In this document: positions 1 through 50,059 of the stretch, one piece after another
Numbering within the stretch: the stretch's first letter is position 1
Layout of the letters: each line of letters starts with the position of its first letter
NCBI GenBank assembly: GCA_938091995.1
Contig: CALKNZ010000029.1
Coordinates: 1 to 50,059 of the forward strand
Origin: an uncultured Luminiphilus sp.
Lineage (GTDB): Bacteria; Pseudomonadota; Gammaproteobacteria; Pseudomonadales; Halieaceae
Reading direction: 5' to 3'
Length of the DNA stretch: 50,059 nucleotides
Program-made: the position numbers and the translations under genes
The notes under the pieces: model-generated
What the model was told of the DNA's origin: nothing
The model's input: the letters and a program-made list of their open reading frames with translations, nothing else
The model's database searches: none

Positions 1-163
1 AAATAGCTTGGGTTGTACTAAGGAATACGGGACGGTACGTTCAATGGCGAGCAGCTTTTAGGTTGCAGCAGTGGTGGCCACTGATACTGAATTGCTGTTT
101 GGCATTAGCAGCGGCGCGTTTATAGTGTTCATGGTTAGTACTTAAGTCATTGCAGAGATACCT

Positions 164-553
164 ATGTCCATTGAAAAAGAGTTGTTCAGAGCAGGTCCGT
201 ATGCGGATTTTTTTAGTCAGGGTGTGCGGGTAGGAGATTCTCTGTATTTAGCCGGCCAGGTGGGTATGACGGAGTTGGGAGAAATCCCGACTGATTTACC
301 CACTCAGGTTGAAGTCGCTTATCAAAATATTGCAGCTGTTTTAGCTCAATTTGGTGCGACCATGGACAATATTGTGGACGAAACGTTTTTTGTGACCGAT
401 ATGAGTGATTGTATGGGGCAAGTCCCTGCCATATTTGCGATTCGGGAGGCCGCTTATGGCAAGAAGCCTGAAGTAGCTCAAACCCTCATTGGTGTCGCTG
501 CTCTCGTAGATCCTAAACTGAACGTGGAGATAAAGGTCATTGCGAAAATTTGA
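164..553 (+). CDS. Rid (YjgF/YER057c/UK114) family protein, non-canonical active site
   Basis: A 129-residue protein with the normal length and pattern of the Rid family: the LYLAGQVG segment near residues 28-34, the YQNIAAVLAQFG helix near 53-64 and the C-terminal VEIKVIAKI strand. Classical RidA proteins are trimeric enamine/imine deaminases that use an arginine in a P-A-R-S motif. Here the matching stretch reads VAQTLIGVAAL, with Gln106 where that Arg should be. This suggests one of the Rid subfamilies that lack the canonical deaminase residue, so the substrate is unknown. The ATG has only a weak purine-rich leader (GCAGAG). It stands alone, 112 bases before rmuC. The family call is firm; loss of deaminase activity is inferred from one residue. 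Confidence 0.88.
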   Translation: MSIEKELFRAGPYADFFSQGVRVGDSLYLAGQVGMTELGEIPTDLPTQVEVAYQNIAAVLAQFGATMDNIVDETFFVTDMSDCMGQVPAIFAIREAAYGKKPEVAQTLIGVAALVDPKLNVEIKVIAKI

Positions 554-665
554 ATTTTCACCATGATCACCAATGTGTTTGATGGCAAAAATTAAATTTG
601 ACTAACTCATTTGGGAGTACTGCATTAATGTTCAAACAAGTTCTTATGCGTAGAGTAAAGATCTG

Positions 666-2336
666 ATGCCATTTTTCGGTGACGCCCCAACAGGCCTTGT
701 GATAGTTGGGCTGCTGTTGGTTTTGGCTACCTACTTTGCAACGGCTTATCGCAGTCGTACAAAAACCGCGACTCTCGAATTAGAGCTACGCAATACGCAA
801 CGTGCTCTTGAGCAGCTTCAGTCAGAGTTGGAGCTGAGAGCGCATGATCGTGACGCGGCAGCGAAGTTGTTGAGGGAATCTGAAGATAACTTTCTCCGGC
901 TTGAGAAGGAAAAGGAATTTTCTGACACCGAAAAACAGCGACTGTTGAGCGAGCTTGCTGACGTCACTAGCGAAGTGGGCGCCTTACGTCAGGGTCAGGC
1001 GGAACTCGGTGCGGCTCAAACACGAATAGTGGGCTTACAGCGCGATATTGAAGAGCTTAAAGCTGATCGACAACAGCTGCGTGAAAACCTCGAAAAACAG
1101 ACCACTGAGGCGGCAGTGCTAGCGACTGAGCGCGAGCAGCAGGAGCAGAATCTTAAGGATCAAAAAGAGTTTCTAAAAAACTCAACTGAATCTTTGAATC
1201 AACAATTTGAAAACCTTGCCAACAAGGTTTTTGAGCAGAAAGGTAAGCAATTTTCTGAGACAAATCAGGCGACCTTGGGCGGCATTTTAAAGCCGTTACA
1301 GGAGCAGATTTCGGGCTTTCAGAGTCGAGTCAATGAAGTGCACGACGCGTCGACAAAAAGCCACACATCCTTGCAGCAAGCCATTGATGGGGTCAAAGAA
1401 CTGGGTCTGAAAATTGGTCAAGACGCGAGTAATCTCACAACGGCACTGAAAGGCGATTCTCAGCAGCGAGGGGCTTGGGGCGAGGCACAGTTGCAGCGTA
1501 CGCTGGAAATTAGCGGCCTGATAGAGGGCGATCACTACACCATGCAGGATAGCTTTTCCGATGGCACGGGAAAGGTTAAGCGAACAGATTTCCTCGTGCG
1601 CCTACCGGAAGACCGTCAACTCATTATAGACAGTAAGGTCACCCTCAACGCTTATGAAAGAACCATCGCCGCAGAAACGCCTGAGCAATATGAGCGCGCA
1701 ATGACAGAGCATGTGCTGGCGGTGAGAAAGCATATTGATGACCTCGCCTCAAAGGACTATACCAATCTTACCGGCATGAAAAGCCCCAGTTATGTGCTCA
1801 TGTTTATGCCAATGGAATCCGCCTACATTGAAGCGCTTAAGCACAATAAAGAGTTATTTCAGTATGGCTTTAGTAAACAGGTTGTCCTGGTCTCACACAC
1901 AACATTGATTCCCATTTTGCGCACTGTAGCTAACCTATGGATGTTGGAACGCAGCAATGCTGAAGCGAGAGAGATTAGCGATATGGCGGCTGATATCTAC
2001 AATAAAGTCGCCGGGGTGGCCGAGGGCCTGCGCAGTTTAGGGGGCTCATTAACCACCGTGGGTAACCACTACAATAAAGCGGTAGTCGCGCTTGCGGGGA
2101 AGCAAGGGCTTTTTGGTAAGGTTGAGAAGTTCGAAAAAATCTCGGCAAAAATATCAAAGGGCTTGCCTGACCTAGAGCCACGGGACTTTGAGCTTGAGAC
2201 AAGCCGCTTGGAACTAGTTCTAGAGCCTATTGAGGAACCCGGTACAGCAGCTCCAGAGTTGCCTGCGGGCAGCGCTCCAGCAGCGCCATCTGAGCAGCAG
2301 GAATTAGCCAGTGAGACAAAGGTTATTCAAGACTGA
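666..2336 (+). CDS. rmuC: DNA recombination protein RmuC
   Basis: A 556-residue protein beginning with one membrane-spanning segment (residues about 9-27). A long, charged, Gln/Glu-rich coiled coil follows (about 35-210), then the globular RmuC core (about 245-480), recognisable by GDSQQRGAWGEAQLQRTLE, the DFLVRLPEDR and LIIDSKVTLNAYE strands and MFMPMESAYIEAL. RmuC proteins have a nuclease-like fold and restrain inversions at short inverted repeats in E. coli; the exact reaction is unknown. It is about 80 residues longer than E. coli RmuC, mostly from the coiled coil and a low-complexity Pro/Ala/Glu-rich tail after residue 500. It appears to be a single-gene unit. Confidence 0.93.
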   Translation: MPFFGDAPTGLVIVGLLLVLATYFATAYRSRTKTATLELELRNTQRALEQLQSELELRAHDRDAAAKLLRESEDNFLRLEKEKEFSDTEKQRLLSELADVTSEVGALRQGQAELGAAQTRIVGLQRDIEELKADRQQLRENLEKQTTEAAVLATEREQQEQNLKDQKEFLKNSTESLNQQFENLANKVFEQKGKQFSETNQATLGGILKPLQEQISGFQSRVNEVHDASTKSHTSLQQAIDGVKELGLKIGQDASNLTTALKGDSQQRGAWGEAQLQRTLEISGLIEGDHYTMQDSFSDGTGKVKRTDFLVRLPEDRQLIIDSKVTLNAYERTIAAETPEQYERAMTEHVLAVRKHIDDLASKDYTNLTGMKSPSYVLMFMPMESAYIEALKHNKELFQYGFSKQVVLVSHTTLIPILRTVANLWMLERSNAEAREISDMAADIYNKVAGVAEGLRSLGGSLTTVGNHYNKAVVALAGKQGLFGKVEKFEKISAKISKGLPDLEPRDFELETSRLELVLEPIEEPGTAAPELPAGSAPAAPSEQQELASETKVIQD

Positions 2337-2498
2337 GTGAACAATAACAAAAGCCTTGTCCTGAGGGCGTGACCCTGATCTTGCGATTATGATGCACGAT
2401 AATTTGCTGGAGGTCAGATGCCGCAGAGGATGAAAACCGCGTCACTAAAGCCCGGCTACTAACTTAGCAGTCCCATAATAAGTGCGGCCGAGCCACAC

Positions 2499-2717
2499 CT
2501 ACAGTGCAACCAGTCGCTTGCATTTACCCCCAGGCTCGAAAAATACCGTAAAAGTGCCGTGGATACCCGCTGGGGTAATATGCGGTTTGAAAAGTTCCCA
2601 AGGTAAATTGAGGCTTCTGCCATCCCGAGCAATAACTTGCACCCTGTTTTTCTTGGCCTTGTAAAACAGCAAAACCTTTTCGGTGCCTAATGCCATGTCA
2701 AAAGTTGCTTGAGGCAT
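2499..2717 (-). CDS. DUF2835 family protein
   Basis: A 72-residue protein on the minus strand. It matches the DUF2835 pattern: one tyrosine-containing strand (VLLFYKAKKNRVQV), then DGRSLNLPWELFKPHITPAGIHG and a final FTVFFEPGGKCKRL strand. The family consists of small single-domain proteins of about 70 residues, common in gammaproteobacteria and without known function. Length and motif order agree with a complete gene. It is divergent from the META-domain gene with about 230 bases between starts, so both promoters lie in 2718-2947. Confidence 0.8.
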   Translation of the reverse strand: MPQATFDMALGTEKVLLFYKAKKNRVQVIARDGRSLNLPWELFKPHITPAGIHGTFTVFFEPGGKCKRLVAL

Positions 2718-2947
2718 TGTTTTTTATCTCTTTTAAAACGGTTGTTGTATTGCATCGGCCCCTAACGACTTTCTCCGCTGAGATCGTCGCCCAGACCGTC
2801 TTGCCACTTTAGCAGACATTAACCCTTTACATGAGTGGCCGTCTGAGTCTCGACCTTTTTGTTACACTCGCCCTGAGCACTCAATCTGAGCGCCACGGAA
2901 GCTTGCGGAGCTTAAGTGAACTAAAAACCCAGACCTCGGAGGTGTTG

Positions 2948-3472
2948 ATGCGGCAGGTAGGTTTAATCAAAGCAGCGGAGTTTACTAGCGTTTTGGTGTT
3001 GGTCACTTTTACTTCAATGTGTTTTGCACTGTTTGAATCATTTGAGCCTGCGGTGTCCGCCGCTGATAAACGAGCTGTTGATTCTGAGCCGGCTATCGAA
3101 TCGCCCGAAAAATATCCCCAAGTGCCCCTTGCAAACACCTATTGGAAGTTAACGGTGGTCGACACTGAGCCAGTGATCATGGCTGAATCCCAGCAACGTG
3201 AGGCTTACCTGCAGCTTCGTGAAGACACTAACACTCTCCGTGGTTTCGCGGGGTGCAATAACTTTTCTGGTGGGTATGAGGTCGTCGCCAGTCAGCTGTC
3301 TCTTCAGTATTTGGCGCAGACGCGAAAAGCGTGCCCAGAAGTAATGTCTGCGGAAGTGAAATTTCTCTCGGCGTTGGATAGAACGGTATCCTTTGCCATT
3401 GTTGGTGAGGTTTTGACGTTGATCGATGAGGCAGGTGCTCCTGCGGCTGAGTTTTTGGCGGTGTACTTTTAG
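2948..3472 (+). CDS. META/HslJ-domain protein, membrane-anchored or secreted
   Basis: A 174-residue protein. I chose the ATG at 2948 over the upstream in-frame start at 2831 because GGAGG lies five bases before it and the protein then begins with a hydrophobic segment (about residues 9-27), a signal anchor or uncleaved signal. The C-terminal 110 residues form a META domain: NTYWKL, then YLQLREDTNTLRGFAGCNNFSGGY, LAQTRKACPE and FLSALDRTVSF. META domains occur in HslJ, an outer-membrane protein linked to novobiocin resistance, and in secreted proteins; their molecular role is poorly defined. The next gene starts 31 bases downstream with its own strong ribosome site, so the pair is probably an operon. 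Confidence 0.82.
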   Translation: MRQVGLIKAAEFTSVLVLVTFTSMCFALFESFEPAVSAADKRAVDSEPAIESPEKYPQVPLANTYWKLTVVDTEPVIMAESQQREAYLQLREDTNTLRGFAGCNNFSGGYEVVASQLSLQYLAQTRKACPEVMSAEVKFLSALDRTVSFAIVGEVLTLIDEAGAPAAEFLAVYF

Positions 3473-3503
3473 CGAAATTTCAAAATACCAAGGGAGGAGG
3501 GTC

Positions 3504-5450
3504 ATGGCTAAATTCAGGGTTTCGGTGAGTTTTCTTCTCGTTATCGCCACTGTTTTAGTCGCCTGTGAGCGCGCAGATAAGGGCGTTTCACTTGTGGACA
3601 CACCGGCCGATAAGGTGCTTTTCAACGGCAATATCATCACGGTGGAGGACGATAATCCGACGGCAACTGCCCTCGCAATCCGAGACGGACTAATCACTTA
3701 TGTGGGTGATATCGAAGGGGTAAAACCCTTTATGGCGGAAACGACGGAGAAAGTTGATCTGCGAGGTAAAACCTTAGTACCTGGTTTTGTTGATGCACAT
3801 GGACACGTGGTGAGTGCTGGCCTCCAGGCGGCGAGTGCCAACTTGCTGCCAATACCTGATGGTACGGTGACTGATTTTTCGAGTCTTATTGCGGCCTTGG
3901 AAGACTGGCAGACAAGTGCTTCGGGGATTGAATTTATTAAGCGAACCGGCTGGTTGCTAGGCTTTGGATTTGATGATTCGCAGTTGAGCGAGGGCATATT
4001 TCCAACGGCTAATGAGGTCTCTAGGGTTACCGAAGAGAAGCCCTTGATGATTATTCATCAGTCGGGTCATTTTGCGGTATTCAACCGACGCGCGCTGGCT
4101 CTCGCTGGCATTGATGACTGTAATAAACAGATTCCCGGTGGATTAATTCGCTGTGAGGCGGATGGCAAAACCCCCAATGGCGTGCTTGAGGAAAATGCAT
4201 TCTTCAGTGCTTTAGGCGTTTTTCAAGCCAGTATTGAGCCCGCCTATGCCCTCGACCTTTTTGAACAGGGAATGCAATTGTTTGCCAGCTACGGTTATAC
4301 GACCGCCCAAGAAGGGCGCGGCTTTGCGTCTTCGTTGGCAACCGCTGAAGCGAGGGCTCAACAAGGAAAGCTACCGATTGACGTCGCACTCTACCTTGAT
4401 TACACGGTGAAAGATCAGATGGTCGCATCGCCTTATTATGGCGGAGCGGGGTATGCGGGCATTGCCTATAAAAACGGCTTTCGTATTGCCGGTGTAAAGC
4501 TCACCATCGACGGTTCACCGCAGGGTAAAACGGCGTGGTTGAGTGAGCCTTATTTTGTGCCCCCTCATGGTCAGCCTGCAGATTACGCCGGTTATCCAGC
4601 GATGACCGAGCAGCAGGTTGATGACGAGGTGATGGATGCATTTGCTAACAACCGTCAAATTCTGGTGCATTGCAACGGTGATGCCGCAATCGATCGCTAC
4701 CTCAACGCGATAGAACGCGCGGTGTCGGTCCACGGATTGGGTGACAGGCGGAATGTACTCATTCACGGCCAGACGCTGCGAAAGGATCAGATTGCCCGCC
4801 TGAGAGGACTGGGTGTCATACCCTCACTTTTCCCTATGCATACGTTTTATTGGGGCGATTGGCACAGTGAGTCTGTATTGGGGCCAGAACGCGCTGCCTA
4901 TATTTCACCGACGCGTGATGTTCTCGATGCGGGAATGATTTTTTCTTCGCATCATGATGCTCCTGTTGCTAGGCCCGATTCGATGCGTGTGTTGTCGGCA
5001 ACCGTCACAAGAGTGACTCGTAGCGGCAAGGTGTTGGGTGCAGACCAACGCGTGACGCCCTATGAGGGTTTAAAGGCTATTACTATCTGGCCCGCTTATC
5101 AGCATTTTGAAGAGGCGCAGAAAGGATCCATCGCGGTGGGCAAGCAGGCAGACTTCGCAGTGCTTTCGGCAGACCCGTTAGCGATAAATCCGCTAAAGAT
5201 TGCTGAAATCAGGGTGTTAGAGACGATCAACAATGGCCAGACGGTCTACCGTGCTGCAGATGAAGATTCAAATGCCGTTCAGTCGGTTGGGGGTGACAGG
5301 GACGGTAACGGCTGTATCGCCTCAGCGGGGTATCAGTGGTGCGAAAAGCGCAGCGCTTGCGTTCGCCCTTGGGAAATTATCGAGACCACCCCGAGCGCCA
5401 CACCCACTGACGCGGTTGCGGCTTTTGCACAACACTGCAGTCTTATCTAA
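3504..5450 (+). CDS. Amidohydrolase (YtcJ-like, amidohydrolase 3 family) lipoprotein with Cys-rich C-terminal tag
   Basis: The start at 3504 follows GGGAGGAGG. The 648-residue product begins with a lipoprotein signal (hydrophobic 5-20, lipobox ending at Cys21), so it is probably anchored in the periplasm. The body is a metal-dependent TIM-barrel amidohydrolase: DAHGH at 97-101 gives the first metal ligands, followed by GSPQGKTAWL, a barrel His in LVHCNGDAAIDRYL, LIHGQTLRKDQI and SSHHDAPVARPDSMR. YtcJ-like enzymes hydrolyse amides or carbamates; the substrate here is unknown. Residues about 601-648 are not part of the amidohydrolase fold. They carry four cysteines (604, 613, 619, 645) in a GCIASAGYQWCE...CVRPWE pattern also seen at the ends of other exported proteobacterial proteins. 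It follows the META gene by 31 bases. Confidence 0.9.
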   Translation: MAKFRVSVSFLLVIATVLVACERADKGVSLVDTPADKVLFNGNIITVEDDNPTATALAIRDGLITYVGDIEGVKPFMAETTEKVDLRGKTLVPGFVDAHGHVVSAGLQAASANLLPIPDGTVTDFSSLIAALEDWQTSASGIEFIKRTGWLLGFGFDDSQLSEGIFPTANEVSRVTEEKPLMIIHQSGHFAVFNRRALALAGIDDCNKQIPGGLIRCEADGKTPNGVLEENAFFSALGVFQASIEPAYALDLFEQGMQLFASYGYTTAQEGRGFASSLATAEARAQQGKLPIDVALYLDYTVKDQMVASPYYGGAGYAGIAYKNGFRIAGVKLTIDGSPQGKTAWLSEPYFVPPHGQPADYAGYPAMTEQQVDDEVMDAFANNRQILVHCNGDAAIDRYLNAIERAVSVHGLGDRRNVLIHGQTLRKDQIARLRGLGVIPSLFPMHTFYWGDWHSESVLGPERAAYISPTRDVLDAGMIFSSHHDAPVARPDSMRVLSATVTRVTRSGKVLGADQRVTPYEGLKAITIWPAYQHFEEAQKGSIAVGKQADFAVLSADPLAINPLKIAEIRVLETINNGQTVYRAADEDSNAVQSVGGDRDGNGCIASAGYQWCEKRSACVRPWEIIETTPSATPTDAVAAFAQHCSLI

Positions 5451-5558
5451 CTGGGCAAGGGTTATTTTTCTCGGCTTTGTATTGACGTAAGACTAAGGGC
5501 TTTGTCGGAGCGGTGGCGCTATACTTCTCCCACAACTAATCAGACTAGGATTTTCGCT

Positions 5559-6563
5559 ATGCACGCCATGTCACTTGCGGCCCCCGGAGGCATAGACCAA
5601 CTTTCGCTGGTCGATATTGAGCCCCGGGCACCGAAATCTCATGAGATTCAGGTTGCTATCAAAGCAACCTCGCTTAATTTTCATGATTATGCTGTTGTGG
5701 TCGGATTGATTCCCGCTGCAGATGGGCGTATTCCCATGTCAGACGGCGCGGGTGTTGTCACTGCAGTGGGGGACGAAGTCAGTGATTTCTCCGTTGGCGA
5801 TAAGGTGATCAGTCATTTCTTCCCCAACTGGGTCAGCGGTAGACCTACCACCGCCTGTCTTCAAGGGGTTCCCGGGGATCATATTGATGGCTTTGCAGCA
5901 CAGACCGTCACCATGCCAGCGAGCGCTTTCAGCCTGTCCCCAGCAAATCTGAGTCATATTGAAGCGGCAACTCTGAGCTGTGCGGGTTTAACCGCCTGGC
6001 GCGCACTGTGCGTTGAAACTGATCTTAGACCCGGAGATTGGGTTCTTGTTCAAGGTAGTGGTGGCGTTTCGGTGTTTGCGCTGCAATTTGCTCGCATGAT
6101 GGGTTGTAGAGTCATTGCCACCTCTTCTTCCGATGCCAAGCTGGAGCGCTTGGGTGAAATGGGCGCGCAGCATCTTATTAATTATCGTGACAACTCGAAT
6201 TGGGGCGCAACGGCTTTTGAGATGACCGGCGGTGCCGGTGTGAATCTTGTCGTGGAGGTTGGCGGGCCGGGCAACCTTCCGCAGTCGGTTGATGCCTTGG
6301 CTGTTGACGGCTGTATTAGTCTTATCGGTGTTTTGACAGGCTTTGCCGGTGAGGTCCCCACGGCAGCCCTAATGACAAAGAACGGTCGTCTTAGCGGTAT
6401 TACTGTGGGTAGCCACAGTGATCAGATGGCTATGTCTACCGCTGTTGAGGCTCACGACTTGAAACCCGTCATAGATTGTTCCATGCCTCTGGAAGCGTTA
6501 GGCGAGGCGTTTCGCCATCAGGAGTCGCAAAAGCACTTCGGTAAGATCTGTGTCGAACTTTAA
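5559..6563 (+). CDS. Zinc-independent MDR-family NAD(P)H oxidoreductase (quinone oxidoreductase-like)
   Basis: A 334-residue medium-chain dehydrogenase/reductase. The ATG at 5559 was chosen because AGGA lies eight bases upstream and because the MDR fold starts right after it. Visible elements are the N-terminal GroES-like domain (SLNFHDYAVVVG, SDGAGVVTAVGDEV), the Rossmann dinucleotide motif GSGGVSVFALQFARMMG and LGAQ-like MGAQHLINY. Neither the catalytic zinc ligand set nor a structural four-cysteine loop is present, so it resembles quinone oxidoreductase or NADPH-dependent enone reductases more than zinc alcohol dehydrogenases. The substrate is unknown. Confidence 0.87.
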   Translation: MHAMSLAAPGGIDQLSLVDIEPRAPKSHEIQVAIKATSLNFHDYAVVVGLIPAADGRIPMSDGAGVVTAVGDEVSDFSVGDKVISHFFPNWVSGRPTTACLQGVPGDHIDGFAAQTVTMPASAFSLSPANLSHIEAATLSCAGLTAWRALCVETDLRPGDWVLVQGSGGVSVFALQFARMMGCRVIATSSSDAKLERLGEMGAQHLINYRDNSNWGATAFEMTGGAGVNLVVEVGGPGNLPQSVDALAVDGCISLIGVLTGFAGEVPTAALMTKNGRLSGITVGSHSDQMAMSTAVEAHDLKPVIDCSMPLEALGEAFRHQESQKHFGKICVEL

Positions 6564-6622
6564 GTCATGGGTGTAAGCAGCATTCAACGTGATGACAAAG
6601 CCTGCGGGCGCTGGATTTCGCA

Positions 6623-7219
6623 ATGAGTAAGTTGTTTTTTCGTTACGGTGCCATGAATAGTGGGAAGAGTACGGCCCTGCTACAGGTGGCGCATAACTAT
6701 GAAGAGCGAGGCCAATCGGTAGTGGTGGTCAAACCTTCGCTTGACACTAAAGGACATGATCAAATTGTTTCTCGGTTGGGCGTCAGCCGTAGGGCGGATA
6801 TTTTACTGGGCGCTGGACAAGACTTGCGAGGTCTAGTTGATGAGTTACGAAAAAGCAGATCGCCATCAGCGTCCCCGCTAGCCTGTGTACTCATTGATGA
6901 AGCACAGTTTCTAGAGTCTAAGCAGGTCGATTCGGCATTGGAGATCGCGGTGTTTGATGATCTACCGGTTGTGGCTTTTGGTATTCGTACTGATTTTAGG
7001 CGACAGGCATTTCCCGGGAGTTTACGTCTGTTGGAGGTTGCGCACGCCTTGGAAGAGATGAAAACGATTTGTCGATGTGGAGAAAAAGCTATCTTCAACG
7101 CGCGACTGGGTGAAAGTGGTATGACCCATGAGGGCCATCAAATTATGATTGATGCCCCGGGCGTGACCTATGAAGCACTCTGTGCTCATTGCTATCTTGA
7201 ATCAGAGAGACAGCACTAA
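6623..7219 (+). CDS. tdk: Thymidine kinase (type II)
   Basis: A 198-residue type II thymidine kinase of normal length, which phosphorylates thymidine and deoxyuridine with ATP in the salvage pathway. The P-loop GAMNSGKST is at residues 9-17. The catalytic glutamate is in LIDEAQFL, and the substrate/lasso side carries IRTDFRRQAFPGS. A zinc ribbon is seen as CRCGEKAIFNARL and CAHC near the C terminus. The downstream ABM-like gene has its own ribosome site about 100 bases away. Confidence 0.96.
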   Translation: MSKLFFRYGAMNSGKSTALLQVAHNYEERGQSVVVVKPSLDTKGHDQIVSRLGVSRRADILLGAGQDLRGLVDELRKSRSPSASPLACVLIDEAQFLESKQVDSALEIAVFDDLPVVAFGIRTDFRRQAFPGSLRLLEVAHALEEMKTICRCGEKAIFNARLGESGMTHEGHQIMIDAPGVTYEALCAHCYLESERQH

Positions 7220-7320
7220 ACCTCTGATAAATAGCTAAAAACTCAGTTGCAGAGGGGGCTTTGAGTGTTCGTGCGATCAAAGCTTATCGTAATTCATGCC
7301 AATTCTTGGAGGAATGATCT

Positions 7321-7635
7321 GTGTACTACATCTTTGAAGTTATTGCCAAGGAGGGGCATTCCATTGATGAATACGCGATCTCTTGGCTAGAGGCCAGTGC
7401 TCTCATACAACGGTCACCGGGAGCTCAAGGTACGAGATTACATCGAAAAATCGGTGATGACCGACGTGCCTTGGCCATTGCGACCTGGGATAGCAAAGCT
7501 TCGAGAGATGCTGCTTCCCTCATGGGGGGGGAGGAAGTGAAAGCGATAATCGAATCCCAGGCAGACATTGTTACGGTACAGTTTGTAGGTGAGTTCGAGG
7601 CTCCCGCTTGGGAAGTTCTTCCCAACCGAGGATAA
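7321..7635 (+). CDS. Small protein resembling the dimeric alpha/beta-barrel (ABM) superfamily
   Basis: A 104-residue protein starting with GTG, set by GGAGGA about eight bases upstream; the nearby ATG at 7314 is in another frame. The order MYYIFEVIAKEG (strand), a helix with ISWLEASALIQRSPG, the strand GTRLHRKIGDDRRALAIATWDS and the helix SRDAASLMGGEEVKAIIE resembles antibiotic-biosynthesis-monooxygenase and EthD-like dimeric barrels. No catalytic residue can be assigned and the function is unknown. It lies between tdk and the M3 peptidase, both in the same direction. Confidence 0.7.
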   Translation: MYYIFEVIAKEGHSIDEYAISWLEASALIQRSPGAQGTRLHRKIGDDRRALAIATWDSKASRDAASLMGGEEVKAIIESQADIVTVQFVGEFEAPAWEVLPNRG

Positions 7636-7718
7636 TAGCCATTTTGGCTTTGATGGCGTAAAACAACGTCGTAACATTTGGACCTTAAGTTAGTCACAGT
7701 GAATACAGGGAAGTAGAC

Positions 7719-9887
7719 ATGAACACAGTAAAAATATTGGCCGGTGCTTTGATCCCTTTAGTGTTGGGTGCCTGCAACGGAGAAAGCGCTCCGCAAGGCG
7801 GCTCAGAAGAAATGTCTGGGTCAGATAAGGCGACCGTTATGGAGGCGAATCCGCTGTTAATACCCAGCAATCTACAGTTTGGTTATCCCCCGTTTGATCG
7901 TATAAAAAATGCGCACTTTGAACCGGCAATGATTCAAGGTATGGCGGAGCAGCGTGCTGAGATAGAAGCCATTGCCAGTAACGTTGCGCCGCCCACATTT
8001 GAGAATACTTTGGTGGCTATGGAGAAAAGTGGGCAGCTACTCGATCGAGCCGCCCGGGTATTCTTCGGTTTATCGTCGGCTAACACTAATGATGAGATTG
8101 AGGCTATTCAGGTACGCCTGTCGCCGCAATTTGCAGAACACGGCGATGCTATTTTATTAGACGCGCGGCTCTTTGAGCGCATCGATACTTTGTATCGTCA
8201 GCGGGATCAGTTGTCGCTTGATCCGGAAGCACTGAGGCTATTGGAAGAAACCTATAAAGACTTCGTTCGTGCCGGTGCATTGCTGACAGAGTCTGAGCAG
8301 GAGCGCATGCGGGCCATTAATGCCGAGATGGCGAGCCTGCAAACCGCCTTTCGACAAAATGTGCTGTCAGAGGTCAATGCTCAGGCGATCATTGTCGATG
8401 CCGCGGAGCAGCTCGACGGCTTATCTGAAGGGGAGATTGCGTCAGCAAAGGCCGCAGGCGTCGAGAGAGGTCTTGAGGATAAGTGGGTGATACCGTTGCT
8501 CAATACCTCGGGACAGCCTGCACTGGCTCGCCTAACCGATCGGAATTTAAGGGAGCGCATTTACAGGGCATCGGTTGGTCGAGGCTCGTCTGGGGGTGAT
8601 TATGATAACCGAGACAACATTTCAAAAATAATGAAGTTGCGAGCCGAGCGGGCGCAGCTGCTAGGCTACCCAAACCATGCGGCGTTTAATCTCGAAAATC
8701 AAACAGCAAAGACCACCGAAGCGGTTAACGAGAGGCTCACGAGTTTGGCGCCAGTGGCGGTTGCCAATGCCAAAATCGAATCGGCAGAGCTACAAACGCT
8801 TATTGCTGCAGAGGGCGGGGATTTTGCGTTGGCTCCATGGGACTGGGCCTTTTATTCTGAGCGTTTACGCGCCGAGAAATATGCATTCGACGAGTCGGAG
8901 CTCCAACCTTATTTTGAACTGAACAATGTGTTGACACTTGGGGTCTTTTACGCGGCGGAACAGCTCTATGGCATCACATTTAAGCTGCGCGATGATCTGC
9001 CCGTTTATCATGAAACGGTTCGAGTTTGGGAGGTCCGCAATGCCGACGATTCTGTACTCGCGTTATTTATAGAGGATATGTACGCCAGAGCATCAAAACG
9101 GGGCGGAGCCTGGGCTATGTCTTATGTATCCCAATCGGGCCTCATGGAAACCCAGCCAGTTTCTGCCAATCACTTGAATATTCCTCGCCCCCCTGAAGGT
9201 GAGCCCACCTTATTAACGTGGGATGAAGTAACCACGCTTTTCCATGAATTTGGTCATGCTCTGCATGCTATGTTTGCTGACGTGCAGTACCCCAGCAGCT
9301 TGTCTGTGCCTCGTGACTTCGTTGAATACCCTTCACAAGTCAATGAAATGTGGGCTAGCTGGCCAGAGGTACTTTCCAATTACGCGATTCATTACGAGAC
9401 AGGTGAATCGCTGCCCATGGCGTTACTGGAAAAGGTATCGGCTTCAGCTCAATTTAATGAGGGATTTAGATCGACAGAATACCTGGCTGCGTCACTTCTA
9501 GATCAGGCTTGGCATCAGCGATCGGCTAACGAACTGCCAGATGCACAGGGTGTGTTGGCATTCGAGGCCGAAGCCCTGAACGAGGCGGGGGCCTATTTTG
9601 AGGCGGTACCACCTCGGTATCGCACCACCTACTTTTCTCATATTGTTGGCGGCTATTCTGCGGGTTACTACTCCTACATTTGGAGTGAGGTTCTTGATGC
9701 CGATACCGTGGAATGGTTCGAGGAAAACGGCGGTTTACGACGGGAAAATGGTGATCATTTCAGAGCTACGTTGCTATCACGGGGAGGGTCTGAGGATGCG
9801 ATGAGCTTATATCGTAATTTTCGGGGCCGTGATGCGGCGTTAGAACCTTTGCTTCAGCGGCGAGGGTTGATGCCGGTTTCTAACTAA
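7719..9887 (+). CDS. M3-family zinc oligopeptidase lipoprotein (peptidyl-dipeptidase Dcp-like)
   Basis: A 722-residue zinc metallopeptidase. It begins with a lipoprotein signal whose lipobox LGAC ends at about Cys19, so it should sit in the cell envelope, unlike cytosolic E. coli Dcp or OpdA. The zinc-binding HEFGHALH is at residues 509-516, and the third ligand glutamate follows in FVEYPSQ. The C-terminal substrate-binding part (TYFSHIVGGYSAGYYSYIWSEVLDAD) is typical of the M3A family. Such enzymes cleave short peptides, so it is probably periplasmic peptide turnover. Length fits a complete enzyme. No transporter or partner gene is adjacent. Confidence 0.93.
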   Translation: MNTVKILAGALIPLVLGACNGESAPQGGSEEMSGSDKATVMEANPLLIPSNLQFGYPPFDRIKNAHFEPAMIQGMAEQRAEIEAIASNVAPPTFENTLVAMEKSGQLLDRAARVFFGLSSANTNDEIEAIQVRLSPQFAEHGDAILLDARLFERIDTLYRQRDQLSLDPEALRLLEETYKDFVRAGALLTESEQERMRAINAEMASLQTAFRQNVLSEVNAQAIIVDAAEQLDGLSEGEIASAKAAGVERGLEDKWVIPLLNTSGQPALARLTDRNLRERIYRASVGRGSSGGDYDNRDNISKIMKLRAERAQLLGYPNHAAFNLENQTAKTTEAVNERLTSLAPVAVANAKIESAELQTLIAAEGGDFALAPWDWAFYSERLRAEKYAFDESELQPYFELNNVLTLGVFYAAEQLYGITFKLRDDLPVYHETVRVWEVRNADDSVLALFIEDMYARASKRGGAWAMSYVSQSGLMETQPVSANHLNIPRPPEGEPTLLTWDEVTTLFHEFGHALHAMFADVQYPSSLSVPRDFVEYPSQVNEMWASWPEVLSNYAIHYETGESLPMALLEKVSASAQFNEGFRSTEYLAASLLDQAWHQRSANELPDAQGVLAFEAEALNEAGAYFEAVPPRYRTTYFSHIVGGYSAGYYSYIWSEVLDADTVEWFEENGGLRRENGDHFRATLLSRGGSEDAMSLYRNFRGRDAALEPLLQRRGLMPVSN

Positions 9888-9914
9888 GAATTGGCTGTGT
9901 TTTGATCATTCCAT

Positions 9915-9938
9915 CCCCTGAAATTGAAATTTCGGGGG
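9915..9938. other. Inverted repeat between convergent genes
   Basis: CCCCTGAAAT (9915-9924) pairs with ATTTCGGGGG (9929-9938) across a four-base TGAA loop, giving ten pairs of which one is a G-T wobble. It lies between the end of the M3 peptidase and the end of the EthD gene, where a shared terminator would be expected. There is no T tract on either side, so it is not a standard intrinsic terminator; it could stabilise 3' ends. Confidence 0.45.
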
Positions 9939-10057
9939 AGGACAGTTGGGGGTGACTATTGCCCCTTTACTATCGCCACTATCGCCCTTAAGCACCAAGT
10001 ACTAGGTAGGGGGTAAGGCCTAAGGGTTTTTGTGAAAAGTGAGATCGCTTTTTCACG

Positions 10058-10432
10058 TTACGCGATATTCTGAGTAGTAGGCAGGGTCGATGCCACCTCA
10101 TCCACCACAAAACTGACGGTTTTCGAACGGTCAAATAACAGCTCTTCATCGGCGATAATTTCGACCTGTGCCTCAGGTTGTGCGAGGGCAGCCATCGCCG
10201 TTTGCATTGCTGTTGCATTTGGAAACCATATTTCCATGAGTACGTCGAAGTCTGGTTCGCTACCGTACTGATTTTCAGGGTCAGAGGGACGTACATAACG
10301 ACGCTGGTAGTGCGTTGCGTACCCGGCTAAATATTTTTCACCGATATGCCGATGGTGATTCTCGTAATATTTTTTAAATGCCGTTTTGCTCATGCCGGTC
10401 TTCCGCGAGAGCAGCGTAATAACTTTTATCAT
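10058..10432 (-). CDS. EthD-domain protein
   Basis: A 124-residue protein that starts MIKVITLLSRKTGMSKTAFKKYY and continues ENHHRHIGEKYL, the typical EthD opening: a beta strand, a short helix with 'F..Y...H', and a conserved His pair. EthD proteins form dimeric alpha/beta barrels; EthD is needed for ETBE degradation, while other members act on quinones or aromatic products. No substrate can be named here. It is convergent with the M3 peptidase and divergent from the GST gene (starts about 140 bases apart). Confidence 0.82.
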   Translation of the reverse strand: MIKVITLLSRKTGMSKTAFKKYYENHHRHIGEKYLAGYATHYQRRYVRPSDPENQYGSEPDFDVLMEIWFPNATAMQTAMAALAQPEAQVEIIADEELLFDRSKTVSFVVDEVASTLPTTQNIA

Positions 10433-10571
10433 GAGTCATGCAGTCCGCTGTGTGATTTTTAACCCTGTGTCGATTATGCCCACCTAAAGCGCCAGAGGGC
10501 AGCGCTCTTTTGTGTGCTCGATACCCGATGTAGATGTTAAGCTTCCGCGGCCACTCATACAGGAGATCACT

Positions 10572-11228
10572 GTGCTAAAACTCTATGGCTTTGCTGTCAG
10601 TAACTACTTCAACATGGTCCGCATGACCCTTGCGGCTAAGGGGCTTGAGTTTGAGGTTGTAAAGACGTTTCCAAATCAAAATCCGGATTGGACCTCAATG
10701 AGCCCTATGGGGAAAGTGCCCTGTCTTGAAACAGAACATGGGTGCATTGCAGAAACCCACGTTATTCTTGAATACCTTGATGATCAATATCCTGACAAAC
10801 CGATACTGCCTGGGAACAGTTATGACAAGGCCAGAGCGCGTCAGCTTATGCACTCTTTAGAGCTGTATCTTGAATTACCTGCGCGACGACTGTTTCCCGG
10901 CACGCTCTTTGGCGGGCAAAATGACCAGTTAACCATTGATGAGGTGAAGCCGGTGCTCGAAAAGGGAGTGCGCACGATAAATCAATTGGCGAATTGTGGT
11001 CCCTACCTGATGGGAGATACCCCATTGGCTCCCGATTACATGGCGCTATATATCCTCCCCTTGGTGCAAGCCGTAGCGAAAAAAACGTATGGCTGGGATT
11101 TGCTGGCCGATATTCACGGCAGTGCAGAACTATTGGCGGCATTAAACAGCAATGAATATGCGCAGCAATACAGTGCCGAGAGTGCTGCAGAAATGGCCGA
11201 GTTTGTGGCTGGACTCAGCGCAAAGTAA
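10572..11228 (+). CDS. Glutathione S-transferase family protein
   Basis: A 218-residue soluble GST. I chose GTG at 10572 because AGGAG lies six bases upstream and the thioredoxin-like domain begins there (LKLYGFAVSNYFNMV). An ATG at 10512 would add 20 residues of no family resemblance. The cis-Pro and glutathione-binding segment MGKVPCLETEHG...AETHVILEYLD is intact, and the all-helical C-terminal domain contains LMGDTPLAPDYMALYILPL. The nearby EthD and QueG/RdhA-like genes suggest metabolism of unusual or xenobiotic compounds, but that is inference. Confidence 0.88.
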   Translation: MLKLYGFAVSNYFNMVRMTLAAKGLEFEVVKTFPNQNPDWTSMSPMGKVPCLETEHGCIAETHVILEYLDDQYPDKPILPGNSYDKARARQLMHSLELYLELPARRLFPGTLFGGQNDQLTIDEVKPVLEKGVRTINQLANCGPYLMGDTPLAPDYMALYILPLVQAVAKKTYGWDLLADIHGSAELLAALNSNEYAQQYSAESAAEMAEFVAGLSAK

Positions 11229-11384
11229 ATTTTAGTGGCAACTGCACAAAGACGATCTGAGTGACCGGGATCACAACCATAACCTGACGGTGCTCAGTCG
11301 GGCTGTTTGTAGAGGGGGTAATGCTTAATGCTAGCTGCGAGAGGCTAATAGGCTCACAGCAGGGTTGAAGATCCCGCCGAACCG

Positions 11385-12413
11385 CTATTGCTCGTCGTCG
11401 GCGGTGTTACCGTCGGCGACCTGCTTTTGAGCATCCGCTGCCAGGCGCTGCGCGCGTCTTTGCAATTTTGAGGCCAGACTCAGCCCTACAGTGGGGAGAG
11501 ACCAGGGGCAGACCGCGATGCAAATCGCACACCCTGATGTTTCTGCAAAATAGGGAATACAGCGCTCGAAATCGACATACCATTTATTGACACCTCGAAC
11601 GAGCTGCTTTTCGGGTGCGATGGCCTCGGGTGGGCAGGCATTTTCACAGACACGGCAGCGGCTACAGAAATCATCTATGCCGAACTCTCTGGGGGGTGTG
11701 CTGGCAAACGGTGCGTCCGTTAGTACTGCGGACAGGCGAAAAGCCGAGCCGAATTCAGGATTGATGATTGATCCGTGTTTCCCCAGCTCACCAAAACCGC
11801 AGGCAATAGCGGCTGGAATCATCAAGATTTTTCCGGTCATGGGGCCGGTGATAGCATCGGCCTGATAGCCCTGCTCACGCAGCCAGGCGGCTACTTTTTT
11901 TGCGGCGGCGGCGGCCCTAAGGTACTGTCTTGTCACGTCTTTGCCACCGCGAATTGCGGGCACGTGCCTTAACTCTTCGTAATCGTGTTGAACACCCAGC
12001 ATGACAATATTGGGCAGGGTGGTATCTTCATGATCGAATACCCAGTCGGTCTCTAGAGGCGTGACGCCGGTCATTTCGCAGTCCCCCGAATCAACAAACT
12101 GCTGTAGTTCCGCGGTCCAGTCATTGGGCTGTTTGGCTATTTTTTCTTCAGCGACTTCAGGAGAGGGCTGTGCCACAGCTTCGTGACGTAACCTTCTGAG
12201 TTCTAACATCTCTTGATCGGGTTGTTCTCTGGCGTAAAACCACTTTTGCGCTTTACCAAAAGGGACTGCTTCTGGGTCAGGGGCCCACCAAACCATAGAC
12301 GGACGCCGTTTTTCCGGTTCTCCAACGCCATTTACGGCGTTACCGCGATAGTTCTGCAATAGCTGCGTAAAATTTTCGTCGGGGGTGAAGTGCTGTATTT
12401 TTTTTGGAGCCAT
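11385..12413 (-). CDS. Two-[4Fe-4S] protein of the epoxyqueuosine reductase / reductive dehalogenase superfamily
   Basis: A 342-residue protein. Two ferredoxin-type clusters are visible near the C terminus: Cys250-x2-Cys253-x2-Cys256-x3-Cys260-Pro, and Cys285-x9-Cys295-x2-Cys298-x3-Cys302-Pro. Before them is the corrinoid-binding-type region CGFGELGKHGSIINPEFG followed by FRLSAVLTDAPF (about 205-236), shared by QueG and RdhA enzymes. The order and the KWYVDFERCIPYFAETSGC segment look closer to RdhA than QueG. There is no Tat signal, no B12-binding DxHxxG domain, no flavin domain and no adjacent membrane anchor gene, so this is a soluble, non-respiratory member. True QueG also carries C-terminal HEAT-like repeats, absent here. 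Function is unassigned; the superfamily call is good. Confidence 0.75.
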   Translation of the reverse strand: MAPKKIQHFTPDENFTQLLQNYRGNAVNGVGEPEKRRPSMVWWAPDPEAVPFGKAQKWFYAREQPDQEMLELRRLRHEAVAQPSPEVAEEKIAKQPNDWTAELQQFVDSGDCEMTGVTPLETDWVFDHEDTTLPNIVMLGVQHDYEELRHVPAIRGGKDVTRQYLRAAAAAKKVAAWLREQGYQADAITGPMTGKILMIPAAIACGFGELGKHGSIINPEFGSAFRLSAVLTDAPFASTPPREFGIDDFCSRCRVCENACPPEAIAPEKQLVRGVNKWYVDFERCIPYFAETSGCAICIAVCPWSLPTVGLSLASKLQRRAQRLAADAQKQVADGNTADDEQ

Positions 12414-12611
12414 AATTGAGCTATCCGCCGTCCTCTAGACCGAGAGATTAGACCGGCTAAGGGGTATTGGCCAGAGCCGACATCGATTTGGGTCTCATCC
12501 GTTGTGCGGCATTAGGTGTCCCTGAGGACCGGGCTCGGTTTGGTTGGTAACCTTTCAGCCTCGTCTTAGCGCGGCTGGCTGCTTGGGAAAGAGAGGGCAG
12601 CTGATAAGAAA

Positions 12612-13349
12612 TTAGGCCGCAGCAAATAACTCGGGTTGGTTGATTTTACTATTTTCGTATTGCTTGGGTCGGACGAAGCCCAGCTCAGCTCGAACCTCTT
12701 CCAAAGACTCGGTGAGGCGCTCTTCCCAGCGAATAGCGGGCATCCATGCAGCTTGCTGCCCCAGTTTCTGTCCCTCAAGAACCAGCGCATTGATATCTAG
12801 TGCAGGTATTTCTTGTTGATACTTGCGTTTGGCCATTTTGATAATGAAGTTAATGCCTCGGTTGGGAACCTGCGTTGTCATGAAAGATAGTAGGCTGAGC
12901 TCGCCAATGGGATCACGTCCGTACCCTGTAAGAACGTGCTGTAGATCGTGGATATCACGCAGTCGATCACCGGTCCAGCGCTCATCGGCGGAGAAGCCTT
13001 GGTAATTGCGAGAGCCCTGGCTCGAGGCAACAAGTCCGTCTGCAGAAAGGTTTTGGCCGTGAATAAATCGGTAGTAGGTATGGCCTATCGAGCCCTCAGG
13101 CATAACAGACAGGCGCTTACGATCATTGAGTAAAGTGACAATGTTAGGTTTTTCAGTAAGTAGTGCTCGGCCCGAGCTGTCATTTAATAGGCGTTTTACG
13201 GTGTGGCCAATCACATCCCCACTCAGCGCTTCAATAACTTTGAAAACCTGGCTCGTGTCATCGGGATCTTGCAGCAGCCTTTTCACCGCTAGCGTTGCTG
13301 CGATGGGCCTGATCCTTTTGCGGAGAAAAATACGCTTTAATGTATTCAT
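12612..13349 (-). CDS. Coq4 family protein (ubiquinone biosynthesis)
   Basis: A 245-residue protein with the Coq4 signature HDxxHx11E: His134, Asp135, His138 and Glu150 in HDLQHVLTGYGRDPIGE. The surrounding GSIGHTYYRFI and DERWTGDRLRDIHD are also typical. Coq4 binds a metal through this motif and takes part in ubiquinone synthesis; the eukaryotic protein has been linked to oxidative decarboxylation of the ring C1. Its role in this organism is inferred by family only. It has a leftward promoter region shared with the divergent molybdoenzyme; the next leftward gene begins about 200 bases downstream. Confidence 0.85.
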   Translation of the reverse strand: MNTLKRIFLRKRIRPIAATLAVKRLLQDPDDTSQVFKVIEALSGDVIGHTVKRLLNDSSGRALLTEKPNIVTLLNDRKRLSVMPEGSIGHTYYRFIHGQNLSADGLVASSQGSRNYQGFSADERWTGDRLRDIHDLQHVLTGYGRDPIGELSLLSFMTTQVPNRGINFIIKMAKRKYQQEIPALDINALVLEGQKLGQQAAWMPAIRWEERLTESLEEVRAELGFVRPKQYENSKINQPELFAAA

Positions 13350-13686
13350 GATCTGCCTTAGTTTACTGCTGCTTCAACTGTACGATTAGGATCCAGTGAC
13401 CTCAAGAACCTAGTCGACATAATAGCCGGCAGCGGTCTAGTGGTTTCCTGCCCAATTAGGTTAAACGTAGCGCAATCCTGAGAGGGTCCATAGGTCATTA
13501 TCGGTCATTGACAGGTGAGGATGCGGCCTTATGGTGAAGGTCGATGTTCAAAGTCGGGGTTTTTGATCTGCGTGACGATAATTGGCGAGGATCTTTATCT
13601 GGTGAATACCCCAGTAGTGTGTTCAACAGTCTTGCGCTTTGTCGTAGGGCAAGGCAGGGTTGTGTTTTGTCAGTGAAGCCAACGTT
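13350..13686. other. Divergent intergenic region, coq4-like / molybdoenzyme
   Basis: About 340 bases between two divergent starts. I found no convincing reading frame on either strand and no tRNA-like or strong hairpin structure. It must hold the promoters for both neighbours, but I cannot assign boxes with confidence. Confidence 0.5.
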
Positions 13687-15807
13687 ATGACTCAAGAGCG
13701 TCAAACCCATTATCGGGCCTGTCATTTGTGCGAGGCCATTTGTGGTGTCGTTATAGAAACAGAGGGGTCGGAGGTGCTCTCCATTAAAGGCGACCCGGAT
13801 GACCCCTTAAGTCGCGGGCATATTTGCCCCAAAGCTGTGGCGCTTCAGGACATCCATAGCGATCCTGATCGTCTGCGCAAGCCTGTCAAACGGGTTCGTA
13901 GCACTGACGGCGGCTATGAGCATGTGCCTATTGATTGGGATGAGGCGCTAGACCTAGCGGCTCAAGGCCTGGTTAAAACCATCAAAAGCCATGGCGTAGA
14001 TGCTGTGGGAATCTACATGGGTAATCCTACGGTGCATAACTACGGCATGATGACCCATCAAAGTGCCTTGTTTAAACACATCCGAACGCGAAATCGGTTC
14101 TCTGCGACATCGGTTGATCAGCTGCCCCACCACATAATTTCACTGTGGCTTTTTGGTCATAAGCTCCTGTTCCCCATTCCTGATATTGACCGAACCGATT
14201 ACTTTCTCATGATCGGCGCCAATCCTGTCGCCTCCAACGGCAGTATCTGGACGGTTCCTGATGTTCGTAAACGAATTAAGTCTTTAACTGAGCGCGGCGG
14301 AAAGCTTGTTGTCATTGACCCCCGGCGCACGGAAACGGCTGAACTAGCTACTGAGCATCATGCCGCTAGGCCAGGAACCGATGCCGCGCTGTTGCTTGCG
14401 ATGCTCAATGTGCTGTTTCGTGATGACCTCGTTTGCGCGGGCCATCTAACGGACTTTTTGGATGGTATCAATGAGGTTGAAAAGGTTGTGATGCCTTTTA
14501 CACCTGCTTGGGCAGCCTCGCACACGGGCATGACGGAAGAAGTGATAACTCAGCTGGCGCATGAATTTGCGAATGCCGACAAGGCTATCTGCTACGGGCG
14601 TATGGGAGTTTCAACCCAGCGCTTTGGTACGCTTTGCCAATGGGCCATTCAGATGATCAATATATTGACCGGTAATTTGGATAGGGAGGGTGGTAGTTTA
14701 TTTACCCTGCCCGCAGTTGATCAGGTGCTGGGTACAAGTCCGGGCGGTTTTGGCCGGCATAGTAGCCGCGTTCGTCAGCTGCCTGAGTTCGATCGTGAAT
14801 TGCCCGTAGCGTGTTTGACAGAGGAAATTACGACCCCAGGTGACGGTAAAATTCGGGCGCTGTTTACAGGCGCGGGTAATCCGGTGTTGTCGACCCCGGC
14901 AGGTGATGTTTTGGACCGTGCTCTCGAAGACCTTGAGTTTATGGTCTCCCTTGACCCCTGGATTAATGAAACAACCCGGCACGCTGATGTTATTTTGCCG
15001 CCAACGTCTCCTTTAGAGCACGATCACTACGACCTAGCGTTTCATGTCAACGCGATGCGTAATACCGCACGCTACAGTGAAGCGGTTTTTGAAAAGCCCG
15101 AAGGAGCCTTGCATGACTGGGAGATCTTTCAGAGTTTAGGCGATAGGGTCGCAGAGGCGCTTAACCTCGAAGGGCGTAAAGCAGTGCCCCCGCATGTCAT
15201 TATCGATTACGGTTTAAAAGCTGGACCTTACGGTGATAACAGCGAGCACAAGCTTTCGATCGAAGCACTCAAAGCTCGTCCCTCTGGGGTAGATCTAGGC
15301 CCGTTGAAGCCCCAGCTTCCCGAGCGACTTAAAACTCCGGGTCAACGCATCAATTTAATGCCTTCGGCATTGTTGGAAGATTTTAATCGTCTCGAGCAGC
15401 AGCTTGGCGAGGCTAGTGAGGGTTATCGACTGATAGGTCGGCGTCACGTGCGCGACTGTAATTCATGGATGCACAATTTCACTCGACTTGTTAAAGGCCC
15501 TCAACGATGTACTTTGCAAGTCAGCCCTGACGACGCTCGGCGCGAGGGTTGGTTGACGGGGACTCAGGTGAGCGTCGCTAGTGAGGCAGGACAGATAGTG
15601 GTCGAACTTGAAATAACCGATACGATGATGCCGGGGGTTGTCAGTTTACCTCATGGCTATGGTCATGGGCGTCAGGGAACAGTCAGCGGCGTTGCTAACG
15701 CCCATGCCGGTGTGAGTTGCAATACCATCACGGAGTCAACGTACATTGATGAGTTGACAGGGAATGCCGCACTTAACGGGGTGGGTGTGTCCATTGCCAG
15801 TCTTTAA
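13687..15807 (+). CDS. Molybdopterin-dependent oxidoreductase (formate dehydrogenase/DMSO reductase superfamily)
   Basis: The ATG at 13687 gives 706 residues; a TTG at 13660 would add nine. The N-terminal [4Fe-4S] motif is Cys12, Cys15, Cys19 and Cys47 (ACHLCEAICG...GHICPKA). Cofactor-binding segments follow: GNPTVHNYG, DYFLMIGANPVASNG, VVIDPRRTETAE and GADAALLLAM-like PGTDAALLLAML. The C-terminal molybdopterin dinucleotide domain contains RDCNSWMHNF and SLPHGYGHGR. Around the position of the metal ligand in FdhF the sequence is SATSVDQLPHH (139-149), with no Cys or Sec; Asp144 is a possible ligand. There is no Tat signal and no electron-transfer or membrane subunit next to it, so it is a cytoplasmic stand-alone enzyme of unknown substrate. 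Confidence 0.88.
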   Translation: MTQERQTHYRACHLCEAICGVVIETEGSEVLSIKGDPDDPLSRGHICPKAVALQDIHSDPDRLRKPVKRVRSTDGGYEHVPIDWDEALDLAAQGLVKTIKSHGVDAVGIYMGNPTVHNYGMMTHQSALFKHIRTRNRFSATSVDQLPHHIISLWLFGHKLLFPIPDIDRTDYFLMIGANPVASNGSIWTVPDVRKRIKSLTERGGKLVVIDPRRTETAELATEHHAARPGTDAALLLAMLNVLFRDDLVCAGHLTDFLDGINEVEKVVMPFTPAWAASHTGMTEEVITQLAHEFANADKAICYGRMGVSTQRFGTLCQWAIQMINILTGNLDREGGSLFTLPAVDQVLGTSPGGFGRHSSRVRQLPEFDRELPVACLTEEITTPGDGKIRALFTGAGNPVLSTPAGDVLDRALEDLEFMVSLDPWINETTRHADVILPPTSPLEHDHYDLAFHVNAMRNTARYSEAVFEKPEGALHDWEIFQSLGDRVAEALNLEGRKAVPPHVIIDYGLKAGPYGDNSEHKLSIEALKARPSGVDLGPLKPQLPERLKTPGQRINLMPSALLEDFNRLEQQLGEASEGYRLIGRRHVRDCNSWMHNFTRLVKGPQRCTLQVSPDDARREGWLTGTQVSVASEAGQIVVELEITDTMMPGVVSLPHGYGHGRQGTVSGVANAHAGVSCNTITESTYIDELTGNAALNGVGVSIASL

Positions 15808-15951
15808 CTGAAGCGATAACACGTCTAACCATCGGTGCCGGGGATTGAAGTACGGTCGGGGCGCTTTTGTGCGGGCGTAGGTCCAGATTTTCAAAAGTTT
15901 TTGCCAACGATGAAATACTGCTACGGAGGGCGTTGATCGCGATATAATGGA

Positions 15952-16962
15952 ATGATGAACGAACCTTCGGTTGACAGAAAAGTTGAGCTAATCCCCACCC
16001 AGCAAATTAAAAGTGGTGACAAATTTACCACTGAAAAGGGTGTTCGGGCGATTAAGGATGGTATTAAACGCAGTGCCACGAGCTCTGCTGCGTTGAAGAA
16101 GCCCGATTGGCTTCGTGTTCGGATTCATAGCACACCCAACTACGCCGCGGTAAAAACCATTGTCCACGAGAACGATCTGGCGACCGTCTGTGAAGAGGCG
16201 AAGTGCCCTAACATCAGCGAGTGTTGGAGTGCCGGTACTGCAACAATCATGTTGATGGGGGATGTTTGCACCCGAGCCTGTCAGTTTTGTGCGGTGAATA
16301 CCGGCAATCCCCGGGGTTGGCTCGACCCCGATGAGGCAGATAAAACAGCGCGTGCGGTGCAATTAATGGGGCTGAAATACGTAGTCTTGACCTCGGTTAA
16401 CCGCGACGACCTTCCCGACGGCGGGGCATCTCGATATGCCGAGGTGGTAATCGCAGTAAAGAATCAAAATCCAGAAACGGCGGTGGAAGCTCTAACCCCC
16501 GATTTCCTTGGGGATACCCGCGCCGTCGAAGTATTACTCGACTCCGGTATTGAGGTCTTCGCACAAAACATCGAAACCGTTGAAAGATTGACTCACCCAG
16601 TGAGAGATGCCCGAGCCACTTATCAGCAAACGCTGTCAGTATTGGCGCATGGTAAAACATACCGTCCTGATGTCATTACCAAAACGTCACTTATGCTGGG
16701 TTTAGGCGAAACAGACGACGAGATCGTACAGTGCATGAAAGACTGTCGCGAGCATGGTGTCGATGTCATTACATTGGGACAGTATCTTCAACCCACTAGG
16801 AATCATTACCCGATTGCCAGATATGTCACCCCTGAAGAATTTGATCGCTATCGAAATCTGGGCCTGTCTCTTGGATTTATGGAGGTGGTGGCGGGCGCTT
16901 TGGTGCGATCAAGCTATCGGGCTGAGCGGGTGCTCGAGGGCAATAATGTGGGGCTTACATAA
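15952..16962 (+). CDS. lipA: Lipoyl synthase
   Basis: A 336-residue radical SAM enzyme that inserts two sulfurs into octanoyl groups on lipoyl domains. The auxiliary cluster is bound by Cys80, Cys85 and Cys91 ([13 protein letters not shown]), and the radical SAM cluster by Cys106, Cys110 and Cys113 (CTRACQFC). The C-terminal VRSSYRAE holds the conserved serine ligand of the auxiliary cluster. It has about 15 extra N-terminal residues relative to E. coli; ATG codons at 15952 and 15955 are both possible. lipB is not next to it. Its stop codon overlaps the start of the following glycosyltransferase (TAATG). Confidence 0.97.
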
Positions 16963-18149
16963 TGGCTAATCTGCCGCCACTGAAGCTCCTGTACATTAGC
17001 GCCGTGCAGTCTCGCAGCGGAGAGGGCATTCTGTCGCTGCAATCTAGAATAAATGTCGGTGTTCTCAGTCGCGATTTTGAAGTCTCGCTAGCAGTGGTGG
17101 GTCCTGTTACTGCCGAGGGACTCCATAGGTTACGTGTTGATCTCGGGCCCATTCGGGTCACTGGCGGTTTTGAGGCGAGTAGCGCTGATACACAGTGTGA
17201 AAAGGGCCTAAAGCGCTTAATGAAAGAGCGATTTGGTACAACACAGCTTTGCGCGCGATTACAGACCACCATTCAGCGCAACGTTGAGGCTTTTGATGCT
17301 GTAGTGATCGACGGCTTGCTTTCTTGGCCATACCGGCCTATTGGTACTGATGTGCCTATTGCTTTTATGCCCTATGGTCAGGGGGTTATGGATAGCGAAG
17401 AAAATACGACAGGTATAGGTAGTGACTTACGAGAGCCCTACCTAGTCGATGTCTGCCGTGAGGTGGAGATGGTTTTTATCAGGCCTAGCCTGGCTGCCAG
17501 ACTTTCTGAGCGCGGTGTTTCAATGCGACAGCTGCAGTATAGCTTTAGCCATCCGACAGGTGCCAAGCCTACCTTGGCTGAGGTGGACTTTAACCGCACA
17601 GAACCGCGCATTGGCTTTAACGGATATTTGGGCGATGCGGCTAATGTGGCGAGCGTCAATTGGTTTTTGGAGGAGATTTGGCCGGTAGCTCAGAGAATTA
17701 TACCGGGTGTTGAGTTTCATATTGTTGGGTCGGCACCTTCGCGAGAGTTCATCGAACGTGTGTCGGCTATGTCTAGGGTCGTGCTTCATTGGAGCACCGA
17801 TGATCACCAGTTATTGGATCAACGCTGCAGAGTGGTTGTCGAACCTCTGTTATTTGAAAATCACGTGGATGCCAAGTTAGTGAATGGCATGGCAAGAGGC
17901 ATTCCCGCCGTCACCACCCGCCATGCCATGCGCAGATCGCACTTTCGTATGCGCTCTGGCGTTGTGGTAGCCGACAGCCGTGAAGAAATGGTGGTGGCAA
18001 TTAACCGACTGATGTCCGACTCGGTGTTTTGGAAGCGTGCGGCTAGAGAGGGCATGTCTGCAGCCCGTGAGCAACTACCACGTTTTGAATTGGCACATTG
18101 TATTCGGCGAGAGCTTAACCGTTATCATCATCAGTCTTTAAGTGTCTGA
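16962..18149 (+). CDS. GT-B glycosyltransferase (GT4-like)
   Basis: A 395-residue cytosolic protein with a Rossmann-like N-terminal half and a recognisable GT4 C-terminal half. This includes IGFNGYLGDAANVASVNWFLEEIWPVA, the strand VEFHIVGSAPS and the donor-binding region VVVEPLLFENHVDAKLVNGMARGIPAVTT (about residues 300-325). In this last region, the usual acidic E-x7-E site is replaced by a glycine-poor variant, so donor specificity cannot be predicted. It starts inside the lipA stop codon and is therefore translationally coupled to it; I see no functional link and no other sugar genes nearby. Confidence 0.8.
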   Translation: MANLPPLKLLYISAVQSRSGEGILSLQSRINVGVLSRDFEVSLAVVGPVTAEGLHRLRVDLGPIRVTGGFEASSADTQCEKGLKRLMKERFGTTQLCARLQTTIQRNVEAFDAVVIDGLLSWPYRPIGTDVPIAFMPYGQGVMDSEENTTGIGSDLREPYLVDVCREVEMVFIRPSLAARLSERGVSMRQLQYSFSHPTGAKPTLAEVDFNRTEPRIGFNGYLGDAANVASVNWFLEEIWPVAQRIIPGVEFHIVGSAPSREFIERVSAMSRVVLHWSTDDHQLLDQRCRVVVEPLLFENHVDAKLVNGMARGIPAVTTRHAMRRSHFRMRSGVVVADSREEMVVAINRLMSDSVFWKRAAREGMSAAREQLPRFELAHCIRRELNRYHHQSLSV

Positions 18150-18190
18150 GCAGGTTTGAGCGTGCGAATTGTGAGCGAGGTGGGTTAGCT

Positions 18191-19075
18191 ATGGGGCAGG
18201 AATTCCAGCGAGTGGGTCTGCTTGGCCGGCGCGAGCACCCGGGAGTGAATCAAATTGTAGCTGACCTGTTGACGCTCTTGGATGCCCGAGGTGTCGATGT
18301 GGTGCTTGAGGATCGTCTTGCAACCCTGTCGCACTTTGAGAAGCGTGCGATGCAACACCGCGATGCCATTGGTGAAAGCGTAGATTTAGCGATCGTTATT
18401 GGTGGTGATGGTTCGCTGCTGAGCGCGGCGAGGACTTTAGTACGGCATCACACGCCGGTGATTGGCGTTAATCGTGGACGCCTTGGCTTTCTGACTGATG
18501 TCAGCCCGGACGATTTGTCTGCCCAAGTAACCGCGGTGCTTGATGGCAACTACACCCGAGATTCAAGATTCTTACTTGATACTGAAGTTATGCGCGACGG
18601 CGTTGTCATTGGTGCGGCAGAAGCGCTTAACGATGTCGTCGTGAATTCGGGAACCTCGGCCCAAATGATTGAATTTGAATTGACCATCGACGGTGAATTC
18701 GTCTATCGCATGAATGCTGATGGGCTGATTTTGGCCACGCCAACAGGTTCTACCGCTTACTCTATGTCTGGGGGAGGGCCCATAATGAACCCTGCCCTAG
18801 ACGCCATTGTTTTAGTCCCTATGTTTTCTCATTCCCTTACCAGTCGCCCGATTGTTGTTCACGGGGACTCCCAAATAAAGGTCGATGTTGTGTCGCGCAA
18901 TCAAATACATCCGTTGGTGACGTGCGATGGTCAGGTTTCCTTAACAGCTCTCCCCGGTGACTCGGTCACCGTGAGTAAAAAGAAAGAGAGGCTCATCTTG
19001 CTGCATCCTCCGGGGAATAGCTTCTACGCCAGCTGTCGCGACAAGCTACGATGGTCTGATGCCCTTACCCAATAA
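18191..19075 (+). CDS. nadK: NAD kinase
   Basis: A 294-residue NAD kinase, close to the length of the E. coli enzyme, which phosphorylates NAD+ at the 2' hydroxyl to give NADP+. The catalytic GGDG is at residues 71-74, followed by SLLSAARTL. The other hallmark stretches are GVNRGRLGFLTDV, NADGLILATPTGSTAYSMSGGGPI and VTCDGQVS. It is the first of five closely packed rightward genes. Its 3' end overlaps the rhomboid gene by 17 bases, implying co-transcription. Confidence 0.97.
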   Translation: MGQEFQRVGLLGRREHPGVNQIVADLLTLLDARGVDVVLEDRLATLSHFEKRAMQHRDAIGESVDLAIVIGGDGSLLSAARTLVRHHTPVIGVNRGRLGFLTDVSPDDLSAQVTAVLDGNYTRDSRFLLDTEVMRDGVVIGAAEALNDVVVNSGTSAQMIEFELTIDGEFVYRMNADGLILATPTGSTAYSMSGGGPIMNPALDAIVLVPMFSHSLTSRPIVVHGDSQIKVDVVSRNQIHPLVTCDGQVSLTALPGDSVTVSKKKERLILLHPPGNSFYASCRDKLRWSDALTQ

Positions 19076-19685
19076 GATCAGGTCTGCCCCAGTTGCCTTC
19101 GCCCTCGTCGCTATCAGCAGTCTGGTTTTCCTACTGTTTAAAGAACTTGGCTTTTACGGGCCTATTCTGCAATTTTTTAATTTTGTCCCCGTAGAAATCA
19201 CGTCTCGTGGTGGTCGCCTGGGTGAACCCGGCAACGATTGGTGGCGTTTCATTACGCCGACACTGCTTCATTTTAGCTGGATGCATTTAGTTTTTAACTG
19301 TTTGTGGATTTGGGAGTTCGGACGCCGTATTGAGGCTTCGCTGGGTTCACTGAATTTGCTGGGCTTGTATTTGGCCTCGGCAGTATTTTCTAACAGCGTT
19401 CAATATTTTATCTCTGGACCTTCCATATTTGGCGGTATGTCTGGGGTTGTCTATGCCCTCATGGGTTTTATTTGGGCCGGCAATTTTCTTCGTCCTAATT
19501 GGATGGAGCCGCTGCCATCGGCGGTGATGGGTTTTATGTTGATTTGGCTGCTTGTGGGTCTAGTGGGCGCGCTAGAGATTTTAGGTGCTGGGGCGATTGC
19601 CAATGGCGCGCATTTGGGCGGGCTGATCATCGGCGTTTTACTAGGTGGTTTATTTGCTTTTTTGTCTAGGTTAGATAGGCCCTAA
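19059..19685 (+). CDS. Rhomboid family intramembrane serine protease
   Basis: A 208-residue protein with six predicted membrane helices. The catalytic dyad is Ser128 in GGMSGVVYAL and His185 in ANGAHLGGL, and HLVFNCLWIW (76-85) supplies the conserved His and Asn of the oxyanion region. The L1 loop contains WWRFITPTLLH. Rhomboids cut substrates inside the membrane; the substrate here is unknown. It overlaps nadK by 17 bases and is followed 14 bases later by the DUF1315 gene. Confidence 0.93.
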   Translation: MPLPNKIRSAPVAFALVAISSLVFLLFKELGFYGPILQFFNFVPVEITSRGGRLGEPGNDWWRFITPTLLHFSWMHLVFNCLWIWEFGRRIEASLGSLNLLGLYLASAVFSNSVQYFISGPSIFGGMSGVVYALMGFIWAGNFLRPNWMEPLPSAVMGFMLIWLLVGLVGALEILGAGAIANGAHLGGLIIGVLLGGLFAFLSRLDRP

Positions 19686-19699
19686 AGAGGATAGAAAGT

Positions 19700-19969
19700 T
19701 TGACTGATCCCTATTTAGAAACGGTGCGGGCTATGGGTCCCGATCTGTATGAGCGCATGGTGCAGGCTTTGGCAACCGGGCTATGGCCTGATGGTAGTAG
19801 CGTCACCCCGGCACAACGTGAGCATACGATGCAGGCCGTCATTGCTTGGGGGGAACTGAATTTGCCGCCTGAAGAACGCGTTGGCTACATTGACAAGGGC
19901 AGCAAAGCCGGTAGCAGTTGCGACGACCCCCAGCCAATGACCTGGCTAGATAAGGAAAAAAACCAATGA
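19700..19969 (+). CDS. DUF1315 family protein (YeaC-like)
   Basis: An 89-residue protein starting with TTG behind an AGAGGA ribosome site. It matches the YeaC/DUF1315 pattern: ETVRAMGPDLYERMVQALATG, then GLWPDGSSVTPAQREHTMQAVIAW, and YIDKGSKAGSSCDD near the end. Function is unknown. It overlaps the next gene by four bases (ATGA), so the two are translationally coupled. Confidence 0.85.
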   Translation: MTDPYLETVRAMGPDLYERMVQALATGLWPDGSSVTPAQREHTMQAVIAWGELNLPPEERVGYIDKGSKAGSSCDDPQPMTWLDKEKNQ

Positions 19970-20802
19970 CAGAGTTATCTGGTCCAGTAAGAAAAATGCG
20001 AGTCACTTTGGATGACCCCGTCAGTTATACCTTTATCGCGGGGGAACAGAAGGCTTCAGTCAATTCCTGGCTGGGTCGTAAGGTGAGCATTGAGTTCGCC
20101 GGGGTAATCAACTGCGTACACTGCGATAGGGTGACTAAAAAGAGCTTTAATCAGGGGTATTGCTATCCCTGTTTTCAGCGACTGGCTCAGTGCGACACCT
20201 GTATTATTAAACCTGAAAAATGCCACTTTGCTGAGGGCACTTGCCGAGAGCCGGAATGGGGTGAAACCAACTGTTTTATCGATCATGTCGTTTATCTCGC
20301 TAATACTTCCGGAGTGAAGGTTGGAATTACCCGCGGCACTCAGGTGCCAACACGTTGGATTGATCAAGGGGCTACACAAGCGAAGCCCATTGCCCGCGTT
20401 GCCACCCGTTACCAGTCGGGCTTGCTTGAGATACTCCTAGCGCAACATGTGGCCGACAAAACTGCATGGCAAACCATGCTAAAAGGCAACGGTAGTCCTA
20501 TAGATTTACAGGAAAGGCAGCGGTCCTTGGCTGAGATCTGCGCGGAAGGTATTGGTGAACTGCAGTCAACCTATGGCATGCAGGCAATACAATGGTTGGA
20601 CGACTCCGACAGTGTCGGTATTGACTATCCAGTTCTGGAATGGCCCGTCAAAGTCAGTTCACATAACCTCGATAAAACGCAGAAAATTGAGGGCACCTTG
20701 TTGGGTATCAAGGGTCAGTATCTGATGTTTGATACCGGCGTCATCAATATTCGAAAATATGGCGGCTATAACTTGGAAGTAAAGGTACATGACAATGCGT
20801 GA
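19966..20802 (+). CDS. DUF2797 family Cys-rich protein
   Basis: A 278-residue protein with a cluster of at least seven cysteines in the first half (CVHCDRVTKKSF, CYPCFQ, CDTCIIKPEKC, GTCREPEWGETNC), arranged like metal-binding ribbons. This is followed by a segment HVVYLANTSGVKVGITRGTQVPTRWIDQGA, which resembles a GIY-YIG-like strand-turn pattern. DUF2797 proteins are common in gammaproteobacteria next to yeaC and their role is not known. It overlaps both neighbours, by 4 and 14 bases. Confidence 0.85.
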   Translation: MTELSGPVRKMRVTLDDPVSYTFIAGEQKASVNSWLGRKVSIEFAGVINCVHCDRVTKKSFNQGYCYPCFQRLAQCDTCIIKPEKCHFAEGTCREPEWGETNCFIDHVVYLANTSGVKVGITRGTQVPTRWIDQGATQAKPIARVATRYQSGLLEILLAQHVADKTAWQTMLKGNGSPIDLQERQRSLAEICAEGIGELQSTYGMQAIQWLDDSDSVGIDYPVLEWPVKVSSHNLDKTQKIEGTLLGIKGQYLMFDTGVINIRKYGGYNLEVKVHDNA

Positions 20803-23398
20803 TGGCACTCCAAAGACGATCTATCGCAAAGAATATACGGCCCCAGCATTTACGATTGCAGAGGCGGATCTAACTTTCGCCATCTACGATGGTTACACCG
20901 TGGTTTCAAGCTGCTTGAATTTACACCGACAGCGGGAAGATGAAGCGCCATGGGTTCTCGATGGCGAGGATCTTGAGATCGAATGCATTGAGATTGACGG
21001 TAAAGCATTGCAGCCAGCGGAATACAGCTATGATGGTAGATTCTTAACGCTGCCAGAAATTAGCGAGAGTTGTCAGCTGTTTACCCGGGTGCGAATTTTC
21101 CCCGAGGCGAACACAGCGCTTGAGGGCCTTTATCGCTCTCGCACTATTTACTGTACTCAGTGCGAAGCACAGGGCTTTAGGAAAATAACCTTTTTCCTCG
21201 ACAGACCCGATGTGCTGGCCACTTTTAGAGTGTCCATTGAAGCGGATAAAGCATCTTGCCCAATACTCTTAAGTAATGGCAACGCAGTTGCTCAAGAAGA
21301 GCTCGGTGACGGTCGACATCGCAGCATATGGCACGATCCATGGCCAAAACCCTGTTATCTCTTCGCTTTGGTGGCGGGAGACCTGGACTGTGTTTCAGAT
21401 ACCTTTACGACGGTCTCCGGGCGTCAGGTAGCGCTAAACATTTTTGTTGAGGCCAAGGATATCAATTATTGCGATCACGCCATGGACTCCCTAAAACGTT
21501 CTATGCAATGGGATGAAGAAGTTTATGGCCTCGAATATGATCTCGATCTGTTCAACATTGTAGCGGTTGATGATTTTAATATGGGGGCCATGGAAAATAA
21601 GGGCCTCAATATATTCAACACGTCTTGCGTTTTAGCTTCTCCGGATATCACAACCGACGCCGGTTATTTAAGAATTGAGTCGATTGTTGCCCATGAATAT
21701 TTTCACAACTTCTCGGGGAATCGAGTTACCTGTCGAGACTGGTTTCAACTCAGTCTGAAGGAGGGCTTTACAGTTTTCCGCGACTCGCAATTTTCAGCGG
21801 ATATGAACTCTGCTGGGGTGAAGCGGGTTGAAGACGTCAGTTTTTTGAGGACGCATCAATTTGCTGAGGATGCGGGTCCTATGGCTCACCCAGTGCGCCC
21901 AGATAGTTTTATTGAGATATCAAATTTCTACACATTAACCGTTTATGAAAAAGGTGCTGAAGTTGTCCGTATGCTGCACACCCTGTTGGGACATGAACTG
22001 TTCATTGCAGGCGCCAAGTTTTACTTTGAGAAACATGATGGTCAGGCGGTTACTTGCGATGACTTTGTATCTGCGATGGAGCAGGTCTCCGATAGGGATC
22101 TCACTCAATTCCGTCGTTGGTACGAACAGTCAGGAACCCCTGAGCTGACGATTGAGGATGAATATGACCCTGCGGCCCGACGGGTCACTCTCACGGTGAC
22201 GCAAAGTAATGGGCTGGGCATTGACGGCAGTAACAAACCACCGCTGCATTTACCACTGGCTATCGGCTTGGTTGTCGATGGTGAATCTCACACCTTTGAA
22301 GAGGGCAGTTCAACACGTTTGCTTGAGGTGACGGAGTCCAAACAGGTCTTTCAGGTTGATAATGTCGGCAGCAAACCGGCGGCATCGCTGCTGCGTGGGT
22401 TTTCTGCCCCGGTTCGACTGAAAAGCGCTGACGATGACGATACGCTGGCAATGCTGATCGGCAGCGATAGCGATGATTTCGTCAAGTGGGATGCTATGCA
22501 GCGTTACTCATCGAGAGTTATTGAGGCTCAGATGCGCGGCGAGGCTTTGTCGGTTGGTTTCATTTCGGCGTATCGGCAAGCGATGTCCAGCGATATTGAC
22601 GATGCCATGAAAGCACTATTACTGACGCTACCCTCTGAGGAGTACCTGGCGGATCGGCAGGCTCAACACGGTCTTGTCGATGTTTTTCAAATTAGGGAGG
22701 CGAGAGAGCAGATAAAGAAAATCCTAGCGAGTGAGTTTGATGAACAATGGAGCGCTTGGTTTGGGAGTTATGACACTGCCGACAATTATCAAGCGAACGG
22801 TTTCCAGATCGGTCGAAGAGCTATGCGCCATCTTGCCCTTAATTACCTCTGCCATGCTCGACCTGAAGCCGTAGATTGGGCGGAGGCAATGTTGAGCAAT
22901 GCCGACAATCTCAGTGATCGCTTGGCGGGTCTTAGGATATTGGTTGATTCGGGTAATGCGGCGAGTCGTGGCGCTGCGCTGGAAGAATTTTATCAGCAGT
23001 GGCAGCACGAAGCGCTTGTTGTAAACCAGTGGTTCACTCTACAGGCGACACGACCGAGTCCAGACACGGTTGAGTCGGTTATCCAGTTACAGACTCATGG
23101 CGCGTTCGATTGGCGCAACCCCAATAAAATTCGTGCGTTGATCGGCGGATTTGCCTCGGCGAACCCCACTGCGTTTCATCGCCAGGATAACTTAGGATAC
23201 GCCCTGTTGGGGGATGTGATTGCGCGAGTGCAGTCGGCTAATCCCCAGATTGCTGCGCGCCTGTGTACACCGTTAACGCGCTTCCGACGTTATGCGCATG
23301 GTGTTGATGCGATGCAAAGTCAGCTCGAGCGCATTGCCGGTCTTGAGAATTTATCCCAGGACGTCTTCGAAGTCGTGGGCAGAGCGCTAGAGAAATAG
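20789..23398 (+). CDS. pepN: Aminopeptidase N
   Basis: An 869-residue M1 zinc aminopeptidase, almost exactly the length of E. coli PepN. The exopeptidase motif GAMEN is at residues 266-270. The zinc site HEYFH is at 302-306, with the third ligand glutamate 19 residues on in LKEGFTVFRD. The long helical C-terminal half is intact. It removes N-terminal residues from peptides in the cytosol. The first ATG (20789) overlaps DUF2797 by 14 bases; a second in-frame ATG at 20795 is equally possible. Its stop codon directly abuts the stop of the convergent HD-GYP gene, with no base between. Confidence 0.97.
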   Translation: MTMRDGTPKTIYRKEYTAPAFTIAEADLTFAIYDGYTVVSSCLNLHRQREDEAPWVLDGEDLEIECIEIDGKALQPAEYSYDGRFLTLPEISESCQLFTRVRIFPEANTALEGLYRSRTIYCTQCEAQGFRKITFFLDRPDVLATFRVSIEADKASCPILLSNGNAVAQEELGDGRHRSIWHDPWPKPCYLFALVAGDLDCVSDTFTTVSGRQVALNIFVEAKDINYCDHAMDSLKRSMQWDEEVYGLEYDLDLFNIVAVDDFNMGAMENKGLNIFNTSCVLASPDITTDAGYLRIESIVAHEYFHNFSGNRVTCRDWFQLSLKEGFTVFRDSQFSADMNSAGVKRVEDVSFLRTHQFAEDAGPMAHPVRPDSFIEISNFYTLTVYEKGAEVVRMLHTLLGHELFIAGAKFYFEKHDGQAVTCDDFVSAMEQVSDRDLTQFRRWYEQSGTPELTIEDEYDPAARRVTLTVTQSNGLGIDGSNKPPLHLPLAIGLVVDGESHTFEEGSSTRLLEVTESKQVFQVDNVGSKPAASLLRGFSAPVRLKSADDDDTLAMLIGSDSDDFVKWDAMQRYSSRVIEAQMRGEALSVGFISAYRQAMSSDIDDAMKALLLTLPSEEYLADRQAQHGLVDVFQIREAREQIKKILASEFDEQWSAWFGSYDTADNYQANGFQIGRRAMRHLALNYLCHARPEAVDWAEAMLSNADNLSDRLAGLRILVDSGNAASRGAALEEFYQQWQHEALVVNQWFTLQATRPSPDTVESVIQLQTHGAFDWRNPNKIRALIGGFASANPTAFHRQDNLGYALLGDVIARVQSANPQIAARLCTPLTRFRRYAHGVDAMQSQLERIAGLENLSQDVFEVVGRALEK

Positions 23399-24502
23399 TC
23401 AGTAAGACGCTTCAAGGTTAGATTCGGAACCGAGGTCGATCGGGCGGTAGCGCTCATAGATGGCTTCAATTTCGCGGTGCTGACTTAAAAGCGCCTGAAG
23501 AACCCCGGGATGAAAATGATCGGGGTTTGACTTTTCATCGCCGCTGACCAGAATTTCCATGGCCACGTGGTGGGGTAGGGCGGCTCGATACGGCCGGTGT
23601 GAGCGTAAATTGTCGTAGGTATCGACGGCATGAACGATCGCAGCTTCGATGCTTATTTCATCACCTTTTAGCCCTGCCGGATAACCCGAGCCGTCCCAAT
23701 TCTCATGGTGTTGCAGTGCGATATTCTGAGCAACCTCGATAATCGGGTCATCGTAATGCTCAAGGAGTGCCGCACCCAGACGGGTATGTTCTTTTGTTTT
23801 TTCGAACTCTTCAGGGGTCAGCGTCCGCTCGGCGGTATAGATATCGGTGGGGCCTCCAAGCTTGCCAATATCGTGCAGCAAACTCGCTAGCCTGATTTTT
23901 TGACACTGCTGAGGGTCGAGACCCAAGCGCACACTGACGCACAGCGCCATTTCTGAAATTCTATGAACATGCTGCTCTATACCCGGAGCGTAATGTTCTG
24001 CGCCGATAGCGGCGATCTCAGAGGTGGCCCCCATACCATCGGTCATTGAACCCGCGGCCTTTGGGGGTGTAGTCCCTTCAAGTTTCGCGTTACGTATAGA
24101 GTTTTGAAAGTTTCGATAGTGCTTTTGATTAATACTATCGGTGGCTTCTGAAAGCTCCTTGAGCAAATCTTCAACGACAATGGGTTTGAATAAAAATGCA
24201 AAGGCCCCAAGTTTCAGAGCTGAGATAATGGCGTTACTGTCGCTGTTTCCCGTTATAAATAAAGCCTCAAAAACGCGCTCTTTGGGAGACTCGATTTTTT
24301 TTATCGCGTCAAGTGCTTGTAGTCCGGTAGCGCGAGGCATGCGAATATCGAGCAGTAGAATTTCGATCATTTCGTCAGCGCGAAACTTCTCAAAGGCATC
24401 GATACCATCGATTGCGGTGGTTACCTCGTAGCCTTGCTCCACTAGCAGTTCACGGAGCTCTGTTCTTACTTGGGAATCATCTTCAGCTAGCAGTATTTTC
24501 AT
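23399..24502 (-). CDS. Response regulator with HD-GYP phosphodiesterase output
   Basis: A 367-residue two-domain regulator. The receiver domain (1-120) has the acidic pocket EDD (7-9), phospho-acceptor Asp52 in LLLDIRMPR, Thr84 in FITGNS and Lys106 in LFKPI. After a linker, the HD-GYP domain (about 165-345) has LLHDIGKLG with HD at 210-211 and the full HHENWDGSGYP signature at 265-275. Such proteins hydrolyse cyclic di-GMP when phosphorylated. No histidine kinase is adjacent. It is divergent from the OmpR-type regulator at 24621, which suggests a shared control region at 24503-24620. Confidence 0.93.
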   Translation of the reverse strand: MKILLAEDDSQVRTELRELLVEQGYEVTTAIDGIDAFEKFRADEMIEILLLDIRMPRATGLQALDAIKKIESPKERVFEALFITGNSDSNAIISALKLGAFAFLFKPIVVEDLLKELSEATDSINQKHYRNFQNSIRNAKLEGTTPPKAAGSMTDGMGATSEIAAIGAEHYAPGIEQHVHRISEMALCVSVRLGLDPQQCQKIRLASLLHDIGKLGGPTDIYTAERTLTPEEFEKTKEHTRLGAALLEHYDDPIIEVAQNIALQHHENWDGSGYPAGLKGDEISIEAAIVHAVDTYDNLRSHRPYRAALPHHVAMEILVSGDEKSNPDHFHPGVLQALLSQHREIEAIYERYRPIDLGSESNLEASY

Positions 24503-24620
24503 TGCAGATTTTCGTGTATTCCGTGTTAATTTATTACGCTAGGCAATAGGATAGCCGATTAGCGCCTAATTTAGGTATCGCCAACTCCGGTTTTCGCGAA
24601 AAACAAGGGAAAGTCCGTTC

Positions 24621-25340
24621 ATGACAAAGGTATTAATCGTCGATGACGATGAGATTCTAGGAGAAGAGCTACGAGATGTGTTCATACAGTGGGGCTTTGA
24701 AGCGTTGGCTGTGGCCTCTGTCAAGGAATTCTTAACTAAGATTAAGGATTATCAGCCTCAGGTGGCTGTGGTGGATCTTGCCTTACCCGACGGATCTGGC
24801 GTTGACATTATCAAAAATATTCGAAGTACCAGTGATATTGGAATTATCGTGATGTCAGGTCGCAGCGATGAAATTGAGCGGATTGTTTGTATTGAAACGG
24901 GCGCAGATCATTACGTCACTAAGCCATTTAGCTCTCGTGAGATGGTCGCGCGTATTCGGCAGTTGATGTACCGAACTGGCGGTGTTGTTTACGGAGAATT
25001 TGCGTCGGCGAAAGATGTTAAGACCGGGTGCTTTAAATTTAGTGACTTTGTTTTTGATACAAACGCGATGGCCTTGACCGGACCCAGTGGCGACGAAGTT
25101 TCCTTGACCACGCTAGAGTATTCAGTGCTAAAAACGTTGGTTACGCATGCTAGGGAAGTACTTTCTAGAGATTTCTTGCTCGAGTCTATCCATGCAGAAA
25201 ATTGGGCAGGGTCTGATCGGAATGTCGACAATTTAGTCAGTCGTTTACGCAAAAAGATCACGGCCCCTGGCGGCTCGCCCCCGGTGCGCACAGTGCGAGG
25301 TTCGGGTTATATGTTTGCACTGGAAGTCGAGACCCTATGA
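24621..25340 (+). CDS. OmpR/PhoB-family response regulator
   Basis: A 239-residue regulator. Its receiver domain has DDD at 8-10, phospho-acceptor Asp52 in VVDLALPDGSG, and KPFSSREMVARI with the conserved Lys. The C-terminal winged helix contains LTTLEYSVLKTLV, SRDFLLESI, RNVDNLVSRLRKKI and VRTVRGSGYMF, all typical of OmpR-type DNA binding. No partner kinase is next to it; the nearest in this window is the PAS kinase 18 kb away, with no evidence for pairing. It ends two bases before the end of batD on the other strand. Confidence 0.93.
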   Translation: MTKVLIVDDDEILGEELRDVFIQWGFEALAVASVKEFLTKIKDYQPQVAVVDLALPDGSGVDIIKNIRSTSDIGIIVMSGRSDEIERIVCIETGADHYVTKPFSSREMVARIRQLMYRTGGVVYGEFASAKDVKTGCFKFSDFVFDTNAMALTGPSGDEVSLTTLEYSVLKTLVTHAREVLSRDFLLESIHAENWAGSDRNVDNLVSRLRKKITAPGGSPPVRTVRGSGYMFALEVETL

Positions 25341-25342
25341 CC

Positions 25343-27013
25343 TCAAACCGTCGGGTACAAAGTTAAGTTTTCTGGGTCCTCCGAGGCGGTTAACTCGTCA
25401 TAGCTCTTCAGAAGTTTGAAAAGCCGTGCACCCTGCCATGGTTCGGGGTCTTTTCCTGAAAAGAGTAGGGTGTCAATGGCGCGCAGCTCTTGTCCTAACT
25501 CTCCGCCCACTCTGGCCGCAATACTGTTAAGCGTGCTTGGTGATGCGTTCTTAAACTGGTGCCGTCCCCAAGCGATAATGGCTAGTCGCGCCGCAATGGG
25601 ATCATTGGTGCTACAGGCTTTACGTACCGACATTAAATGCGCCAGAGATGCTCTGTGGCTGGCTACTTGCTTAGCGTTGACTGTCGTTCTGGCTCCAGAG
25701 CGCCTCACCCATAGAAGACCGCCCAATAAAGCTGCTAATAACCAGCCTGCCAAAGCCCCTACCTGCCAGTAGAGGGCGCTGAATGAAGTATCTTCCGAGC
25801 CCCCTACACGAGGCGGTATTTCAGCATTAATGCGCTCGTCGGGTGTGAGTAAGTCTTTGACATTGATGCGTTCCTCAGGGATTTTGGCAAACTCAAGCCT
25901 GTCAGTTTTAGTATTCCACCAAGGAATGCTGCGCGCTGGTAGTGTCCAATTTCCTGCCTCGCTAGTTACCAAGGCTTCGCTTTGCAACCGATAACCCTCC
26001 AGTCCTATTGGTATTTCCCGCTGCTCAATAGTTTCTTTATCGGGATAGAAACGCAGTCCCTTGATACCACTGGTACCGCCAAGGCTTGTTATGGGGGGTA
26101 ATTGGCTTCCCTGAAGGCCCTCGGCGGTTATTTCAAGGGTTCGGGTAGTCGAGTCACCGGTACTGAGCTGTTGGGGCGCGGTGCTCCAGCTGCTTGTCAG
26201 TGTCAGCTGCTGTGCGGGTAACCAAACCTCGCCGGGAAATGACGCCGGCACGGGTTTGACACGTATATTGATCGGGTCAGACTTGATTGAAATTCGTCGG
26301 CCTAGCCGAGACCCTAAAAGTGATCTGCCGGGTAAAAGTTCACGGCCTGAAAATGCAATGGACGGGACGAGCAGTTCACCAGATTTCTGAGGAAATAATG
26401 CGTAGCGTAACTCCGTGACCTGCCACAGTCGCCCGCCAGAACGTCGTTGAAAACTCTTCTGCTCTAAAGGTTCCTGATACGTATTAGGAATGTCTATTTC
26501 CGAAACTGCGCGGTTATCCAGATTGATAGCCTGCTGAAGGGTGATGGTCAGTATAACTTGGGCTTGCACATAGACTTCAGTGCGATCGACTGTCGCATCG
26601 AAAGTGACGAGCTCATCCGCCGGAGCATATTCAGGCTCGGGTGACACTTTAATGGCCATTGGCGTTGTTCTACGCCCGTCGGTGTTAAAAGCGGGTATCG
26701 TGAGTATGCCTTCTCGCAGCGGCGAAATTTCAATTTCGAGTGTGCGGGTAATGCTTTGCTCACCACCGACCAGCCGAGCACTGGTTGAGCTTGACCTCTG
26801 AAGAATTTCAAAATCAACCTCAAGTTGGTCCAAGTTGATTTGGTCGGGCCTTTCTCCTGCATCTGCGGTCAGGGTGAGTCGAAGCGTTTCACCCATGGCG
26901 ATATCACTACGATCAACTTCTGCAGTAATGCGAGCCGCTGCTGGCATCGATAACAGCAGGAGCAGAGCAGTCCACAAGCCAAGACAGTTAGATTTACCAG
27001 CGTACATCGTCAT
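25343..27013 (-). CDS. batD: BatD family membrane protein
   Basis: The chosen start at 27013 gives 556 residues with a clean signal peptide (hydrophobic LWTALLLLLSMPAAA). It is preceded by GAGGAG, and overlaps the previous gene by 20 bases; an upstream start at 27088 would bury the signal. The exported part has beta-rich repeats typical of BatD (VDRSDIAMGETLRLTLT and VDRTEVYVQAQVILTITLQ as two copies), then one membrane helix (about residue 430-450) and a cytosolic tail. It is the last gene of the MoxR/Bat operon. Confidence 0.88.
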   Translation of the reverse strand: MTMYAGKSNCLGLWTALLLLLSMPAAARITAEVDRSDIAMGETLRLTLTADAGERPDQINLDQLEVDFEILQRSSSTSARLVGGEQSITRTLEIEISPLREGILTIPAFNTDGRRTTPMAIKVSPEPEYAPADELVTFDATVDRTEVYVQAQVILTITLQQAINLDNRAVSEIDIPNTYQEPLEQKSFQRRSGGRLWQVTELRYALFPQKSGELLVPSIAFSGRELLPGRSLLGSRLGRRISIKSDPINIRVKPVPASFPGEVWLPAQQLTLTSSWSTAPQQLSTGDSTTRTLEITAEGLQGSQLPPITSLGGTSGIKGLRFYPDKETIEQREIPIGLEGYRLQSEALVTSEAGNWTLPARSIPWWNTKTDRLEFAKIPEERINVKDLLTPDERINAEIPPRVGGSEDTSFSALYWQVGALAGWLLAALLGGLLWVRRSGARTTVNAKQVASHRASLAHLMSVRKACSTNDPIAARLAIIAWGRHQFKNASPSTLNSIAARVGGELGQELRAIDTLLFSGKDPEPWQGARLFKLLKSYDELTASEDPENLTLYPTV

Positions 27014-28829
27014 CGGGCTCCTCACCTTGGCGCAGTCTTTGGATCGTTTCGTAGCGAAATTTGCGCTGCAACAAGCCACCCGGATCATCGGGCACCCGTC
27101 GCAGCCATTGTTCCAGTGCTTGCTGCTTTTCTAGGCCGGCATCAAATTTCCCCATTTGCTCTTCGGTTTGGGCGTCGAGCCTGGCTTGCATTTCTTCCGA
27201 TAAGGAAGCCTCCTGCTGACTATCATCAAGGTCTGAGGTGGTTTCTGAGTCGCCTTGATCGCCATTATTAGGATTAGAGCTGCCTGTATCTTCGTCAGCG
27301 CCATCTTGCTCTGATGAGCCGCTTTCTGAGTTAGCTTGGGGTTCGTCGCTATTTTGTTCTTGTGAATCACCCTCGGTGTCTTGATCTGAAGCCCCTTCTT
27401 GATCATCGGATGACTCATCGCCATTTTGATCCTGCTCTCGGTCTTGATCTTCCTGAGATTGCTGCTCCTGCTGCTCTAACAACCTTTCGATAAGCTCGCG
27501 GTTGCGCAGTGCGTCTTCGGCCTCAGGCAATAACGCAAGTGATTGATCAAACGCCTCCAGCGCCTGCTCGAGCTTGCCTGCCATCGCCAACGCATTGCCT
27601 TGGTTATACCAATTGTCGGCATCATCACCTTTGCTAAAACTATCGGCCGCTTCTCGCCAGTTTTCAGCGGAGTACTGAGCCGTACCTCGCCACGCAGGAT
27701 CCTCAAACAAGTCGGCAGCGGTTTTTGCGTCGCCTTGTTCAAGGGCTTTGGCACCCTGTTGGTCAGGTGTTTGCCATAAATCGGGTAAGAGTTGGGCATT
27801 AGCTGGCGCAGGGGTGAATAACGGCACTAGGAGGAGGGTCGCCAAAGCACCTCGTCTGAAAAGAGGCATTAGCCAGAGCGCTAAAATTAAAGCCAACCAA
27901 TTGCTTTGATCAAGCCAAGTATCGGTTTCACGATCGAGGGCAATTTCTCCAAGGTCTAGCGTTGCTGTGCTAGGCAGAAGTCGCTCTAGATCCTGGTCGT
28001 CAAGGGTAATTTCAGTAAAGCGGCCGTCCAAGGCGTCAGCATGTTCTCCTAGCCGCGAGGCGTCGAAATTTGGAATGATAATGTCGCCATCGTCATTTCG
28101 TAGAAAGCCACCATCAGGCCTTGGTATAGGAGCGCCTGAGCGTGTTCCAACACCCAAGATAGCCAATTCCACCCGGGCATCGACAAGCTCACGCTTTATA
28201 TCAACCGCTTGAAATTTGGGCATGCCATCGGTAATGAGCAAGATCTGCCCGTTTGCCACCCCAGCCGTTTGAAGCAGGGCAACTGCGAGTTCCAGTGCTT
28301 CTGTTACGTCAGAGCCGGGGAGGGGCATAATGTCGGGTGTCAATGCGCTGAGCAGGTTTTCGATGGTTCGTCGGTCGTCAGTCAAGGGCGCCACCACGTG
28401 CGCATCTCCAGCATAGACGACAAGCCCTGTTACCCCTTCGTCACGATGGGCAAGTAAGTCGAGAATTTTTTGCTTGGCGCGCTGAACCCGACTCGGTTGG
28501 ATATCGGCTGCATTCATTGATGCGCTGAGATCTAAAACAATAACCAAGGCGTCAGCTCGTTGGAAAACCGGTATTTCAATTTTTTGCACGCTGGGCCCTG
28601 CGATGGTTATTATCGCCGCGATTAGCCACAGTAGCGTCCACCAATGGCCCATTTTTTTTACGGTTTTGACGCTACCAGACATGAGGTGAGGTAAAAGATG
28701 AGGGTCAATGACCTTAGCCCAACTTGCTGATGTTTGAATCGAGCGCCACAGCATAAAAAGAACGGGCGGTAGGGTGATCAGCAGCCAGAACGACTGAGGT
28801 CTTAATAGGTTGAATCCATCCTCAATCAT
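26994..28829 (-). CDS. batB: BatB/BatC-type protein: VWA domain plus TPR and acidic tail
   Basis: The start at 28829 overlaps the BatA stop by eight bases and gives 611 residues; an in-frame start at 28886 lies deeper inside batA. It has two N-terminal helices, then a von Willebrand A domain with the MIDAS motif DLSAS (LVIVLDLSASMN) and LLITDGMPK. A third helix (LALILALWLMPLF) and a TPR region (WYNQGNALAMAGKLEQALEAFDQSL) follow. A long Asp/Glu/Gln/Ser-rich low-complexity stretch precedes the C terminus. It combines what are separate BatB (VWA) and BatC (TPR) proteins in Bacteroides. The MIDAS suggests metal-dependent protein binding. Confidence 0.9.
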   Translation of the reverse strand: MIEDGFNLLRPQSFWLLITLPPVLFMLWRSIQTSASWAKVIDPHLLPHLMSGSVKTVKKMGHWWTLLWLIAAIITIAGPSVQKIEIPVFQRADALVIVLDLSASMNAADIQPSRVQRAKQKILDLLAHRDEGVTGLVVYAGDAHVVAPLTDDRRTIENLLSALTPDIMPLPGSDVTEALELAVALLQTAGVANGQILLITDGMPKFQAVDIKRELVDARVELAILGVGTRSGAPIPRPDGGFLRNDDGDIIIPNFDASRLGEHADALDGRFTEITLDDQDLERLLPSTATLDLGEIALDRETDTWLDQSNWLALILALWLMPLFRRGALATLLLVPLFTPAPANAQLLPDLWQTPDQQGAKALEQGDAKTAADLFEDPAWRGTAQYSAENWREAADSFSKGDDADNWYNQGNALAMAGKLEQALEAFDQSLALLPEAEDALRNRELIERLLEQQEQQSQEDQDREQDQNGDESSDDQEGASDQDTEGDSQEQNSDEPQANSESGSSEQDGADEDTGSSNPNNGDQGDSETTSDLDDSQQEASLSEEMQARLDAQTEEQMGKFDAGLEKQQALEQWLRRVPDDPGGLLQRKFRYETIQRLRQGEEPDDDVRW

Positions 28830-29820
28830 ATCGCTGCCCTTGAGTCGCAGGACGGAGTTTGAGGTGCGGCCACGTCCGCAACCCAATTAACAACACGGCC
28901 AACCAAAAGGCTACCGAAGTGGGGATCCAAGTCATAGACTCTATAGGCCTGAAGGTGGATTTCTCCTGCTCTACGGGCTCTAGGTCGTCGAGGATTTGGT
29001 AAATACCCTGTAATTCCTGAGGCGTCCTAGCTCTGAAGTAGCGCCCACCGGTTGCCTGAGCAATAGCGGTAAGGAGTGCTTCATCGACCTCACCGGAAGT
29101 GTTGCTTGAGGACCCGAGTCGCCTACTGATACCAATGGTATAAATTCTCACATTCATTTCCGACGCAAGGGCTGCGGCTTCCATGGGGTCAACGGTGCTC
29201 GCGGTGTCTTGGCCGTCCGTGAGTAAAATCAGAACACGGGAGTCGGCGGGACGTTCTCGCAAACGTTTGACCGCCAACCCCAGTGCATCACCGATGGCTG
29301 TATCTTCACCAGCAAATCCCAGCTGCGCCTCTTCAATGAATTGCCTTACCGTTTTAATGTCGAAGGTAAGAGGGGCTTGCACGTAGGCCCGAGTTCCAAA
29401 AAGGATGAGTCCCACCCGGTCTCCTGTTCTTCGGCTGGTGAAGTCCGCGGCAATAGCCTTTACGGCAGTGATACGTGAAACCAGACTGTTGCCAACTTGC
29501 ATGTCCTCGATTTGCATACTGCCCGAGAGGTCAATGGCAAGCAGTAAATCTCGTCCAGAATTTGCCAGTTCAATGGGTTCGCCGACCCACTGAGGCCGCG
29601 TGGCGGCAGTGACCAAGCTGAGCCAAATCAAAATCAAAACAACAAGTTTGAGTGGACTGCTCTGTAATCCCAGTGATGAGGCGTCGGCTAGTTGTCGCCA
29701 TCGCTGAGCAAAAGGCGCCTCCAAAGCGGCTTCTTCAGAACCGCTTCGGGCCCGCAGTAAACGCATGAAAATTGGCAAAGGGGCCAAGACTAATAGCCAG
29801 GGATAAGCCAGCTCAATCAT
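28822..29820 (-). CDS. batA: BatA-type VWA domain membrane protein
   Basis: A 332-residue protein with a Bat-type N-terminal membrane pair (LAYPWLLVLAPLPIFMRLL and LKLVVLILIWLSLVTA). The VWA domain has MIDAS LAIDLSGSM and later TDGQDTAS. The C-terminal anchor is MTWIPTSVAFWLAVLLIGL. Overlaps of four bases with the DUF4381 gene before it and eight bases with batB after it show tight translational coupling. Confidence 0.92.
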   Translation of the reverse strand: MIELAYPWLLVLAPLPIFMRLLRARSGSEEAALEAPFAQRWRQLADASSLGLQSSPLKLVVLILIWLSLVTAATRPQWVGEPIELANSGRDLLLAIDLSGSMQIEDMQVGNSLVSRITAVKAIAADFTSRRTGDRVGLILFGTRAYVQAPLTFDIKTVRQFIEEAQLGFAGEDTAIGDALGLAVKRLRERPADSRVLILLTDGQDTASTVDPMEAAALASEMNVRIYTIGISRRLGSSSNTSGEVDEALLTAIAQATGGRYFRARTPQELQGIYQILDDLEPVEQEKSTFRPIESMTWIPTSVAFWLAVLLIGLRTWPHLKLRPATQGQRYD

Positions 29821-30287
29821 GTCTCTGTCCGGTTTTTGTGAGCTGTGTGATGGCGAATCCAGTGTGCAGCGCCTCGCAACAATTCGTCAGATGCAGGGCT
29901 GTTGGGTGTGCGATAAACCTGGTCGAGGGAAGCCATCCAGTGGTGCCCTGCTTTAGGCGCGCTGTTACTGAGCATTTGTAGCCACTCGGCACCGTGCAGG
30001 GCCGCCACTTCACGCTCTGGCCAGGTGCGCAGTGCGGTCGCCTTTAACAATCGGTTGACTTGCTCTACTGTTGCACAGTCCTTTCCCTGTAGAACCTTAA
30101 TTTCCCGCATGGCGAGTCTGCGATAGTGGTTATTCCGCCAGCGCGTTAGCAGGGTTCTGCTCAACAGGACGATGAGTACCGCCCCAATGACTAAAACCAG
30201 CCACCATCCCGGTGCGAGTGGCCACCAGCCTATTGAGGTTGGCTCTCGCAAAGGTGCCAGCTGATCAAGTAGAGAGTCCGTATTCAT
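29817..30287 (-). CDS. DUF4381 family membrane protein
   Basis: A 156-residue protein with one membrane helix at about residues 28-47 (GWWLVLVIGAVLIVLLSR), preceded by the family's LAPLREPTSIGWWPLAPGWW. A helical cytosolic domain with HGAEWLQML and a conserved WIRHH end follows. DUF4381 proteins are found in proteobacterial MoxR/Bat loci between DUF58 and BatA; their role is not known. The stop overlaps the batA start (ATGA). Confidence 0.86.
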   Translation of the reverse strand: MNTDSLLDQLAPLREPTSIGWWPLAPGWWLVLVIGAVLIVLLSRTLLTRWRNNHYRRLAMREIKVLQGKDCATVEQVNRLLKATALRTWPEREVAALHGAEWLQMLSNSAPKAGHHWMASLDQVYRTPNSPASDELLRGAAHWIRHHTAHKNRTET

Positions 30288-30293
30288 CGTTTT

Positions 30294-31217
30294 TTAATGT
30301 GCTGGAAAGTAACGTTGCAGCACTGCCAGCGGTTGCTGATCGGTACTCATTGGGATTAGGGGTATGCGCAATGCTTGGTAGGCCTCACGGAGCCCTTGCT
30401 CATGATCATCAAATTCGGCGCTAAATTGCGCTATCAGTTTACGATTACCGGTATCTAGGGCGCTTCGCCCCGAGGGATCGCTGACAACATAGCGACCCGC
30501 TGCGGGTAAGTTACGCTCCAACGGGTCGCTTATCATAACGCCGGTAATTTGCACGTGCTGTACGAGGCGGCGTAGCGTTTGTAAAACCGCTGGATTCAGG
30601 CCGTCATGAAAATCGCTGATGAGAAATAGGGCGCTGCCGGGCCGGGCAATACGTTGTATTTGTTGCAGCTGCTCGGCGAGGGCAAGAGGTTTACTGTCGG
30701 TAATGGATTTATCGCAGCGAACCATTTCACGAATAATGGCGAGTACCGTGTGCCGTGATCGGGCGGGCCTAATATCCTCTGCTCGGCTACCGGATACGAC
30801 CATTCCGCCCACTCGCTCGCCGCGATCGAGTGCCGACCAAAGCAGCAAGCTGCCTGTATGTGCGGCCAAAACAGATTTAAAACAGTTGCGTGAGCCAAAT
30901 CGCATCGTGCGTCGAAGGTCTAATGAGATGAGTACCGGACGCTCTCGTTCTTCATGAAACAGTTTAGTGTGAGGCTCCCCTGATCGCGCCGTCACTCGCC
31001 AGTCAATGGCTCGTACATCATCTCCGGCCGCGTATTGTCGCACTTCATCGAACTCTACGCCTCGACCTCGTCGATAAGAGCGCTTTGCCCCCGCAAGATT
31101 AGCCAGCGCTCGACTTGCTTTAGTAACGTCAAGAAATCGAGCAGAAAAACGTGCTGCGATCAGCGCGCTGCTATCAATTTCTACGCCGTGAGGCTGTTGT
31201 TGCTGCTGAAGATTCAC
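30294..31217 (-). CDS. DUF58 domain protein (VWA-like, MoxR-associated)
   Basis: A 307-residue soluble protein. The DUF58 core is clear: GAKRSYRRGRGVEFDEVRQYAAGDDVRAIDWRVTARSGEPHTKLFHEERERPV in sequence order (residues about 43-95), then LISLDLRRTMRFG and LFLISDFHDG. DUF58 proteins always accompany MoxR ATPases and are thought to be adapters or VWA-like partners. It starts two bases after the moxR stop, so the two genes are co-translated. Confidence 0.93.
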   Translation of the reverse strand: MNLQQQQQPHGVEIDSSALIAARFSARFLDVTKASRALANLAGAKRSYRRGRGVEFDEVRQYAAGDDVRAIDWRVTARSGEPHTKLFHEERERPVLISLDLRRTMRFGSRNCFKSVLAAHTGSLLLWSALDRGERVGGMVVSGSRAEDIRPARSRHTVLAIIREMVRCDKSITDSKPLALAEQLQQIQRIARPGSALFLISDFHDGLNPAVLQTLRRLVQHVQITGVMISDPLERNLPAAGRYVVSDPSGRSALDTGNRKLIAQFSAEFDDHEQGLREAYQALRIPLIPMSTDQQPLAVLQRYFPAH

Positions 31218-31219
31218 AA

Positions 31220-32176
31220 TTAACCTACAGGTACTGTCTCAAGGAGTCGATTAATCACTTGAGCTCGGGTGACTCCCGCAGCTTCGGCTTCAAAAGAGAG
31301 TATTAGCCGGTGCTTTAAACAGTCGGTGACGACGGCCTGAACATCATCTGGACTGACGTAGTCGCGTCCGTGCAAGTAAGCGTTGGCACGCGCGCAGCGA
31401 TCTAGCGCTATGGTCGCCCTGGGGCTAGCGCCGAACTCTAACCAATCGGACAGCTCGCTGTCATAGGCGCCAGGCTCCCTGGTGGCAATGACCAGCTGAA
31501 CAATATAAGCCTCAACGGACTCTGCCATATGCACTGCTAGAACCTCCTGGCGGGCTTGAAATACCGCATCTTGGGAGAGTGGCTGGGGCAGTGCCGGTGT
31601 GGCGCCACTGGCTTCGCTTCTTGCCAGTTTGAGAATGCGCGTTTCCGCTTCAGCATCGGGGTAAGACACATTTACCTGCATGAGAAACCGATCGAGTTGA
31701 GCTTCGGGCAAGGGATAGGTTCCCTCTTGCTCGATCGGATTTTGGGTCGCCATCACCAGAAACATCTCTGGTAACGCATAGGTACGCGTTCCTACGCTGA
31801 CCTGTCGTTCTGCCATGGCTTCCAGCAGTGCAGACTGAACTTTGGCAGGGGCTCGATTAATTTCGTCCGCTAGGATTAAATTATTGAAGATAGGGCCCTG
31901 TTGGAATTCAAAGGTCCCCTGTTGTGGTCTGAAAATATCTGTGCCGGTGATGTCGCCCGGCAGCAGATCTGGGGTGAATTGAATGCGATGGAATCCTCCC
32001 TCTATACCTTCCGACATTTGTTTTATGGCCCGAGTTTTGGCCAGGCCCGGGGCGCCCTCGACCAGAAGATGGCCGTCAGCTAGCAGTGCAATCAATAGTT
32101 TATGAATAAGATCGTGCTGGCCAATAATTTGGCCAGACAACCATTGCTCGAGTTGTTGTAGGGGTGTCGAAGTCAC
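31220..32176 (-). CDS. MoxR family AAA+ ATPase
   Basis: A 318-residue MoxR ATPase with Walker A GAPGLAKT (41-48), Walker B LILADEINRAP, sensor 1 in MATQNPIEQEGTYPLPEAQLDRF and the C-terminal lid with GASPRATIALDR. MoxR proteins are chaperone-like ATPases that act with VWA proteins encoded beside them, here BatA and BatB. It is the first gene of the leftward six-gene operon ending with batD, so the promoter lies in 32177-32339. Confidence 0.95.
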   Translation of the reverse strand: MTSTPLQQLEQWLSGQIIGQHDLIHKLLIALLADGHLLVEGAPGLAKTRAIKQMSEGIEGGFHRIQFTPDLLPGDITGTDIFRPQQGTFEFQQGPIFNNLILADEINRAPAKVQSALLEAMAERQVSVGTRTYALPEMFLVMATQNPIEQEGTYPLPEAQLDRFLMQVNVSYPDAEAETRILKLARSEASGATPALPQPLSQDAVFQARQEVLAVHMAESVEAYIVQLVIATREPGAYDSELSDWLEFGASPRATIALDRCARANAYLHGRDYVSPDDVQAVVTDCLKHRLILSFEAEAAGVTRAQVINRLLETVPVG

Positions 32177-32265
32177 GGCTTTCGCTCTATCTTAGGGATC
32201 CAAAGGATATGGGTCCTGCTATGACAAAAACAAGTCTTGTGAGTTCATCCGTGTAAGCTTGAACG

Positions 32266-32308
32266 CCTTTAAAGTGCCGATTTTCAACTCAAAACAGACA
32301 CTTTAAGG
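32266..32308. other. Inverted repeat between rmf and the moxR operon
   Basis: The arm starting CC-TTAAAGTG (32266-32276, one bulged T) pairs with CACTTTAAGG (32299-32308) across a 22-base loop. Read leftward it follows the rmf stop codon and precedes the moxR promoter region. There is no T tract, so it may be a weak 3' end structure or an operator. This is low-certainty. Confidence 0.35.
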
Positions 32309-32339
32309 TCACGCATGCCAGGGACACCGAAGATCGAGG

Positions 32340-32543
32340 TCAAAAGCCTGATAGTTTATGGCACGCGGTAATGTTGGTGAGTCCTTCCCATTGGTCAATT
32401 CGACCCTCGCGCCAACCTTGTAACCAACTGAGTTTGTGAGGGCCAGTGCCGTGAGGGCAGGTTTCACGTGAGCGTCCAGAAAGTCCGATTTGGTAGCCAC
32501 GCTCAAAAGCGCGTTTCAGCATATCGCGTTTGGATCTTCGCAT
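32340..32543 (-). CDS. rmf: Ribosome modulation factor
   Basis: A 67-residue basic protein that matches RMF well: MRRSKRDMLKRAFERGYQIGLSGRS, then CPHGT and WLQGWREGRIDQ, the same blocks as in the 55-residue E. coli protein. RMF binds the 30S subunit and drives 70S dimerisation (hibernation) in stationary phase. It has about 15 extra C-terminal residues. An AGGAG ribosome site lies about seven bases before the ATG. An overlapping frame at 32309-32506 is a shadow. It is monocistronic. Confidence 0.92.
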   Translation of the reverse strand: MRRSKRDMLKRAFERGYQIGLSGRSRETCPHGTGPHKLSWLQGWREGRIDQWEGLTNITACHKLSGF

Positions 32544-33144
32544 ATTTTGATCTCCTGATTATCGGTAACAAGCGCTGGCCGTTTGAGCCAACGTATATCA
32601 ATCGCAAATGAGGGAAACTGGAGTAGAGTAGTCGAGTGGACTGTGGGCGCGCCTCGATAGGGTACGCCTCTGAGGTTGCCGTGATTTCGCTGCCGTGGTT
32701 AACAGCTGAAAGATTGGTTCGGAAAAGTTGTTCATGTGTTTGCACAACTTAGATACAACCAGAAGCAACAACGACTGTCGAGGGCTGATTGGTTCTAATC
32801 AATATTTGGAAACAATAAAAACGCCCTAAAAGCTAATAATTTTTCTCGGATTAAACTAATAAGGTCATGTAAATCTGAAGAAAAAAGAGCGGTTGGTACA
32901 CATTTTGATTCCTTAAAGTTTCTAGAGGTGCCATCAAATTTAAATTGTCCCGATGGGCTGAGTCCTGGTGATGCCATAACGTAAGTCCATCGAATTAAAC
33001 CGGTCGAATCCGTCAAAAGCCTATTCGTAAACCCTGCTGGCTATTGCCCTCACTTTTAGCGTCGCTATTACCTTCCGTTATCAACGGTGACAGAGGCATT
33101 TATTGCTTGGACTGGGGAGTCCCATCCTAGTCCTAAACCCTATT

Positions 33145-33186
33145 CATAGGTTCATGGTCATAGGTTCATGGTCATAGGTTCATGGT
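33145..33186. repeat. Tandem repeat, 14-mer x3
   Basis: Three perfect head-to-tail copies of CATAGGTTCATGGT (33145-33158, 33159-33172, 33173-33186), with no spacer or mismatch. It sits in the gene-poor gap and directly abuts a second, different tandem repeat. Perfect identity suggests recent slippage expansion or maintained function. Confidence 0.95.
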
Positions 33187-33208
33187 GGCGCTATCTGGGC
33201 GCTATCTG
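33187..33208. repeat. Tandem repeat, 11-mer x2
   Basis: Two perfect copies of GGCGCTATCTG (33187-33197 and 33198-33208), starting on the base after the last 14-mer repeat copy. Confidence 0.93.
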
Positions 33209-33310
33209 AATGTTTGATGGTTCAGCACTTCACATAATTCTCCCAGAGTTTAAGTTTTGCACTGTAGTGGCTTGCAAACACGCTGTCGGAAGTGACTAAA
33301 GCGTGATTTT

Positions 33311-33340
33311 CTGACATCAAAATCCCACCTTTTGTTTATT
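33311..33340 (+). promoter_or_regulatory. Possible sigma-70-type promoter for the small RNA candidate
   Basis: CTGACA (33311-33316, five of six bases of TTGACA) and TTTATT (33335-33340, four of six of TATAAT) are separated by 18 bases. They point right toward a hairpin-rich stretch that ends in two terminators. By-eye promoter calls have a high false-positive rate. Confidence 0.3.
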
Positions 33341-33448
33341 ATTTTGCTCAGGTGAAATTATCTGTGATCCAGACCTAAAAATGGGTCGTAATTAGCGCAT
33401 TGGAATGACCACAGGGTTGGTCCCAGTATGTCTTGCGATAGTTTTAGG

Positions 33449-33472
33449 CCATCTTCCCCCAGATGGTTTTTT
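33449..33472 (+). terminator. Intrinsic terminator 1 of a tandem pair
   Basis: Stem CCATCT (33449-33454) and AGATGG (33461-33466), perfect, with a six-base loop, followed by TTTTTT (33467-33472). The T tract shows rightward transcription. Confidence 0.8.
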
Positions 33473-33474
33473 CT

Positions 33475-33503
33475 CCCCGGCCCATGTGGCCGGGGTTTTT
33501 TTT
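33475..33503 (+). terminator. Intrinsic terminator 2 of a tandem pair
   Basis: Stem CCCCGGCC (33475-33482) and GGCCGGGG (33488-33495), eight perfect G-C pairs with a five-base loop, followed directly by eight Ts (33496-33503). This is a very strong rightward intrinsic terminator, only 12 bases before the next start codon. Confidence 0.9.
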
Positions 33504-33514
33504 ACCTCCCGGTC

Positions 33515-34072
33515 ATGCGTCGCATGGTCTGTTTCTGTGCCGGTGTGTTGCTGCTGGTAGGGTGCGGATCTGCTGATTTACAAGACCACAAAATCTCAGC
33601 TCCAGAATTTCGACCAGAAAGTTTTTTCACTGGCTTCCTGACCGCACAGGGTGTTGTTAGGGACAGGCAGGGGGGGGCGATACGTCAATTCAACGCAGAC
33701 ATTAGCGCCTGCTGGGTTGATGGTGTCGGCACGCTGGACGAGGATTTTGTTTTTGATGACGGTGAAGTGCAAAAGCGGGTTTGGACCCTAACCCCCGGTG
33801 TGGACCAGACGTTCATCGCAACGGCGGGAGATGTGGTCGGTGAGGGCGTTGGCCGCTGGAATGGCAGTGCTTTTGTCTTGGACTATACGCTGCGAATTCA
33901 GCTTGAGGACAGCGCGATCGATGTTCGAGTAGACGATCGTATGTACAGGGTCAGCGAGCATGTGGTGGTCAATCAATCACAGATGACAAAATTTGGTGTG
34001 CGTGTTGGTGAAATTTTGTTGACCATTATTCGCCACCCAAATGTAGATAATCAATGCGGTCCCGACGCGTAA
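33515..34072 (+). CDS. DUF3833 family lipoprotein
   Basis: A 185-residue lipoprotein. The start at 33515 places a short signal (MRRMVCFCAGVLLLVGC) with lipobox LVGC at the N terminus. An ATG at 33428 in the same frame would translate through both terminators and is rejected. The mature part, FFTGFLTAQGVVRDRQGGAIRQFNADI, GVGTLDEDFVFDDGE and VRVDDRMYRVSEHVVVN, matches DUF3833. These proteins often occur with DUF3429, SDR and cyclopropane-synthase genes in ChrR/RpoE-type clusters, but no sigma factor is present here. There is no obvious Shine-Dalgarno sequence. It overlaps the DUF3429 gene by 19 bases. Confidence 0.85.
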   Translation: MRRMVCFCAGVLLLVGCGSADLQDHKISAPEFRPESFFTGFLTAQGVVRDRQGGAIRQFNADISACWVDGVGTLDEDFVFDDGEVQKRVWTLTPGVDQTFIATAGDVVGEGVGRWNGSAFVLDYTLRIQLEDSAIDVRVDDRMYRVSEHVVVNQSQMTKFGVRVGEILLTIIRHPNVDNQCGPDA

Positions 34073-34491
34073 CCCAAGGCCTTGGCTTTGCCGGGCTTGC
34101 ACCCTTTTATCTGTTCCTAGTTGGCCTGGCTTTTTTAGAGGATTATCCGAGAGCTCTGTCGGTTCAGGGCTTTGTTATTTATTCCTTAGCAATTCTTTGT
34201 TTTTTGTCGGGGGCTCTTTGGGGATACGCTCGCCGTTTACCCAGCCCTGAACAGAACTGGCATTTGGTGATTAGTAACGGGATTGTCGTCTTTGCTGTGG
34301 CTAGCGTGCTTACAGCGCAGGCGGTGTTGGCCGTGCTGTTACTGATGCTCGGCTATCTCGCTCTGCTTTGGTATGAACGGCGTACCCAAGAAACTGGAAC
34401 TTGGTACTCAGGTATGCGGGCACAGCTTACCCTTGGCGTGGTGTTCGCTCACATCGTGTATGTTGCGCTTAATGTGGTCATGTTGGACTAG
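34054..34491 (+). CDS. DUF3429 family membrane protein
   Basis: A 145-residue integral membrane protein with four to five hydrophobic helices (from GLGFAGLAPFYLFLVGLAF through YSLAILCFLSGALWGY to FAHIVYVALNVVML). The LSGALWGYA and LGYLALLWYE segments are typical of DUF3429. Function is unknown. It overlaps the DUF3833 stop by 19 bases, so the two are co-translated, and precedes the GST-like gene by 55 bases. Confidence 0.85.
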   Translation: MRSRRVTQGLGFAGLAPFYLFLVGLAFLEDYPRALSVQGFVIYSLAILCFLSGALWGYARRLPSPEQNWHLVISNGIVVFAVASVLTAQAVLAVLLLMLGYLALLWYERRTQETGTWYSGMRAQLTLGVVFAHIVYVALNVVMLD

Positions 34492-34546
34492 GTGCCCGTG
34501 GCCAAGTGAACAAGGGCTAAACCGAAATAGAAAAAGTGGGGAAAAA

Positions 34547-35488
34547 ATGACCGTCGGCAATAATGAATGGGTTCTTCATCACTACGAAGCGTCACCCTAC
34601 GCTGAAAAAATACGCTTGATGTTTGGCCACACCGGGTTACGTTGGCATTCGGTGATATCACCAGCCATGCCTCCCCGTCCCAACCTAGACCCATTAACAG
34701 GCGGTTATCGACGCATACCCGTCGCTCAGCGAGGTGCGGATCTTTTTTGCGATTCGGCGTTGATCTCCCTTGAGATCGCCAGAGAAACAGATCGCGCGGC
34801 ATTACGTCCTGATTCGGTCAGAGATGATCTCGCGGCTTTAGTAGAGCGCGCCCAGGGCGATGTCTTTTTTTCTGTGATTACCAGCGAGCCTCCCCTGAAG
34901 GTACTGGGTGCGCTTTTGCGCAAGTTCGGTGTGCGGCAGACCTATCGCTTTTTTAAAGACCGTTCGAGCATGATGAAAGATGCGACGATTCGGCCGCCCT
35001 CTGGCAAGCGAGCTGCTAGCGTGATCACAGCGTTCTTCTCTGATCTGGATACAGTGCTTAAAGATCGTGCGTTTATCAACGGAGAACACCCCGGTTATGC
35101 TGATTTTGCGGCTATTCACCCGGTTAAATTTAAGATGGATTTTATGGGGCTGGGCTTGCCAAAGGCGCTCAAAAATCTGAATCGTTGGTATGACGCCATG
35201 CTTCAGCCGGGGCATGGCGAACGATTTGAGCTTGAACCCGAGGATGCTTTTAGTCTTGCCGCTCAGTCTGCACCTCGCCCTCTACCGCCTTCTGACGCGC
35301 ATGAACACCTCAATCAGGAGGTTAGCGTAGCCCCCATTGATTATGGGCAGGTTCCTGTGACGGGGCTCTTGGTGGCGATGACAGCAGAGCGCTATGTGGT
35401 TGCCCGTCAAACGGAGCAATTTGGCGTTGTGCATGTTCATTTTCCTCGCGCGGGTTACGCACTAAAATCGGCTGCCAGCCATGCTTAA
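34547..35488 (+). CDS. Glutathione S-transferase-like protein with long C-terminal extension
   Basis: A 313-residue protein; the start at 34547 follows AGTGGGG. The N-terminal thioredoxin-like domain has LHHYEASPYAEKIRLMFGHTGL and a substrate region GGYRRIPVAQRGADLFCDSALISLEI. A helical C-terminal domain follows (FINGEHPGYADFAAIHPVKF). The last 80 residues or so (after ALNRWYDAM-like KNLNRWYDAM) form an extra segment ending VVARQTEQFGVVHVHFPRAGY, not part of standard GSTs. A glutathione-binding cis-Pro is present (R-I-P-V). Substrate is unknown. It is probably co-transcribed with DUF3833 and DUF3429 and precedes an SDR by 21 bases. Confidence 0.8.
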   Translation: MTVGNNEWVLHHYEASPYAEKIRLMFGHTGLRWHSVISPAMPPRPNLDPLTGGYRRIPVAQRGADLFCDSALISLEIARETDRAALRPDSVRDDLAALVERAQGDVFFSVITSEPPLKVLGALLRKFGVRQTYRFFKDRSSMMKDATIRPPSGKRAASVITAFFSDLDTVLKDRAFINGEHPGYADFAAIHPVKFKMDFMGLGLPKALKNLNRWYDAMLQPGHGERFELEPEDAFSLAAQSAPRPLPPSDAHEHLNQEVSVAPIDYGQVPVTGLLVAMTAERYVVARQTEQFGVVHVHFPRAGYALKSAASHA

Positions 35489-35509
35489 GCAAAATAATAG
35501 GGGATAGCT

Positions 35510-36286
35510 ATGCCACAGTCTTACGCTTTGGTCACTGGCGCGTCAGCCGGCTTGGGTAGTGAATTTGCTAGGCAGTTGGCGGCGAAGGGGTTGAATTTAT
35601 TACTAGTAGCTCGACGTGAGGATCGCCTGAAGGCCCTCGCAGATACACTCAGCCAGGAGTTTGGCGTATCGGTAAAAACGCTGGCCGCTGATCTTAGTCA
35701 ATCTAATGCGCCTCTGCAGATCCAGCAGTTTTGTGATGACAACGGTCTACAGGTTGACTGGCTTATTAACAATGCGGGTATTGCAGGGCCCGATTTACTC
35801 ACCGATCGAGACTGGCACGAACAGCAGGCATTTTTTCAACTTATGATGCTGTCGGTCGTTGAATTGTGTCATCGATTTGTACCTGCAATGGCTGCTCGGG
35901 GGTTCGGGCGAGTGATTAATGTTGCCTCGGTGGCGGGACGAATTCCTCGCTCAGGTGGGTGCAACTATGGGCCTAGCAAGGCCTATTTAATTGCGCTTTC
36001 GGAAGAGCTTAATCTTACCGTGGGAGGGCAGGGCGTAAATGTCTCGGCTTTGTGCCCCGGTTTTACGCACACCGATTTTCATCAAACAGCCGGTTTGAGC
36101 GACATGAAGGCGGGAATGCCCGGCTGGCTTTGGTATGGTGCTGAGACCGTTGTGAATGACGCGATTCGGGGTGTGGAAGGTGGCAGGCCTGTTGTGTTGT
36201 CCGGTCGTTTGTACCGGTGGCTAGATCCGCTATTTCAGTCAGTATGGACCCGACGCTTTTTTCGGATCAAAGCCCGTCCAGAGTAG
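35510..36286 (+). CDS. Short-chain dehydrogenase/reductase (SDR)
   Basis: A 258-residue classical-type SDR. It has the nucleotide-binding TGASAGLG, LINNAGIAG, the catalytic Ser in INVASVAGR, and Tyr-x3-Lys as YGPSK. The Arg after the second strand (VARREDRL) suggests NADP(H). Substrate is not predictable; related enzymes near DUF3833 genes reduce fatty or carbonyl compounds. It ends two bases before the end of the convergent AraC gene. Confidence 0.92.
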   Translation: MPQSYALVTGASAGLGSEFARQLAAKGLNLLLVARREDRLKALADTLSQEFGVSVKTLAADLSQSNAPLQIQQFCDDNGLQVDWLINNAGIAGPDLLTDRDWHEQQAFFQLMMLSVVELCHRFVPAMAARGFGRVINVASVAGRIPRSGGCNYGPSKAYLIALSEELNLTVGGQGVNVSALCPGFTHTDFHQTAGLSDMKAGMPGWLWYGAETVVNDAIRGVEGGRPVVLSGRLYRWLDPLFQSVWTRRFFRIKARPE

Positions 36287-36288
36287 TT

Positions 36289-37308
36289 CTACAAGTCGGT
36301 GACCGACCCTTGATGAAAATCTTTCACCCACTGTGTTGGCGAACAGCGATTGAGCGCCCTAAAAGAACGCCGGAAATTAGCGGCGTTTTCGTAGCCTAGT
36401 TCGGCGGCTACAGCCTCTACGCTGGCGCCATCTAAAAGCATATTTTTAGCGCAATCGTGAACGGCTTTTAGCTTTAGCTCACGAAATGTTGTTCGTTCCT
36501 CCATTAAACGTCGACTGAGGGTTCGTGGCGATAAATGCAGCGACTCTGCTATCTCATTGATGTCAGGCAAGGGCGGGCGCTGAGACTGTAAGACACTGCG
36601 CAGGTGACGCGTAAACGGCTGATCTCCCGGTGAGCTAGCCTGTTGCAATTGTTCGCTAAGGTGACGTCTTGAGATTTGCCAAACTTCGGGGTTGCTAAAT
36701 GGAGAGCGGGTAGTGAGCCATTCGGTTGGAAACTCTACACCGGTAAAACGGCAATCGAAGTTCAGTTTGCCTTCGATGGGCGTCTTCAGCATTGCCCCAT
36801 GTTTGGGAGGTGGCTGCGCTACGCTGAACTGTATGGCCCCTTCGGCTGAGCCGACTAAATCTAACAGGTAGTCCTGAAGCAACGCGAACGATGTTTCCGC
36901 ATGTATGAGTAATGATGTTCCAAGGTCACGATCGACTTCGAGGGTTACTCGGGTGACTCGCCGCCCTGCCAACAATTCAAAATGCAAATAGTCGGCTTCG
37001 ACAGTGGAGTAGCTAGACATGGCTTGCAGGCCAGCTCCTAGGGTCGGTGCTGACATCATCGCAACCCCCATCATACCCAGCGTGGCCAGCCGGTTTCTGC
37101 TAGTCACAATTGCGCCAAGTTGAGTTTGCCCAAGCATCTCCTGAGCATTGGTCAGTAATTGTATAAAGTCGTCCGGGCTTAATTTGGTGAGCTGCCACAA
37201 TGCCTTAGAATTGAGGCTAGAGCCCCTAAATAGCGCAACTTCGTCATGACCGCGGAGCAAAAGCTCGCGGTGAAGCAACCTTGCATAATGCGCACTTATC
37301 ATGTTCAA
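36289..37308 (-). CDS. AraC family regulator (CYP153-locus)
   Basis: A 339-residue regulator with an N-terminal arabinose-binding-like ligand domain (AQEMLGQTQLGAIVTSRNRLATLG region) and a C-terminal AraC HTH pair (LSPRTLSRRLMEE, then VAAELGYENAANFRRSFRALNRCSPTQW). This is the AraC type often found beside alkane hydroxylase and P450 genes. It is divergent from the desaturase-ferredoxin-P450 genes with a 100-base control region, so it probably activates them in response to a hydrocarbon or fatty acid. That link is inferred from position. Confidence 0.9.
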   Translation of the reverse strand: MNMISAHYARLLHRELLLRGHDEVALFRGSSLNSKALWQLTKLSPDDFIQLLTNAQEMLGQTQLGAIVTSRNRLATLGMMGVAMMSAPTLGAGLQAMSSYSTVEADYLHFELLAGRRVTRVTLEVDRDLGTSLLIHAETSFALLQDYLLDLVGSAEGAIQFSVAQPPPKHGAMLKTPIEGKLNFDCRFTGVEFPTEWLTTRSPFSNPEVWQISRRHLSEQLQQASSPGDQPFTRHLRSVLQSQRPPLPDINEIAESLHLSPRTLSRRLMEERTTFRELKLKAVHDCAKNMLLDGASVEAVAAELGYENAANFRRSFRALNRCSPTQWVKDFHQGSVTDL

Positions 37309-37322
37309 GCCCCCTTTAGGCG

Positions 37323-37328
37323 TATAAT
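37323..37328 (+). promoter_or_regulatory. Possible -10 box for the desaturase-ferredoxin-CYP153 operon
   Basis: A perfect TATAAT lies in the 100-base gap between the divergent AraC gene and the desaturase. There is no good -35 box at 16-18 bases upstream, as expected of an activator-dependent promoter. Low certainty. Confidence 0.35.
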
Positions 37329-37408
37329 GACACCATGTTGGCGAAACAGGAATGGGTCAACTGATCGCGGTTCAGGTAACATTTAGTACATGAATAGGGA
37401 GTCTGCAC

Positions 37409-38335
37409 ATGTCTAATCGAGAACAAGTTCAGTTGATGAAGCGCTCGGCGAACAGCTACTGCGATACTCTGGCCTGGCCCACGATTATATTGATCACCAT
37501 AGTTTTCCCAACATACTTTTTAACCCCAGTCGCCGTGGTCGCCGGACTAATGCCTGCGGTTGTGGGAATGCTTGTGATGGCCTTCCTGACCTATGCCGTC
37601 TACACCGCGCTGCATGAGGCGGTGCATGGTGCTGTCTGTGGTGGCCAACAAAAACATCGTTGGGTCAATGAATGGGTGGGCTATTTGGCGGCGATCCCGT
37701 CAGGCGTTCCAATGTGCGCTCATCGCCATGAACACTTTTCACACCATAACCACACCAACAAATTAGGTGAGGATCCCGATCTGGTTTGTGCTGACATGAC
37801 AAATAATCTCTGGCGACTTGTCGCGTCGCCCATATTGCTAACCGCGCAGAATTATCAACTCTTTTTACGACAGAGGTGGCCTACGGCTCACAAAGAGCTC
37901 CGTCGAACCTTCGTACTTGAAGTGTTTGTCATACTTTTTAGTCGCGTTTTGTTACTGATTGCGTTGTTCGGCCCTGTAGCTGCAAGCGCGGGTGTTTCAA
38001 GTTTCTCAGTGGGCATGGATATCGTCCTCACTTTGATAATTGGGCCCCTGCTTGGTCAACTTGTTTTGGTTTATCTGTTCGCTTACGTTGTCCACATGCC
38101 GCATACCGTAGCGGGAAAGTTTGTTGACACCTCTATATTTGAATTGCCAAAGGTTTTGCGCGGCGTGGGTACTTGGTTTTGGGGATTCCAAAACTACCAC
38201 GGTATACATCACGCTTTTCCCAGAGTGCCCTGGTATCAATATCGGGCAGTTTTTGAGGCCCACCGAGATGAGTTATTTGAGCAGGGAATGCCCACTTACC
38301 AGCTTTCTGGCTTAAAATGGCGACGCATTAACTGA
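37409..38335 (+). CDS. Membrane di-iron fatty acid desaturase/hydroxylase family protein
   Basis: A 308-residue integral membrane protein with the three histidine boxes of the di-iron desaturase/hydroxylase superfamily: HEAVH (69-73), HRHEHFSHHNH (105-115) and HGIHH near residue 273. Hydrophobic segments flank them (26-62, 175-200, 210-230). The pattern is closest to fatty acid desaturases and beta-carotene hydroxylases rather than AlkB. An AGGGAG ribosome site precedes the ATG. It leads a rightward unit with a ferredoxin and a CYP153 P450 and may draw electrons from the same ferredoxin. Confidence 0.87.
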   Translation: MSNREQVQLMKRSANSYCDTLAWPTIILITIVFPTYFLTPVAVVAGLMPAVVGMLVMAFLTYAVYTALHEAVHGAVCGGQQKHRWVNEWVGYLAAIPSGVPMCAHRHEHFSHHNHTNKLGEDPDLVCADMTNNLWRLVASPILLTAQNYQLFLRQRWPTAHKELRRTFVLEVFVILFSRVLLLIALFGPVAASAGVSSFSVGMDIVLTLIIGPLLGQLVLVYLFAYVVHMPHTVAGKFVDTSIFELPKVLRGVGTWFWGFQNYHGIHHAFPRVPWYQYRAVFEAHRDELFEQGMPTYQLSGLKWRRIN

Positions 38336-38366
38336 TATCTAAATACACAGGCAAGGAGATTAAAGC

Positions 38367-38681
38367 ATGCCCGTTATAACCTTCATCGAATTCGACGGTA
38401 CGCAGCATCAGGTTGACAGTGAATCAGGCCTCTCGATCATGGAGATGGCTTTGAAGCACGATATCCCCGGTATTGATGCCGATTGTGGAGGTTCGGCAGT
38501 TTGTGGAACCTGTCATTGCTTTGTCGAAGCCTCGAACAACTTGCCCGCGGTAGAGCCTCAAGAAGAGTCTATGTTGGGGTTGCGCCCAGATCGAGAAGCC
38601 AACTCGCGTCTTAGCTGTCAACTTCAATTGAGTGAGCACAATGGCGATATGACTATTCGGCTCCCTGAATTTCAGATGTAG
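38367..38681 (+). CDS. [2Fe-2S] ferredoxin, adrenodoxin/putidaredoxin type
   Basis: A 104-residue ferredoxin with cluster ligands Cys40-x5-Cys46-x2-Cys49 and Cys84, the vertebrate/putidaredoxin spacing used by bacterial class I P450 systems. The end of the chain, RLSCQLQLSE...IRLPEF, is typical. AAGGAGA precedes the ATG. Situated between the desaturase and CYP153, it is probably the direct electron donor of the P450. Confidence 0.95.
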   Translation: MPVITFIEFDGTQHQVDSESGLSIMEMALKHDIPGIDADCGGSAVCGTCHCFVEASNNLPAVEPQEESMLGLRPDREANSRLSCQLQLSEHNGDMTIRLPEFQM

Positions 38682-38762
38682 CACCACGTATATGGCGTAT
38701 GAAGTGGAAGTATAGCGATCGCCTAATACTATCAACGGTCAAAATCGATAGAGGTTGCACCC

Positions 38763-40040
38763 ATGAACCAAGCCGTTACTCGGAAAGACGGACTGCCTGA
38801 TCCTTTGAATACACCCCTGGATCAGCTCGACGTGGCTGATCCAAGGCGCTTTGAGTTTGACACTTGGCAGCCCCTTTTTGAGCGGCTGCGAAATGAATCC
38901 CCCATTCACTATCAGTCAGAGGGGCCTGGAGGACCGGCACCTCACGGTGACTTTTGGTCAGTGACCAGATTCGAGGATATCGTCGAAGTGGAAAAGAACT
39001 GGGAGGCCTTTTCTTCTGAGCCGTCTATCGCCATTCTCGACCCTGAGCCCGACATGTCGGTGCAAATGTTTATCGCAACCGATCCACCACTGCATGATGA
39101 TCAAAGACGCGCCGTACAGGGTGCCGTTGCGCCGCGAAATTTGCAGGAATTTGAAGCGGTAATTCGCCAGCGTACCCAAGAAACTTTGGACGGTTTACCC
39201 TTGGGCGAGACCTTCAATTGGGTGGATCGTGTCTCTATCGACTTGACGACAAAAATGCTGGCGACACTCTTTGACTTTCCCCAAGAGCAACGTCATCTCC
39301 TAACCTATTGGTCAGACACGGCCACATCTGATGCGCGGATTACAGCGGGCCGCGGGCTGAGCATCGATGAACGAAGAGCCATTATGCTTGAAATGCTGCA
39401 AGCTTTTACCCAGCTCTGGCATGAGCATAAGGCAAATGATCAAGAGTCTTTTGACCTGATTCGTATGCTACAGCGTGACCCCAAAACAGCGAACATGGTT
39501 GAGGAGCCGTTGTCGTTTCTCGGCAATCTGATGCTGTTAATTGTGGGTGGCAACGACACTACCCGCAATTCTATGACCGGGGGAATCCTCCATTTGCATG
39601 AGAACCCCTCGGAGAGGGCGAAGCTCAAGGAAAATCCGGGATTGATCCCATCTATGGTGTCAGAAATTATTCGCTATCAAACACCATTGCCGCACATGCG
39701 CCGAACTGCGACCCGAGACGTTGAGATCAATGGCACGGTCATTCCCAAAGGCGGTCGCGTCGTTCTTTGGTATGTCTCGGGTAACCGCGATAGCGATGTC
39801 ATACCCAACGCAGATAAATTTGTTATAGACCGTCCCAATGTTCGCAACCATTTATCTTTCGGCATGGGTATCCATCGATGCATGGGTAATCGGCTTGCCG
39901 AGATGCAGCTGCGTATCGTTTGGGAAGAAATACTCGAGCGCTTTGAATGCGTTGAAGTGATGGGGCCTCCTGTAAGAACCTGCAACTCGTTCGTTCGCGG
40001 CTATCATGAGTTGCCCGTTAGACTGCATCCAAAAGCCTGA
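38763..40040 (+). CDS. Cytochrome P450, CYP153 family
   Basis: A 425-residue soluble P450. Heme-ligand Cys373 is in FGMGIHRCMGNRLAEMQLRI, and the I-helix oxygen-activation motif is GGNDTTRNSMTGG (262-274); both are hallmark CYP153 sequences. The K-helix ExxR is in SEIIRYQTPLPHMRRTA. CYP153 enzymes hydroxylate terminal carbons of n-alkanes, alcohols or fatty acids. The ferredoxin just upstream is its likely redox partner. A ferredoxin reductase gene, usual in CYP153 operons, is not in the window. The family call is from motif memory, not alignment. Confidence 0.92.
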   Translation: MNQAVTRKDGLPDPLNTPLDQLDVADPRRFEFDTWQPLFERLRNESPIHYQSEGPGGPAPHGDFWSVTRFEDIVEVEKNWEAFSSEPSIAILDPEPDMSVQMFIATDPPLHDDQRRAVQGAVAPRNLQEFEAVIRQRTQETLDGLPLGETFNWVDRVSIDLTTKMLATLFDFPQEQRHLLTYWSDTATSDARITAGRGLSIDERRAIMLEMLQAFTQLWHEHKANDQESFDLIRMLQRDPKTANMVEEPLSFLGNLMLLIVGGNDTTRNSMTGGILHLHENPSERAKLKENPGLIPSMVSEIIRYQTPLPHMRRTATRDVEINGTVIPKGGRVVLWYVSGNRDSDVIPNADKFVIDRPNVRNHLSFGMGIHRCMGNRLAEMQLRIVWEEILERFECVEVMGPPVRTCNSFVRGYHELPVRLHPKA

Positions 40041-40049
40041 CCCAGTTTG

Positions 40050-40074
40050 ACGCCTTGGTGTATAGCCAAGGCGT
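40050..40074. terminator. Hairpin between convergent CYP153 and MFS genes
   Basis: ACGCCTTGG (40050-40058) pairs perfectly with CCAAGGCGT (40066-40074) around a seven-base loop. It sits ten bases after the P450 stop and 22 bases before the end of the convergent transporter gene. No T tract follows on either side, so it is a possible bidirectional 3' structure rather than a textbook terminator. Confidence 0.5.
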
Positions 40075-40095
40075 ACAATGCGCTGCCTGTAATGT

Positions 40096-41406
40096 TTAGA
40101 GGGGTTGGCCGTTCGTTTCATCTAATAACGACAAAGACCAAAGCGTCAGCAAGGCCGCGAGCAAAATGTAGATTGAAACAAAGACAATCCCTAATTCTTT
40201 CCACAGTAAAACCGCGAGGGTCGGTGCTAAGGCACCACCAACGATTGCGCCTAGTTGATAGCCTAATGATGCTCCCGAGTATCGAACCTCCGTGCTGAAG
40301 AGCTCGGTAAAATAAGCGGCTTGAGGTCCGTATTGCATGCCCAGGAAAGCCAGCCCCAAGGTGAGGCCCAGTGCAATAAGTGCAAGGGAGCCGGTGTCTA
40401 TAAGTGGAAATAGGGCAAAGCCCCAAAGTCCCGTCAAGATGGCGCCCCAGCGGTAAATCTTCTTTCGCCCCACTCGGTCAGACAGTCCCGAGAAATAAAA
40501 CTGCGTCGGCACCATCACTGCAGAGGCAATCAAAACTGCGGTTAGCATGGCTTCCCGCGAGAGGCTCACTGAGGGCGAGTTAAGGCCATAGGCCACGGTA
40601 AACGCGATCAAGATATAAAACGTTACCTGAACAGACAAAAATGCACCTGCTGCAAGCATGATTGTACGAGGATATTTCCTCAAGGCTTGTATGATGGGCG
40701 ATCGAACAACCACTTCAGCCTGATTTTGCGAGTCTTGTGCGGCCTTCAGCGCTTTAAAGGCCTCGGTGTCTTCAAGGCGCAGCTGCACGAAAAGCGATAC
40801 GCCAATCAAGACAATACTGGCGAGGAAAGGCAGTCGCCAGCCCCAGCTCATGAAGGATTCATCGCTCATGCTCATGCTAACGCCGATAAAGGCTAAGTTT
40901 GCCAGTATCACCCCAACCGGCGCGCCAGCTTGGGCGTAGGCCCCATACCAGCCTCGTTGGTTGGCAGGAGCGCTTTCGGTAACTAATAACATAGCCCCTC
41001 CCCATTGGCCGCCGATGGCAAGGCCTTGAACGAAGCGGAGTAACACCAGAAGTAGTGGCGCGGCAATGCCAATGGTGCCATAAGTTGGAAGTAAGCCTAT
41101 GAGTGTTGTCGCCGCACCCATCATCATGAGTGCAACCACTAATGTGTGCTTTCGACCTATTCGATCACCAAAGTGGCCGAAAATAATGCCCCCAACGGGT
41201 CTAGCAACAAAGCCCACCGCAAAGGTGCTAAAGGAAATAATGAGCAGGACCATGGGCGGTAGATCTTGGGGGAAAAAGGCCTTGGGGAAGACGATGGCAG
41301 CGGCCGTTCCATAGATGAAAAAATCGTACCATTCGATGCTCGTTCCGGCGAGCGAGGTGAGTGCGACTTTACGCATATTGCTCTTGTCGTCATGCTCAGA
41401 AGTCAT
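40096..41406 (-). CDS. MFS transporter, metabolite:H+ symporter (MHS) type
   Basis: A 436-residue carrier with 12 predicted helices. MHS features are SLAGTSIEWYDFFIYGTAA at the N terminus, then ARPVGGIIFGHFGDRIGRKHTLV with the signature loop between helices 2 and 3. RFVQGLAIGGQWGGAMLLVTE follows, and a second DRVGRKK loop. Members import small organic acids such as shikimate, proline/betaine or dicarboxylates. The substrate is not predictable. It is divergent from the UGSC operon, with 293 bases between starts. Confidence 0.92.
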   Translation of the reverse strand: MTSEHDDKSNMRKVALTSLAGTSIEWYDFFIYGTAAAIVFPKAFFPQDLPPMVLLIISFSTFAVGFVARPVGGIIFGHFGDRIGRKHTLVVALMMMGAATTLIGLLPTYGTIGIAAPLLLVLLRFVQGLAIGGQWGGAMLLVTESAPANQRGWYGAYAQAGAPVGVILANLAFIGVSMSMSDESFMSWGWRLPFLASIVLIGVSLFVQLRLEDTEAFKALKAAQDSQNQAEVVVRSPIIQALRKYPRTIMLAAGAFLSVQVTFYILIAFTVAYGLNSPSVSLSREAMLTAVLIASAVMVPTQFYFSGLSDRVGRKKIYRWGAILTGLWGFALFPLIDTGSLALIALGLTLGLAFLGMQYGPQAAYFTELFSTEVRYSGASLGYQLGAIVGGALAPTLAVLLWKELGIVFVSIYILLAALLTLWSLSLLDETNGQPL

Positions 41407-41544
41407 CTTGTATCCTTATAAACGAAAAAAATATCTTATTATTGGGCAGGGCCTAACCATCCCATTCAAACAGTACGATGTCGAGTGCTCGGAGATGTAA
41501 CGCAAGGCCCGCATCAACGCTTTTGTTAGAACCCTTAATGTCGA

Positions 41545-41560
41545 ATTGTGCTGGCGCAAT
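41545..41560. promoter_or_regulatory. Candidate palindromic operator in the MFS/UGSC divergent region
   Basis: ATTGTGC-TG-GCGCAAT is a near-perfect inverted repeat (six of seven positions per arm) about 140 bases from each divergent start. No regulator gene adjoins this operon. The region 41407-41699 shows no other gene or strong hairpin. Chance occurrence is quite possible. Confidence 0.25.
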
Positions 41561-41686
41561 ATCTATTGAGGGTGGCTCTGTCCTATGACAAAGAACTAAA
41601 GACCAAGCAAGGCCGCAAAAAAATAGTTCCTATCGATAATTTCTTGATGGTAATCACCTGCTGCTATGCGTTAACTTAACGATTCG

Positions 41687-41695
41687 TAAAGGAGG
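41687..41695 (+). promoter_or_regulatory. Strong Shine-Dalgarno for the UGSC gene
   Basis: TAAAGGAGG, an almost full complement to the 16S rRNA 3' end, ends four bases before the ATG at 41700. It fixes that start and indicates that the gene is well translated, as expected for a real gene rather than a decaying one. Confidence 0.85.
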
Positions 41696-41699
41696 TCAC

Positions 41700-42236
41700 A
41701 TGATCGAATATCACAACCCAGATGCGTCAGTAGGTATTGAAGAGATACCTTACGAACTGTCGTTAACCGTTAATCGAGAGACGACAGCAACGATTGGCTT
41801 GTTGGCTAATGGATTTCCAGATTCCGTGGAGTTTTTAAATGCAGTGGGCGACGCTGTACGCGCGCTGTTTCCCAGTATTACGCTGCGAGCGTATAACAAA
41901 GGCAACGCCACCATTCCTGCTGGAGACCAACTGTTACAGGAAATTACCGGGGAGTGTGCGGGGGTTATAGCGGCCTACGGACACTGAGGTTCTTGCACTA
42001 CCGGCACCGTGCGTGACGGCATCAATATTGCAAATTTGGGTATTCCCTCTGTCGCACTGGTGACCGAAGAATTTTGGGCTCAGGGTGACTTTGTTGCTCA
42101 ATCCTTAGGTATGCCCGCAGTGCCCCGTGTTCAGTTGCCTCATCCCGTGGCAGGAACAGACACCGTAACTATGCGTAAGATTGCTGAGTTAGTAGCGCCC
42201 ACCATCGTTCAAGCCTTGGAGGGTGGTGATGACTGA
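41700..42236 (+). CDS. UGSC family selenoprotein (in-frame TGA read as selenocysteine)
   Basis: One reading frame of 179 codons with an internal TGA at 41985-41987. Reading it as selenocysteine gives a 178-residue protein with Sec96-Gly97-Ser98-Cys99 in AAYGHUGSCTTGTVRDG, the signature of the UGSC selenoproteins known from marine metagenomes. The frame continues without shift on both sides; the second part alone could only start at a GTG at 42009 with no ribosome site and would lose the motif. The N-terminal half has IGLLANGFPDSVEFLNAVGDAVR, the C-terminal half IANLGIPSVALVTEEFWAQGDFVAQSLGMP, an alpha/beta Rossmann-like pattern. The Sec/Cys pair could form a selenenylsulfide redox centre. Function is unknown. 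It overlaps the next gene by eight bases. Sec machinery is not in the window. The alternative is a nonsense mutation, unlikely given intact flanks and motif. Confidence 0.85.
42004..42020 (+). promoter_or_regulatory. Candidate bacterial SECIS hairpin
   Basis: CCGT (42007-42010) pairs with ACGG (42016-42019) around a five-base loop GCGTG. G42004-C42020 can close below a two-base bulge. The loop starts 23 bases after the TGA, within the usual bacterial range of about 16-37, and its first base is G, as SelB-binding loops need. A competing fold pairs GCAC (41995-41998) with GTGC (42009-42012). I cannot compute energies, and the typical bulged U is not obvious. Confidence 0.4.
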
Positions 42237-43299
42237 TTTACTGTCGTGTGCTGATGAAGCACAAGCACTTGAGGATCTGCATCAGCGAGGGTGTACCGAC
42301 GGCTTGCCCGTGGTTATTCCGACTAAGGACAGGGTCTCACGCATGGTGCTGGCATCGGGGCAAGCCAGGGACATGGTGCTGGGTACTATGGGTCCTGGTC
42401 ATGGTGTGGCTAGCATAGAAAAGATTGCTGTCGCCGCCGTTATGGCCGGTTGTTTACCCGACTATATGCCGGTAGTCGTTGCGGCGGTTAAGGCCGTAAT
42501 TGAACCTGCCTTTGATTTGACGGAAATGCAGGCGACAACCCATTGCACGGCACCCCTTGTGATTGTAAACGGCCCTGCGCGCCACAATTGCGGCCCTATC
42601 GTTTCTGGCACTGGTGCTCTTGGGCCTGGTCATCGCGCCAATGCCTCAATAGGACGCGCACTGCGGCTGACGATGATCAACATTGGTAAAGCCAGGCCCG
42701 GTAGTTCAGATATGGCGTTACTAGGGCATCCGGGTAAGTTCACTTATTGTCTTGCCGAGGACGAGGAGGGCAGCCCTTTTCCCCCGCTGCATGTGTCACT
42801 GGGTTTCGCTGCAGAGGATAGTGTTGTAACCGTCGTGGGGGCCGAGGCGCCCCATTCGGTGCTTTTTGCGGGCGATGGTGATGACCCTGAAAGTTATGCC
42901 GCGTTGCTTGATTTATTGGCGATGGCATTGGCAAATGCGCCCAGTAACAATGCCATGTTAACGGGTGGGTTTGCGACTGTTGTGCTGAACCCTGAGCACA
43001 GCGAAATTTTGCATAAGGCAGGACTCACGCGAGAGGATATTACTCGCGAGCTATATGAGCGTTGTTTTTTAACACCGGAAGCTGTCAAGCATCTCATGCC
43101 CGCATTTGCGGGTGAGAATCCGTCGAAGCGAATGGCATTTCGGGGCCCAGAGCAGATCTTAATTATACAGGCTGGGGGTAGTGGGCTTTACTCAATGGTT
43201 ATGCCCTCTTGGTGCGCGGGAGCCCATAGTAATTCAGCGGTTAGTATTAAGGTTGAAGCTGATATTTTCTGCGAGATTCCCAGCTTCTCCAGCTCCTGA
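42229..43299 (+). CDS. Uncharacterised protein coupled to the UGSC selenoprotein
   Basis: A 356-residue protein. The ATG at 42229 lies five bases after GGAGGG and overlaps the UGSC stop by eight bases, so the two are translationally coupled (GTG codons at 42223 and 42226 are less likely). I do not recognise a named domain. It starts with ALEDLHQRGCTDGLPVVIPT, then has glycine-rich GTMGPGHGVASIEKIAVAAV, THCTAPLVIVNGPARHNCG and GTGALGPGHRANASIGRA, a late VVLNPEHSEILHKAGLTRE, and ends with LIIQAGGSGLYSMVMPSW. Cys residues in RGC, HCT and HNCG could bind metal or exchange disulfides. No signal peptide or membrane segment is seen. By context it is the working partner of the selenoprotein; the reaction is unknown. 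Confidence 0.85.
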   Translation: MTDLLSCADEAQALEDLHQRGCTDGLPVVIPTKDRVSRMVLASGQARDMVLGTMGPGHGVASIEKIAVAAVMAGCLPDYMPVVVAAVKAVIEPAFDLTEMQATTHCTAPLVIVNGPARHNCGPIVSGTGALGPGHRANASIGRALRLTMINIGKARPGSSDMALLGHPGKFTYCLAEDEEGSPFPPLHVSLGFAAEDSVVTVVGAEAPHSVLFAGDGDDPESYAALLDLLAMALANAPSNNAMLTGGFATVVLNPEHSEILHKAGLTREDITRELYERCFLTPEAVKHLMPAFAGENPSKRMAFRGPEQILIIQAGGSGLYSMVMPSWCAGAHSNSAVSIKVEADIFCEIPSFSSS

Positions 43300-43462
43300 G
43301 CCGTGTTCGGCGCTTCAGTATATTTTATGAACTTATGGAGCATCTCAGTTGCTCCGTAACGTGATCATGATACGGGTGATAACTTTATGGGAGATTGCGG
43401 TTCAAGTGGTTAGCGGCACTTGAGTCTCGTCACTATATAGTTTGCCCGCTTGTATCTGCACA

Positions 43463-45109
43463 CTACGTCTTGATAATGGGTAGCCTTATACTAATGCGAG
43501 CACCGTCCGCTGTGTTTTCAGCAAACATCTCTCCTCCCATATCGTGCACAATTCCGTAACTCACCGATAGTCCTAGCCCGGTACCTACGCCAACTGCCTT
43601 GGTGGTGTAGAAGGGTTCGAAAATTCGTTTAAGAGCACCTTTAGGTATGCCAGCTCCGGTATCAGTGACACTTAAGGTGACCCAGTCTTGATCTTCACAG
43701 GAGACTTCTATCCACAGCTGCTTTTGTGTTTTACCGCTGCTTTTGATCGCGAAACTCGCATTTGACACTAAGTTTAGGAGGACTTGCTCCAGTCGAATCT
43801 GATGACCCCAGATCATCACTGGATCGCTAATGACTTTTGAGGTCATTTCGATTTGGTCTAGCTTTAGCTGCGAGGCAATTAAATCTATTGCATAAATAAC
43901 GGCTTCTCTTAGATCAAATGCGTAGCTAGCCTCTTTGGCTTCGCGACCAAATATTCGCATTTGATCTGTGATAGACGAAGCTCTGACTATCTGTTCCTTT
44001 ATGCGATCTATTTTCTTAAAAATAAAATCGGGTATGTTGGCACGGTCTTGAGAGGCTTGCTGTGCAATATTCTCTGCGGCTAGTTTTATAGTAGCGAGTG
44101 GTTGATTCAACTCATGAGCAATACCTGTGGCCATCTCCCCTAAGGTGATCATCTTTGATGATTGGATTAGGTTTGCTTCTTCCCGCTTTCGCTCTGTGAT
44201 GTCTTGAAGGGTCACAAAGACCTCTTGAGGATTGGCGGGGTCATAATGGTAAGACTGCACGACGTCGCGATTTTCTCCATCTTTGCGCACAATTTTATAT
44301 TCGATATCAATTTCTTCCTCACTCGCGTAGTAGTCTAAATACCGCTGGCGATCAGAGGGGTGCACTAATGTGATATCAGATTCGAGTGCAGTGAACTTGG
44401 CAGAGAATTCAGTCTTTGTGTAGCCAAAAATATTGGCCCACTCCTCCGAAACCTCTGCATATGTATCCGTGTCGTAGTTCCAAATAGCGTAGCCAAGATT
44501 TGCAATTTTTGCGCTGAGCTGAAGCAAGGAGTTGCTAGTAGCGAGGGCTTGCTGACCTTTCTTGAGATCTTCCTGAGACTGCTTAATCTCTGAAAGCTCC
44601 TGCATAACGATGAGGTATCTCGGTCCAACGTTATCGGCGGTAGGTAGTAAACGTGAGTGTTGTCGCAGATATCGAATAGTGCCATTGGGCAGCTTTATTC
44701 TATATTCACAAAATGAATTCGATTCCATCGAATGGTTTTCAGGGTTGTTTTCGTAGTTAAGAAAAGCCTCTCGGTCCGCGTCAACAACCAGCTCTGAGTA
44801 AGCTTCTAAGCTCGATATTTGCTCTAGATATTCATCGACTTCCATGCCGTGAATTTTGGCCATAACTTTTGAAGCGTAGATGTCGCGATCGAGCTGATCA
44901 TCCCAAATGGCATAGCCTAGATTAGCAACTTCGGCGGCTTGTTCTAAGGATTTTTGAATGGCGCTGGCTTCGTCGAAATTCTCTTGTAGCGCATTTAGTT
45001 CTTGATTCTGTTGCTCGATGATGCCCAGCAACTCAATCTTTGATTTGTTGGCGTGGGGTGATGGCTGAATTCCTGTGCCTTGAAGATCCGCAGATTTATC
45101 GTTTGCCAA
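43463..45109 (-). CDS. PAS-domain sensor histidine kinase
   Basis: A 548-residue cytoplasmic kinase without membrane segments. A coiled coil (about 22-60) leads into two PAS domains that look duplicated: each begins with a near-identical A..IANLGYAIW block (about residues 59-69 and 201-212). A PAC-type TLQDITERKREEANL follows, then the HisKA box with phospho-acceptor His in GIAHELNQPLATI. The ATPase domain has NLVSNASFAI (N box), VTDTGAGIP (G1) and GTGLGLSVSYGIVHDMGG (G2). No response regulator is adjacent. It ends about 160 bases from the end of the UGSC operon. Confidence 0.93.
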   Translation of the reverse strand: MANDKSADLQGTGIQPSPHANKSKIELLGIIEQQNQELNALQENFDEASAIQKSLEQAAEVANLGYAIWDDQLDRDIYASKVMAKIHGMEVDEYLEQISSLEAYSELVVDADREAFLNYENNPENHSMESNSFCEYRIKLPNGTIRYLRQHSRLLPTADNVGPRYLIVMQELSEIKQSQEDLKKGQQALATSNSLLQLSAKIANLGYAIWNYDTDTYAEVSEEWANIFGYTKTEFSAKFTALESDITLVHPSDRQRYLDYYASEEEIDIEYKIVRKDGENRDVVQSYHYDPANPQEVFVTLQDITERKREEANLIQSSKMITLGEMATGIAHELNQPLATIKLAAENIAQQASQDRANIPDFIFKKIDRIKEQIVRASSITDQMRIFGREAKEASYAFDLREAVIYAIDLIASQLKLDQIEMTSKVISDPVMIWGHQIRLEQVLLNLVSNASFAIKSSGKTQKQLWIEVSCEDQDWVTLSVTDTGAGIPKGALKRIFEPFYTTKAVGVGTGLGLSVSYGIVHDMGGEMFAENTADGARISIRLPIIKT

Positions 45110-45336
45110 GTCCTTAAATTTCCCTGATTTTTATACAAAACGTGCTGTTAAGCGCGATGTTCCTCATTGATTAAGTTACCGCAAGTTGGCGTGGTTTACC
45201 AAATAAAGCGTATCTTTAGCTGCAGTTTTGGAGGGTAAATTGTTTGAGTTGCTGGCGAATGCGACCTTTAAAGTCAATGAACAAACCCATATTTGACTCT
45301 ATACTGAAAAAAAGATGCAGGGTTAAAGGGAGCATC

Positions 45337-45924
45337 ATGATGCGAAAGCAACGCCGTACAAAGGTTCGGTTTGGAACGTTTGCTTGCTGGCTACTTGTGT
45401 TAGCTAGTGCTGGACAGCCGTTGTTGGCTCAGGCACAAGACGATTTCGATATTGTGAATTACATTGCCTACTCCAACTTATTGGCGAGCTCTGGTCAGCC
45501 ATCTCAGACTGAGCTTGAGGCCGTCGCGGGTGCAGGCGTGGGTCGAGTGATTTACCTGGCGTTCGGGGACCACGACACGGCGTTGTCCGGGGAAGACCGT
45601 ATCGTCCGTGATCTTGGTATGCAGTTCGTTCATATCCCGGTCGTATGGTCTGCGCCTAGTGTGGCAGACTTTGAGTTGTTTTCAGCCGTGATGGCACAAT
45701 CTGAAGGAATAAACACGTTGGTTCACTGTCAGGTTAATTGGCGCGCCAGTAGTTTTGTTTTTCTTTATCGAGTGATTGTTCAAGACGTGCCTATGGATGA
45801 TGCGGTTTTGGCGCTGAATTCGATTTGGACCCCCAGTGATGTTTGGCGCACATTTATTGTGTCTGTGTTGCAGCGCTATGGTTTTGAGCCAGACTGTGAC
45901 TTTTGTGAAGCATTGCAGGGTTAA
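45337..45924 (+). CDS. Exported protein tyrosine phosphatase-like protein (DUF442-related)
   Basis: The ATG at 45337, after AAAGGGAG, gives a 195-residue protein with a signal peptide (basic 1-11, hydrophobic 14-29, cleavage near AQA33). The mature part has YIAYSNLLASSGQPSQTELEAVAGAGV, the standard opening of the DUF442/PTP-like group ('SGQPS...'). The catalytic loop is VHCQVNWRAS, with Cys131 and Arg136. The C-x4-R spacing is shared by this secreted subgroup but differs from C-x5-R of classical PTPs. The substrate is unknown. An upstream in-frame ATG at 45244 would spoil the signal. The C-terminal CDFC pair is notable. Confidence 0.85.
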   Translation: MMRKQRRTKVRFGTFACWLLVLASAGQPLLAQAQDDFDIVNYIAYSNLLASSGQPSQTELEAVAGAGVGRVIYLAFGDHDTALSGEDRIVRDLGMQFVHIPVVWSAPSVADFELFSAVMAQSEGINTLVHCQVNWRASSFVFLYRVIVQDVPMDDAVLALNSIWTPSDVWRTFIVSVLQRYGFEPDCDFCEALQG

Positions 45925-46103
45925 GTTCAGGCTTCACACCGTTTTATTTTGCCGGTTTCTAGCGTGTCGCCCATGAATTGATTTTTTAATCTTAGGCCTA
46001 AACTGACAGTGCTCACGCAGTATTAAGAGGGCAATAGCTAATTAGACTGTCCGGCTCTTTGGGGTAAGAGGCCCTTCAACAAACTTTAGAAATGCAAGGG
46101 TTA

Positions 46104-46589
46104 ATGATAGTGCGTAGTGACCACGGCAGCGGAGCAAAGGGGCGATTCTCAGCGACGAAGCGCACTGACGTGATGTTTTATGCTCTGAGCTTTTTACTCA
46201 CGATAATCACCCTCCAAGTTCGTAGCGAAGTGGTCACTTTGAATACCGATGAAATCGTCTTTTTGTTCGGGAATTCCTTGGATCGAGCTGAGCTCATGGA
46301 CACTCCGGGTGTTCATGCGGAAACACACTGGTATGCGGGCGGTCACTTTCAGACCCGATGGTGGAGCTCGAACCGAGAGGGGAGCGTGACGGGTCTCTGG
46401 ACGGCCAAGGATAACAAACGCTGTGTGCTTTTATCAGCACCATGGACTACTTCGGAGGCGGGCTGGCAGTGCGCTGCGATATTAAAGCGACCCGATGGCC
46501 GCTACATTTCACTAAACCCTGACGGCTCACTCCATGGTCTACACCAACTCAGCGTCATACCAGCTTCAGCTTCAGAGCCGCTTCCCTAG
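46104..46589 (+). CDS. Hypothetical exported or membrane-anchored protein
   Basis: A protein of about 161 residues (start at 46104 after AAGGG; ATGs at 46092 and 46173 are alternatives). A basic N terminus precedes one hydrophobic segment (VMFYALSFLLTIITLQV), a signal or anchor. The rest is Trp/Gly-rich and beta-like (THWYAGGHFQTRWWSSNREGSVTGLW, CVLLSAPWTTSEAGWQC), with a Cys pair that could form a disulfide, and a final DGRYISLNPDGSLHGL. I recognise no family. Codon use resembles the neighbours. Confidence 0.6.
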   Translation: MIVRSDHGSGAKGRFSATKRTDVMFYALSFLLTIITLQVRSEVVTLNTDEIVFLFGNSLDRAELMDTPGVHAETHWYAGGHFQTRWWSSNREGSVTGLWTAKDNKRCVLLSAPWTTSEAGWQCAAILKRPDGRYISLNPDGSLHGLHQLSVIPASASEPLP

Positions 46590-47254
46590 GGTTGTTATTA
46601 TCCGATTAGGCAGCACAGTCCCTGTCGGTTCGATGTGAACTGGTCAATAGTGGCTGCGCTGCACCGATATGCCTTCAATTGTTATCTGTGTTTCTGGGGG
46701 GTGCATAGGTCACAATCGTGCCGGGTAAAAGCTGATTGAGGCTGTCGTCTTTAAGCATATTTTTGGCACAGACAGCCTAACAGCTTGGCTAGACTTTAGG
46801 GATACTGAGAGTGCAAATCCTGCTTTAGTTTGGAAAGGATTCATGAAGCCGTGAGGTAGGCGGGCTGCAATCTTGTGGGTGAAGGCACTAGCTCATTGGT
46901 TTAGAGAGGCGTTTATGCAACCAGTAACTGGCTTTAAGCGTGAAGGGGGTTTTATTTCAAGGCATTCTGTTTTTATCAAGAGGTGTCTAAATAGCATCCA
47001 ATCGCTTTTAAAGAGCGGCATTTTTGGTACTTCGAAGACCCTTAAGCCCTCTGCACAGCAACCTTATGGGATGACGCCCTTCAACATGTTAGTGACTCTG
47101 TGTGCGGTTTCTCCAGCAACCCATTTTTACTCCCTCATCGGTGGCGCACTAGTTGCCGAATCCCGGGAGAAGATCATGCGAAGGTCGGCACGAATGTCCA
47201 GAGATGTGCACAGCTTTTATCTTGAACCGGCTTTTAGAACAGGGGTCCAGGAGT
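46590..47254. other. Long intergenic region upstream of the first AraC paralogue
   Basis: About 660 bases. A 129-codon frame at 46873-47262 exists but has no ribosome site, no recognisable domain and runs into the AraC gene in another frame, so I do not accept it. AATCCT...AGGATT near 46815-46840 is a weak inverted repeat. The AraC promoter must lie here. Nothing else stands out. Confidence 0.5.
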
Positions 47255-48277
47255 TTGCCTAAGTTGCCACTCCAGACCCGCCATACGGTTTGGCGGCATG
47301 CCTGTTTGCGTCTTTGCGCTGCCCTTGAACAGCTTGGGCATGATGTAGAACCTTCGTTAAGCGCGGCGGGGCTTAAGCTCGGTGATTTGTTGACGCCGGG
47401 TTTTAGAGTTGTATTTGAACGTTACTCGGCCTTAATTTTTGAGTGTCTGCGTGTAACTCAACGCAAAGATCTGGGCATTTACATAAACAGCCATATACCG
47501 ACATTTAGCAATACTTATGTTCAAACGGCTATTTTCGAAAGCAAGTCGCCAGCCCGGGCGTTTAAGCGTTTCTCAGAGCTGTTGGCAATTCTTGACACTT
47601 CTTTAAAAATTCGTTCTGAAATTGATGGCAATCTCTCAGCAATTGTTTTTGACAAAACCGATATGAAGCTTTTGGCTCCGGTATCTCACTTTCTAGAAGA
47701 TTTACACATTACTGGTGTCGTGCGAGCCGGTGGCACTTTTGTTCCCAGCGGTGTGGGACCTGTGCGTATAGAATACCAGCGCCATGAACCCGATGATCCA
47801 AGGCCTTGGTATGAGGCTTTCGGTGAGCAGATCATCTGGGGTGCTGCGGCATCAAAAGTATGGTGGAACTCCTCTTTTTTATACCGGCCCCGTTTGGCTC
47901 ACAACGAAGGTATCGCAGCCGCTAACTTCCAACTGGCAAAACGCTCTTTATTGGCTGGCAGCGGCTCAAGCTTCATCGAAGATGTTAAAGCTGCGATTTT
48001 GAGGCAGTTGGCACAGGGCGCTGCGTCCCAAGAGGGCATAGCCCAACACTTTGGCATGGAGATCAGAACACTGCAGCGTGCTCTAAAAGCAAACAATACA
48101 ACGTTTCAGAAATTACTTGCCGGTGTTCGAAAGGAGCTCGCCCTTGAGTTGCTAGGCAGCGGCAAATCAGTAGCGTCTATTTCAAGCGAGCTAGCATTCT
48201 GTAGTCAGAGTGCTTTTTCATCAGCCTTCAAAACTTGGTTTGGCCAGTCTCCCGCTAATTACAGAAAAAATCTTTAG
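47255..48277 (+). CDS. AraC family regulator, OruR/Arabinose_bd type, paralogue 1
   Basis: A 340-residue regulator. The TTG at 47255 aligns its first residue exactly with the start of its paralogue at 48369-49397 and has AGGGG nine bases upstream; ATGs at 47204 and 47153 are possible. The N-terminal part TRHTVWRHACLRLCAALEQLGHD is shared with the paralogue. The C-terminal AraC HTH has FGMEIRTLQRALKANNTTFQKLL and ISSELAFCSQSAFSSAFKTWFGQSP. The ligand is unknown. No obvious target gene is adjacent except the divergent upstream region. Confidence 0.88.
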   Translation: MPKLPLQTRHTVWRHACLRLCAALEQLGHDVEPSLSAAGLKLGDLLTPGFRVVFERYSALIFECLRVTQRKDLGIYINSHIPTFSNTYVQTAIFESKSPARAFKRFSELLAILDTSLKIRSEIDGNLSAIVFDKTDMKLLAPVSHFLEDLHITGVVRAGGTFVPSGVGPVRIEYQRHEPDDPRPWYEAFGEQIIWGAAASKVWWNSSFLYRPRLAHNEGIAAANFQLAKRSLLAGSGSSFIEDVKAAILRQLAQGAASQEGIAQHFGMEIRTLQRALKANNTTFQKLLAGVRKELALELLGSGKSVASISSELAFCSQSAFSSAFKTWFGQSPANYRKNL

Positions 48278-48368
48278 AAAAACGTTTGACGTGTTTGATC
48301 AGTAACTTGTTGAAACCCGTTGCATGTGATTGTTTGGGTCGCTTGTTCATGACGCTAGGCACGATTGC

Positions 48369-49397
48369 TCATTTTTCGCTGTTCATCTTATGGCGGGTTA
48401 GGTATTCCTTGGGTGAAGCTCCAAACCAAGTTTTAAATGCCCTCGAAAATGCCGCTGGATCTTCGTATCCCAGAGCATAGGCAGCGGCTGGGATAGGTTC
48501 TGATTTTTCCACTAATAGCTCTTGAGCGCGAGCTTTACGCAGTAGCGTTAGTATTTCTTGAAAATTGGTTCCTTCCCCTTGCAAATAGCGTTGCAGTGTT
48601 CTTGTTCCCATATTTAAGTCATGAGCGATTCGGCTTGGTGACGGCGTTCCGTCGACCAAATGTTTAGCTATCTGGGCTTCAACCCGTTGCGTAAGCCCTG
48701 CTCGAATGACTTGCTCAAGTTGCGGTTCCACAAGGGCATCATTGAGTAAGGCGGTGTCATTGTCGGCGAGTATCCGAGTTTGCAGCAACAGTTTGCTGTC
48801 CCAGGCAATTTGCGTTTCGGAGGCGTCCCATTCAATTGTATGGGCAAGTGCGTCATGCCAGGGTGACGGATCGTCGGGTTGCTTTCGTTGTATCCTGAGA
48901 AAGCGCGGGCTACAGTTTGAACCCATCAGCTGGCCTAGACTCCAGCAAACGCTCGAAAGCAGCGCGTCTAACATAATGGGATTCCACCGCTGTTCCCAGC
49001 CGCTTATGGTCACTATATGGGTGTCTTCATGCTCGGCCACTGTGAAGGCTGTGCCACTTTCGATAACGGGCGCATATTTTGCGTAGCGATTGATGGCCTC
49101 AATCGCATTACGACTTGCTGCTATCGCAGTGCCAAGAGCTGATCTAATAATCGGTGGTCTCTGACCGGAAATCAGACCAAACGCTTCACGCTCTGTCTTC
49201 ATTTGGCACTCAATCATCATAGCGTTAACGACGTCGGTGGGTATCCTGAGTCCGGGCTCGAATAAACGCTTCATTGAGAGGTCGTATGCAAATAGTAAAG
49301 CATCAGCATCGCCATCAAGCTCATTTAGAGTGTCGCATAATCGCAAGACGGTATGGCGCCAAACAGTGCGGTACTTAGAAGTGGCTGAAACTGACAT
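48369..49397 (-). CDS. AraC family regulator, paralogue 2
   Basis: A 342-residue regulator from the start at 49397 (an earlier in-frame ATG at 49433 would add 12 residues). It shares with paralogue 1 the opening RTVWRHTVLRLCDTLNEL, the middle RKQPDDPSPWHDAL (versus RHEPDDPRPWYEAF), ILADNDTALLNDAL, and the HTH DLNMGTRTLQRYLQGEGTNFQEIL and LGYEDPAAFSRAFKTWFGASP. The two genes face each other with 91 bases between stops, so one probably arose by inverted duplication followed by divergence. Confidence 0.9.
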   Translation of the reverse strand: MSVSATSKYRTVWRHTVLRLCDTLNELDGDADALLFAYDLSMKRLFEPGLRIPTDVVNAMMIECQMKTEREAFGLISGQRPPIIRSALGTAIAASRNAIEAINRYAKYAPVIESGTAFTVAEHEDTHIVTISGWEQRWNPIMLDALLSSVCWSLGQLMGSNCSPRFLRIQRKQPDDPSPWHDALAHTIEWDASETQIAWDSKLLLQTRILADNDTALLNDALVEPQLEQVIRAGLTQRVEAQIAKHLVDGTPSPSRIAHDLNMGTRTLQRYLQGEGTNFQEILTLLRKARAQELLVEKSEPIPAAAYALGYEDPAAFSRAFKTWFGASPKEYLTRHKMNSEK

Positions 49398-49781
49398 TGT
49401 CGTTAGTCCTAATTCGTAGCCTTCGCAGCACAATGACCGCTGAGCCTAATCCTCCCCCTATTTTTTGTGTAGCAGTGTCTATAGGCAAAATGGATTAAAG
49501 CTCAATAGACTGACGCTTATTTGTCCGGGTAAGGTTTGGCTATTCGCCGGGGAAACACCCCTAACATTTCAAGTCTAGGGCGTTGGGCATAATCGCGTAT
49601 CTTGTACCGTTTTTTGTGCTTCGCGTCACAAAAAAATCACCCGTTAATACTGGCTAACATTGCTGCTAGAAAAATTCTTATTTCAGATGTCCCAAGCGTC
49701 GCAATTTAACATAAATATTGGCGGCCATTAACTTTCTCTCGGACCGATCAGAGGGCATACTAATTTAGTAAATTAAATAAT
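49398..49781. other. Intergenic region between AraC paralogue 2 and the edge gene
   Basis: About 380 bases, AT-rich near the right end. TTTTTTGTG (49610-49618) pairs with CACAAAAAA (49627-49635) around eight bases, a symmetric A/T-flanked hairpin that could end transcription in either direction, though its G-C part is only three pairs. The promoters of both divergent genes should be here. No gene is seen. Confidence 0.45.
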
Positions 49782-50059
49782 ATGGATATAATTTTGAATA
49801 AAGCAGCCATATTTTTAACAGAAACCCCTGCGTCAGTGAGTAAGTTTGCTCCCGTGTTCAATCCGACGAACGCCAGGGATAAGATTGATCTAGCAATAAT
49901 TGCGGTAATGTTGCCGAGAGAGCCTACTCGCGCGGTGAAAGAGGCTTTTATGCACTGCCATCTCGCTTTTGATGGCGTTCCCAAAGATGCCCTTGAGACC
50001 TATTTTGACGGACATAGTGCGGTTGCTTTGGAAATATTGCAGGGTCTTATGAGTACAGT
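49782..50059 (+). CDS. Hypothetical protein, 3' end beyond the window
   Basis: An open frame from ATG at 49782 runs 92 codons to the window edge without a stop. It begins MDIILNKAAIFLTETP, then has KFAPVFNPTNARDKIDLAIIAVML and ends ALEILQGLM. Composition and codon use look coding. There is no clear ribosome site, since the leader is AT-rich, and I recognise no family. A minus-strand frame at 49760-49984 in the same place is probably its shadow. Confidence 0.5.
   Translation, partial: MDIILNKAAIFLTETPASVSKFAPVFNPTNARDKIDLAIIAVMLPREPTRAVKEAFMHCHLAFDGVPKDALETYFDGHSAVALEILQGLMST

Follow-up and report, generated by a model that had tools for sequence, protein, structure and literature searches.

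An in-frame TGA in a UGSC-family gene of Luminiphilus: a predicted selenoprotein probably related to GrdB and encoded together with an overlapping partner gene

The window, a stretch of 50,059 nt from an uncultured Luminiphilus sp. (contig CALKNZ010000029.1), contains two neighboring open reading frames separated by a TGA triplet, which raises the question of whether they are one selenoprotein gene and, if so, what its product might do. Direct reading places this TGA inside a single frame, running from the ATG at 41700 to the stop at 42234–42236; the joined product has 178 residues, with Sec96-Gly-Ser-Cys encoded at 41985–41996. The Shine-Dalgarno sequence described in the sequence-only reading was found, with 4 nt between its end and the ATG. 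Also as claimed there, the second part has no credible start of its own: the first in-frame start 3′ of the TGA is a GTG at 42009, within the conserved motif. The protein is intact on both sides, as a match to PF24696 (138.6 bits) runs across the TGA, and the N-terminal and C-terminal halves alone still scored 35.4 and 82.4 bits, respectively, against the Pfam UGSC model (cut-off 25). The frame around the TGA can therefore not be due to chance. Homologues spanning the TGA were present, the same TGA being read by script in 76 of 80 related loci (the best 80 of 290 found via the downstream gene; see below); in one further locus (L078), the same gene was visible by eye among N's, which raises the count to 77, and the remaining three have 59, 166 and 231 bases of sequence ahead of the match. 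None of the 76 TGA-containing UGSC genes upstream of the partner has Cys in place of Sec. A promoter scan returned no sigma-70-like site, and the two terminator-like sites observed were no more than in shuffled sequences. The features of the locus are compiled in Table 1.

Table 1. Features of the UGSC locus in the window (positions refer to the whole stretch).
Feature	Position	Strand	Evidence
Shine-Dalgarno sequence AAAGGAGG	41688..41695	+	read directly
UGSC-family selenoprotein gene, 178 aa, Sec96	41700..42236	+	Pfam and NCBIfam matches; 76 homologues of the same subfamily
In-frame TGA as Sec	41985..41987	+	frame, conservation in homologues, Sec machinery
Likely SECIS element	42000..42020	+	synonymous sites nearly frozen; consensus hairpin predicted
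Partner gene, 356 aa, no known family	42229..43299	+	ATG overlaps UGSC stop ATGACTGA

The genome from which the window derives (2.88 Mb in 130 contigs, 80.75% complete) contains selA, selB, selC and selD, which bears out the earlier claim that the host decodes selenocysteine. With homologues across the TGA and all four genes in the genome, two of the conditions named in the sequence-only reading as refuting it do not hold. The genes for selC (67.7 bits, cut-off 47; anticodon TCA), selB (359 bits) and selA (576 bits) are neighbors on contig C17; contig C81 carries selD (409 bits). The UGSC gene is the only one in this genome. Across the order, a UGSC match over the cut-off was obtained in 38 of 390 genomes, and in a phylum-wide sample in 5 of 398, the window's included; 51 of the order's 52 UGSC matches contain one TGA and one (in G441) contains no stop. 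The presence of selA followed that of UGSC closely, with 36 of the 38 UGSC-positive genomes having it versus 20 of the 352 genomes without a UGSC match (Fisher p = 5e-34, which, because the genomes are related, is not a count of independent events). The two UGSC-positive genomes lacking selA are G441, the UGSC of which has no TGA, and G667. The UGSC genes without TGA are that of L018 (G143), which has a Cys codon (TGC), and that of L055 (the G441 gene), which is free of internal stops.

Of 73 usable genes of the subfamily, 57, among them the window's, remained after redundancy was limited to 90% identity and served to analyze constraint on the nucleotide level. In these 57 genes, the third positions of codons 102–106 (G, T, V, R, D) are invariant wherever the residue is kept, and codon 101 shows almost no third-position variation. 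Mean heterogeneity was 0.26 for 12 codons within 97–109 versus 0.61 for the 56 other conserved codons (Mann–Whitney p = 6e-5 for codons 97–109 against elsewhere). From the alignment, a small consensus hairpin was predicted at 42001–42019, with the loop CGUGC at 42008–42012; other UGSC subtypes have a different hairpin at roughly the same place. The 21-nt piece alone adopts the consensus hairpin, but shuffled versions of it fold equally well (z = 0.2). The wider region yields other folds, of ordinary energy, and no covariation was found for the hairpin region in the window's subfamily (type A). Near the gene, Rfam returned nothing over the cut-off, and one subthreshold match was taken as chance. 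As folding was no better than that of the shuffles, the case for a SECIS element rests on the synonymous constraint and not on structure; the segment at 42000–42020 likely represents this element, as the frozen synonymous sites would fit. Taken as far as sequence can carry it, the evidence indicates that the TGA is read as Sec in a SelB-dependent manner, which would yield a UGSC selenoprotein. That the TGA is instead a real stop or an assembly error, leaving two broken fragments, agrees with the translation by Table 11, which stops there, but is practically negligible in view of the same TGA in 76 of the 80 related loci by script plus one by eye (best 80 of 290), the constrained synonymous sites 3′ of it and the Sec machinery in the genome.

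Assignment of the product to the UGSC family stood with respect to Pfam (PF24696) and did not with respect to NCBIfam, where NF041046 was matched with 103.5 bits against a curated cut-off of 125; the sequence is therefore considered a member of a sister subfamily. In a tree of 69 proteins chosen from those read, it falls into clade A (40 of the 69 rows; motif GH-UGSC-T[TS]GT; support 100/93), next to a group B with the motif UGSCxxC (24 rows, one being L018 with Cys, and in addition L024; support 89/39), as well as a clade C (4 rows; support 100/99), a subdivision qualified by the tool's warning of long branches that join A to C and some of the B rows to each other. All six type A members tested scored below 125 against NF041046 (97.6–105.1 bits, the window's included), as did one type C member (76.2) and L018 (120.1), and three type B members passed (129.7–159.6 bits). 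With the NCBI cut-off lying above this subfamily, automated annotation may break genes of this kind in two at the TGA. Weak UGSC matches within open frames of ∼500 aa (L050–L054) were put down to chance and excluded; L051 and L052, in which the frame was located by script, look by eye like FAD-binding flavoproteins. The family itself is not new. The earlier statement that it was first reported from marine metagenomes is loose, since the 2008 GOS paper, in its accessible passages, counts UGSC as previously described (PMC2398784). According to the accessible part of a 2021 survey, UGSC makes up 8.2% of selenoprotein genes and is a prominent marine selenoprotein family (PMC9402790).

The partner gene (42229–43299) starts within the stop of the UGSC gene (ATGACTGA), and its product had no credible match among Pfam, NCBIfam and the PDB sequences. 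Genome contigs were scanned with nine aligned partners, which resulted in 290 stretches encoding relatives, the best 80 of which were kept. UGSC is found directly upstream of the partner in 77 of these 80 loci; the other three end too soon, with no more than 231 bases available ahead of the partner. Judged by where the partner match begins, the two genes overlap most often by 8 nt (42 loci), followed by 4 nt (23 loci). The pair is also present in the marine strain HTCC2143 (L126), which is in culture. The reverse test, starting from UGSC, covered 47 of the 56 further sites scoring above the cut-off (50 loci were fetched, three being repeats), and the partner profile detected a partner near UGSC at 46 of the 47; the exception, L033, has 52 bases of sequence ahead of its UGSC gene. 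Members of the other subtypes mostly have the partner upstream of UGSC (it is downstream in L017, L019 and L055), and in L022 it is on the opposite strand. In L062 (G459:C2), UGSC and partner form one fused, Sec-containing protein. Because the pairing is near-universal and one fusion occurs, the view is supported that UGSC would constitute half of a heteromeric enzyme, the other half being the protein encoded by the overlapping downstream gene. An alignment of 51 chosen partners contains ten invariant residues, and conservation reaches 90% or more at Cys75 and Cys174. Within the genus, the partner is present in 16 of 37 genomes (the window's included), which may be an underestimate, since several of these genomes are incomplete. 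The structural model of the partner (pLDDT 90) had no PDB fold match at E 0.001 or below; a fold of the cyanuric acid hydrolase/fumarase type, the best candidate (E 1.3e-3, TM about 0.2), was not used. Against the GrdE, GrdB and UGSC profiles, no kinship of the partner was detected (E 0.26 against one GrdE), so that, unlike the mate in a Grd or Prd pair, it does not appear as a GrdE- or PrdA-like subunit.

Outside the pair, the neighbors vary. On the plus strand upstream of it (37409–40040), a desaturase-like frame (by eye) is followed by genes for a 2Fe-2S ferredoxin (38367–38681) and a cytochrome P450 (38763–40040), an order also present in the relative L069. Directly before the UGSC gene, on the minus strand (40096–41406), a transporter of the metabolite/H+ symporter group is encoded (TIGR00883, 401 bits, below the cut-off). 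In 10 of the 80 partner loci (best 80 of 290), all within L088–L107, the next gene after the pair is, by eye, SDR-like, ∼1100 bases from the start of the partner. Genes for SDR, class I fumarase, P450 and CoA-transferase recur, by eye, in some of the 80 loci. Because these loci are related to each other, the neighborhood names no substrate. Four of eleven B, C or fused partners have an N-terminal domain with CPTC or CETC (some loci are cut before it); the thioredoxin-family matches of the two such domains scanned were weak. Right after UGSC, a KAS III-like gene is present in all four type C loci, three of which were scanned and gave Pfam matches.

The AlphaFold2 model of UGSC (mean pLDDT 94) consists of five strands alternating with five helices, (βα)5, with Sec located where the helix following the third strand begins. 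The best solved Foldseek matches were flavodoxin-like (E 1e-4, TM 0.47), within a mixed list. The topology of the thioredoxin fold differs from the (βα)5 arrangement, and UGSC, judged by its model, probably does not have a thioredoxin fold. Such a fold had been thought likely in the 2008 paper, as far as its accessible text goes (PMC2398784); it is doubted here because the (βα)5 model does not fit it.

The UGSC profile (69 rows) was compared with the GrdB encoded at L158, a protein from the same order with 448 bits to PF07355 and a GrdE gene alongside; it was the one true GrdB compared and entered as a single sequence. The two aligned over 78 columns with a probability of 92–93% and pairwise E values of 3e-7 to 7e-7, and Sec was placed on Sec and PHPVAG on PHPLGD. 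The real score was 49.75, whereas the best of 200 shuffles reached 20.7 and the reversed sequence 22.2. Much of this score stems from a ten-residue motif: when the motif was kept and the rest shuffled, the best of 200 reached 37.6, and when the motif was masked, 29.7 was left, slightly above the best (27.1) of 644 other proteins (neighborhood proteins of at least 150 aa, pair genes excluded). Because the real score exceeds that of the motif-kept shuffles, the motif alone is insufficient to account for it; the signal without the motif is near background. Kinship of UGSC with the Sec domain of GrdB appears well supported by these comparisons, and UGSC would carry a homologous Sec-bearing domain of the GrdB type, as measured on one GrdB sequence. 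A permissive Pfam search (E ≤ 10) with the 69 UGSC proteins brought up no PF07355 (GRDB), which is why UGSC is not filed as a GrdB. In the window's order, one genome (G761:C195; L158 and L186) has a full-length GrdB that is interrupted by an in-frame TGA, as well as a gene for GrdE; a GRDB match over the cut-off was obtained in 76 of 120 genomes, and GrdE in one of the 120.

Short Sec-containing PrdB-like proteins (L150–L185) were observed in one family of the order; the 25 that were read have UPVCHQ-, UPNCTR- and similar motifs. They are clear relatives of GrdB (E 1.7e-20), and their PF07355 matches end just before their Sec. Compared with UGSC, they scored 29.07 (best of 100 column shuffles, 22.5), and seven rows gave E 0.0099 at a probability of 4%. 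A kinship of UGSC with this set would mainly rest on the link via GrdB.

A GrdB-type Sec domain, a dedicated second subunit and the occurrence of thioredoxin-like and KAS III-like parts in relatives together argue for a two-subunit, thiol-dependent reductase of C-X bonds, composed of the SelB-decoded, GrdB-like Sec domain and the partner, a reading to which we assign nearly even chances. The partner would bind and polarize a small substrate, and the selenolate of Sec96, at the start of its helix, would attack carbon with displacement of N, O or halide and thereby form a selenoether. This could then be opened by Cys99, or by a cysteine of the partner, to a selenenylsulfide, from which a thioredoxin-type dithiol would regenerate the selenol; in some type B relatives, a thioredoxin-type domain (CPTC) appears to be fused to the partner. 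In type C relatives, the KAS III-like enzyme could accept an acyl product, comparable to protein C in glycine reductase, a protein that likewise has a KAS III-like subunit. We infer the chemistry of the UGSC system by analogy. In glycine reductase, the selenolate displaces the amino group, a thiol cuts the selenoether, thioredoxin is the reductant and protein C yields acetyl phosphate, according to the accessible parts of two sources (PMC10298544, PMC13188914). A GrdB/GrdE-like pair has also been proposed for C-F bond cleavage in the available text of another (PMC10838667). Directly adjacent to the window's own pair, no thioredoxin or KAS III gene was found among the families scanned. At L056 (6074–6397), a thioredoxin-family protein is encoded between the UGSC/KAS III cluster and selD; it has no cysteine and was not used as a candidate reductant.

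Other functions were weighed against this reading. UGSC could be a thioredoxin-like thiol or peroxide oxidoreductase, in which a Sec96-Cys99 selenenylsulfide takes part in the reduction of disulfides or peroxides and the partner is the client. Redox selenoproteins typically have a UxxC motif, which counts for this option, as do the thioredoxin-like domains fused to some type B partners. UGSC is also listed alongside thioredoxin-like families in the accessible part of a 2026 review (PMC13188914). However, the five strands alternating with five helices and the GrdB alignment speak against it, no thioredoxins are among the 50 solved Foldseek matches listed for UGSC, and no thioredoxin families are among the Pfam matches of the 69 members, which leaves it rather unlikely. 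Clearly unlikely is a role of UGSC and partner in selenium handling, for example, in delivery or storage for SelD, with no organic substrate involved. In G593, G433, G556 and G575, selA does adjoin UGSC on the same strand, with ∼85–110 bp between the matched edges, it is one gene away on the same strand in G591 and G534, and selD is near UGSC in L056. In the remaining 30 of the 36 genomes that have selA as well as UGSC, however, the two are, by eye, at least 6 kb apart or on separate contigs (the window's included), 20 genomes have selA without UGSC, and the UGSC protein itself requires Sec. A flavodoxin-like, flavin-dependent reductase with Sec assisting a bound flavin, as the flavodiiron, AzoR and WrbA flavodoxin-like domains among the best Foldseek matches might suggest, is very unlikely: TM-scores of these matches to UGSC are ∼0.35–0.48 at 10–14% identity, and the list also has lumazine synthase, FtsZ and TIR domains, the fold class being broad.

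The sequence-only reading had called the product a redox protein the function of which is unknown, which undersells the locus, given the constant partner gene and the detectable kinship with GrdB. Together with the type-specific neighbors, these two turn "function unknown" into a definite hypothesis, that of the two-subunit, thiol-dependent C-X reductase. More tentatively, and with some doubt, UGSC and its partner may represent a widespread marine, mostly gammaproteobacterial enzyme resembling glycine reductase, in which a stripped-down GrdB Sec domain and a new substrate-binding subunit would cleave C-N, C-O or C-halogen bonds via a selenoether. If true, a selenium-carbon chemistry that is otherwise known in anaerobic fermenters of amino acids would be at work here. 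The literature searched, as far as its texts were accessible, gives no function for UGSC; the partner rule and the link to GrdB are not stated in it (subscription titles mostly lying outside), and a search for a link between UGSC and GrdB yielded only papers in which both are named. While the UGSC family is known, the partner rule and the GrdB link would go beyond that literature, within its accessible portion.

Compared with the UGSC family as defined by PF24696 and NF041046, the window's protein shares the Sec-Gly-Ser-Cys motif, the Pfam match on both sides of the TGA and the size; it differs from the other subtypes in that the partner of its clade is downstream and overlapping, whereas theirs is mostly upstream. 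The UGSC/Unknown_1 fusion of the 2008 GOS study also joins UGSC to a conserved domain (PMC2398784). Unknown_1 may correspond to the partner domain of L062, and the accessible passages of that study make no mention of a pairing of UGSC with a partner. With PrdB and the short marine PrdB-like proteins, UGSC has in common Sec-x-x-C after a hydrophobic strand, followed by a helix, GI, PR and P-L-G, but the profile score is marginal. With GrdB (PF07355), it shares Sec in U-G-x-C-T, an alignable order of motifs after Sec, and PHP[LV]. The UxxCxxC arrangement is found in GrdB and in type B, whereas types A and C are without the third Cys. In contrast to GrdB, UGSC is a stand-alone domain of 178 aa without the GrdB N-terminal part, and its partner is not GrdE-like.
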